Shown here piece by piece: positions 1 through 40,855 of a DNA stretch of 40,855 nt (its first letter is position 1; the number at the start of each line of letters is the position of its first letter). Below the pieces are notes generated by a model. The model searched no databases. It saw only the letters and a program-made list of their open reading frames with translations, and was not told where the DNA came from. The DNA is from Roseinatronobacter thiooxidans (lineage in GTDB: Bacteria; Pseudomonadota; Alphaproteobacteria; Rhodobacterales; Rhodobacteraceae): positions 1-40,855 of the forward strand of contig NZ_MEHT01000047.1 in NCBI RefSeq assembly GCF_001870675.1, written 5' to 3'. Position numbers and translations under genes: made by a program.

Positions 1-38
1 GAAGATAACGCTTGCCAAATAGGGGGCATCCACACACG
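1..38. repeat. 38-bp terminal direct repeat (left copy)
   Basis: Bases 1-38 are identical to bases 40818-40855. The right copy is the right end of the IS110-type element at 39406-40855, including its GGGGGCATCCAC subterminal repeat. In the left copy this end runs straight into the left inverted repeat of the IS3-family element. Either the molecule is circular and the ends overlap, or a second IS110-type copy lies to the left of the window. Confidence 0.95.
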
Positions 39-258
39 CCCCGGGTTTACCGGAGGGTGATTTGTTCATATTTCAGGCGACCATATCGAGTGTGTTCAGG
101 TTTGCATAGAATGCCTCCTCTGCTTCTGCGGGTGTGATGTATCCGATGGGTCCAAATAGCCGGCGGTTGTTATACCAATCGACCCACTTCAGCGTTTCCC
201 ATTCGACTTCGCGCATCGATTTCCACGGTCCGATCTGGTTGATGACCTCGGTTTTGAA

Positions 259-308
259 CATATGAAGGGGACCGTGGCCCCAGTGGGGCCGCGTAAGCCC
301 CGGAATGG
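259..308. repeat. Palindromic segment A inside IS3 orfB
   Basis: It contains GGCCCC-AGT-GGGGCC (276-290) nested within GGGG (267-270) and CCCC (298-301). It lies exactly between NALAESVI and FKTEVINQ of orfB, where six bases would be expected, giving a net excess of about 43 bases and a frameshift. Its ends resemble segments D and E (GAAGG near one end, ATG at the other). Confidence 0.7.
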
Positions 309-970
309 ATGACGGATTCAGCGAGAGCATTGTCATAGGAATCGCCTACTGTTCCAACTGACGGATCAATGCCAACTTCGACAAGGCGCTCGGTATATTT
401 GATCGACAGATATTGCGATCCGCGATCTGAGTGGTGGATCAAAGCCTTGTTATCAGGCGTTTTTCTTTGCCATATTGCTTGATCCAAAGCGTCGAGAACG
501 AACTGCGTCGCCATTGATGTCGAGACCCGCCAGCCGACGATGCGGCGCGCGAAAACGTCGATGACAAAAGCCACATAGACCGTTCCCGACCACGTCGGAA
601 CATAAGTGAAGTCGGAGACCCAGAGTTGATTGGGTCGATCTGCTTTGAATAAGCGGTTTACCTTGTCATCTGGGCATGGCTGAGAGGCGTCTGGGTTCGT
701 GGTGACAACTTTTTTACCACGAACTACCCCCTTTATCCCCAGGCTGCGCATCAATCGCTCGACCGTGCATCGTGCAACCTCCTCACCGTCTCGTCGCAAG
801 ACATGCCAGATCTTCCGTGCCCCATAGAGCTTGCGGTTGTCCTCCCAGGCAGCATTGATCTTGATGCAAAGCTCCGCATCAGACTTTGCACGCACTGACG
901 CCCGATCAGGATCACGCGCGATGGCGCGCCGCTCATAATAGGTGGATGGGGCGATTTGCAGCATTCTGCA

Positions 971-1013
971 CATCGGCCTTCGCCATTGGGCTTGAACCAA
1001 TGGCGCCTTCAAT
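971..1013. repeat. Palindromic segment D inside IS3 orfB
   Basis: It contains a perfect 9-bp inverted repeat CGCCATTGG (981-989) and CCAATGGCG (997-1005) with loop GCTTGAA. It adds about 14 residues in frame to OrfB. The core around the loop, GCTTGAACCAATGGCGC, matches segment C in the IS110-type transposase at all but one of 17 positions. Confidence 0.75.
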
Positions 1014-1080
1014 GGCTCAGCCCCGAACTCACCCCTGTGATCTTCAATGAAAGCAGTCACTTGCGAAACGGGCGGTCGAG

Positions 1081-1123
1081 CATCTCAGGCATCGCTCTAA
1101 GCGATGCCGCGCTGCCTTCGATC
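1081..1123. repeat. Palindromic segment E at the IS3 orfA/orfB junction
   Basis: It contains a perfect 9-bp inverted repeat GGCATCGCT (1088-1096) and AGCGATGCC (1100-1108) with loop CTA, which is the TAG stop of orfA on the minus strand. It lies where IS3 elements normally run from AYFAQ into an alanine- and aspartate-rich tail. Like D it begins CATC and ends with CCTTCRA-type sequence. Confidence 0.7.
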
Positions 1124-1432
1124 CTGGGCAAAATAAGCGGACGCCTTCTTCAGGATTTCGTTGGCCTGACGCAGTTCACGGTTCTCGCGTTCAAGCTCTT
1201 TGATACGAGCCTTCTCGGCACTGGTCGGTCCCGGCCGCTCGCCACCATCACGTTGGGCTTGACGCACCCAATCGCGAAGACTGTCTGGCGAACAGCCCAA
1301 TTTGCTGGCGATCGCAGCATGCGCTGCTGCGTCGCTTCGATATTCGTCACGATGCTCCGCGACAAGCCGCACCGCACGTTCGCGGAACTCGGGTGAATAC
1401 GGCTTCGTGGTCTTCTTTCGATTCTGTTCCAT
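1097..1432 (-). CDS. IS3-family OrfA (helix-turn-helix and leucine zipper), altered C-terminus
   Basis: OrfA supplies the DNA-binding N-terminal part of IS3 transposases and normally joins OrfB through a programmed -1 frameshift. The protein begins MEQNRKK (ATG at 1432; a TTG at 1441 is an alternative), has the HTH region (YSPEFRERAVRLV...LGCSPDSLRDWVRQ) and the coiled-coil region (KARIKELERENRELRQANEILKKASAYFAQ). After AYFAQ the usual ending is replaced by DRRQRGIA and a TAG stop. That stop lies in the loop of a 9-bp palindrome at 1088-1108, so an inserted segment appears to have removed the normal overlap with OrfB. Production of the OrfAB fusion is therefore unlikely. Confidence 0.8.
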   Translation of the reverse strand: MEQNRKKTTKPYSPEFRERAVRLVAEHRDEYRSDAAAHAAIASKLGCSPDSLRDWVRQAQRDGGERPGPTSAEKARIKELERENRELRQANEILKKASAYFAQDRRQRGIA

Positions 1433-1483
1433 GATGGGCAATTCTCCGAGAGTTTTGCCCTCCGGTAAACTCGGGGCGGTTCA

Positions 1484-2267
1484 TACGGCTGCGGGCGTGA
1501 CATCCGGTCCAGCGCTTCCAGAACGCCCTGCCATAGTACTGGGTGGCACGCAGGGTTTCGTTTCGGGCGATGGCGGCTGTGCAGTTCGCTTTCCACGGGC
1601 GCCCGTTCTTACGGATCGGTATTATTGGAGTGGCCTGCCGGTCGAGGATGGCAGTGTGGCAACGGAGCGTGTCATAGGCGCCGTCGGCGGTCACGGTGCC
1701 GATTTCCTCACTCTCAGGGATCTGCTCCAGCAGTTCCGGTAGAATGGGGCTGTCACCGTCGCTGCCGGGTGTGAACTCGACAGCCCGAATGTCCGAAGTT
1801 GCCGTGTCCATGGCCACATGCACCTTGCGCCACTGGCGTCGGCCCTGAACGCCATGCTTGCGGGCCTGCAATTCTCCATCGCCCAAGAACTTGATGCCAG
1901 TGCTGTCAACCAGCAGGTTCAGCGGACCATCGGCGCGCCGGTAGGGGATCTGGACCGACAGCGTTTTCTGCTGCCGACACAGTGTCGTATAGTCCGGCAC
2001 AGCTCAATCCAGCTTGGCTAACTTCATCAGGCTGGCCACCATCCCAGTCGTTCGCCGCAACGGCAGCTTGAAGAGAACCTTGATGGTCAGGCAGAACTGG
2101 ATTGCGGCGTCGGAGAACACAGCAGGCCTACCCGGGCTGCCGTCAGGCGGCGCGAGCCAGGTCATGTCCTTGTCCAACAAGATCAGCAGTGACCCGCGCT
2201 TGCGCAGCGATGCCGTGTAGTTGGACCAGTTCGTGGTGCGGTAGCGGGCGGGTGATGGCTTGCTCAT
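1484..2267 (-). pseudogene. IS5-family transposase, nonsense mutation and truncated
   Basis: Transposase of the IS4/IS5 superfamily (DDE). The N-terminal part starts MSKPSPARYRTTNW at 2267 and runs to SLMKLAKLD. A TGA at about 2001-2003 follows where this family normally has Trp (LDW-AVPDY), and the frame continues without a shift as AVPDYTTLCRQQKTL. Catalytic Asp residues are visible in LLVDSTGIKF and TADGAYDT. The sequence stops matching at TGCHARSR because the IS3-family element begins there, so the last 60 or so residues with the catalytic Glu region are absent. It has two independent inactivating lesions. Confidence 0.85.
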
Positions 2268-2333
2268 GGCGCCCGTCTAACCGCTTGGATTCGCGATGTG
2301 TATCCTCAAACGTCAGAGTTCTGCAACAACGCC
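1484..2333 (-). mobile_element. IS5-family insertion sequence, 3' part missing
   Basis: The intact end lies at about 2333: GGCGTTGTTGCAG on the minus strand resembles the GGCTTTGTTGCA-type terminal repeat of some IS5-family groups. The transposase starts 66 bases inside. The other end is lost where the IS3-family element begins. The exact outer boundary is uncertain by a few bases. Confidence 0.7.
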
Positions 2334-2496
2334 GAACAACGCGTATCCTGACCCTCGGGAAGCGTTAAAGACAGACCAGAGGATGATAAAGGGCTGCGCT
2401 CGATGGACCATCTGTTTGGATGGTGTGCGGCATCGCTCTCCATGCAAGGCCTGCGCGGGCGCAATCCGTCAGATTGATCCCGCGCAGGGCTATGTT

Positions 2497-4590
2497 TCAG
2501 ACAGCCAGCATGGCTTCGCGGTCCCAGAAGCGCAGCGATCTGCAGGCGGTGACGAATGCCTCGGCGGATGCGGCATCGCTCAGCGCATGCATGCCATCGT
2601 CCTGCGCCCCGTCCAGCCCGCTGGCCGCGATCAGGTCAAGTGCAGTCTCGCTCCACCCGATATGTTTGCAATGCGCATGGGCATCTTGCACGAAATCAAT
2701 CGCCGCTGGGGACAAGGCAAGATTCTGCGTGCCCGGGATCAGGGCCACGGCGTCGAACAGGACCGAGGGCGCGCCGCCAAGCTGGTCCGTCACCGGGTGC
2801 AGATGGTCGTTGTTGCACATCGTCCCGCCAATCTTTGGCGCAATCACCCGCACTACCCCGCCTTCGTCTTCCACAGCGCATGTCAGCGCCATCAGCAGCC
2901 CGCCATCAAACCCGTCGCTGATCAGCACACCCAGAATGCGGCCCTTGAAACTGTCGGGCGGGCGCGACTGGATGCTGAGCGCCCGCGACGGTTTCAGATC
3001 CATCTGCGTGGGCTGCGCCGCCGGGGGCGGCTTCGGCATATCAGTAAGGCCGAGCTTTTCGGCGGCACCTTCGGCAAGCTCCGTGTCAATATGCATCAGA
3101 TGCGCAACCATGCGTTCGCGGATCGCGGCTTCCTTGCATTTGGACAATTCGAACACCAGCGCCGCAAGAATATGTCCCTGCTCGGACGCGGTCTGGCTGA
3201 TATAGAATTGCCGTGCCTGACTGTAATGGTCGGCAAAGCTTTCAGGGCGCAGCCGCAGCTTGTCGCCGGTCACCGGCTGTTTGTAGCTGACATAGCCTTC
3301 CAGCGGATGCGCGCGCGGCCCCTCCCCCCAGCCGTTGGGTTCATAGTTCACGCGGCCCTTGCGGGCGTCGGTCTGCATATGCCCGTCCTGCTGGTAGGTG
3401 CTGACCGGGCAGCCCTTGGGGGCATTGACCGGCAGTTTGGTGAAATTCGGGCCGCCCAGCCGTTTCAACTGCGTGTCGAGATAGGAGAAATTGCGCCCCT
3501 GCAACAGCGGGTCATCCGTGAAGTCGATGCCGGGGATCACATTGGCGGTACAGAATGCGACCTGTTCCGTCTCGGCGAAAAAATTGTCCACCGCACGGTT
3601 CAGCGTCAGGGTGCCGACCAGTTCCACCGCGCAGTCCTCTTCGGGGATGATCTTGGTCGGGTCCAGCACGTCAAAGGCGAAGCTGTCGGCAAAGTTCTGA
3701 TCGAACATCTGCACGCCCAGATCCCATTGCGGGGAATCGCCCCGGTCAATGGCATCCCACAAATCGCGGCGGTGGCGGTCAGGGTCGGCGCCGTTGCTTT
3801 TGACCGCCTCATCCCAGACCACAGATTGCAGACCCATGCGGGGTTTCCAGTGGAACTTGACGAAAGTAGAGACCCCTTCGGTGTTCACAAAGCGGAACGT
3901 GTGGACCCCGAACCCTTCCATCGTGGTGAAAGAACGCGGAATGGTGCGGTCGGACATCTGCCACATGACCATATGCATCGCTTCCGGGGTCAGCGAGATG
4001 AAATCCCAGAAATTATCATGCGCCGACTGGGCTTGCGGGAACCCCCGATCCGGTGCGGGTTTGAGCGCATGGACAAGATCCGGGAACTTGATCGCGTCCT
4101 GAATGAAGAACACCGGAATGTTGTTTCCGACGATATCCCAGTTTCCCTCGCTGGTATAGAATTTGACGGAAAACCCGCGCACATCGCGCGCCAGATCGGG
4201 CGAGCCTTTGCTGCCCGCCACAGTCGAGAAGCGCACGAAAACTTCGGTTTCCAGCCCCTCACGCGCGAAGGGCGCAGCGCGGGTCACATCGCCCAGCGCG
4301 CGGGTGCAGGTGAAGGTGCCATGCGCGCCATAGCCGCGCGCATGGACCACCCGCTCGGGGATTCGTTCATGGTCAAAATGAAATATCTTTTCGCGCAGTA
4401 CAAAATCTTCCATCAATGTCGGGCCGGGGGCCCCTGCGCGCAGCGAGTTCTGATTGTCTGCAACAACCACGCCTTGCGCGGTGGTCAGACGATCGCCGCC
4501 TTCGGTGGCGTGCTGATGCACCTCTCCGCCCGAACCTGTCTTGGAGATCAGCGGTTCGAAATGCGGGGTCTGCTTGGTTGGGTCAGCCAT
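2497..4590 (-). CDS. katE: Large-subunit (clade 2) monofunctional catalase
   Basis: Heme catalase converting hydrogen peroxide to water and oxygen in the cytoplasm. The 697-residue length and a C-terminal DJ-1/PfpI-like domain (about residues 545-697, starting near [15 protein letters not shown]) mark the HPII/KatE type, as opposed to small catalases of about 480 residues. The catalytic His is about residue 83 in [12 protein letters not shown]. The Asn motif is [13 protein letters not shown] and the proximal heme Tyr lies in [17 protein letters not shown]. The start is ATG at 4590 (MADPTKQT), with aaaggatg upstream as ribosome binding site; the reading frame extends further upstream but has no good site there. 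It lies downstream of, and in the same direction as, a three-gene membrane-stress block, suggesting a general stress role. The family assignment is firm. Confidence 0.95.
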
Positions 4591-4638
4591 GGGGGCATCC
4601 TTTTGCGATATGCGTGCCAAGGGCAGCGAAAGATGGGG

Positions 4639-4667
4639 GCAGGGATGGGCGCGTGGCCCACCCCTGC
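4639..4667 (-). terminator. Intercistronic hairpin upstream of katE
   Basis: GCAGGG-at-GGGC, a 5-base loop, then GCCC-ac-CCCTGC: 11 of 12 positions pair. It sits in the 82-bp gap between the DUF3618 gene and katE. No U-tract follows on the minus strand, so it may be an mRNA-stability or processing hairpin and not a true terminator. Confidence 0.5.
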
Positions 4668-4672
4668 AAATG

Positions 4673-5695
4673 TCAGGTTTTGTGACTGTCGTGTTGCGAC
4701 GCGGCGGCGTTGTCTTTCGCGCTGTCATAGACCCGCTTGCTCGCCTCTGATGCGCGGTCCACAACCACGTCAGCAACCGACTTGTCATCAGGCATCACGG
4801 CATGGGCTTCGGATTTCAAGTCAGATCCGATGTCTGAGAATTCGTCCCTTACATCGCGCGCAACGCCCTTTACGACGGCAATCGCGCGGTCGCGCTCTTC
4901 ACGATAAACGTCTTGTGCGTCCCTGAAAAGCTGGTCGCTATGCGCGCCCAGTGTGTCATCTTCCAGACGAGTATGGGACAGCATGCCGCCAACTGCGGCC
5001 CCGAAGGCCATAGCCAGTGCGCCCGCCACCAACGGCTGGTCCCTGAACATGTCCTTGGCAGCCGCTGTACCTCTGTTCATGGCGGCTTCTGACGCCGCGC
5101 GCGCGTCATGGGCCGCACGCCTTGCAGAAATGACGCGGGCTTTTGCTGTGTCGGACAGGTCTTCGAGACCATGCGACACACGGTCCGCGAGGTCAGACGC
5201 CTTGTCGCCGATGCCTTCGGCAGTGTCCGACACAGCGTGTCTGGCGCGCTCCATCATGCCTGTTGCGCCGTCGGGGTTTGCATTGCTGTGCGTTGTGCCT
5301 TGATCCTGACGGCTGCGCCGTACCTGCCCGTCGTCAAACCAGGAATCCTCGTCATCGGGTGCAAATTGGTCGGGCGTTCCCCCGCGCTGAGCAAAGTTGC
5401 GCGGTCTGCTGGCGCGCGCGGCACCGTGGCTGCCAGACACGTTCCGGTTGGCCCCTAGCACAAGCCAGGCAAGACCTGCGCCGACAACAACCATCGCAGC
5501 AGGGTTGCGCCCCACGGTCCGGCTGATGGTGCGGCCAAAATCGTCGCTAAGGTCGCGGACCATATGCCCAAGATCGTCGGTGATGGCGTCCAGCGAAAAC
5601 TTCTGCTGAAGGTCGTTGATCGTGTCGCTCATCTGTGCGCGTTCATTTTCGATATCGCGCTCGATATCATCGGCAGTTCGGGTGTCATGTGTCAT
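4673..5695 (-). CDS. DUF3618-domain membrane-associated protein
   Basis: A 340-residue protein of unknown biochemical role. The N-terminus ([28 protein letters not shown]) is typical of DUF3618, followed by one hydrophobic segment (about [19 protein letters not shown]). The remainder is long, charged and helix-rich, with apolipophorin-like repeats such as [28 protein letters not shown] second hydrophobic stretch ([20 protein letters not shown]) lies near residue 240. The start is ATG at 5695 ([10 protein letters not shown]); an upstream in-frame extension is less likely. The gene overlaps the preceding holin-like gene by 11 bases, so the two are probably translated together. Such trios are common beside stress genes in alphaproteobacteria, which fits the katE neighbour; no function beyond envelope association is claimed. 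Confidence 0.85.
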
Positions 5696-6086
5696 TGAAT
5701 CTATCCTTGATGGCTGAAGCGTCGCGCGAGACATTCTGCGCGGAACGGGTCGGCACGAAGCCGATCTTTTGAAAGGCGGATTTGGCGAAGCTGAAAACCG
5801 CGAAGGCGATCACCAGCAGGGCCAGACCAACGGCCAGTGATGCCCAATGCGGCGCAAGGCCTGCCTCGGTGGCGAACACGACCAAGGCCGCAGCAAGCAC
5901 GTTGAGGCCGACAATTCCCAAGACAAAAGCTATTGCCATCGCCGCAAGCGAGGCTTTCAGCTTGTCCATGCTCTCCGAGATTTCGGCGCGGGCGAGGTCT
6001 GCTTCGTTGCGCATCAGACGGCTGATATGCCCAAGAATGTCGGACATCAGCTCGCGCGTGGTTCTGGGGGGGTCCGCCATGCTCAT
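5685..6086 (-). CDS. Phage-holin-superfamily (DUF1469-like) inner-membrane protein
   Basis: A 133-residue protein with an amphipathic N-terminus (ELMSDILGHISRLMRNEADLARAEI) and two membrane helices: LAAMAIAFVLGIVGLNVLAA and WASLAVGLALLVIAFAVFSF. This is the layout of the Phage_holin_3_6/DUF1469 family, usually chromosomal envelope proteins and not lytic holins. The start ATG at 6086 overlaps the upstream gene's stop by four bases. It is the middle gene of a three-gene block and probably acts with its two partners at the inner membrane. There is no sign of a prophage nearby, so a holin function is unlikely. Confidence 0.85.
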   Translation of the reverse strand: MSMADPPRTTRELMSDILGHISRLMRNEADLARAEISESMDKLKASLAAMAIAFVLGIVGLNVLAAALVVFATEAGLAPHWASLAVGLALLVIAFAVFSFAKSAFQKIGFVPTRSAQNVSRDASAIKDRFNDT

Positions 6087-6604
6087 GGCATCGGACTCAT
6101 GGTCTGGGTGTTCGGGTTCCCCTCACCGACAAACGCGTTGACCTGCGCCTTTTTGGTCGCAGACTCCTGCCGTTGCCTGTTGTGGCTGCCGTCGCCAGAG
6201 GCTTTCGCATAGCGACTGGCCGCAAAACCCAAAAGCGCCGCACCGCCAAGAAACAGCACCGGGTTCCTGCGCCCTGTCCGACTGATCATCGCCAGAATTT
6301 CGCCAAGATCCTTGTCACGGATCGAGTCGGACGCATCGGCAATCGTGTCGGCGATCTGTCCAAGGGTTCGCTCCTGTGCGGAGCCTGTGCGCAATTCCTC
6401 CGACGCCCGCCGCAGCGCCGAGGACACCTGCTTGACCTCATCTGCGACATCGGATTTCGTGTGATCCGCCATAGAGCGGGCCTCTTTGACGACCTCTCCA
6501 TATTTGTCGGCCGCGGCAGATCGCAGGTCTGACGCGATGCTTCCGATCGAGGGGTCGGGCTTGTTTGGTGAATGCGACATGTCTGCCATTTGGTCATTGG
6601 TCAT
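6083..6604 (-). CDS. Small membrane protein, stress-block first gene
   Basis: A 173-residue hypothetical protein and first gene of the block running toward katE. The start is ATG at 6604 (MTNDQMADMSHS), with an agaaagg ribosome binding site; a longer in-frame version is unlikely. The middle is helical and charged (AADKYGEVVKEARSMADHTKSDVADEVKQ), resembling DUF883/YqjD-like or nutrient-deprivation-induced proteins. One hydrophobic segment near residues 120-140 (RRNPVLFLGGAALLGFAASRY) has the same RNP-hydrophobic arrangement as the DUF3618 protein downstream, so the two may be distant paralogues. The polar tail ends in VNAFVGEGNPNTQTMSPMP. The exact function is not recognised. Confidence 0.8.
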   Translation of the reverse strand: MTNDQMADMSHSPNKPDPSIGSIASDLRSAAADKYGEVVKEARSMADHTKSDVADEVKQVSSALRRASEELRTGSAQERTLGQIADTIADASDSIRDKDLGEILAMISRTGRRNPVLFLGGAALLGFAASRYAKASGDGSHNRQRQESATKKAQVNAFVGEGNPNTQTMSPMP

Positions 6605-7214
6605 CTGGTTTGCCTTTCTTGTGAATGCGTACGCCGATAGCGACGCAAGAAGCAGATCTTGACGCGCCGATGACTGGCCGGTTGACGCGCTCTGAACTCT
6701 GCTATGACAACCCCGCGCGTCAGTCCGGCGTTCCACGTTTCAAAAGGAACCGGCGGAGTTTCGACAATCGGTCTCGAATCTCTCCAGCAGGTCAATCCGG
6801 AACCGGAAAAAATTGCGCGTGACGATCAGAGGATGCGCCCCTCGCATCTGATCCATCAGCCGCCGGGCGGCAGCTGCGCCGGCGACGTGACTGCCCGTCT
6901 TCCCCAGCACGTTGAGAAGCAGGATATTGCCGCATTGCAAAACAGAGCGCGGCGCAACGCAGGTCTGCATCTGCGATGGGGCGTGCCGAGCGTACCTGCG
7001 GGCAAACGCGGCAGGTTTGGGTCGCGCGGTTGCGTTGTCATCGGTGTCACGGGTCATATGCGCGCTTCAGAACACCGGCGTGCGGTCAGGGGGCCAGAGC
7101 ACGCCGCACCACCCATCTGGCGGCGCGCGGCAGATGGCAGGGAACGCTCTGGACCAGATTACGTTTCCCTAAGGTGATCAAACACGCAACGACACCTGCC
7201 AGAAGAAGAAACAC
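6605..7214. other. 610-bp intergenic region between divergent blocks
   Basis: It separates the minus-strand stress block from the plus-strand cytochrome operon and should hold both promoters. A 105-codon minus-strand reading frame (6740-7057) exists, but its composition is not convincingly coding, it has no recognisable domain, and I do not call it a gene. No tRNA or clear repeat was seen. Confidence 0.5.
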
Positions 7215-8696
7215 ATGCGAGTGACGCGCAAGAATGGACCCGACACAACCCGAACGGGGGCTGCCGCGCGTGCGGCCTCCGCGACATGTGAGAAAGTGCT
7301 TTGCCACTTCGGGGCAGGCTTTGCGGGGCTGATGCTTGCGGGGCCAGCTGTTGCGGAAACCACCCTGTCGCAGATAGAGCATGGCGCATATGTCGCGCGG
7401 GCGGCTGGGTGCATGTCATGCCATGGCGAGGATCTTGCAGGCGGCTATCAGGTCGAAACCCCGATGGGCACCATTGTCGCCAGCAATATCAGCCCCTCGC
7501 ATGACTATGGCATCGGTGCCTATAGCCGCGACGATCTGGCCGATGTGCTGCGCCGTGGCGTCAGCCCCAATCGCAGGCTGTATCCGGCCATGCCTTATGC
7601 GTCCTATCGGGGCATGTCGGACACAGATATTGATGATCTCTATGTCTGGCTGCGCGACCAAGACCCCGTCGAACAAGCCCCCGATGAAGAAACCGACTTG
7701 CCTTTTCCCTTCAACATCCGTTTCGGGGTGATTGCATGGAACTGGCTGTATCTGGAGGACCGCGACCTGCCGGTGGCGGATGACCCGATCCTTAGCCGTG
7801 GCGCCTATCTGGTCAATCATCTGGGGCATTGCGGCGAATGCCACACCCCGCGCAATGATCTGTTCGCCATGCAGGATGACCAGTACCTTGCAGGCGAGGT
7901 GATCGACGGCTGGCTGGCCCCCAACCTGACCCCTGACCCCCTCAGCGGGATCGGGGCATGGTCCGCGCGTGACATCATCGAATATCTGCGCATCGGCACG
8001 GCTGGAGATATTGTGCAGGCGGCAGGGCCGATGGCGGATTTTGTCCAGCACGGGACCAGCCATCTGACCGAAGATGATCTGGCCGCGATTGCCGCCTATC
8101 TGCAAATCATCCCCGCGATAGACACGCGCGACCAAGACATTCCGGTTCTTGTGCCGATGGACCAGCGCGAGGCCCCCGAACACCGCTTTAACCAGATCCG
8201 CGAGGAGATGACCGCAGCTTTGGCGCGCGACGATCTGTCAGAGCCGGAACACCTGTTTCTGGACCATTGCGCTTCCTGCCACGGCGTCACCGGGCAGGGC
8301 CAGTCGCAGGCTTATTATCCGCCGCTGGTCCAGAATGCCGCGCTGCGCCGCGAGGATGCAGGCAATCTGCTTCTTGTGCTGGCGCATGGCGTGCCTGCGG
8401 GCAAACTGTATCGCGCCCCCGCAATGCCGGGTTTTGCAGATGCATTAAGTCATGATGAGATTGCCATGCTGGCCAATTATACCCGCACCACTTTCGGCGG
8501 GCGGCAGGACAGCGATCTGACAGCGGCCGATGTCGCGCGCGCCATCTCACCGGATGAAGAGATGTCAGATACGCTGCGCAGCCTTCAGGTTGCGGCATGG
8601 GTCGGGCTGATCGGCGGGATCGGGCTGCTGGTGTTCGTGCCCATGCTTTGGTGGTGGCTGGCGCGGCGGCGCGGCCTGAAACGGCAGGAGGGCTGA
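7215..8696 (+). CDS. Membrane-anchored triheme cytochrome c
   Basis: A 493-residue protein with three covalent heme sites: CMSCH (C66, C69, H70), CGECH (C206, C209, H210) and CASCH (C352, C355, H356). It has a signal-like hydrophobic segment near residues 32-47 (GAGFAGLMLAGPAVAE) and a C-terminal membrane helix (about 457-482, VGLIGGIGLLVFVPMLWWW). This resembles the triheme cytochrome subunits of membrane-bound alcohol, gluconate or aldehyde dehydrogenases, which carry electrons from a periplasmic dehydrogenase to quinone or oxidase. Here its partner is the flavin amine oxidase starting 4 bases after its stop. The ATG at 7215 has agaagaag upstream; a GTG about 27 codons further in would give a more typical signal peptide. 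Heme sites and topology are seen; the electron route is inferred. Confidence 0.9.
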   Translation: MRVTRKNGPDTTRTGAAARAASATCEKVLCHFGAGFAGLMLAGPAVAETTLSQIEHGAYVARAAGCMSCHGEDLAGGYQVETPMGTIVASNISPSHDYGIGAYSRDDLADVLRRGVSPNRRLYPAMPYASYRGMSDTDIDDLYVWLRDQDPVEQAPDEETDLPFPFNIRFGVIAWNWLYLEDRDLPVADDPILSRGAYLVNHLGHCGECHTPRNDLFAMQDDQYLAGEVIDGWLAPNLTPDPLSGIGAWSARDIIEYLRIGTAGDIVQAAGPMADFVQHGTSHLTEDDLAAIAAYLQIIPAIDTRDQDIPVLVPMDQREAPEHRFNQIREEMTAALARDDLSEPEHLFLDHCASCHGVTGQGQSQAYYPPLVQNAALRREDAGNLLLVLAHGVPAGKLYRAPAMPGFADALSHDEIAMLANYTRTTFGGRQDSDLTAADVARAISPDEEMSDTLRSLQVAAWVGLIGGIGLLVFVPMLWWWLARRRGLKRQEG

Positions 8697-8700
8697 TGCC

Positions 8701-10299
8701 ATGACATTCCCCACAACCCCAAGCCGCAGGCAGTTGCTTGCCATGATCGGACAGGTCGCCGGCGCGGCGGCCATGTATCAGGCCATGACCAGCATGGGCT
8801 TTGCGGCAGAGTCGGGCTATACTGGCACGCCTGATCTGCAAGGCCCGCGACAAGGGCGACGTATCCTGATCCTTGGCGCAGGTATTGCCGGTATGGCCGC
8901 CGCCTATGAGATGCGGCGCGCGGGCTATGAGGTGAAAATCCTTGAATACCAGAACCGCACCGGCGGGCGTTGTCTGACCATACGCGGGGGCGAGCGCTAT
9001 ACCGAAATGGGCGGGCACGAGATTACTTGCGACTTTCAGGGCGATGGCTATCTGAATGCAGGCCCATGGCGGCTGCCGGTGCATCACCGCGCCGTATTCG
9101 ACTATTGCCGCAGACTGGGGGTGGTGTTGCACCCGTTCATCATCAAGAACAATCGCGCGTTTCTGCATTCCGCCAGCGCCTTCGATGGCCAGCCGCAGCG
9201 GATCGGCGATGTGGAAAAGGACATGCGCGGGCATGTGTCTGAACTGTTGGCCAAAGCGCTGAATCAGGGGGGGCTGGATGATGCTGTCACCGCCGAGGAC
9301 CATGAAAAGCTGCTGGAGGGGCTGAAAAACTGGGGCGTGCTGAACGACCGCTATGCCTACCGCGCCAGCGACGATCTGGGCGGGGTACGCGGCTGGGACA
9401 TACCGCCCGGTGGCGGGCTGATGCCGCAAAAGAAACCCTCACAACCGATTGACCTGTCGCCCTTGCTGCACTCAGGATTGTGGGATCAATTATCCAATTT
9501 CAACAGCTATAGCTTCGAGCCGCCGATGTTCGAACCACAGGGCGGCATGGACGCCATCACCGACGCCTTCGCGCGTGAAGTGTCCGATGTGATCCAGCTC
9601 AACGCCCGCGTCACGCGGATTGCGCAGAACGAGAATGGCGTGACTGTCACCTATGAAGACGGAGGACGAGGCAGAACAATGCGCGAGGAAACCGCCGATT
9701 GGTGCATCTGCACCATTCCCCTGTCGGTTCTGGCGCAGATCGAGGTCGATTGCTCGGACAAGATGCGCAAGGCGATTGCGGCGGTGCCCTATGCGTCGGC
9801 CTTCAAGGTCGGGCTGGAGTTCAGACGCCGGTTCTGGGAACAGGATGATGGCATTCTGGGCGGGGTCACATATACCGACCTGCCTTTGGTGCAGATCGCC
9901 TACCCCAATTACGGCTTTCTGTCCGACGGCCCGGCGGTATTGCAGGCGGCCTATGACACCGCGACAGGCGGGCGCAGTTTCACCTATTCGTGGTCTACCA
10001 TGACCCCGCAGGAACGCATTGACGCAGCCCTTGCCCTTGGCCGCCAGATCCACCCGCAATATGATGCCGAATTCCTGTCGGGCACATCTTGGGTATGGCA
10101 CCGTGTAGACTGGTCATTGGGCTGTTATGGCCAATGGACCGAAGACCTGCGCGATGAACATTATGAAACCCTGTGTGACATCGACAACCGGCTGGTGCTG
10201 GCGGGCGAGCATTGCTCGCATATCCCCGCATGGCTGGAAGGGTCGCTGCTTTCGGCGCTGGATGCCATCAAGCGGCTGGATCAACGGGAGAATGCGTAA
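8701..10299 (+). CDS. Tat-exported flavin amine oxidase/dehydrogenase
   Basis: A 532-residue FAD enzyme of the flavin monoamine oxidase family. A twin-arginine signal (SRRQLLAMIGQVAGAAAM, likely cleavage near residue 36) predicts export after folding. The dinucleotide-binding loop is LGAGIAGMAAA (G59, G61, G64) and the ribose-binding Glu is in KILEYQNRTGGRC. The C-terminal FAD motif is LAGEHCSHIPAWLEGSLLSA. A strong ribosome binding site (aggaggg at about 8687) precedes ATG 8701. It lies between two cytochrome c genes with gaps of 4 and 1 bases. This context suggests oxidation of an amine or amino acid in the periplasm with electrons passed to cytochrome c instead of oxygen, as shown for nicotine oxidoreductase NicA2. 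The substrate cannot be read from the sequence. Confidence 0.88.
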   Translation: MTFPTTPSRRQLLAMIGQVAGAAAMYQAMTSMGFAAESGYTGTPDLQGPRQGRRILILGAGIAGMAAAYEMRRAGYEVKILEYQNRTGGRCLTIRGGERYTEMGGHEITCDFQGDGYLNAGPWRLPVHHRAVFDYCRRLGVVLHPFIIKNNRAFLHSASAFDGQPQRIGDVEKDMRGHVSELLAKALNQGGLDDAVTAEDHEKLLEGLKNWGVLNDRYAYRASDDLGGVRGWDIPPGGGLMPQKKPSQPIDLSPLLHSGLWDQLSNFNSYSFEPPMFEPQGGMDAITDAFAREVSDVIQLNARVTRIAQNENGVTVTYEDGGRGRTMREETADWCICTIPLSVLAQIEVDCSDKMRKAIAAVPYASAFKVGLEFRRRFWEQDDGILGGVTYTDLPLVQIAYPNYGFLSDGPAVLQAAYDTATGGRSFTYSWSTMTPQERIDAALALGRQIHPQYDAEFLSGTSWVWHRVDWSLGCYGQWTEDLRDEHYETLCDIDNRLVLAGEHCSHIPAWLEGSLLSALDAIKRLDQRENA

Positions 10300-10300
10300 G

Positions 10301-10738
10301 ATGACCAGACAACCGCTCTGCGCACTCATCGCCCTGTCGCTGCTGGGCACCGGCGCGGCCGCGCAAGAGGCCGCAGCCCCTGCCGCACTGGATACGCTGC
10401 TGTCGCGCTTCTCGGATGACCCCGACCGCTTCACCCATACAGATGGCGCGGCGCTGTATCGCACCACCTGTCAGGCCTGTCATATGGAAGACGGGCACGG
10501 GGCCGAAGGGGCCGGCGCGCACCCGCCGCTGGCAGACAACCCCAAGATGCGCTCGAAGCACTTCCTCGCGGGCGTCATCCTGACCGGCTATCACGCCATG
10601 CCGCGCTTTGGCCACCTGATGTCGGATGAACAGGTTGCAGCCGTCACGAATTACGTGCGAAGCAATTTCGGCCATGACTACCCCGATACGATTTCCGCCG
10701 CCGAAGTCGCCAGCTTGCGCCCGCCCGAAGACGAATAG
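10301..10738 (+). CDS. Small periplasmic cytochrome c (monoheme)
   Basis: A 145-residue class I cytochrome c with a clear signal peptide (LCALIALSLLGTGAAAQ, cleavage near residue 21) and one heme site CQACH (C57, C60, H61). A probable axial Met lies in YHAMPRFGHLMSDEQV, followed by the typical C-terminal helix (VAAVTNYVRSNFG). It starts one base after the amine oxidase stop, so it is co-translated with it. It is the likely direct electron acceptor of the flavoenzyme, passing electrons to the triheme membrane cytochrome or a terminal oxidase. The domain is certain; the role is inferred from the operon. Confidence 0.9.
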   Translation: MTRQPLCALIALSLLGTGAAAQEAAAPAALDTLLSRFSDDPDRFTHTDGAALYRTTCQACHMEDGHGAEGAGAHPPLADNPKMRSKHFLAGVILTGYHAMPRFGHLMSDEQVAAVTNYVRSNFGHDYPDTISAAEVASLRPPEDE

Positions 10739-11468
10739 GTATCGCTTGAGCCGCTTGAGAGCACCGCGCCTAGGCCCATTTCTTACGCTGTTGAAGGATA
10801 GCACAAAAATGGAAAATAGCCTCGACTTTTGAGTAACCCCGAAAATTGGGACAGGTCAGCCTCTATGCAGGAGTGCAGAGGTCCCGGGTCAGCCTTGGGA
10901 CGCGCGGGCTTGACACGGTCAACCGCCCTACTGGAACACGCATCCACGAAAACCGGCATCAAGGCCGTTAAGTTATCTTTGTGCACACCTTTAGTATTGC
11001 GCAGCTCTTGGGTGCAATCCTAAGCTTTCTCAAGCGTCACAAACAAGCAAACAACATCCAGCCGATCGGCATCTCGATTTCTTATGCAGACAGACATCGG
11101 GATTTATGGCCCTAGACTGAACAGCCTTGTTCCTTGAAATAACGAAACTCCCATGGGCGCTGACATAAAGCAATTGGGGTGAATGGCGACTATCCGTCCC
11201 ATGTTCAGGTGTATCCTGCCCGGACGTACCCTGCCCATCGGCGACAGTCCTTCAATGCGAGGCACCGCAGTGGAGCGTTGTCGAAGCGGTCGCATTTTTT
11301 CATGCCAGATTGTGTTTGCGCCAACTTCTTCTAATCTGACCATCAAGATAGTGCTGGCAGGGCTTTGATATTGGGCAGACATGAACAAAAAACGCAACCG
11401 AACCCCCTCAAAGGGGCTTTGGTACCATTGGACGGCGATGTCGCGTCGATCTGCGCGGTGCGCCGACC
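10739..11468. other. 730-bp intergenic region
   Basis: It lies between the cytochrome operon and the second amine oxidase gene. Composition is less GC-rich than the genes around it (for example 11030-11090). One small inverted repeat TTGAC-ACG-GTCAA is at 10910-10922. No reading frame in it looks coding and no RNA gene was recognised. Confidence 0.5.
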
Positions 11469-12806
11469 ATGAGCGCGACACCCGGCAGACGGCATGTTCT
11501 TGCAGGCCTGTGCGCGATGGTCGCGCTTGGAAGTGGCGGCAGACGCATTGGCGCACAGCCACAGCAGCGCATTGTGGTCATCGGTGCGGGGCTGGCAGGG
11601 CTGTCAGCGGCGCGCGTGCTGCATGACGTCACCGTGCTGGAGGCCCGCGCGCGGATCGGTGGGCGCATCCATACGTCGCGCCTGTGGCCGGACCTGCCGA
11701 TGGATCTGGGGGCAAGCTGGATTCATGGTCAGCGCGGCAATCCGCTGACGGCTCTGGCACACGAAGCCGGGGTGCAGGTCGTGCCGACACGCTACGACGC
11801 AGCGATCTTGCTCGGGCCGGACGGAACCGAAATCGACCCCGACCTGCGCTTGGCCGAGCAAATCCTCGCGCGTGCGCTGGCAGCGACCGAACGGCAGGCA
11901 CGCGATGTGTCAGTCCTGCAGGCGCTAGAGGCTTCGGCCGATTGGCAGAGTGCCGGTGCAGATATGCGGCGGCTGGTCACCTATCTGATCAACAGCAGGC
12001 TGGAACAGGAATACGGCAGCCCGGCCCGCCTTCTCTCGGCCTGGCATGGGCAGGATGCCAAGGTTTTCGACGGGTCGGATGTCCTGTTTCCGGGTGGGTT
12101 CGACCAGATCACCACCCATCTGGCACGGGGGCTGGATATCCGCCTGTCTGCCGAAGTGATCGGGCTCGCGCCGGGGGAAGTGCGGCTGGCCGATGGCAAC
12201 AGGATCACAGCGGATCGGGTGATCTGCACCCTGCCGCTGGGGGTGTTGCAATCGGGCCGGGTGCAGTTTGGCGAACCTCTTGCGCGGGGTCGGCAGGCGG
12301 CCATTTCTGGGCTGCGCATGGGGCTGTTGAACAAATGCTGGCTGCGGTTTGACCGCGTGTATTGGCCCGATGATGTGGACTGGATTGGCTGGCTGGGGCC
12401 GCGCGCGGGCCATTGGGGGGAATGGGTTTCGCTGGCGCGCACGCTTGACGCGCCGATTCTGCTGGGATTCAATGCAGCCGATCCCGCGACCGAGATTGAG
12501 GAACTTAACGACCGCGATACCATTGCCGCCGCGCATGAGGCCCTGCGCGCAATGTTCGGCACGCGCTTTCCTGCCCCGATTGCCGCGCAGATCACCCGCT
12601 GGGGACAGGATCGCCACGCGCTTGGCAGCTACAGCTTCAACGCTGTCGGCACAGACCCTGCAACCCGCCGCGCGCTGGCTGGCGCAGATTGGGACGGGCA
12701 GGTCTGGTTCGCGGGTGAAGTGGCATCAGCCGACTACTTCGGCACTGCGCATGGTGCGTTGCTGTCCGGGCGCGAGGTGGCACGCAGGATGATGGGGCAC
12801 AAGTAA
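11469..12806 (+). CDS. Flavin amine oxidase (polyamine-oxidase-like), probably Tat-exported
   Basis: A 445-residue FAD amine oxidase. The N-terminus has an Arg-Arg followed by a hydrophobic run (GRRHVLAGLCAMVALGSGG), suggesting Tat export. The FAD loop is VIGAGLAGLSAAR (G39, G41, G44), then VLEARARIGGRI and MDLGASWIHG, the plant-type polyamine oxidase/LSD1 signature. The C-terminal FAD motif is WFAGEVASADYFGTAHGALLSGREVA. The start ATG at 11469 gives the RR signal directly. Only distantly related to the oxidase at 8701-10299 and without cytochrome genes beside it, so its electron acceptor may be oxygen or a shared cytochrome. The substrate is unknown; polyamines or other primary amines are likely from the family. 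Confidence 0.88.
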   Translation: MSATPGRRHVLAGLCAMVALGSGGRRIGAQPQQRIVVIGAGLAGLSAARVLHDVTVLEARARIGGRIHTSRLWPDLPMDLGASWIHGQRGNPLTALAHEAGVQVVPTRYDAAILLGPDGTEIDPDLRLAEQILARALAATERQARDVSVLQALEASADWQSAGADMRRLVTYLINSRLEQEYGSPARLLSAWHGQDAKVFDGSDVLFPGGFDQITTHLARGLDIRLSAEVIGLAPGEVRLADGNRITADRVICTLPLGVLQSGRVQFGEPLARGRQAAISGLRMGLLNKCWLRFDRVYWPDDVDWIGWLGPRAGHWGEWVSLARTLDAPILLGFNAADPATEIEELNDRDTIAAAHEALRAMFGTRFPAPIAAQITRWGQDRHALGSYSFNAVGTDPATRRALAGADWDGQVWFAGEVASADYFGTAHGALLSGREVARRMMGHK

Positions 12807-13123
12807 CGTGCCCGGCCCCAAGCACCCGGTTGGAAAAGCAATTCTGCCGCAGTGCCCCGTCGCCTGCACGGCCATCCGCGCAGCAGCAGTCATATCGGCT
12901 GGTCCATCCCAACTTCACTGATGCAGCCCTTGCGGAAATTTACCGCACCGATATCGGCACCTTGGGGGTACCTGCCGGTTGCGGTCGCAAGAAAAGCGGA
13001 TAGGGCAGCCGCAGTGATCATTTCTGCGCTTTGAGCGCCCAAAGGGGCCTGCATGTAGCCGTACGGCCCCCCATGTTCTGGTATAGGGGCTTGGTGCTTC
13101 TCTATCATCTCGCGGAGTGATCC
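12807..13123. other. 317-bp intergenic region
   Basis: It holds an inverted repeat GGGGCC (13044-13049) and GGCCCC (13065-13070) about 75 bases after the amine oxidase stop region, with no clear U-tract. No coding sequence was recognised; a search for a btaA remnant just upstream of the btaB remnant found nothing convincing. Confidence 0.4.
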
Positions 13124-13602
13124 TTGACCAGCCAGACCCGTGCCGCCCGGTTGGACCGCACTTATCGCCACCTGCGGCGCATCTATGATGAAACGCGGGT
13201 CTGTGTCCTGCTTGGGCGCGACCAATCGATCGCGCAGCTTGCCCCCCACAGGGCGGCCGCGTGCTGGAAATCGCTTGTGGCACAGGGCGCAATCTGGATC
13301 ACATCGCGCGGCACGACCCCGGATGGGTGCTTTATGCGCTGGATATCTCCAGAGAGATACTGCGCAGTGCGCGCGCGAAACCGGGCATGTGCGCCGCGCT
13401 TGCGCATGGCGATGCCTGCGATTTCGATACCGATGCGCTGTTTGGCGTGGCGCAATCCGACGGGATCATATTGTCCTGCAGCCTGTCCCTGATCCCTGAC
13501 TGGCACCGCGCACTGGCCGCCCGCCACGATTTGACGCTTGAGTTCTCCCACCTGCATACCAGCCACGCACTGCATGCTTTCCTTGGGCACTGCGTGGCCT
13601 GA
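13124..13602 (+). pseudogene. btaB: BtaB-like SAM methyltransferase, frameshift and internal deletion
   Basis: BtaB methylates diacylglyceryl-homoserine to the betaine lipid DGTS, which replaces phospholipids under phosphate starvation. The N-terminal part (SQTRAARLDRTYRHLRRIYDETR...LLGRDQSIAQLAP, TTG start at 13124 with ggag upstream) resembles BtaB. The SAM motif GGRVLEIACGTGRNLDHIA continues in a different frame. The shift falls at a run of six C near 13245-13252, as if one C were lost. Later the sequence jumps from LSLIPDWHRAL straight to AARHDLTLEF, skipping the roughly 70 residues that lie between these motifs in full-length BtaB as I recall it. The product would be inactive. No btaA is present. 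The identity is fairly sure, the gene loss certain if the sequence is correct. Confidence 0.75.
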
Positions 13603-13612
13603 AGCGCCGCGT

Positions 13613-14755
13613 TCAGGCCACCCGCGCGCCCCTGACCCAGACATTGCGCAGCATTGGAACCGAACCCCGCACCGCCACACGGATCACATCAGCACGCAGC
13701 CCTTCGCGCAGCGCGCCCCGGTCTGTCAAACCCGCCGCATTTGCTGGGGCCGCTGTGACCGCCCGGAACCCGCGTGCCATGTCACCACAGGACTGGCCCA
13801 ACCGGATGGCGGCCTGCAACAGCGCCGCCGGGACATAATCTGATGACAGGATATCCAGCCTGCCCGCGGCAGCCAGCGCCGAGGCCGCAACATTGCCCGA
13901 ATGCGACCCGCCCCGGATCAGGTTCGGCGCGCCCATCATCACTGCGATGGCCTGCGCATGGCAGGCCTCTGCAGCTTCCAGCGTGGTCGGAAACTCTGCC
14001 AGACGCACCCCATGCGCCGCCGAGGCCGCCACCTGCCCCACTGTTGTGTCATCATGGCTGGCCAGCACTGCCCGATAGCGCCGCGCAGCCCCCACCGCAG
14101 CGGCTTCATGCGGGGCGCGAACCTTCGCACCAAGCGCCTGTTGCCGCGCGACATGGGTGTCAAATTCGCTATCCGTCATGCCATATTTGCCACGCAGATA
14201 GACGCGCAACTGCCCCAGATCGGCGAATTGGCGCTGCCCGGGCGTGTGGTCCATAAGGCTGACAATGCCGATCCGGTCCGAGGGGCCGAATTCATCAAAC
14301 TCCTCGATCAGCGTCTCGGAACAGATTTCCGCGCGCAGATGCAGGTAATGGCTAATTTTCAGCGCGCCCAGGTCGCGCAATTCAAGGATTTCCGAGGCCA
14401 GCGCCCGCGCATAGCGCCCCCGCCCGCGCATATCATCGCGGACAAGCGATCCGATGCGCAATGCGTCGAACACTGTGGTGATTCCGGTGCCTGCGAGTTC
14501 GCGGTCATGCGCAATCACCGCGCTGGCATGGGGCCAGTCGACACCGGGGCGGGGCGAGAGGTGGCGCTCCAGATTATCGGTATGCAGTTCAATCAGCCCA
14601 GGCGCGATCAGATCGCCGTCGCAATCCTCAGACCCCTTGGGCAGATGCGCGCCATCTTCGATGGCAGCGATCACCCCGTCACGGATCACGACAGCGCCGC
14701 GCCTGATCTCATCTGGCAGCACCAACATGGCATTGGCAAGAACACGCTCGGTCAT
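13613..14755 (-). CDS. phnM: PhnM: ribose 1-methylphosphonate 5-triphosphate diphosphatase (copy 1)
   Basis: Amidohydrolase-superfamily enzyme that removes pyrophosphate from alpha-D-ribose 1-(alkyl)phosphonate 5-triphosphate to give the substrate of PhnJ. The 380 residues include the metal-binding entry APGLIELHTDNLERHLSPRPGVDWP, the family hallmark LMDHTPGQRQF, the SHDDTT motif, GAPNLIRGGSHSGN and the catalytic-region LSSDYVP. These match the classical PhnM better than the second copy at 21414-22595. It stands alone on the minus strand, divergent from the DUF1045 gene with about 80 bases between, which should hold a shared promoter region. Its stop is 10 bases from the end of the btaB remnant. 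Confidence 0.95.
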   Translation of the reverse strand: MTERVLANAMLVLPDEIRRGAVVIRDGVIAAIEDGAHLPKGSEDCDGDLIAPGLIELHTDNLERHLSPRPGVDWPHASAVIAHDRELAGTGITTVFDALRIGSLVRDDMRGRGRYARALASEILELRDLGALKISHYLHLRAEICSETLIEEFDEFGPSDRIGIVSLMDHTPGQRQFADLGQLRVYLRGKYGMTDSEFDTHVARQQALGAKVRAPHEAAAVGAARRYRAVLASHDDTTVGQVAASAAHGVRLAEFPTTLEAAEACHAQAIAVMMGAPNLIRGGSHSGNVAASALAAAGRLDILSSDYVPAALLQAAIRLGQSCGDMARGFRAVTAAPANAAGLTDRGALREGLRADVIRVAVRGSVPMLRNVWVRGARVA

Positions 14756-14835
14756 ATACGGCTCCTTGATCTTTGCGTCATCGCCCTGTCACAGTCCTGT
14801 GCGAGGCAAGCTGAAGCGCTTTGGGGGGACAGATA

Positions 14836-15513
14836 TTGGATAATTTCCAGAGATTTGCGATTTACTATGCGCCCGCTCCGGACAGCACGCTTGCGCGCGC
14901 AGGTTCGCAATGGCTGGGCTGGGACGCGGATGCAGCGCGCCCCTGCCCCCATCCAGAGCTGGGCCTCGATCTGGCGCAGATAACGGCTGCCCCGCGAAAA
15001 TACGGGTTGCATGGTACTCTCAAGCCGCCCATGCGGCTTGCCTGCGCGCAGGCCACATTCTTCGACGCGGTCGAAATCTTGGCGCAGGGGATGGCGCGTG
15101 TCGATATGGGCAGGCTTGTCCTGCGTCCGCTTGACGGCTTTCTCGCCATCGTGCCTGACGTCCAGTCCGAGGCCCTGAACGATGCCGCAGCCCAGATCGT
15201 CACAGCCCTCGACCCGTTCCGCGCGCCCCTGTCGCAGGCCGAACTGCACCGTCGCCGCGCAATAGGGCTGAGCCCGCGTCAGGACGCGTTGTTGCTGCGC
15301 TGGGGCTATCCTTATGTCATGGAAGAGTTCCGCTTTCACATCACACTGACAGACCGGCTGGCACCGAAGATCATGACCGACGCGCTGCGCACCGCCTATG
15401 CGTGGTTTGACCCTGCACTGGCAGCGCCGCAGTCCCTCGATGCGCTGTGCATCTTTGGCGAGGATGCGCAAGGGCGTTTCCATCTGCTCAGGCGCGTGCC
15501 GTTGCGCGGGTGA
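14836..15513 (+). CDS. DUF1045 phosphonate-associated 2H-phosphoesterase-like protein
   Basis: A 225-residue protein found with C-P lyase clusters (DUF1045, phosphonate-operon family). It shows the two HxTx motifs of the 2H phosphoesterase superfamily: HGTL at residues 59-62 and HITL at 168-171, about 110 residues apart. Members of this fold open cyclic phosphates or ligate RNA ends. Because no phnP (cyclic ribose phosphate phosphodiesterase) is visible here, it may perform that step; this is inference. The start is TTG at 14836 with a G-rich ribosome binding site at 14823-14828; another TTG at 14821 would add five residues. Its 3' end overlaps convergent phnN by 26 bases. Confidence 0.85.
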   Translation: MDNFQRFAIYYAPAPDSTLARAGSQWLGWDADAARPCPHPELGLDLAQITAAPRKYGLHGTLKPPMRLACAQATFFDAVEILAQGMARVDMGRLVLRPLDGFLAIVPDVQSEALNDAAAQIVTALDPFRAPLSQAELHRRRAIGLSPRQDALLLRWGYPYVMEEFRFHITLTDRLAPKIMTDALRTAYAWFDPALAAPQSLDALCIFGEDAQGRFHLLRRVPLRG

Positions 15514-16030
15514 TCACCGCCAGCATCTGCGCCAGCGCCGCATCCGGGGTGGTGTCATTGCGGATCATGATGGCACCTGCAGGTGCGGCCAGTTCCGCGC
15601 GTTTCAGGCGTGCGCCAATCTCCTTGTCAGTCTCGCGCCCGCGTGCCTGCAACCGCTGTGCCAGCACCTCTGGCGCTGCCGTCACCATCAGCACCAGAAG
15701 GCCGGGATAGGCCTTCTGAATATCCGGCAGCGCCTTGCGCGAGCCGTTGAACACCACAACATGGCCCTGCGCCAGATCAGCGTCAATGCTGGCAGGGATG
15801 GCATAGCGCGCCCCATGTGCCTGCCAGTGAAACGCGTAATGGCCCGCGGCGCGCTGCGCCTCAAACTCGGCTTCGGAATGGGCAAGATGCGCTTCCCCGC
15901 CTGCATCGGCCGCGCGGGTGATAATGCGTTGCACCACCTTGATATCGGGGCGCGCACGGGCAAGCGCGTCAAGCAGCGTGTCCTTGCCCACACCAGACGG
16001 GCCAACCACAGCTATAAGCAGCCCGCTCAC
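15488..16030 (-). CDS. phnN: PhnN: ribose 1,5-bisphosphate phosphokinase
   Basis: A 180-residue guanylate-kinase-like enzyme that phosphorylates ribose 1,5-bisphosphate to PRPP, returning the sugar from phosphonate breakdown to nucleotide metabolism. The P-loop is VVGPSGVGKDT (residues 10-18), followed by VVQRIITRAADAGGE and HYAFHWQAHGARYAIP, as in PhnN. The start is GTG at 16030, overlapping the phnL stop as GTGA, so the two are translationally coupled. It is the last gene of the phnGHIJKLN run and overlaps the convergent DUF1045 gene by 26 bases. Confidence 0.93.
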   Translation of the reverse strand: MSGLLIAVVGPSGVGKDTLLDALARARPDIKVVQRIITRAADAGGEAHLAHSEAEFEAQRAAGHYAFHWQAHGARYAIPASIDADLAQGHVVVFNGSRKALPDIQKAYPGLLVLMVTAAPEVLAQRLQARGRETDKEIGARLKRAELAAPAGAIMIRNDTTPDAALAQMLAVITRATARA

Positions 16031-16725
16031 GCGGCCGCCCCCGCAGGGGTAAAGGCCGTGACATCCACCTCGCGGTCACAAATGGCGGCGCGCGCATCCG
16101 CGTCATGGAATATCCCCAGAATCGCTGCGCCCCGCGCCTTGGCCTCGCGGATCAGATCCAGCACCACCGCGCGATTGGCCGCATCAAGGCTTGCTGTCGG
16201 CTCGTCCAGCAACATCACCGGCCAGTCCAGAATGAAGCCCCGCGCAATATTGACGCGCTGCTGCTCGCCGCCTGAAAAAGTCGTGGGCGAGAGCGACCAC
16301 AGGCGCTGCGGAATATTCACCCGCGCCAGCATTTCCGACGCGCGCGCGCGCGCAGCCGCGTCAGACAGGCCCTGCGCCAAAAGCGGCTCGGCCACCACCT
16401 GCAAGGTCGGCACGCGTGGGATTACGCGCAAAAACTGGCTGACATAGCCCAGCTTCGTGCGGCGCAAGTCAATCACCTCGCGCGGCTCGGCACCGCAAAG
16501 CTCGACCCCGGCAACTTGGATCGAGCCGTCGTCACAGCGGTAATTGCCCCAGATCATCCGCATGAGGGTCGATTTGCCTGCCCCCGACGCGCCCACCAGC
16601 GCCACACATTCACCGGCTTGCACAGACAGCGCCGCCCCTTCCATAACGGGCAGCACAACCCCGGCCTGATTATGTAACACGAAGCGTTTGCCCACGCCCG
16701 AAATCTCGATCATCGCTTTGCTCAT
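16027..16725 (-). CDS. phnL: PhnL: C-P lyase ABC-type ATPase
   Basis: A 232-residue ATP-binding-cassette protein of the C-P lyase system, part of the machinery with PhnG-H-I-J-K and not of the importer. Walker A GASGAGKST is at about residues 45-53, the signature is FSGGEQQRVNIARGF and Walker B is VMLLDEPTASLD. The family-specific stretch LGYVSQFLRVIPRVPTL is present. The start is ATG at 16725 (MSKAMIEISG) with ggag about 9 bases upstream; an in-frame ATG 21 bases earlier is less well placed. A 45-base gap separates it from phnK, containing a 24-base motif also found at 24453-24476. Confidence 0.93.
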   Translation of the reverse strand: MSKAMIEISGVGKRFVLHNQAGVVLPVMEGAALSVQAGECVALVGASGAGKSTLMRMIWGNYRCDDGSIQVAGVELCGAEPREVIDLRRTKLGYVSQFLRVIPRVPTLQVVAEPLLAQGLSDAAARARASEMLARVNIPQRLWSLSPTTFSGGEQQRVNIARGFILDWPVMLLDEPTASLDAANRAVVLDLIREAKARGAAILGIFHDADARAAICDREVDVTAFTPAGAAA

Positions 16726-16744
16726 TTTCTTGCTCCAAATACTC
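16721..16744 (-). repeat. 24-base motif upstream of phnL (copy 1)
   Basis: Matches 24453-24476 at 23 of 24 positions. Reading on the minus strand it starts GAGTATTTG and ends AAGAAAATGAG; here its ATG is the phnL start codon. In copy 2 the same motif is the tail of a terminator hairpin, so this copy may be a terminator tail reused as a leader. Confidence 0.8.
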
Positions 16745-16770
16745 ATGCCCGGGCGGCCACCCGCGCAGCC

Positions 16771-17541
16771 TCAGACCTGAAGCACCGAACTGACCAATAG
16801 CTGCGTATAGGGGTGTTGCGGATCATCGAGCACCTGATCGGTCAGGCCCTCTTCCACAACATGTCCGTCCTTCATCACCATCAGCCGGTCGGCCAGCAGC
16901 CGCACCACGGCCAGATCATGGGTGACAATCACCGCCGACAGGCCCAGCCGCCGCACCAGACCGCGCAACAGATCCAGCAGGCGCGCCTGCACGCTGACAT
17001 CAAGCCCGCCAGTCGGCTCGTCCATGAAAATCAGACGCGGCCCAGTCACCAGATTGCGCGCGATCTGCAGCCGTTGCTGCATGCCCCCCGAGAAAGCGCG
17101 CGGGCGCTCGTCCATGCGGCCTGCATCAATCTCGACACGGCCCAGCCAGTCTTCCGCCTGCGCGCGGATATCGCCATAATGGCGCGCGCCGACGGCCATC
17201 AGCCGCTCGCCCACATTCCCACCCGCGCTGACCGCCATGCGCAAGCCGTCGCGCGGATTTTGATGTACAAAAGCCCAGTCTGTGCGCGCCAGCCAGCGGC
17301 GCTCGCTCTCGCGCATGGTGACCGTGTCGCGCGGGCCGCGCTCGCGCGTGTCAAAGATGACCTTGCCTGTATCGGGTGCCAGATGGCCTGCAAGGCAATT
17401 CAGCAGGGTAGATTTGCCGGATCCGCTCTCGCCCACGATCCCCATCACTTCACCCGGCCAGAGCGTGAAATTCACGTCCCGGCAGCCCGGATGCGTCCCG
17501 TAGGATTTACTCAAACCCTCTACGCGCAGAAGTGGGGTCAT
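16771..17541 (-). CDS. phnK: PhnK: C-P lyase ABC-type ATPase
   Basis: A 256-residue ATPase that binds the PhnGHIJ core complex in the E. coli system. Walker A GESGSGKST is at about residues 37-45, the signature is FSGGMQQRLQIARNL, Walker B is LIFMDEPTGGLD and the H-loop is VIVTHDLAVVRLLADR. The segment RTDWAFVHQNPRDGLRMAVSAGGN is characteristic of PhnK and separates it from the oligopeptide ATPases it otherwise resembles. The start ATG at 17541 overlaps the phnJ stop by four bases (ATGA), showing coupling to phnJ. Confidence 0.94.
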   Translation of the reverse strand: MTPLLRVEGLSKSYGTHPGCRDVNFTLWPGEVMGIVGESGSGKSTLLNCLAGHLAPDTGKVIFDTRERGPRDTVTMRESERRWLARTDWAFVHQNPRDGLRMAVSAGGNVGERLMAVGARHYGDIRAQAEDWLGRVEIDAGRMDERPRAFSGGMQQRLQIARNLVTGPRLIFMDEPTGGLDVSVQARLLDLLRGLVRRLGLSAVIVTHDLAVVRLLADRLMVMKDGHVVEEGLTDQVLDDPQHPYTQLLVSSVLQV

Positions 17542-18386
17542 GCGGCATCTCCCTGCTGGCTCGCGGCGCGGCTGCTACAGTATTCCGTGTCCGAGCACAC
17601 AAACATCCGCCCCCCCGCGTCATCAGTGATCACTTCATCAAGATAGCTGTCCGCTGCCCCGCAGATCGCGCAAGCCTGCCCGGCGGCCTTGCTCGGCGTG
17701 AAAGGGTAGTCGTCGAAATCGAGGCTCTCGACGCGCGTAAAGGGTGGCAGCGCATAGATGCGGCATTCGCGCCCTGCCCCGAAAAGCTGCAAGGCGGGCG
17801 ACATGTGCAATTTAGGATTGTCGAATTTCGGGATCGGCGAAGGGTCCATGACATAGCGCCCCTCAACCCGTACCGGATAGGCATAGGCGCGCGCGATCTC
17901 GCCATGGCGTGCGATATCTTCATAAAGCCGTACCTGCATCAGACCGTAATCTTCCAGCGCATGCATGGTGCGCGTCTCGGTCTCGCGGGGTTCCAGAAAG
18001 CGCAAGGGTTCGGGAATGGGCACCTGAAAAACCAGAATCTGCCCCGCCGCCAGAGGGGTCTCGGGGATGCGGTGGCGGGTCTGGATCACGCTGGCGCGCG
18101 CTGTCGCCTCGGTCGTGGCGATGCCTGCGACGCGGGCAAAGAACTTGCGGATGGAGACGGCATTGGTGGTGTCATCCGCGCCTTGGTCGATGACCTTCAG
18201 TGTATCTTCCGGCACAAGACACGCAGCAGTCACCTGCACCCCGCCCGTGCCCCAACCATAGGGCATGGGCATTTCGCGGCTGGAAAAGGGCACCTGATAG
18301 CCGGGAATGGCCACGGCCTTCAGGATGGCGCGGCGCAGCATCCGCTTGGTGGCTTCATCCAGATAGGCGAAATTATACTGTGTCAT
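17538..18386 (-). CDS. phnJ: PhnJ: carbon-phosphorus lyase catalytic subunit
   Basis: A 282-residue radical-SAM enzyme that breaks the C-P bond of ribose 1-phosphonate 5-phosphate. Four cysteines in CAIC (C239, C242), FVC (C264) and YC (C270) have the same spacing as E. coli C241, C244, C266 and C272, where three bind the Fe-S cluster and the last is the catalytic thiyl residue. The glycyl-radical-type Gly is in AIPGYQVPF (about G29). The start ATG at 18386 has an ideal aggagg ribosome binding site. That site abuts a perfect 13-bp hairpin (18398-18445) in the 76-base gap after phnI, suggesting control of translation or mRNA decay at this point. All key residues are intact. Confidence 0.97.
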   Translation of the reverse strand: MTQYNFAYLDEATKRMLRRAILKAVAIPGYQVPFSSREMPMPYGWGTGGVQVTAACLVPEDTLKVIDQGADDTTNAVSIRKFFARVAGIATTEATARASVIQTRHRIPETPLAAGQILVFQVPIPEPLRFLEPRETETRTMHALEDYGLMQVRLYEDIARHGEIARAYAYPVRVEGRYVMDPSPIPKFDNPKLHMSPALQLFGAGRECRIYALPPFTRVESLDFDDYPFTPSKAAGQACAICGAADSYLDEVITDDAGGRMFVCSDTEYCSSRAASQQGDAA

Positions 18387-18397
18387 GTCATCCTCCT

Positions 18398-18445
18398 GCG
18401 CGCCCTTGCGGAGCGGGTGGGTGGGTGGGCGACGCAAGGGCGCGC
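18398..18445. promoter_or_regulatory. Perfect 13-bp inverted repeat with G-quadruplex loop between phnI and phnJ
   Basis: GCGCGCCCTTGCG at 18398-18410 pairs with CGCAAGGGCGCGC at 18433-18445. The 22-base loop contains GGGTGGGTGGGTGGG at 18415-18429 on the plus strand, which is the template strand for phnJ. In the mRNA the loop is C-rich and the stem ends one base before the phnJ ribosome binding site. No U-tract follows, so it is not a standard terminator. Confidence 0.85.
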
Positions 18446-18462
18446 TTGAGTGACATCAACCT

Positions 18463-19539
18463 TCATTGCGCCGCCTCTGGCATCGCTCTGCGCCGCAATT
18501 TGCGGATCAGCTCCAGTTCGGCCTGAAAATCGACGTAATGGGGCAGCTTTATATGCTCCAGAAACCCGCTCGACTGGATATTGTCGCAATGCGACAGCAC
18601 GAATTCCTCGTCCTGAGCAGGCGCGCTGCCTGTATCCTCGCCCAGTTCCCGCGTCCTGAGCGCACGATCGACCAGCGCCATCGAGATCGCCTTGCGTTCG
18701 GACTGGCCAAAGACCAGCCCATAGCCGCGGGTAAATTGCGCCGGTTCGGACTTGGACCCCTGAAACTGGTTTACCGTTTCGCATTCCGTCAAAAGGATTT
18801 CCGCAAAATCGATCTCGAAGCCCAGTTCGGGCAGATACGCGCTGACCCGCACATGCCCGATCCGCAATTCGCCTATGAAAGCATGATTGCGCCCGTAGCC
18901 GCGCTGTGTGGAATAGGCCAGCGACAGCAAAAACCCCTCATCGCCGCGCGCAAGTGCTTGCAACCGCAAGGGCCTGCTGGCGGGAAATTCCAGCGGTGCG
19001 CGTGTCAGGTCCGGCACCTCTGCGCCGCCCTCGCGCTCGGGCTGGATCAAACCTTCTTCCCCCAAATGCGACAGGATATGTGGTACAGCACCAAGGCTAG
19101 AGGGGGCTTCGGGTGCAGGTGCAGGCGTGGCGCTTTCAGCCAGACCGAAATCCAGCAGCCGGTGCGTGTAATCAAAGGTCGGCCCCAGCACCTGCCCGCC
19201 CGGTGCGTCCTTGTAGGTGGCGGAAATCCGGCGGATGATCTGCGCCGCGCCTGTGTCAAGCGGCGCGCTGGCCCCGAAACGCGGCAGGGTGGTGCGAAAC
19301 GCGCGGATGAGGAACACAGCCTCGACCACATCGCCGCGCGCCTGTTTCAGTGCCAGCGCGGCAAGGTCGGGGTCATACAGCGACCCTTCTGCCATCACAC
19401 GGTCCACTGCCAGCGCAAGCTGTTCGCGGATCTGGTCCACCGCCAGATCCGGCACAGTCGCGTCCCCGCGCCGCGCCTCGGCCAGCCAGCCATGCGCATT
19501 CTCAATCGCGCGTTCCCCGCCCTTGACGGCAACATACAT
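18463..19539 (-). CDS. phnI: PhnI: C-P lyase core nucleosidase-type subunit
   Basis: A 358-residue subunit that, with PhnG, H and L, attaches phosphonate to the ribose of ATP with displacement of adenine; PhnI alone has nucleosidase activity in E. coli. Recognisable motifs are MYVAVKGGERAIENAH at the start, YSTQRGYGRNHAFIGELRIG and DFAEILLTECETVNQF. FVLSHCDNIQSSGFLEHIKLPHYVDFQ lies near the end. The start ATG overlaps the phnH stop (TGATG). A 76-base gap containing a strong hairpin separates it from phnJ. Confidence 0.96.
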   Translation of the reverse strand: MYVAVKGGERAIENAHGWLAEARRGDATVPDLAVDQIREQLALAVDRVMAEGSLYDPDLAALALKQARGDVVEAVFLIRAFRTTLPRFGASAPLDTGAAQIIRRISATYKDAPGGQVLGPTFDYTHRLLDFGLAESATPAPAPEAPSSLGAVPHILSHLGEEGLIQPEREGGAEVPDLTRAPLEFPASRPLRLQALARGDEGFLLSLAYSTQRGYGRNHAFIGELRIGHVRVSAYLPELGFEIDFAEILLTECETVNQFQGSKSEPAQFTRGYGLVFGQSERKAISMALVDRALRTRELGEDTGSAPAQDEEFVLSHCDNIQSSGFLEHIKLPHYVDFQAELELIRKLRRRAMPEAAQ

Positions 19540-20105
19540 CAGCAGACCTCCAGTCTTGTGGAACGGGGCAGCGCGGCAAGCGAGGGACCACAGGTCAGCA
19601 AAAGGTCGCAGCCCAGCGGGAAACGGGCCGCATTGGCCTGCAACGCCACAGCGTCCGGCAGGTTAAGCCATGCATCCTTCTCTATGCCCGGCCCTGTCAG
19701 CCGCACGCCGTCATTGCGCAATTCGGGACACTCGACAATCAAGGTGGCCGAGCGGTCAGGATAGTCTGGCACCCCTTGCGGGTAACGCGACAGCGGAGCA
19801 AGCGCTTCCCATGCCCCCAGCGCGAACACGGCTTCTTGCGCGCCACATAGCGGTGCCCCCAGATGAAAGGCGACCCAGTCGCGCAAGGCGGCGCAATCAT
19901 GCGCGCCTGCCAGATGCAGCGGCGTGGTGCTGTCTGCCAGTACCATCAGCGCAATCGCTGCCGCGTCAGAGCACGGCGCCGGGGCCAAGGCGCCTGTCAA
20001 CGTTACAATCCGCCCCGGATGGGCCATCGCGTCCAGCACCTGCCGGAAGGCGCGCGCAGCGTCGCGGGCGGGATCGGCAAATCCGGTTGTCAGCGGCGCG
20101 TTCAT
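19539..20105 (-). CDS. phnH: PhnH: C-P lyase subunit
   Basis: A 188-residue component of the PhnGHIJ core complex, a fold related to PLP transferases but without cofactor. Motifs include TGFADPARDAARAFRQVLDAMAHPG at the N-terminus, LADSTTPLHL, WEALAPLSRYPQGVPDYPDRSATLI and LTGPGIEKDAWL. The start is ATG at 20105 (MNAPLTTGF), overlapping the phnG stop by four bases; an in-frame extension further upstream lies inside phnG and is not used. Translation is coupled to phnG and phnI on both sides. Confidence 0.95.
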   Translation of the reverse strand: MNAPLTTGFADPARDAARAFRQVLDAMAHPGRIVTLTGALAPAPCSDAAAIALMVLADSTTPLHLAGAHDCAALRDWVAFHLGAPLCGAQEAVFALGAWEALAPLSRYPQGVPDYPDRSATLIVECPELRNDGVRLTGPGIEKDAWLNLPDAVALQANAARFPLGCDLLLTCGPSLAALPRSTRLEVC

Positions 20106-20542
20106 CCTTCCCCCCGCGCCAAAGTGAAGAAATCGACCTTGGTGGCTGCCGCACGTCTTGCGCGGGCCTCCTGCGCCGCGCGCTCTGCGGCCTGCAAGGG
20201 GCCAAGGACGCGCGCTTGCAACTCTGGCCCCGCCGAAGTCTGTAGCAGCGCATCCAGAAGCGCCGCGCGTTCCGCCTTGCGCAGCCCGCGCCCCTGCACC
20301 ATCGCATGTCCGACCGTGCCGCAAGACAGGCGCAGCGCGGCGCGGGTGACCGTCACTTCGCCCAGATTAAACGCTGCACCCACAGCCCCCGCACGGCCCT
20401 GCACCATCATCGTGCCGATCTCAGGTGCGCGCAGCCACATGAACGCGGGCGGTTCATCAGGCCAATGGGTGTCGAGCCGCGCCAAAGGCGCACGCGCAAG
20501 CAGCCCCATCCAGTCACGGCGGGTCAAGGAGGCGGAAGTCAT
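20102..20542 (-). CDS. phnG: PhnG: C-P lyase subunit
   Basis: A 146-residue first gene of the C-P lyase core operon; PhnG pairs with PhnI in the core complex. Typical motifs are RRDWMGLLARAPLARL, GTMMVQGRAGAVGAAFNLGEVTVTRA, CGTVGHAMVQGRGLRKAERAALLDALLQ and a C-terminal AATKVDFFTLARGEG. The start ATG at 20542 (MTSASLTRR) is preferred; an ATG 27 bases upstream is possible. It is divergent from phnF with an 87-bp AT-rich gap that should contain the PhnF-controlled promoters. Confidence 0.95.
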   Translation of the reverse strand: MTSASLTRRDWMGLLARAPLARLDTHWPDEPPAFMWLRAPEIGTMMVQGRAGAVGAAFNLGEVTVTRAALRLSCGTVGHAMVQGRGLRKAERAALLDALLQTSAGPELQARVLGPLQAAERAAQEARARRAAATKVDFFTLARGEG

Positions 20543-20629
20543 GTCGGATCTCGCAATTTTAATATACAACTAGACAAATACGCGGTTTATACGTTTCATA
20601 CAAATAGATTTTTGTGAAAGTTTCACGAC
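20543..20629. promoter_or_regulatory. phnG-phnF divergent promoter/operator region
   Basis: 87 bp, strikingly AT-rich against its surroundings. Toward phnG, the sequence TATTTGT occurs twice, 26 bases apart, and a TATATT lies at a possible -10 position. A perfect palindrome sits directly before the phnF start. This is the expected binding place for PhnF and possibly PhoB, but I could not match either consensus with certainty. Confidence 0.6.
20614..20626. promoter_or_regulatory. Palindrome GTGAAAGTTTCAC overlapping phnF leader
   Basis: GTGAAA-G-TTTCAC is a perfect 6-bp inverted repeat, three bases before the phnF ATG. It overlaps the only plausible ribosome binding site (gaaag), so a bound repressor or an RNA stem would block phnF expression. 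It is a candidate autoregulatory site. Confidence 0.5.
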
Positions 20630-21364
20630 ATGACCAAGCCCGCCCCCCTTTGGCAGAACATCCGCGACACCTTGTACAGCGAGATTGCGCAGGGCGCATG
20701 GCGCGCGGGGGCACGCCTGCCAACCGAGGCCGCACTTGCCCAGAGATTTGACGTCAACCGCCACACAGTCCGGCGCGCGCTGCAATCGCTGGCCGATGAA
20801 GGATTGGTGCAGGCCCGGCGCGGCGCAGGCGTTTTTGTTCTGCCCGCCCCGCTGCGCTATCCTATCGGGGCGCGCACGCGCTTTCGCCAGAACCTGCTCT
20901 CTGCGGGGCGCAGCCCGTCGCGGCGATTGCTGCATCTGGCGCGGCAGGCAGCGTCCGCCCCAGAGGCGCAGGCACTGGGGATTGCACGCGGTGCGCCCGT
21001 GCATATCATGGAGGCGATCAGCATGGCCGATGATTTGCCCATCTCGCTGGCACGGTCGTGTTTCTGCGCAACACGGTTTCCCGATCTTGATACAGCCCTG
21101 CGCGCCACAGGGTCGGTCACAGCGGCACTGGCGCAAATGGGCATTTCAGACTATCTGCGCAAATCGACACGGCTGACCGCGCAAACCGCTGATCCTGTTC
21201 AGGCACGGCATTTGCAAATATCGTCTGGGGATATGCTCATCCTGTCAGAAGCGATCAATGTCGATATTTCAGGGCTGCCGATCGAATTCGGGCGCAGCTA
21301 TTTTGTCGGGTCTCGTGTAGAGCTGGTGCTTGAAAGCGACGGGCCTGCACCATTTGTCACATGA
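20630..21364 (+). CDS. phnF: PhnF: GntR-family (HutC subfamily) regulator of phosphonate genes
   Basis: A 244-residue repressor-type regulator. The N-terminal winged helix (LWQNIRDTLYSEIAQGAWRAGARLPTEAALAQRFDVNRHTVRRAL) is followed by a UTRA ligand-binding domain (about residues 90-240; ISMADDLPISLARSCF and LSEAINVDISGLPIEFGRSYF). Its position, divergent from phnG and upstream of phnM2 and a nudix gene, is classical for PhnF. No strong ribosome binding site is seen and a palindrome covers the leader, suggesting autoregulation. The effector is presumably a phosphonate or a pathway intermediate. Confidence 0.93.
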   Translation: MTKPAPLWQNIRDTLYSEIAQGAWRAGARLPTEAALAQRFDVNRHTVRRALQSLADEGLVQARRGAGVFVLPAPLRYPIGARTRFRQNLLSAGRSPSRRLLHLARQAASAPEAQALGIARGAPVHIMEAISMADDLPISLARSCFCATRFPDLDTALRATGSVTAALAQMGISDYLRKSTRLTAQTADPVQARHLQISSGDMLILSEAINVDISGLPIEFGRSYFVGSRVELVLESDGPAPFVT

Positions 21365-21413
21365 CTGCCACATAGCTGCGATACTCGCGCCCCAAACGCG
21401 AAGGAACGATATC

Positions 21414-22595
21414 ATGCCGACTCAGACTCTGCGCCTTAACGGAGCATTATGCCTATTGAACGGCTGCCTGGAGGATTGTGATCTTTTCATTTCCGATGGG
21501 CATTTTGCGCCCACAAGCGCGAGTGCGGCTGAAATCGACCTGTCGGAATATTGGCTGTTACCCGGAATTGTCGATCTGCATGGCGACGGGTTCGAGCGCC
21601 ACATCCGCCCGCGCCCCAGCGCACCGTTCGACAAGCGTGCAGCGCTGCAATCGGCCGATGTGGAACTGGCCAGCCAAGGCGTAACAACAGCATGGTTTGC
21701 CCAAAGCTGGTCTTGGGAAGGCGGATCGCGCGCCCCGGACGAAGCGGTGGCACTGCTCGAAGCACGCCGCCAGATCGCCCATCGCCTGATGACCGACATC
21801 CGCATCCAGTTGAGGTTTGAAACGCATATGCCGGGCGACCAAGCCGCCCTCATGGCAGTCGTGCGCGATTATCACCTTGATTATATCGTGTTCAACAACC
21901 ACCTGCCCGAAGCGCTGGAGATGGCCAATACCAAGCCCGCGCGCTTCGCGTCATGGGCCGCAATGAACGGGCATGTACCCGATGACCTGCTGGCCATTGT
22001 GCGCGCGGCCCATGCCGCCGATGCACAGATACCCGCTTTTCTGACTGCACTTGCGGCCGATCTGCGCAGCGCGGGCGTGATGATGGGCTCGCATGACGAC
22101 CCAGATCCCGAAACCCGCGCCTTCTTTCGCGGCATAGGGGCGCATATCTGCGAATTCCCCACTTCGGTAGCGGCGGCCCATGCCGCCCGCACCGCAGGCG
22201 AACCCGTGCTGATGGGGGCGCCAAACATTGTGCGCGGCGGGTCGCAATCGGGCAATATCGCAGCGATGGAGCTGGTCGAAGAGGGTCTGTGCGATGCGCT
22301 GATCTCGGATTACTATATCCCCGCGCTGGCGCAGGCCGCTTGGGTGATTGCCGATGCGCGCGCGCTGTCCTTTGCCCATGCGTGGGAAATGATCTCGACC
22401 CGCCCAGCGCAGATCATGGGGCTATCGGATCGCGGCAGCCTGACCGAAGGCCGGCGCGCCGATCTTGTCGTCCTGAACCCCAATACCCGCCGTGTTGAGG
22501 CGACAGTCGTGCGCGGCCAGATCGCATTTGCCAGCGGGCGGGCCGCGCAGCGCCTGTTGCAGGCCCATAGCCCCTTTGCGCTGGCCGCACAGTGA
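21414..22595 (+). CDS. phnM: PhnM-family amidohydrolase (copy 2)
   Basis: A 393-residue second PhnM-type protein, in the phnF operon. It keeps the metal-site entry PGIVDLHGDGFERHIRPRPSAPFD, GSHDDPDPETRAFF, GAPNIVRGGSQSGNIAAMEL and LISDYYIPALAQAA. It lacks the LMDHTPGQRQF hallmark of copy 1; the corresponding place reads DYIVFNNHLPEALEMANTKP. It may therefore act on a different ribose phosphonate triphosphate or on another phosphate ester. The start is ATG at 21414 with aagga upstream. A nudix hydrolase gene follows after 7 bases, suggesting linked handling of the triphosphate or released product. Confidence 0.88.
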   Translation: MPTQTLRLNGALCLLNGCLEDCDLFISDGHFAPTSASAAEIDLSEYWLLPGIVDLHGDGFERHIRPRPSAPFDKRAALQSADVELASQGVTTAWFAQSWSWEGGSRAPDEAVALLEARRQIAHRLMTDIRIQLRFETHMPGDQAALMAVVRDYHLDYIVFNNHLPEALEMANTKPARFASWAAMNGHVPDDLLAIVRAAHAADAQIPAFLTALAADLRSAGVMMGSHDDPDPETRAFFRGIGAHICEFPTSVAAAHAARTAGEPVLMGAPNIVRGGSQSGNIAAMELVEEGLCDALISDYYIPALAQAAWVIADARALSFAHAWEMISTRPAQIMGLSDRGSLTEGRRADLVVLNPNTRRVEATVVRGQIAFASGRAAQRLLQAHSPFALAAQ

Positions 22596-22602
22596 GCCTG
22601 AC

Positions 22603-23151
22603 ATGACCTATGCCGATATGATCGATGCAGAATTGGGCCAGATCCGCCCTGTCGATCTGCTGGAATTCGACCATCTGACCCGCGCGCGCGACTGGGTGCG
22701 CTCGGGGGCGGTTCTGTGCCGCATAGCGCCGCCTGCGACCCCGCCCATGCATCTGGTCAGCTATTTTCCTGTGATAGATCAGGAATATGTGCTTCTGGGT
22801 GATCATATCAGCTCGGGCCTGTGGCTGCCGCCGGGCGGGCATGTCGAGACGGGTGAAGACCCGCGCGACACCGTGATCCGCGAATGTGCCGAGGAATTGC
22901 GCATGTCGGCGCGCTTTGTGCATCCGGGGCCTGTATTTTTGACCATCGCAAAAACAATCGGGGCCAATCCGCATGAAGATGTCTCACTGTGGTATACGCT
23001 TCAGGGCCAGGCGGGGCTTGTGCCCGATTATGACCGGCGCGAATATCGCCGTATGCGCTGGTTTCATTTCGACGATGTGCCGCTGGATGACACCGACCCC
23101 AACCTTGAACGGTTCCTTGGCAAACTGTCCGAGCGCTTCGTGGCGGCGTGA
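22603..23151 (+). CDS. Nudix hydrolase
   Basis: A 182-residue protein with a complete Nudix box, GGHVETGEDPRDTVIRECAEEL, split here as G-x5-E-x7-REC-A-EE-L (residues about 84-106). Nudix enzymes cleave nucleoside or sugar diphosphate linkages. It begins 7 bases after phnM2 and is the third gene of the phnF operon, so a role in phosphonate-derived nucleotide or phosphoribosyl metabolism is plausible. No family with a known substrate could be assigned. Its 3' end is convergent with the hexapeptide transferase gene, with a small hairpin (TGCACT...AGTGCA, 23158-23174) between them. Confidence 0.88.
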   Translation: MTYADMIDAELGQIRPVDLLEFDHLTRARDWVRSGAVLCRIAPPATPPMHLVSYFPVIDQEYVLLGDHISSGLWLPPGGHVETGEDPRDTVIRECAEELRMSARFVHPGPVFLTIAKTIGANPHEDVSLWYTLQGQAGLVPDYDRREYRRMRWFHFDDVPLDDTDPNLERFLGKLSERFVAA

Positions 23152-23166
23152 TCCGGCTGCACTCAC

Positions 23167-23799
23167 TTAGTGCAACAAGACATCCTCGTATTTGGCCAGA
23201 AACTCCTCAATCTCCAGATGGCGGAAATCGTGTAGCGCCATATGCAGCCGGTCATGGTCCCAATCCCACCAGGCCAGATCCATCAGCCGCCGCGCTGTCT
23301 GCTTGGGGAAGCGGCGGCGCAGTTTTTCTGCCGGCACCCCCACCACAATCGTATAGGGGGCGACATCGCGCGTAACCACCGCGCCTGCGCCCACAATCGC
23401 GCCATGCCCGATGGTCACTTCAGGGCGAATAATCGCGCCATGACCAATCCAGACGTCATGCCCGATCGTAACCCGCCGCGCCGCGCGGGCCGCGAAGAAG
23501 GCATCATGCGGTGCCGCATCATGCCAATACAGGTCCGAGCGATACAGAAAATGATGCAGGCTGGCGCGGTCCATCGGGTGATCGGTCGGACCGATCCGCA
23601 CATTGGCTGCGATATTGACGAATTTGCCAATGGTGGCATTGGCAATATCGCAGCCCCGCGCGCAATAGCTGTAATCGCCCAGCACAACGTTATTCAGAAT
23701 CGAGCCGCGCCCTACTTCAGTATAGGCGCCTGTCTCGCAGTCGGTCAGTGTGCAATCGGGGTGAATCAGCGCCCCTTCGGGGGTCAGCTCTCGGGGCAT
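23167..23799 (-). CDS. Phosphonate-associated hexapeptide-repeat transferase
   Basis: A 210-residue left-handed beta-helix protein of the acetyltransferase type found in C-P lyase clusters. Hexapeptide turns run from about residue 10 to 170 (ALIHPDCTLTDCETGAYTEVGRGS, YCARGCDIANATIGKFVNIAANVRIG, VWIGHGAIIRPEVTIGHGAIVGAGAVVTRDVAPY). The catalytic-type His lies in VTIGHDVWIGHG. By analogy it may acetylate aminoalkylphosphonates, as PhnO does in E. coli, but the fold differs and the substrate is unproven. The start ATG overlaps the SDR stop (TGATG), so the two are coupled. A much longer in-frame extension upstream is an overlap artefact. Confidence 0.88.
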   Translation of the reverse strand: MPRELTPEGALIHPDCTLTDCETGAYTEVGRGSILNNVVLGDYSYCARGCDIANATIGKFVNIAANVRIGPTDHPMDRASLHHFLYRSDLYWHDAAPHDAFFAARAARRVTIGHDVWIGHGAIIRPEVTIGHGAIVGAGAVVTRDVAPYTIVVGVPAEKLRRRFPKQTARRLMDLAWWDWDHDRLHMALHDFRHLEIEEFLAKYEDVLLH

Positions 23800-24446
23800 C
23801 AGAAGTCTCGCTCCTCTCCGGTCCAGCGCAGGAAACGGCCAGTATCGGCCAGCCCCTCGCGCGCGGCAATCTCCAGTATTCCGGCGGCCACCGGCTGCGG
23901 GTCGTGCTCTGCCGCTGGCCCGCCCATATCCGTGCGCACCCAGCCAGGGTCGATCAGCAGCACGGCAATGCCGCGCGGGCGCAGATCGGTCGCAAGCCCC
24001 TGCATCAGCTTGTTCACTGCCGCCTTGGACGCGCGGTAGGCAATGCGGTCCGATTTCGCATAGCCCATCCATGCCATCTGGCTGGACAGTGTAAGAATTC
24101 GTCCACCCGCGTGCATCGCGGGCACAACCGCTTGCGCCATCGCAAGAGGGGCCAATGTGTTCACCCTCAGCGTTTCGGCAAAGCCCGCGAAATCCATATC
24201 CAGCGCAGACTGACGCGCAGGGCCGATCACACCTGCATTGTTGATCAGCACATCCACGGGCGCAACTTTTGCCCCCAGACTGTGTAAACTCTCTACCTCG
24301 TGCATATCGGCAACAATCTCGCGCACACCAGCGGGGGCCGCGCCCGCGCGCCTTACTGTTCCGGTCACATCCCACCCCCGCGCCATAGCCTGAACGGCCA
24401 GTGCCAGCCCGATACCGCGCGACACTCCTGTGATCAGTAGATGCAT
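23799..24446 (-). CDS. SDR-family oxidoreductase
   Basis: A 215-residue short-chain dehydrogenase. The cofactor loop is TGVSRGIGLAL near the N-terminus, NNAGV follows at about residue 76, the catalytic Ser is in LTLSSQMAW and the Tyr-Lys pair is YRASK. The start is ATG at 24446 (MHLLITG) with a gaggggg ribosome binding site; a start 24 bases upstream is less likely. It follows the phnE2 terminator hairpin and is coupled to the hexapeptide transferase. Such SDRs may oxidise or reduce carbon skeletons released from phosphonates, but no substrate can be named. Confidence 0.87.
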   Translation of the reverse strand: MHLLITGVSRGIGLALAVQAMARGWDVTGTVRRAGAAPAGVREIVADMHEVESLHSLGAKVAPVDVLINNAGVIGPARQSALDMDFAGFAETLRVNTLAPLAMAQAVVPAMHAGGRILTLSSQMAWMGYAKSDRIAYRASKAAVNKLMQGLATDLRPRGIAVLLIDPGWVRTDMGGPAAEHDPQPVAAGILEIAAREGLADTGRFLRWTGEERDF

Positions 24447-24452
24447 GGCCCC

Positions 24453-24476
24453 CTCATTTTCTTGCTGCAAATACTC
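24453..24476 (-). repeat. 24-base motif (copy 2), tail of phnE2 terminator
   Basis: Matches 16721-16744 at 23 of 24 positions. Here it directly follows the stem of the terminator at 24474-24498 and provides its TATTTG run. Confidence 0.8.
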
Positions 24477-24498
24477 CCGCCGGAGGCTCCGACGGAAG
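24474..24498 (-). terminator. Rho-independent terminator after phnE2
   Basis: On the minus strand an 11-bp stem with two G-U pairs (CTTCCGTCGGA / TCCGGCGGGAG, loop GCC) is followed by TATTT. This matches the common Rhodobacterales terminator style with a GGCGGGAGTATTT end. It would end the phnDCE transcript before the SDR gene, at least partly. Confidence 0.75.
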
Positions 24499-24519
24499 CA
24501 GCAGGCGCATCAGCCGGGT

Positions 24520-25377
24520 TTAATGTCCGCGCTCGCCGATAAACCGCTTGCGGATCAAACCAGACCCCCAATCGATGATCGCAATCACCACCAGCACATT
24601 CAGCACCACAAAGGCCACCTGATCAAACAACCCCGCGCGGAAGCGCTCGATAATGATCATCCCGATGCCCCCTGCCCCAACCAGCCCCAGAATCGTGGCC
24701 GAGCGGGTGGAGGATTCGAACGAATAAAGCGACAGCGAGATAAACACCGGCAGGATTTGCGGCAGATAGCCATAGCGGATGATCCGGCCCGTATCGGCGC
24801 CCGTGGCGCGCACCCCTTCGACCTGTTTGCGATCGATATTCTCGATGGCCTCGGAATACAGCTTGGCCAGATTGCCCATATCAGACACCCAGATCGCCAG
24901 CACCCCCGCCAAAGGCCCAAGACCCACAGCGCGCACAAAGACCAGCCCCCAGACAATTTGGTCAATCCCGCGGAACACATCCAGCAACCGCCGAACCGCG
25001 TGCCGGAACACGCCCACCGGCATGGTGTTGCGCGCGGCCAGAAAGGCCAGCCCCAGCGCGAAGATCGTGCCCAGCAATGTGCCCACAAAGGCCATTGCGA
25101 TGGTCTGCGCGATACCCTTGTAGATATTGGCATATTGCCAAGTGGCCATATCTTGCCACACCACCATACGGGTCATCAGCGCCCAGGCACGGTCCGAGGC
25201 ATTGAGCAGTTTGCCAATCTCGAAAAAGCCGAGTGACCAGATCAGATAGATGGTGATGAAGGCCCAGCTTGCGGCTTTCAGTGTTGTCACCAACGGGTCG
25301 CCAAACGCCTTGGGGTGGCGTTTGCGGGCAGCCGCAATATCGGCGTCAGATACCGCATGGAAGGTAAGTGTGCTCAT
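24520..25377 (-). CDS. phnE: Phosphonate ABC transporter permease PhnE (second)
   Basis: A 285-residue inner-membrane permease with about six helices (for example ASWAFITIYLIWSLGFF, TIAMAFVGTLLGTIFALGLAFLAA, VAFVVLNVLVVIAII). The ATPase-coupling EAA region is near YSEAIENIDRKQVEGVRATGAD and the PhnE hallmark SSTRSATILGLVGAGGIG follows. The start ATG overlaps the first phnE stop by four bases. The two PhnE proteins probably form a heterodimeric channel with PhnC. The transporter operon ends here with a hairpin terminator. Confidence 0.95.
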   Translation of the reverse strand: MSTLTFHAVSDADIAAARKRHPKAFGDPLVTTLKAASWAFITIYLIWSLGFFEIGKLLNASDRAWALMTRMVVWQDMATWQYANIYKGIAQTIAMAFVGTLLGTIFALGLAFLAARNTMPVGVFRHAVRRLLDVFRGIDQIVWGLVFVRAVGLGPLAGVLAIWVSDMGNLAKLYSEAIENIDRKQVEGVRATGADTGRIIRYGYLPQILPVFISLSLYSFESSTRSATILGLVGAGGIGMIIIERFRAGLFDQVAFVVLNVLVVIAIIDWGSGLIRKRFIGERGH

Positions 25378-26294
25378 CTCAGGGACTCCTTGCCGATCAG
25401 GCGGTGGCGGACACGTTCGGACAAAAGGTCGATGGCTGTGACCGTCAGAACCACCAGCAACAACACCGCAGTCACACGGTCATCAGAAAAGAAACTGATC
25501 GTGTGGCTTAGTTCCGCCCCGATCCCGCCTGCGCCCACAAACCCGACCACGGCAGAGGCGCGCACATTGATCTCGAACCGCCACAGCGCGTAAGAGGTGA
25601 AATTCGGCAGCACTTGCGGCAGGATGCCATAGCGCATCTGCTCGAACCACGACCCGCCAACTGCCTTGATCCCGTCCACAGGGCGCATCGAGGCGTTTTC
25701 ATTGACCTCGGAAAACAATTTGCCCAGCGCACCCGTGGCGTGGATCGTAATGGCCAGCACACCTGCAAGGGGGCCGATCCCCACGGCAAAGACCAAAATC
25801 AGCGCAAACAGGATTTCCGGCACACCGCGGCAAAATTCCAGAAACCGCCGCGCCAGCGCCCCTGCCCAAGGAAAGGGCGTACAGTTGCGCGCCGCGATGA
25901 AAGACAGCGCAACAGCAAGCCCGGTTGCAAGAATCGTGGCGGTCAGCGCCATCAGGATGGTTTCCCAGATCAGCCGCAGGTATTTCCAGAAATCATTGTA
26001 CCAATACCCGATAGAGCCGGGCGGGAAGCGTCCGGCCTCATTTCGGCTGTCAAATAGGACATCCCATTGCAGCGATGGCATGACCGAGCCGAAATATTCA
26101 AAAATGCGCGGCAGGCCCGCGGCCAGCCTGTCCGGCGTGAAGCGCGATATCCACAGCGACCATAGAAGGAAGCCCAGAAACACCACGCCCAAGGTGACAT
26201 TCACCACCATCCGGTCGCGGATCATCTGGCGGCGATGGGTCTCGAACAGGGAAACCGGGTCCTGGTCCTGCCCGTTTGTCGTGACACTGGCCAT
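25374..26294 (-). CDS. phnE: Phosphonate ABC transporter permease PhnE (first)
   Basis: A 306-residue permease paralogous to the next gene. N-terminal helix VNVTLGVVFLGFLLWSLWI, a periplasmic segment with FDSRNEAGRFPPGSIGYWYNDF, then further helices (ILMALTATILATGLAVALSF, ILFALILVFAVGIGPLAGVL). The EAA-like loop is SEVNENASMRPVDGIKAVGG and the hallmark is RASAVVGFVGAGGIGAEL. The start at 26294 is one base from the phnC stop. Together with the second PhnE it makes the membrane part of the phosphonate importer. Confidence 0.95.
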   Translation of the reverse strand: MASVTTNGQDQDPVSLFETHRRQMIRDRMVVNVTLGVVFLGFLLWSLWISRFTPDRLAAGLPRIFEYFGSVMPSLQWDVLFDSRNEAGRFPPGSIGYWYNDFWKYLRLIWETILMALTATILATGLAVALSFIAARNCTPFPWAGALARRFLEFCRGVPEILFALILVFAVGIGPLAGVLAITIHATGALGKLFSEVNENASMRPVDGIKAVGGSWFEQMRYGILPQVLPNFTSYALWRFEINVRASAVVGFVGAGGIGAELSHTISFFSDDRVTAVLLLVVLTVTAIDLLSERVRHRLIGKESLR

Positions 26295-26295
26295 C

Positions 26296-27114
26296 TCAGT
26301 TCACCACGCGGACTTCGGGCTGCGCGGGTGCCGAAGGCTTCAGCGCGGTCGAGGTCATGGCCTCGGAAAACGCCTCCTCGGCCTCGGCGCCGTAAATATC
26401 GCGCGCGGCTTTGTCTGTCAGTTCCTTCGGCGTGCCATCAAACACAATGACGCCGTCCTGCATGCCGATGATGCGGTCGCAATACTGGCGCGCTGTGTCC
26501 AGCGTATGCAGGTTGCAGATCACCGTCAGCCCATCTTCCTGGTTGATGGCGCGCAAGGCATCCATCACCACTTTGGCGTTCAGCGGGTCAAGGCTGGCGA
26601 TTGGCTCATCCGCAAGCATGACGCGGGGTTCCTGCACCAGCGCGCGGGCAATGGCCACACGCTGCATCTGCCCGCCTGACAAGGTGTCGGTCTGTTGCAG
26701 TGCCACATGCGCCATGCCCAGCCGGTCCAGCGCGCGAATGGCAAAGGCGCGTTCCTTGGCCGAAAACACGCCCAGCATGGACGTGGCGAAGCCATGATGG
26801 AACAGGCGGCCCGACATGACATTGGTGATCACATTCAAGCGGCCCACAAGGTTGAACTGCTGGAACACCATCGCGCATTCATTGCGCCACTGGCGCAGGT
26901 CGCGGCCCTTCAGCGCGGTAATGTCGCGCTTCTGGAACAGCATCTGCCCGCCCGAGGGCTCGTTCAAGCGGTTGATCATGCGCAGCAGCGTGGACTTGCC
27001 CGCACCAGAGCGTCCGATGATGCCAACCATCTGCCCATCGGGAATTGTAAAAGTGGCGGGTTTGACCGCAACAGTGCTGTTGAACTGCTTAGTAAGTCCC
27101 TTGAATTCGAGCAT
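26296..27114 (-). CDS. phnC: Phosphonate ABC transporter ATPase PhnC
   Basis: A 272-residue importer ATPase. Walker A GRSGAGKST is at about residues 34-42, Q-loop MVFQQFNLVGRLNV, signature LSGGQMQRVAIARAL, Walker B VMLADEPIASLD and H-loop TVICNLHTLDTARQY. The NLH in the H-loop region is usual for PhnC. The start is ATG at 27114 (MLEFKGLTKQF) with aggag upstream; the longer in-frame extension has no support. It is preceded by an 82-base gap with a strong hairpin that separates it from phnD1. Confidence 0.95.
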   Translation of the reverse strand: MLEFKGLTKQFNSTVAVKPATFTIPDGQMVGIIGRSGAGKSTLLRMINRLNEPSGGQMLFQKRDITALKGRDLRQWRNECAMVFQQFNLVGRLNVITNVMSGRLFHHGFATSMLGVFSAKERAFAIRALDRLGMAHVALQQTDTLSGGQMQRVAIARALVQEPRVMLADEPIASLDPLNAKVVMDALRAINQEDGLTVICNLHTLDTARQYCDRIIGMQDGVIVFDGTPKELTDKAARDIYGAEAEEAFSEAMTSTALKPSAPAQPEVRVVN

Positions 27115-27153
27115 GGAGTTTCTCCTGTCAATGCGCGGCGCGCAAATGAGCGG

Positions 27154-27179
27154 CAGGCCCTTGCGCGGGCAAGGACCTG
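27154..27179 (-). other. Intercistronic hairpin between phnD1 and phnC
   Basis: An 11-bp stem with one G-U pair (CAGGTCCTTGC / GCAAGGGCCTG on the minus strand) and a 4-base loop. There is no U-tract. Such hairpins commonly protect the upstream message, here the binding-protein gene, from 3' decay. Confidence 0.6.
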
Positions 27180-27196
27180 TTGTGAAGGCAGCCGAG

Positions 27197-28117
27197 CTAG
27201 CGAGAGCTTGCGATTTCGTCTTCGCGCAGGCGCACGGCGGTTTCGTAGAAGTCATGGCCGATTTCCACAAAGCCACCACCCTCGCCGCCGATTGTGGCGT
27301 TGTAGCAATCTGGCTGGCGTTCTTTCATATTCAGGAACAGGTCCATTACCAGCGCGCGCGCCTCTTGTGGCAAATCCTTGCGCAGCACGGTCGGGCCATT
27401 CGGAATCAGGTCGGATGTCCAGATGATCTTGATATCATTCATGTCCAGCAGACCGTTATCGACCATGCGGCGAATATTGCCGCGGCTGTAGCCTTCGGCA
27501 TGTTCGCCCAGCAGTGACGACCACGTGGCGGCGGCGTCATACTGGCCCTGCAACACGGCGATCACGCCTTGCTCATGACCGCCCGAAAACCCGACGCGCC
27601 CGAAATACGCATCCTCGATCCCCGCAAGGCGCAGTTCTGCGCGCGGGAACAGATAGCCGGATGCCGAATTTGCATCGGCATAGGCAAGGCTGCGGCCTGC
27701 CATATCCTCCAGCGTTTCAATGCCGCTATCGGCGCGCGTGACAATGACAGAGTAATACCCAAGCGAGCCGTCCACATTGGCCGAGGTCATCACCACGTCC
27801 ACGGCTTCGGGGTCTTGCAGATATATGCCAGCATAGCCCGATGCGCCCAGTCCGGCATGGTGCAACTGACCGGCCAGCAGCCCCTGCATCACGCCTGCGT
27901 AATCGGCGGCGGGATACAGCTCGACCGGAACGCCCAATGTGTCGGTCATCAACTCTTGCAGGCAGGAATAGCGGCGCAAACGGTCGGCTTCGTTTTCGCC
28001 GGACAGAATGCCAATATTGTAAGTGCCGAAATCCGCGCGCCAGTCGGCAGCGGCGGGGGTCACAGTGGACACAAGACACGCAAGTGTCGCGGCTATGCCA
28101 GTGAAAGTCTTGGTCAT
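27197..28117 (-). CDS. phnD: Phosphonate-binding protein PhnD (second of a tandem pair)
   Basis: A 306-residue periplasmic solute-binding protein with a Sec signal (TGIAATLACLVSTVTPAAA, cleavage near residue 25). The N-terminal ligand loop is YNIGILSGENEADRLRRYSC, with GVMQGLLAGQLHHAGLGASGYA and YADANSASGYLFPRAEL following as in PhnD. The C-terminal domain includes IIWTSDLIPNGPTVLRKDLP. It is a clear paralogue of the gene just upstream (28217-29143), but differs at many positions facing the ligand, such as HHAGLGAS against DYAALGAS. The pair may widen the substrate range. Confidence 0.94.
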   Translation of the reverse strand: MTKTFTGIAATLACLVSTVTPAAADWRADFGTYNIGILSGENEADRLRRYSCLQELMTDTLGVPVELYPAADYAGVMQGLLAGQLHHAGLGASGYAGIYLQDPEAVDVVMTSANVDGSLGYYSVIVTRADSGIETLEDMAGRSLAYADANSASGYLFPRAELRLAGIEDAYFGRVGFSGGHEQGVIAVLQGQYDAAATWSSLLGEHAEGYSRGNIRRMVDNGLLDMNDIKIIWTSDLIPNGPTVLRKDLPQEARALVMDLFLNMKERQPDCYNATIGGEGGGFVEIGHDFYETAVRLREDEIASSR

Positions 28118-28180
28118 GGTTTTCGTCCTTGTGGTGGATGAAGAACACGCCCCCGCAACTCTCCTCCCGCGTGGGCAATG

Positions 28181-28207
28181 AAAAAGGGCAGCCCGAACGG
28201 GCCACCC
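28181..28207 (-). terminator. Hairpin with U-tract between the two phnD genes
   Basis: On the minus strand GGGtgGCCC-GTTC-GGGCtgCCC is followed by TTTTT (28181-28185). The 9-position stem has two mismatches. It lies 10 bases after the phnD2 stop and probably acts as a partial terminator, giving more transcript for the first binding protein than for the genes behind it. Confidence 0.7.
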
Positions 28208-28216
28208 TTGTCTTGC

Positions 28217-29143
28217 TTAGCGCGAACCGGCCAATTCCTCGCGGCGCATCTCGACGATGCCCTCGAAGAAGTCATGGTCAACACTCACCCAACCCTGACC
28301 CTCACCGAAAGAGATGTCGTAATAGCACTGCGCGTCGGTTTCGAGCTGGTTGGCCAGATAATCGCTGACGATGTCTTTAACCTCTTGCGGCAGCGCCTGA
28401 CGGATCACCACAGGGCCATTCGGAATGATCGGGCTTTCCCAGATGATCCGCAGATCGGACATATCCAGCAGTCCATTGTCAATCATGCGACGCAGGTTGC
28501 CACGGGTATACCCCTCTGCCGGATCGCCCTGACCGGAAGCCCATGTCACGCCAGCATCATACTGGCCTTGCAAAACAGCGATCACAGCCTGTTCATGACC
28601 ACCGCCGAAACCTGTGCGGCTGAAGAAGTCTTCTTCCACGATCCCGGCGCGGCGCAACTCGAAACGCGGCACGATATAGCCGGAGGTTGAATTAGGGTCC
28701 GCATAGGCCAGCGAATGGCCTTCCATGTCTTCCAGCGAATGAATATCGCTATCCGCGCGCACATACATCGGCGCGATGTAACCTGTGGACCCGTCCGCTT
28801 CTGCCGAAACAAAAATCGGCTCTACAGCATTGGCGTCTTGCAGATAGATACCTGCATAGGCCGAAGCGCCCAGTGCTGCATAATCCAGTTGGCCGGCCAG
28901 AAGCCCCTGCATCACGCCTGCATAATCGGGGGCGGGGAACATTTCGACCGGGACGCCCAGACGCTCTTCCAGCGCCACGCGCAGACAGTCGTTATTGCGC
29001 AGGCGGTCGGCTTCATTCTCGCCGCCCAGCAGGCCAATGCGGAAGACAGGCAGGTCTGAGCGCCAGTCAGCGCTGGCGGTCAGGGGAAAGGTGCTTAGCG
29101 CGGTCGCAGTGACCAAAAGCGCGGCGATAGCCTTGGTTTTCAT
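28217..29143 (-). CDS. phnD: Phosphonate-binding protein PhnD (first of a tandem pair)
   Basis: A 308-residue periplasmic binding protein, first gene of the importer operon. Sec signal MKTKAIAALLVTATALS...TASA with cleavage near residue 26. Ligand-loop motif FRIGLLGGENEADRLRNNDC, GVMQGLLAGQLDYAALGASAYA, YADPNSTSGYIVPRFEL and IIWESPIIPNGPVVIRQALP. The start is ATG at 29143 with a gag-rich site; a start 39 bases upstream is unlikely. The presence of two PhnD proteins for one PhnC-E1-E2 set suggests that different phosphonates, or phosphonates and phosphite or phosphate esters, feed the same channel. Confidence 0.94.
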   Translation of the reverse strand: MKTKAIAALLVTATALSTFPLTASADWRSDLPVFRIGLLGGENEADRLRNNDCLRVALEERLGVPVEMFPAPDYAGVMQGLLAGQLDYAALGASAYAGIYLQDANAVEPIFVSAEADGSTGYIAPMYVRADSDIHSLEDMEGHSLAYADPNSTSGYIVPRFELRRAGIVEEDFFSRTGFGGGHEQAVIAVLQGQYDAGVTWASGQGDPAEGYTRGNLRRMIDNGLLDMSDLRIIWESPIIPNGPVVIRQALPQEVKDIVSDYLANQLETDAQCYYDISFGEGQGWVSVDHDFFEGIVEMRREELAGSR

Positions 29144-29580
29144 GAATGATCTCCAGATCAGGATGGAAGCAATGATCCCCATCGCGGGAACTCCGGTCTG
29201 ATCTCAGGATTCGGTAACTTTGGCGTAACGGTTCTGTAAAGAATTCATGAAATTTAGCACGCGTCTTGGCGTAAAGTGGCGGTTCTGTGAAATTGCGCCA
29301 GCCATGACAAGGATACCCCGGCCCGATCTGCCGCAGCGGTTCGGGCTTGCAGTCGCTCTCAGGACCGCGCGCAAACCGAGTGGGAACACGCGGGGCATGC
29401 GCAACAACTGGCACATACCCAGCGGCATCTTGCACATCAATCTTCCGCCCCGGCGCGCCGATCTCACGCAGGCAGCGAAAATTGTCATGCGTGTTTCCCC
29501 GCCCGATACGGCTTGCACCGCGATGACCATAGGCACCGGCACCCACGGGCGATAGAAAGGGCCGGACGCTGGCTTTGTCG
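29144..29580. promoter_or_regulatory. 437-bp leader region of the phnDCE operon with imperfect direct repeat
   Basis: It contains two related blocks, 29219-29240 and 29265-29292, both reading ttggcgtaa...cggttctgt.aa on the plus strand. They lie about 76-150 bases upstream of phnD2 and could be regulator binding sites. No reading frame in the region looks real. A PhoB box could not be fixed with certainty. Confidence 0.5.
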
Positions 29581-30348
29581 TCACACCACACGCTTGCCTG
29601 TGGCTGCGTCGAACGGATGCAACCTGTCACGTTCGATGCTGAAGGTCAGGTTTGATCCTTCCTGGACATCAGGCATATGCGGCAGGCGGGCGACCATGGT
29701 TTCCTTGATACCCGCGAAACTTAGGTGCAGGTGGCTTTGCGCGCCCGCGGGTTCCAACACCACCAGTCGCCCGCTGAGTGACCTCTCGTTCTCGCAGGCG
29801 CGCTCCAGCGACAGATCCTCGGGGCGGATGCCGATCAGATCGGCCCCAATTGGCAAATGCGCCAGAGACTCGGCCGAGACCAGCCCCCGCATGTATTCGG
29901 CAGGCAGCATGTTCATGGCGGGAAAGCCGATGAAGCCTGCCACAAAAGTAGTGGCTGGGCGGGAGTAAACTTCCATCGGAGTGCCGATCTGTTCAATCTG
30001 GCCATTGTTCAAAACCACCAGACGGTCGGCCATTGTCAGGGCCTCCAACTGGTCTTGGGTCACATATAGCAATGTGGTCCGAAGGCGTTTTTGCAACTGG
30101 CGGATTTCCACCCGCATCTGCACATGCAGCTTTGAGTCAAGGTTCGACAAAGGTTCATCAAACAGAAACGCTGCCGGTTCACGCACCAGCGCCCGCCCCA
30201 TTGCGACCCGCCGGCGCTGGCCACCCGCCAACTGGCGCGGCTTGCGATCCAGAAACGGGCCGATCTCCAGCATGGCAGCGGCTTCGCGCACGCGGCCGTT
30301 TATCTCGGGCGCGTGAAGCCTCGGTTCTTCAACCCGTTTCACCGCCAC
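29581..30348 (-). pseudogene. 5'-truncated UgpC/MalK-type sugar ABC ATPase
   Basis: The C-terminal two thirds of an ATPase for glycerol-3-phosphate or sugar import (UgpC/MalK family). It begins inside the family pattern at NVAVKRVEEPRLHAPEINGRVREAA. About 90 residues including Walker A and the Q-loop are missing, and an in-frame stop precedes the homology. It retains LAGGQRRRVAMGRALV (signature, normally LSGGQ), FLFDEPLSNLDSKL (Walker B) and the OB-type regulatory domain (IGIRPEDLSLE). The H-loop reads YVTQDQLEAL, where the catalytic His of THDQ is Gln. Even with a full N-terminus it would be impaired. No permease or binding-protein partner is adjacent. It abuts the end of the lysR gene. Confidence 0.8.
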
Positions 30349-30369
30349 ATTGCTTGGTTTGACCCAAGA

Positions 30370-31281
30370 TTAAGATGTCGCCAATTCCGCGCAACTTTCC
30401 AGCGCTTTCCCAAGCTGCATGGCGAAGCGGAAACTGGCCACGGGCAGTGAGCGCCCTCGTTGTTGCCCCAGAAGCAGGACACCCGGCGCCACATCACGTT
30501 CCGAGATCGCGCGGATTACAAGGCCTGACTGGCGCTGCGCATTCAGGCCGATGGGTATCTGGAACCCGATTGTCCGCTCGGTCTGCACATAGTGGCGGAT
30601 CAATTCAAAAGATTCTGTTTCCACTACTGGCGTCACCTGCCGACCTATGCTTTTTGCCGCACCGTCCAGCAGTGATCTGACCCCGTATTCCACCGAAGGC
30701 GCGATATGGGGATGGTTCAGGCAGTCCCGTAGTCGCAAGTCAGATTTTTGCGCCAGGGGGTGGTCCTCTGCCATTACGGCGCATACGGGTTGAGGGCAGT
30801 GGGCAATAACTTCGAAATCGACCATCAGGACCGGCTCGAAGACAAGCGCCAGATCGCATTTGAACGCGGCCAGTTCGGCCTCGGCCCGCGAGCGATCGCG
30901 CACAATGGCGGTGAACGTCACCCCCGGATGATCGCTGCGATAGCGCGAAATCTGCTCGGGCAGAAAGTAGGGCAAAAGCGCTTGTGAGCAGGCAATACTG
31001 ACATGGCCACGCCGCACCCCGGAGAGATCGGCCACCTGACTTTGCACCCGCGCCATGTCCGAGCGCTGGCTGCGGTAGTGCTGCAAGATCAACTCGCCCG
31101 CCGGGTTCAGCCGCACACCACGCGCCAACCTCTCGAAAATCTGGGCACCGAATTCATCTTCGAACCGCGAGATGCGGCGGTTGAGCGCAGAAGCCGTCAG
31201 CCCCGCATCTTCAGCGGCTTTGCGGATAGAGCCCGCGCGCGCCACAGCTTCGATCAGGCGAAAGGTCTCCATATGGCGCAT
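30370..31281 (-). CDS. LysR-family transcriptional regulator
   Basis: A 303-residue regulator. The N-terminal HTH (ETFRLIEAVARAGSIRKAAEDAGLTASALNRRISRFEDEFGAQIFERLARG) is followed by a substrate-binding domain of the periplasmic-binding type (about residues 95-290). It is divergent from the peptide-type ABC operon with 130 bp between, the usual place for a LysR activator of that operon. The shared region has an inverted repeat GTTGTTC...GAACAAC. The coinducer is unknown but is likely the transported substrate or a product of the allophanate hydrolase step. Confidence 0.92.
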   Translation of the reverse strand: MRHMETFRLIEAVARAGSIRKAAEDAGLTASALNRRISRFEDEFGAQIFERLARGVRLNPAGELILQHYRSQRSDMARVQSQVADLSGVRRGHVSIACSQALLPYFLPEQISRYRSDHPGVTFTAIVRDRSRAEAELAAFKCDLALVFEPVLMVDFEVIAHCPQPVCAVMAEDHPLAQKSDLRLRDCLNHPHIAPSVEYGVRSLLDGAAKSIGRQVTPVVETESFELIRHYVQTERTIGFQIPIGLNAQRQSGLVIRAISERDVAPGVLLLGQQRGRSLPVASFRFAMQLGKALESCAELATS

Positions 31282-31411
31282 AATTGGGCACTCTTTAGTT
31301 GTTCATTAAATACATCACTCCTGTGAAAACATAGCATTTCCGGAACAACACGCAACGGGGTAACTTGGTCATACCGCATATTTCTGCGACCAGAATCATC
31401 AGGAGCCTGCC
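31282..31411. promoter_or_regulatory. Divergent promoter region lysR / ABC operon
   Basis: 130 bp, AT-rich in the middle. GTTGTTC at 31298-31304 and GAACAAC at 31343-31349 form a perfect 7-bp inverted repeat 38 bases apart, which may be the two halves of a looped regulator site. A ribosome binding site (aggag) stands at 31400 before the ABC binding-protein start. Confidence 0.5.
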
Positions 31412-33019
31412 ATGTCCTCTTTCAATCGCCGCGCGTTTCTTGCCTCTGCCGCCGGGGCTGGAATGCTACCTTTCCTGCGGGTCTTGCCTGCAACGGCCCA
31501 GACCCGCGATACGCTGGTCACGGTTTTTGGCCAGACCATCAACAGCCTTGATCTGCACCGCGTGGGCACCAACCGTGCCAGCTATCAGGTGGCGATCAAC
31601 TGCTATGACCGCCTTGTGGGCTTTGGTGCAAAGCAACTGCCCTCGGGCGAAATGTCCTATGACTATGACACCATTGTGCCAGAACTGGCTGAAAGCTGGA
31701 CCACGTCCGAAGATGGCCTGACCATCACTTTCAAGCTGAAGCCGAACGCCACCTTCTGGGATGGCAGCAAGGTCACGGCAGAAGATGTGAAATGGTCGCT
31801 GGACCGCGCTGTATCCGCGGGCGGCTTTCCGACCACGCAAATGGCGGCAGGGGGCTTTTTCCGCCCCGATCAGTTCGAAGTGGTCGATGAAGAAACAATC
31901 AATGTTAAGCTGGACTATCCGTCAAAACTGGCACTGCCGAACCTTGCCGTGCCGGTGCCCTTCATCATCAACTCGTCGGTTGCCAAGGCGAATGCGACCG
32001 AGGCCGACCCTTGGGCCATGGAATACCTGCACACCACCCCTGCGGGTTCAGGGGCCTTCAAGGTTACCCGCTGGGATCAGGGCCAGCAACTGGTGTATGA
32101 ACGCAATGACGCCTGGATCGGTGGTGAGTTGCCTGCCGTCCAGCGCGTAATTGTGCGCGAAGTCCCCTCCGCCGCGACACGGCGTGCATTGGTGGAACGG
32201 GGCGATGTGCAGATCAGCTTCGACATTCCCGACCGCGATGCCTCTGAACTGGCCGATAAGCTGACAGTCCATTCCACACCGATCGAAAACTGCATTCATG
32301 CTCTGTGTCTGAATACTAAATTTGCCCCGTTTCAAGACGCGGATGTGCGCAAGGCCGTGGCCTATGCCACGCCTTACGATGCGATTTTCGAGGCCGCAGC
32401 TTACGGGCGCGGCGCAAAGCTCTGGGGTGGCGACACGGAAATCACCGACATCGCATGGCCGCGCGCCTTCCCCTACACCACCAATCTGGACATGGCGCGC
32501 GAGCATATGGCGAAATCCGGTTTTCCTGACGGGTTTGAGGTGACGCTGTCGATCAGCCTTGACCTGGTCAGCTGGATGGAACCTGCGGCGCTGCTGATAC
32601 AAGAGGCGATGGCTCAGATCGGCATCAAGGTGACGGTGGACCGAATTCCGGGGGCCAACTGGCGCACTGTCGCGCTGGTGGACAAGACGCTGGACATGCA
32701 TCTGGAAAACTTCGGCGGCTGGCTGAACACGCCGTGTTATTACTTCTTCTGGGCTTATCAGAAGGACCGGTTGTTCAATTCGTCTGCCTATGACAATCCG
32801 GTGGTGCATGAGCTGACCGAGCGCACGCTGCACATGGCCATCGACGATCCGGAATATGCGCCGCTTATCAAGCAGATGTTCGAGATCGTGATCGAAGACC
32901 TGCCGCGCATTCCGCTGTATCAACCGGCGCTGAACGTTGCGATGAACGGGGCCGACGGATACGAGTTCTGGTTCCACCGTCAGCTGGACGTGCGCCCCCT
33001 GACCGGCGCAGGGGCATAA
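31412..33019 (+). CDS. Peptide/nickel-type ABC substrate-binding protein, Tat-exported
   Basis: A 535-residue family 5 extracellular solute-binding protein (DppA/OppA type). The N-terminus FNRRAFLASAAGAGMLPFLR is a twin-arginine signal with cleavage near ATAQ at residue 30. Family motifs are YDRLVGF, LAESWTTSEDGLTITFKLKPNATFWDGSKVTAEDVKWSLDR and GSGAFKVTRWDQGQQLVYERND. It is the first gene of a tightly packed operon with two permeases, a double ATPase and an allophanate hydrolase. This context points to a nitrogen compound as substrate, possibly a urea-like or carboxamide compound, and not a peptide; the substrate is inferred only. Confidence 0.92.
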   Translation: MSSFNRRAFLASAAGAGMLPFLRVLPATAQTRDTLVTVFGQTINSLDLHRVGTNRASYQVAINCYDRLVGFGAKQLPSGEMSYDYDTIVPELAESWTTSEDGLTITFKLKPNATFWDGSKVTAEDVKWSLDRAVSAGGFPTTQMAAGGFFRPDQFEVVDEETINVKLDYPSKLALPNLAVPVPFIINSSVAKANATEADPWAMEYLHTTPAGSGAFKVTRWDQGQQLVYERNDAWIGGELPAVQRVIVREVPSAATRRALVERGDVQISFDIPDRDASELADKLTVHSTPIENCIHALCLNTKFAPFQDADVRKAVAYATPYDAIFEAAAYGRGAKLWGGDTEITDIAWPRAFPYTTNLDMAREHMAKSGFPDGFEVTLSISLDLVSWMEPAALLIQEAMAQIGIKVTVDRIPGANWRTVALVDKTLDMHLENFGGWLNTPCYYFFWAYQKDRLFNSSAYDNPVVHELTERTLHMAIDDPEYAPLIKQMFEIVIEDLPRIPLYQPALNVAMNGADGYEFWFHRQLDVRPLTGAGA

Positions 33020-33023
33020 GCCA

Positions 33024-34049
33024 ATGGCAACCCGGTGGCTTCCGATCCTGTGGCGGCTGGTTCAGACCATTCCGGTGGTCATCGGGGTCGTCATCATCAG
33101 TTTTGTGCTGACACGCGCGCTGCCGGGCGACCCGGCAGTACAATTCGCAGGCCAGATGGCCACGCCGGAAAGCATTGAACAGGTGCGCGTGGCCTTGGGT
33201 CTGGACAAATCCCTGCCGCAGCAATTCCTGATCTATTGCAAAGCGCTGCTGCAAGGCGATCTGGGCCAGTCAATTGCCACCGGGCGGCCTGTCCTGACAG
33301 ACCTCGCCACACGTTTGCCTGCATCTTTGGAACTGACGTTGACCGCGCTCATCCTGTCCTGCCTGATTGCAATTCCGCTGGGGGTGCTGGCCGCGGTGCG
33401 GCAGGGGTCATGGGTGGATCACCTGTGCCGCGTGCTGGTGACTGCGGGAGTGTCCCTGCCCACATTCTTCACCGGCATCTTGCTGATCTATGTGTTCTAT
33501 TACCTGTTGGGATGGGCCCCCTCGCCGTTGGGTCGGCTGGATTTCATATATTTCGACCCGCCGCGCGTGACCGGGTTTTTCCTTGTCGACTCGCTGTTGG
33601 ATGGTGATCTGCCCACCTTCGCTGGCGCGGCGAAACAACTGGCCCTGCCTGCGATCACCTTGTCACTATTCACACTGGCCCCGATTGCGCGGATGACACG
33701 GGCGGCCATGCTGACAGCACTCTCATCCGACTACATCCGTACGGCCCGCGCCGCTGGACTTGCCCCGATGCGGGTTCTGTTCGGCTACGCGTTTCGCAAC
33801 GCGCTTTTGCCGGTCGTGACCACGCTGGGCATGGTATTTTCCTTTGTGCTGGGCGCGAATGTGCTGGTGGAAAAGGTCTTTGCATGGCCCGGCATCGGGT
33901 CTTACGCGGTCGAGGCGCTGGTGCAATCCGACTATGCCGCTGTTCAGGGCTTCGTGCTGGCGATGGCGCTTCTCTTCGTGCTGATCAACCTCATCATCGA
34001 TCTCAGCTACACGCTGATCGATCCGCGCATCGGGTTTTCTGCAAAATGA
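33024..34049 (+). CDS. ABC transporter permease, DppB type
   Basis: A 341-residue inner-membrane permease of the OppB/DppB family. The first helix is PILWRLVQTIPVVIGVVIISFVL with the family motif RALPGDPAVQFAG. Further helices include LTLTALILSCLIAIPLGVLAAV and GILLIYVFYYLLGW. The EAA coupling loop is YIRTARAAGLAPMRVLFGYAFRNALLPVVTTLG, and the protein ends in LINLIIDLSYTLIDPRIGF as usual. It starts 4 bases after the binding-protein stop and overlaps the next permease by four bases. Confidence 0.94.
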   Translation: MATRWLPILWRLVQTIPVVIGVVIISFVLTRALPGDPAVQFAGQMATPESIEQVRVALGLDKSLPQQFLIYCKALLQGDLGQSIATGRPVLTDLATRLPASLELTLTALILSCLIAIPLGVLAAVRQGSWVDHLCRVLVTAGVSLPTFFTGILLIYVFYYLLGWAPSPLGRLDFIYFDPPRVTGFFLVDSLLDGDLPTFAGAAKQLALPAITLSLFTLAPIARMTRAAMLTALSSDYIRTARAAGLAPMRVLFGYAFRNALLPVVTTLGMVFSFVLGANVLVEKVFAWPGIGSYAVEALVQSDYAAVQGFVLAMALLFVLINLIIDLSYTLIDPRIGFSAK

Positions 34050-34918
34050 GCGACATTTCCCCCACCCAATCCGGCAACGGCATGCTGGCCCATCTGGGCC
34101 ATGTGATGAAGGAAAACCCCGTCACGGCGCTATCTTTCGGCCTGTTTGCCTTATTCGTGTTGCAAGCGTTTTTCGGGCATTGGTTGGTGCCATATGACCC
34201 GCTGGCCACCAATTCGGTGCGCGCACTCGAAGCGCCCTCGGCTGATCACTGGTTCGGCACAGACCAACTGGGCCGCGATGTGTTCAGCCGCGTGATCGTG
34301 GCGACGCGGCTGGACCTGACCATCTCGGTGCTGGCGGTGGCGATTTCCTTTGTGATCGGGTCGGTTCTTGGCGCGGTTGCGGGATATTGGGGCGGCTGGC
34401 TAGATGCGGTCCTGAACCGCATTCTGGACACGATCATGGCCTTTCCGCTCTTCGTGCTGGCCATGGGGATTGTCGCAGCACTTGGCAACACTGTGGAAAA
34501 CATCATCTACGCCACTGCGATCATCAACATTCCTTTCTACGCGCGCGTTGTGCGCGCCGAAGTGAACATTCGCCGAGAGGCCGGTTTTGCCTTGGCCGCG
34601 CGCCTGTCGGGCAACGGGCATCTGCGCACGCTGGCCTTTCACATTTTCCCCAACGCGCTACCGCCGATGATGGTGCAAGTCTCGCTTAATATGGGCTGGG
34701 CGATCCTGAATGCGGCAGGGCTGTCCTTTGTCGGGCTTGGTGTACGCCCACCGACGCCGGAATGGGGGATCATGGTGGCCGAAGGCGCGAATTACATCAT
34801 CTCCGGCCATTGGTGGGTCGCGCTGTTTCCGGGGCTATGGCTGATGCTGGCGGTCTTTACCTTCAACCTGATGGGCGACGGTCTGCGCGACCTTGTCGAC
34901 CCGCGCAGAAGGACTTGA
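34046..34918 (+). CDS. ABC transporter permease, DppC type
   Basis: A 290-residue partner permease of the OppC/DppC family. The N-terminal helix is ALSFGLFALFVLQAFFG, then PYDPLATN...HWFGTDQLGRDVFSRVI, the family hallmark. The coupling loop is VRAEVNIRREAGFALAARLSGN and the C-terminus is FNLMGDGLRDLVDPRRRT. The ATG at 34046 overlaps the upstream stop (ATGA). Together with the DppB-type gene it forms the channel driven by the fused ATPase behind it. Confidence 0.94.
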   Translation: MSDISPTQSGNGMLAHLGHVMKENPVTALSFGLFALFVLQAFFGHWLVPYDPLATNSVRALEAPSADHWFGTDQLGRDVFSRVIVATRLDLTISVLAVAISFVIGSVLGAVAGYWGGWLDAVLNRILDTIMAFPLFVLAMGIVAALGNTVENIIYATAIINIPFYARVVRAEVNIRREAGFALAARLSGNGHLRTLAFHIFPNALPPMMVQVSLNMGWAILNAAGLSFVGLGVRPPTPEWGIMVAEGANYIISGHWWVALFPGLWLMLAVFTFNLMGDGLRDLVDPRRRT

Positions 34919-34922
34919 TGCG

Positions 34923-36575
34923 ATGTTATCTGTCAAAGACCTCTCCGTCGCGTTCAAGACCCGCAAGGGACAGGTGGACGCTGTGCGCGGCATCTCGTTC
35001 GACCTCGCCCCCGGCGAAACCCTTGGCATTGTGGGCGAAAGCGGGTCTGGCAAATCGGTCACCAGCTATGCGCTGATGCGCATCCTTGATGCAGGTGGAC
35101 GGATCAGCGCAGGCGATGTCACATGGAACGGGCGCGACCTGCGCGCGGCCTCTGAGTCCGCCATGCGACAGGTGCGCGGGCGCGAAATCTCGATGATCTT
35201 CCAGAACCCGCGTGCGGCGTTGAACCCGATCCGCAAAGTGGGCCACCAGATCGAGGATGTATTGCGCCAGCACGGTCGCGCCACCCGCGCAAATGCCCAC
35301 GCCAAGGCAATCGCAGCGCTGGAAGCTGTGAAAATCCGCAATGCCACAGATCGCTACCATGCCTATCCGTTCGAGCTGTCGGGCGGCATGTGCCAGAGGA
35401 TCGTGATTGCCATTGCCCTTGCGTGCGACCCGAGGCTGATGATCGCGGATGAACCGACCACAGGGCTGGACATCACCACGCAAAAGGCGGTCATGGACCT
35501 GATGCGCGATCTGATCCGCGAGCGTGGCATGTCCTCCATCGTGATCACGCATGATCTGGGGCTGGCGGCGGAATATTGCGACCGGCTGGCCGTGATGAAA
35601 GACGGCCAGATTGTCGAGGCCGGTCCCTCGGTCAATTTGTTCGCCAACCCGCAACACCCCTATACCCGCAAACTGGTCGATGCCACGCCGCGCCCGGGTG
35701 TCGCAATCCGTGACCTGCTGCCGCCAGAGGCACGCACGCCCGACCTGCCGCACGAAGTGGGCAGCCGCGCGCTGCTGGAAGTTGTCGATCTGGTAAAAAC
35801 ATATCCGGGCAAATCGGGGCCGGTCCATGCCGTGAAGGGGATCAGCTTCACCATCCGCGAAGGGCAATCGGTGGGCTTGGTGGGCGAGTCGGGCTGCGGC
35901 AAATCCACGACTTCGGCCATGTTGGTCCGGTTGCTGGACCCGACCTCTGGCGCGATTGTCTTTGACGGTCACGAAATCGGCGGTATTCCGGCAGAACGCT
36001 TCCTGCGCGACCCGCGTCGCGGCCAAGTGCAGATGGTGTTTCAGGACGCGACCGACAGCCTGAACCCGCGCCACAACGCCTTTGACAGCATCGCAGAACC
36101 TCTGCGCCGTCTGGGCGGTCTGCGTGGGGCCGCGCTACACGCACGCGTGGAGGAACTGGCGCATCTGACCGGCCTGCCCGACCATTTGCTGACCCGCTAC
36201 CCGCACCAGCTATCGGGCGGTCAAAAGGCGCGTGTCGGAATTGCGCGGGCCATCGCGCTTGATCCGAAATTCCTGATCCTGGATGAACCAACAGCAGCGC
36301 TGGACGTGTCCATTCAGGCGGTGGTCCTGAACCTGCTGGCGGATCTGCGCGCGCGGCTGGGCATGACCTATCTGTTCGTCAGCCATGACCTGAATGTGGT
36401 GCGCTTGCTGTGTGACCATGTGATCGTCATGCAAGATGGCCAGATCGTCGAACAAGGGCCAACAGCCACGGTTATGGACGCCCCAAGCCACCCTTACACG
36501 CGCGATTTGCTGCAATCCGCCCCCACACCGCCCGCGCCAATCGCCGCGCATGCGCCTGCCAAAGCCGCAGAATGA
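34923..36575 (+). CDS. Fused double ABC ATPase (DppD-DppF type)
   Basis: A 550-residue protein with two complete ATPase halves, so one polypeptide replaces separate DppD and DppF subunits. Half 1: Walker A GESGSGKSV (about 38-46), signature LSGGMCQRIVIAIAL, Walker B LMIADEPTTGLD. Half 2 (from about residue 285): Walker A GESGCGKST (about 320), signature LSGGQKARVGIARAI, Walker B FLILDEPTAALD. Both H-loops (VITHDLGL and FVSHDLNV) are intact. The oligopeptide-type C-terminal motif NPQHPYTRKLVDATPRP follows half 1. The start ATG is at 34923, 4 bases past the permease stop; the end overlaps or abuts the hydrolase start. Confidence 0.93.
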   Translation: MLSVKDLSVAFKTRKGQVDAVRGISFDLAPGETLGIVGESGSGKSVTSYALMRILDAGGRISAGDVTWNGRDLRAASESAMRQVRGREISMIFQNPRAALNPIRKVGHQIEDVLRQHGRATRANAHAKAIAALEAVKIRNATDRYHAYPFELSGGMCQRIVIAIALACDPRLMIADEPTTGLDITTQKAVMDLMRDLIRERGMSSIVITHDLGLAAEYCDRLAVMKDGQIVEAGPSVNLFANPQHPYTRKLVDATPRPGVAIRDLLPPEARTPDLPHEVGSRALLEVVDLVKTYPGKSGPVHAVKGISFTIREGQSVGLVGESGCGKSTTSAMLVRLLDPTSGAIVFDGHEIGGIPAERFLRDPRRGQVQMVFQDATDSLNPRHNAFDSIAEPLRRLGGLRGAALHARVEELAHLTGLPDHLLTRYPHQLSGGQKARVGIARAIALDPKFLILDEPTAALDVSIQAVVLNLLADLRARLGMTYLFVSHDLNVVRLLCDHVIVMQDGQIVEQGPTATVMDAPSHPYTRDLLQSAPTPPAPIAAHAPAKAAE

Positions 36576-36586
36576 AGGACACCAAG

Positions 36587-38350
36587 ATGAGCCTGTTGCC
36601 GACCCCCATTACCCTGACAGACCTGCAATCCGCCTATGCGGAAGGCATGTCGGTTTCCGATGTGCTGCACGATGTGTTCGCGCGGATTGCGGCGGTAGCT
36701 GATCCCGGTATCTTCCTGCATCTGGCTGATCCTTCGGCATTGGAGGGCGAGATCGCTGCACTTGGGGCCTATGATCCGGCGCGCCCGCTTTGGGGCGTGC
36801 CGTTCGTGGTCAAGGACAATATCGACGTGGCCGGCATGCCCACCACCGCCGCATGCCCGGCCTGGACCTATACGCCAGACCGCGACGCATTCGCTGTGGC
36901 GCGCCTGCGGGCTGCTGGGGCCATTCCCATCGGCAAGGCCAATCTGGACCAGTTCGCCACGGGGCTTGTGGGCACGCGAACCCCTTGGCCTGTGCCGCGC
37001 AACGCGCTGGACCCCAACATCGTGCCGGGGGGGTCTTCCTCTGGGTCCGCGGTCGCGGTGGGCCACGGCTTCGTGCCCTTCGCGCTTGGCACCGACACGG
37101 CAGGGTCGGGCCGCGTGCCCGCTGCGCTGAACGGGATTGTCGGGCTGAAACCCACCTTGGGCATGATTTCTGCCAGCGGTGTTGTGCCAGCTTGCCGAAC
37201 GCTCGACACAATCTCGATATTCGCGCGCAATGTCACCGATGCCTATGCGATTTTGCAGGCCATGGCGGGCTATGATGCGACCGATCCATATAGCCGCAAG
37301 ATACCTGCCCCTACCCTGCGCCCTGCGCCGCCCGCAATCCGTGTGGGTGTGCCAGATGCCACGTCGCGCGAATTCTTCGGCGATGCGCTTCAGGCGGCAG
37401 CATTTGCGCGCGATCTGGACAGCTTGCGCGACCGCGGCGCACACATTGTCGAGATGGATTTCACCCCGTTCTATGACGTCGCCAACATGCTCTATGATGG
37501 GGCATGGGTGGCAGAGCGGCATTCGGTGATCCAAGACCTGTTGTCGGCGCAACCCGATGCCATCCACCCTGTCACCCGCGCGATCATCTGCAAGGCAGAG
37601 GGGCTGAGCGCGACGGACGCCTTTCGCGGTATCTACCGTCTGGCAGAGTTGCGACGCGCCTGCGAACCCCTGATCTCTGCGGTGGATATGCTGGCCGTGC
37701 CGACCATCCCCACCTTCTACAGCTGCGGCGACCTTATGGCCGACCCGGTGACGCCCAATTCCAACCTCGGCACCTACACCAATTTCGTGAACCTGCTGGA
37801 CCTGTGCGCGCTCGCAATTCCCACACCCGCACGCGATGATGGGCGGCCCGGCAGTCTGACGCTGATCGGCCCTGCAGGGCAGGATGCCGCACTCGCTGCG
37901 GTGGCCTTGGCACTTGATGGCCTGACCATTGCCGCTGAAGGCGTGCCCGAAGACCAGATCGCAATCGCGGTCTGCGGAGCGCACATGTCGGGCTTGCCCC
38001 TGAACCACCAGTTGACCGAGTTGGGGGGACGGTTCTTGAAAGCGACATCAACCGCGCCTTGCTACAGTTTCCACGCGCTTGCGGGTGGCCCCCCTGTGCG
38101 TCCGGGCCTTGTGCGCAGGCAAACCGGCGGGGCCAGCATTGCGCTGGAACTATGGTCGCTTCCAAAGACGGCACTGGGGCATCTGATCTGCCAGATCCCC
38201 GCCCCCCTTGGTCTGGGAAGTATCGAGCTGGAGGATGGGTCGCGTGCGACAGGGTTCCTTTGCGAAGCCGCAGGAACTCTCGGTGCGACAGAGATCACAT
38301 CGGCAGGAGGATGGCGTCAGTACCTGTCCGACGGTGTCGCGGCCCAATAG
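36587..38350 (+). CDS. atzF: Allophanate hydrolase (AtzF type)
   Basis: A 587-residue amidase-signature enzyme that hydrolyses allophanate to ammonia and carbon dioxide, the last step of urea amidolyase, biuret and s-triazine pathways. The Ser-cisSer-Lys triad is visible as K76 (FVVKDNID), S150 (GGSSSGS) and S174 (DTAGSGR), with the same 74- and 24-residue spacing I recall for AtzF. The separate C-terminal domain (from about residue 460; IAVCGAHMSGLPLNHQLTELGGRFL...GFLCEAAGTLG) confirms the type. The start ATG 36587 has an aagga site 7 bases upstream; ATG 36572, overlapping the ATPase stop, is an alternative. No urea carboxylase or biuret hydrolase is in the window, so allophanate must come from elsewhere or be imported by the coupled ABC system. 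Confidence 0.92.
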   Translation: MSLLPTPITLTDLQSAYAEGMSVSDVLHDVFARIAAVADPGIFLHLADPSALEGEIAALGAYDPARPLWGVPFVVKDNIDVAGMPTTAACPAWTYTPDRDAFAVARLRAAGAIPIGKANLDQFATGLVGTRTPWPVPRNALDPNIVPGGSSSGSAVAVGHGFVPFALGTDTAGSGRVPAALNGIVGLKPTLGMISASGVVPACRTLDTISIFARNVTDAYAILQAMAGYDATDPYSRKIPAPTLRPAPPAIRVGVPDATSREFFGDALQAAAFARDLDSLRDRGAHIVEMDFTPFYDVANMLYDGAWVAERHSVIQDLLSAQPDAIHPVTRAIICKAEGLSATDAFRGIYRLAELRRACEPLISAVDMLAVPTIPTFYSCGDLMADPVTPNSNLGTYTNFVNLLDLCALAIPTPARDDGRPGSLTLIGPAGQDAALAAVALALDGLTIAAEGVPEDQIAIAVCGAHMSGLPLNHQLTELGGRFLKATSTAPCYSFHALAGGPPVRPGLVRRQTGGASIALELWSLPKTALGHLICQIPAPLGLGSIELEDGSRATGFLCEAAGTLGATEITSAGGWRQYLSDGVAAQ

Positions 38351-38707
38351 GTCGTTTTCATCATGCGCGTTCGAAAGGTCGCCCTAATTCCCTTGCTGCA
38401 GGAGGGAATAGTCAAGTGTTGATCTGGCCAAAGCCCGCTCTGCAACTTTCGAGGCCAGAATGTAGAGGGCGACAGCAGCTGACCTATCGCGCTTGCTTGG
38501 GGTCAACAGTACAGATTGCAGCGCTGTGCCTGAACCACCGCTTCCGCGTGTCTCGCCTTAAATCTCGACCGGTCGCTCAGGGCCGGGACCGTCGAACCGA
38601 AACACTTCCCGAGAGGAGAGTGAAGGCTACGATTCAGGTACGGCAACGCGGTGGCGACATCCAACCTCTGCACAGGGCTGTTATCCGTAACGGGCCCCGC
38701 TCGGCGA
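38351..38707. other. 357-bp intergenic region between convergent genes
   Basis: It lies between the allophanate hydrolase and the convergent cupin gene. No convincing reading frame, RNA gene or strong terminator was seen. Around 38500-38700 the base composition is unlike the adjacent genes and could be old IS debris, but I could not identify a family. Confidence 0.4.
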
Positions 38708-39112
38708 TCAGAAGTCTCTCGGGCCGTAATCCGCTTCGCTCACAGGCTCCAGCCAGTGAGCGCCCACGCCATCCTCAACTTCTTGCATCGCGATGTGGCG
38801 CATCAACGTGTCCGGGCCGGCGCCGTGCCAATGTTCCTCGCCGGGCGGTATCCAGACCCGATCACCAGCGCGGATCGTTTGCGCAAGGCCGCCTCTGCAC
38901 TGGATCAGACCGCAGCCCGAGACGACCAGCAGTGTCTGACCCAGCGGATGTGTGTGCCAATGTGTCCGCGACCCGGGCGTGAAGGTGACCATAAGGGAGA
39001 TCAGGGCTCTGGTCTCGCTGGGGTCGCAGATCGGGTCCTGCCAGACGGTGCCTGTGAAATATTCACTTGGCGCGGGCTGTGACGGGGTCGAACCGGCGGG
39101 TCGGATCTCCAT
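38708..39112 (-). CDS. Small cupin, hydroxynitrile-lyase-like
   Basis: A 134-residue single-domain cupin. Metal ligands are seen at H53 and H55 (HWHTHPLGQ), Q59 and H94 (GEEHWHG). Ordinary cupins have Glu at the third place; His-His-Gln-His is the set I recall for the manganese-dependent (R)-hydroxynitrile lyase of Granulicella tundricola, and the numbering agrees. The PLGQTLLVVSGCGLIQCRGG and IRAGDRVWIPPG motifs are also of that type. The enzyme family is used to release or add cyanide in the laboratory; the natural role is unknown. The start is ATG at 39112 with aggag upstream. It stands alone next to an IS21-family end. Confidence 0.85.
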   Translation of the reverse strand: MEIRPAGSTPSQPAPSEYFTGTVWQDPICDPSETRALISLMVTFTPGSRTHWHTHPLGQTLLVVSGCGLIQCRGGLAQTIRAGDRVWIPPGEEHWHGAGPDTLMRHIAMQEVEDGVGAHWLEPVSEADYGPRDF

Positions 39113-39211
39113 GGCGATCTCCTCATGCTGCTGACACTCTAGCCGATCCAGGCAAGGTCTGCGACACCAAACCCACCGCGCATCTCGGTCTATAAAGGGT
39201 ATGCAATGTTG

Positions 39212-39405
39212 ATTGTCACTGAGAACTGCCCCGGCAACAGCAGAAATTGTCATTGAGAATTGACCCATGTGCAACCTTGCCCCTGCGCAAAGCAGTCGGG
39301 GGCTTTTGGAGTGATAGACATGGGATTTTTGAGGATTATTCGGAAATGGGCGCTGCGGGAGAAATTGCCCATTCGCGAGATCGCATGACGGACGGGCGTA
39401 CTGAA
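39212..39405 (+). mobile_element. IS21-family left end with istA start, interrupted
   Basis: Two related 21-base repeats at 39212-39232 and 39246-39266 (18 of 21 identical, attgtcaytgagaaytg-ccc) are the multiple terminal repeats typical of IS21 ends. A reading frame from ATG 39320 gives MGFLRIIRKWALREKLPIRE-IA, the N-terminus of an IstA-type transposase. A TGA then replaces the usual Arg before RTG, and the homology is cut off about 39405 where the IS110-type element begins. No istB is present. It is a dead remnant. Confidence 0.75.
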
Positions 39406-40231
39406 CTGATGCGGTGGATGCCCCCACCCGCCGGCATCGTATACCATGACGGTTCTATATTCGCTTAGTGGAGGGCACATCGATGACATCAAAGATCAGT
39501 ATTTTAGCGATCGACTTGGCAAGAGGCAGCTTTCAGGTCTGCGCTGTTGGGCAAGACGGGATGGTTGTTTTCAACCGCGCTATGTCAAGAACGCGTTTGG
39601 CAACGCTGCTGGCTGACCACCCTGCCTGCATTGTGGCAATGGAGGCTTGTGCCACCTCGCATCACTGGGGCCGTTTGGCGCAAAGTAACGGTCATGAGGT
39701 TCGGCTTGTACCGGCTGCTTACGTGAAGCCGTTTGTAAAGCGACAGAAGAATGATCGTGCGGATGCAGAGGCCATCGCTGAAGCTGCGTTGCGCCCGACA
39801 ATGCGGTTTGTGGCAGTAAAGAGCGCAGAAACCCAAGGCCGTGCTGTCGCATTCCGAACGCATCAATGCATGGTTCGACAGCGCACGCAGCTTATCAATG
39901 CCCTGCGCGGCCATTTGGCTGAGTTCGGGTTGGTGGCACCCAAAGGGCCCGCAAGTCTCAAGCTGCTTGAGAACGCGCTTGCTGACGAACGCACAGATTT
40001 GCCCGAGCCAGTCCGCCACATGGGATCGATCTATGTCGAGCAGATTGCGCGTCTCACCGACGTTATTGACCGGCTTTCCGATGAATTGGAAAGCTCATCG
40101 AAGACAGATGAGCAATTGCGTAGGCTATGCACTATCCCCGGTATCGGCCCTGTCACCGCAGGCGCTGTTGCGGCATTCGCCCCTGATCTTGATACGTTTG
40201 ACAGCGGCCGCAACTTCGCCGCCTGGCTGGG

Positions 40232-40273
40232 CGTGCGGTCCGTCTCTCGGACGGATCGCGTTCCGGTCCGCAC
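40232..40273. repeat. Palindromic segment B inside IS110-type transposase
   Basis: GTGCGG (40233-40238) and CCGCAC (40268-40273) form the outer inverted repeat, with an inner hairpin GTCCG-tctct-CGGAC (40238-40252). It lies between FAAWLG and PRQRSTGGK-type sequence and shifts the frame by +1, consistent with about 40 extra bases. Its sequence is not clearly related to C, D and E; only length and architecture agree. Confidence 0.65.
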
Positions 40274-40476
40274 TGCCTCGACAAAGGTCGACGGGCGGAA
40301 AGGCCAGACTGGGATCGGTCAGCAAGATGGGGCAGACCGACATCCGTCGATTGCTGATCATCGGTGCCATGAGCGTGATCCGCTGGGTGGTTCGCAAAGG
40401 CGGTAGTGCAAACCGCTGGCTGGCCGCACTGGTCGCGCGCAAGCCGAAGATGGTGGCAGCCGTTGCCTTGGCGAAT

Positions 40477-40517
40477 AGTGAGCGGTGCAGCGCCACTGGT
40501 TCAAGCGCACCGCGAAC
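40477..40517. repeat. Palindromic segment C inside IS110-type transposase
   Basis: GCGGTGC (40482-40488) and GCACCGC (40507-40513) are a perfect 7-bp inverted repeat. On the minus strand it reads GCTTGAACCAGTGGCGC in the centre, one base different from segment D in the IS3 element, and both are preceded by GGCC-TTCGC-like sequence. It adds residues in frame (SERCSATGSSAPRT). Confidence 0.75.
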
Positions 40518-40817
40518 GGCCCGGATGATCTGGGCGCTTTCGACAAAGCAGCAGAACTATAGAATGGCGTGACCTGATCCTGAGAAGGAGAAAGGCACGA
40601 CATGGCCGCAAGGCCAGGGTGAGCGATCGACGAGGAGTACGCGATACGGACTTCGAAGTTCAAGGCAGGGAAATTCAGACCCGGGGCTCGAGCGCTCGGC
40701 ACGCTCTCTGAACCGATGTGAACCCAGCCTTCCGAACAGCATGACCCACCCGTGGCGTCATAGAAGGCCACATCGTGAGGCCTGACACACGTCCGATCGA
40801 AGACCCCGCCGAAAATC

Positions 40818-40855
40818 GAAGATAACGCTTGCCAAATAGGGGGCATCCACACACG
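40818..40855. repeat. 38-bp terminal direct repeat (right copy)
   Basis: Exact copy of bases 1-38; it forms the last bases of the IS110-type element. If the window is a circular contig, one copy should be removed, giving about 40,817 unique bases. Confidence 0.95.

Follow-up and report, generated by a model that had tools for sequence, protein, structure and literature searches.

Palindromic inserts in IS3 and IS110 transposase genes of Roseinatronobacter thiooxidans as probable copies of small mobile DNA hairpin elements of Rhodobacterales

Five short segments interrupt two insertion sequences (IS) of Roseinatronobacter thiooxidans, and the question is whether these segments are mobile DNA. 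The window, which is the whole stretch of 40,855 nt analysed here, is contig C47 of a 3.5-Mb genome of 50 contigs, and carries an IS3 copy at its start and an IS110 copy at its end. The segments are termed A, D and E in the IS3 copy, and B and C in the IS110 copy (Table 1). A sequence-only reading had regarded them as one family of hairpin-forming inserts in conserved transposase sequence. The results described below indicate, with a probability of roughly 0.8, that each insert is a copy of a mobile but non-autonomous DNA mini-element, palindromic and about 40-47 nt long, of a kind that is spread across Rhodobacterales. Insertion is deduced from the comparison of genomes, not from events seen in real time.

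The IS3 copy is compared with three plasmid relatives, from Loktanella salsilacus, Pseudorhodobacter turbinis and Paracoccus yeei (L310-L312), and the IS110 copy with four relatives (L313-L316), one of which (L313) is that of Roseinatronobacter sp. S2. Alignment with these relatives shows that all five segments are real insertions. A, D and E are all missing from the three plasmid relatives, against each of which the window IS3 copy has the net gains given in Table 1; its length is about 1447 nt, as compared with about 1320 nt in the plasmid relatives spanning it. A is also missing from the IS3 copy of a relative of the genus (L050), which has a different palindromic insert nearby. B is missing from all four IS110 relatives, and C from three of them (L314-L316). 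The claim that conserved transposase sequence is interrupted therefore holds, because relatives without the segments are found at the same points. Intact relatives carrying the segments had been named as evidence against insertion, and one exists for C: the IS110 copy of Roseinatronobacter sp. S2, which is the closest relative of the window gene (90% identity), carries C in frame in an annotated 350-aa transposase that is otherwise intact. At every insert site, the relatives have about 4-5 unrelated bases, which are GGCC for A (L050), AGAT for C, TCGA for D and about 5 nt for E, as read by eye (for B, see Table 1).

As had been claimed, D and C add residues in frame, 13 and 12 respectively. 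A and B shift the frame, also as claimed, and orfA ends in E; but E, which had been credited only with a stop, shifts the frame as well. A sits in orfB immediately 3' of the NALAES region, which we take to be the DDE glutamate region. An identical 43-nt copy of D is present at the same IS3 site in L200, with flanks that are 80-82% identical. The refined ends of A, D and C include outer complementary arms. The ends CAT and CCTTCRA, which D, E and A had been said to share, are not element ends: CATC before D is target sequence (AAATC and AGATC in relatives), and CCTTC of D lies inside the element. A hairpin had been ascribed to each of the five segments. Four of them fold as DNA with z scores of -2.7 (A), -3.5 (D), -2.7 (B) and a value for E within this range (Table 1). 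The z score of C is only -1.4, and 19 of 200 shuffles fold equally well, so that C rests on its family match.

Table 1. Inserts and host insertion sequences in the window
Feature	Position	Strand	Description
Insert A	261..307	+	47 nt; arms TAT/ATG; net +43; frame-shifting; in orfB; absent from L050 and L310-L312; A model 73.8 bits
Insert D	978..1020	+	43 nt; arms CT/AG; TC..TC; core 982-1016; net +39; in frame in orfB; D model 68.8 bits
Insert E	1081..1123 (about)		End of orfA; net +37; absent from L310-L312; DNA-fold z -2.9
Insert B	about 40233..40273	+	41 nt; diverged, D-like; net +37; replaces about TTGG of relatives
Insert C	40478..40517	-	40 nt; arms GT/AC; TC..TC; core 40482-40513; net +36; in frame; D model 47.8 bits
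IS3-family element with A, D and E	37..1483	-	Extent from plasmid matches; rve, HTH_21 and HTH_Tnp_1 domains
IS3 orfB reading frame	170..1060	-	Broken up by A and D
IS3 orfA reading frame	1097..1441	-	Terminates within E
IS110-family transposase gene	39483..40560	+	DEDD_Tnp_IS110 and Transposase_20 domains; B shifts frame, C in frame

Several other features of the window are recorded here. The same 38 bases are present at both contig ends (1-38 and 40818-40855), as is expected for a circular contig or for an assembler overlap at a repeat. An IS5-type (DDE_Tnp_1) remnant in two frames at 1483-2300 adjoins the IS3 copy. It shares 93% identity with part of a Roseinatronobacter sp. S2 plasmid; since the plasmid match is full length, no palindromic insert lies between this remnant and the IS3 copy. 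Rfam gives no gathering-level match in the window. At E<=1, the only match touching elements in ten loci is a sub-threshold one to ALIL, the frameshift pseudoknot of IS3 elements, which spans the orfA/orfB junction at 947-1139 (L001; 32.8 bits against a cut-off of 50). Direct repeats at 27612-29038, with 71-81% identity and a spacing of 1023, suggest two tandem related genes. According to Pfam, the gene at 28217-29182 encodes a phosphonate-binding protein; phnI is located at 18463-19539.

The inserts are not a single family as had been proposed; there are at least four families of such elements, termed D, A, F and G. D and C are assigned to one hairpin family, the D family, as had been claimed in spite of their location in unrelated IS, and A to a second one. 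With the scores given in Table 1, D and C are well separated from the next match of the D model in the window (15.2 bits), and A from the next match of the A model (15.0 bits), although D, C and A themselves belong to the sequences from which the models are built. In a check without models, the A and D segments alone match many other places in genomes of the genus. B is matched by the D model exactly at its position with 10.5 bits (E=2.5, seventh of 25 window matches), which hints weakly that B is a D relative. E is matched by the A model on the - strand with 8.8 bits (E=2.8, seventh of 22 window matches), and its likeness to A is similarly weak. The G-family model gives no match at E, which is left without a family.

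In a D or A element, the hairpin is conserved at its apex, the stem varies in sequence but remains complementary, and short complementary outer arms form the ends. The layout of the D family is a stem of the GCCNNNN type, NGC, the apical sequence TYGAACCRRTGGC, GCN and the stem again, enclosed by complementary outer dinucleotides. The hairpin is flanked by TC..TC in the form D1 and by GTC..GAC in the form D2. In the D structure, the outer arms are paired, TC/TC forms an internal loop, the two-part stem has 10 bp and the apical loop 13 nt. The complement of the apical part reads TTCRAGC, presumably like a T-loop; an origin of D from a tRNA T-arm is rejected, because no Rfam tRNA model matched an element in the window or in ten loci.

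Pairing in the D family is indicated by changes that preserve it. The two outer-arm pairs are complementary in 96 and 79 of 101 distinct D1 copies, as compared with 45 and 41 expected. The covariation is 0.466, against 0.113 when shuffled, with 96 double-sided and 5 one-sided changes in 49 sequences, of which 45 were chosen by hand from 92 non-redundant copies and four are variants. In this alignment, 91% of the pair cells are standard pairs, and the signal is lost when the partner is slid. The D copies used for the arm, empty-site and covariation counts were pre-picked by requiring five of six complementary stem bases, and the covariation of D is inflated because of this stem criterion. A selection-free check was made with 124 pattern matches, the 3' part of which is unselected. 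In 103 of them, the 3' arm matches at least 6 of 7 stem bases, as compared with 2.9% of places drawn at random from these loci. Of the 109 arms that were located, 99 are complementary at the one stem base that varies. The A family, for which no stem criterion was used, shows covariation of 0.341 against 0.091 when shuffled, with 30 double-sided and 3 one-sided changes in 17 sequences (15 kept of 17 motif matches, and L051 and L094). The G family shows covariation of 0.338 against 0.113, with 11 one-sided changes in a ragged alignment; its pair counts are biased, because only the 23 of 34 motif matches that looked hairpin-like by eye were kept. The small number of one-sided (wobble) changes in D and A suggests recognition of the hairpin at the DNA level, or copying of one arm from the other.

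A homologous empty site is found for 34 of at most 101 D1 copies. Comparison with these sites shows that an element of about 40-43 nt, with the outer arms counted as part of it, is put in place of 4 nt (18 copies), 5 nt (15 copies) or 3 nt (one copy) of the target. The target duplication for which a search had been recommended is seen at none of these 34 sites; instead, 4-5 bases of the target are exchanged for the element. Where 4 nt are replaced (18 copies), filled and empty sites diverge over positions -3 to +2 by 0.44, 0.78 and 0.61 on the minus side and by 0.89 and 0.89 on the plus side, against 0.06-0.22 at the other positions within 8 nt. These counts are uninformative on a preference for IS, because empty sites are easier to find in multi-copy DNA. 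Insertion recurs at the same place. One IS5 site is occupied in several genomes (L091, L122, L154 and L158), of which L091 and L122 are nearer to empty copies (88% and 82%, respectively) than to the filled L154 (71-76% and 70-73%, respectively). Functional constraint at shared sites was considered, as the elements are more alike than their flanks; it is dropped, because L091 and L122 are nearer to empty copies and re-insertion explains the likeness.

Further copies, for which a search had also been recommended, are abundant. A D pattern scan of genome DNA gives at least 119 stretches with copies; among those listed, two are from Ciceribacter, three are labelled only Alphaproteobacteria and the others are from Rhodobacterales, as read from their names. 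Six viral contigs also contain the D pattern. In searches that scored 150 first-look candidates per genome, 36 genomes of the genus were covered. Of these, 31, among them the own genome, have D matches (121 matches at E<=0.01), 11 have A matches and one has a G match (at E<=0.001). A motif-free comparison of homologous loci gives 139 indels with a net length of 28-60 nt, which are sorted by crude motifs into 78 D, 24 F, 19 G, 7 A and 11 without family (about five of which read as D variants); these proportions are biased, because most loci had been fetched for D. Homologous IS copies thus differ by the palindromic families F and G as well. The typical net gain of D and A elements is 35-45 nt, and their length about 40-47 nt. 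The proposal of a small mobile or copied palindromic element is supported by these many copies and by the 34 D copies with an empty site. One relative of the genus (G017) has 14 A matches, 13 of which have long shared flanks, and the one examined sits between open frames. The A element of these 14 loci, which include L285, L291 and L294, belongs to a repeat with a length, by eye, of about 100 nt, and the repeat resembles a REP-like amplification. These 14 copies in an intergenic-looking repeat mean that A is not specific to IS.

The surroundings of the elements were examined at 102 genome-contig loci (76 with D1 and 26 others), with one test fragment, the longest open frame, beside each element. 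A transposase-type gene adjoins the element in 54 of the 76 D1 loci: 23 are linked to the IS3 or IS5 proteins of the window by chained phmmer, and 31 of the other 53 have a Pfam transposase-type domain, with L131 and L152 below the curated cut-off. A second fragment was tried for seven D1 loci with two successes, a second try that was not given to the controls. The domains in the test fragments include rve_3 (13), DDE_Tnp_IS66 (6), DDE_Tnp_1 (5), Transposase_mut (4) and those of other transposase families. In contrast, the 81 control fragments from the same loci give no transposase among the 25 families listed, with 63 single-member families standing outside these. Four of the 26 other loci are linked to the window IS proteins by phmmer. 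At the remaining 22 of the 76 D1 loci, no transposase is found; ordinary genes lie near L175 and L205, and the transposase-negative L123, L149, L207 and L208 still align to IS proteins elsewhere. In the own genome, all six D matches (in IS3, in IS110, twice in IS21 and in an IS66 pair sharing one insertion) and both A matches are within IS copies. D1 occurs in unrelated IS families, and several element families can occupy one IS copy together. D2 copies are located in G/C-rich palindromes and look intergenic, and most plasmid D and A matches have no annotated gene beneath them in a table that omits pseudogenes. The claim that the elements land preferentially in IS genes is supported for D1; as D2 and the A copies of G017 look intergenic, the preference is strong, but not absolute.

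Individual IS copies illustrate how the elements are carried. In Roseobacter sp. SK209-2-6, an IS copy with the same three inserts is present at two sites (L168 and L178) with different flanks and 99.7% identity over 1183 nt. The coding sequence of this copy is short of about 230 nt, so that movement in trans or duplication accounts for its two sites; for the same reason, the copy is rejected as an example of an active IS with a frame-disrupting element. The IS66 pair of the own genome has the D insertion in common; A is present in one copy only, and the other has its own small frameshift. One of the IS66 copies (L098, contig C24) also contains a group II intron at about 122-239 and 297-320 (Rfam group-II-D1D4-2, 115 bits), within about 20 nt (by eye) of the spot that is occupied by the A element in the other copy (L010). 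In the IS3-type elements of six genomes (L104, L117, L128, L149, L194 and L210), D is located at the orfA/orfB junction and is open in the orfB frame. Here, D is an in-frame passenger, either tolerated or used, and may have turned into a linker or a frameshift stimulator. In several of these copies, the preceding A-rich stretch resembles a slippery site. The IS3-type copy at 2661-3671 of L194 has four catalogued inserts besides the junction D, and two of them, with a net length of 36 nt, are read through in frame.

The apparent preference for IS genes could also arise from insertion at any place, followed by the loss of copies outside IS genes. This possibility, which concerns the bias and not the nature of the elements, is a serious one, although we do not favour it. 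IS genes are dispensable, intergenic-looking D2 copies exist, and hitch-hiking on IS could still mimic targeting. However, intergenic DNA is more plentiful than IS DNA, and D1 nevertheless lies beside transposase-type genes at 54 of 76 loci; likewise, all six D matches of the own genome are in IS, although this genome has only four rve-domain matches. Survivorship alone could account for part of the enrichment. That the segments are normal coding sequence of these IS lineages, which has been deleted in the relatives, is scarcely credible. In its favour, C is in frame in the intact transposase of Roseinatronobacter sp. S2, and D has been retained between orfA and orfB in the IS3 group. But the same elements are present in unrelated IS families and outside IS, exact restoration of conserved frames by deletion would be needed in family after family, and the empty sites and the alignments with relatives contradict it.

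Two other explanations accept the inserts as such. One assumes that the elements are removed or bypassed in expression, as mini-introns or in the manner of mitochondrial byps, so that the transposases stay active. Many stretches between inserts are stop-free, the net lengths ignore the frame, and 65-75% of the mismatches fall at one codon position in some pairs of IS filled at the same site, as compared with 40-60% in others. Same-site insertions are partly independent, however, so that selection may predate them; some copies also have frameshifts or deletions, and in the six-genome IS3 group the orfB frame simply runs open through the element. Bypass is therefore highly improbable. The other assumes REP-type elements mobilised by a RAYT (Y1 HuH transposase), as small hairpins, D2 copies beginning with CGTC and intergenic-looking copies might suggest. 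It is improbable as well: among the 36 genomes of the genus, only two have Y1_Tnp matches above the cut-off, four have them at E<=0.001 and the own genome has none, whereas D is present in 31; moreover, the arms are paired, without an unpaired tag, and the loop and stem sizes are unlike those of the CGTC families in PMC3733652.

We therefore prefer to regard the inserts as mobile DNA mini-elements in their own right. Such an element would move as a DNA hairpin, recognised by a putative trans-acting enzyme at a short, loosely specific target. Copies landing in host genes would be purged, whereas those in IS genes would survive, ride IS copies that are copied in trans and so pass between species. 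Frame-breaking copies should disable the IS, and some in-frame ones would be tolerated, such as C in Roseinatronobacter sp. S2. No mobilising gene was found, and the own genome has no Y1_Tnp/RAYT match. It is tempting, but rather unlikely, that the unrelated hairpin families share one putative machinery that swaps a 4-5 bp target for a hairpin and is steered to IS genes, either as a hyperparasite riding IS or as a host process disarming them. If the mini-elements are mobile as proposed, a class of mobile elements that is invisible in annotation and breaks transposases is widespread in the IS genes of a large, much-studied order of bacteria, which bears on the limits to IS expansion and on how RPE-like elements move. 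To our knowledge, the mobility of RPE-like elements has not yet been explained. The mechanism by which hairpin DNA is inserted becomes accessible to tests through the 4-5 bp swap, the pairing of the outer arms and the rarity of wobble changes.

Searches of the open-access literature by topic and by element sequence strings found no description of these families. The elements had been likened to the Rickettsia palindromic elements (RPEs), and this comparison is apt for behaviour and not for membership. Like RPEs, they are palindromic selfish DNA within protein-coding genes, with several families together and some copies in frame. RPEs reside in metabolic genes of another order of bacteria, whereas the elements described here reside mostly in IS genes, and we know of no 4-5 bp replacement for RPEs. 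The frame is not kept either: the net lengths of the 78 D indels leave remainders of 0, 1 and 2 on division by three in 23, 26 and 29 cases, without bias. RPEs are about 150 bp long according to PMC10969869, as compared with about 40-47 nt here. The distinction is drawn from described features, not from sequence.

The CGTC-tagged REPs of alphaproteobacteria are likewise small hairpins with stems that vary within families, and no dedicated transposase is known for them (PMC3733652); many D2 copies also begin with CGTC. They are described with an unpaired tag, stems of 8-9 bp, loops of 4-5 nt and mostly a CCA tail (PMC3733652, section 6), whereas in D, compared by description, the outer arms are paired, the two-part stem is 10 bp long and the apical loop comprises 13 nt. 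The REP/RAYT systems and REPINs are non-autonomous hairpins dispersed through genomes, as are these elements; but the own genome is without RAYT, and many copies here are intragenic whereas theirs are extragenic. MITEs are also short and non-autonomous and have inverted repeats; however, they are far longer, no target duplication is seen here (3-5 nt are replaced instead), and the terminal repeats of the resident IS were not recognised in the elements on an unsystematic look. The elements thus work like RPEs and REPs, but lack the length and the frame of RPEs, the tag, the loop and the RAYT of REPs, and the target duplication of MITEs.
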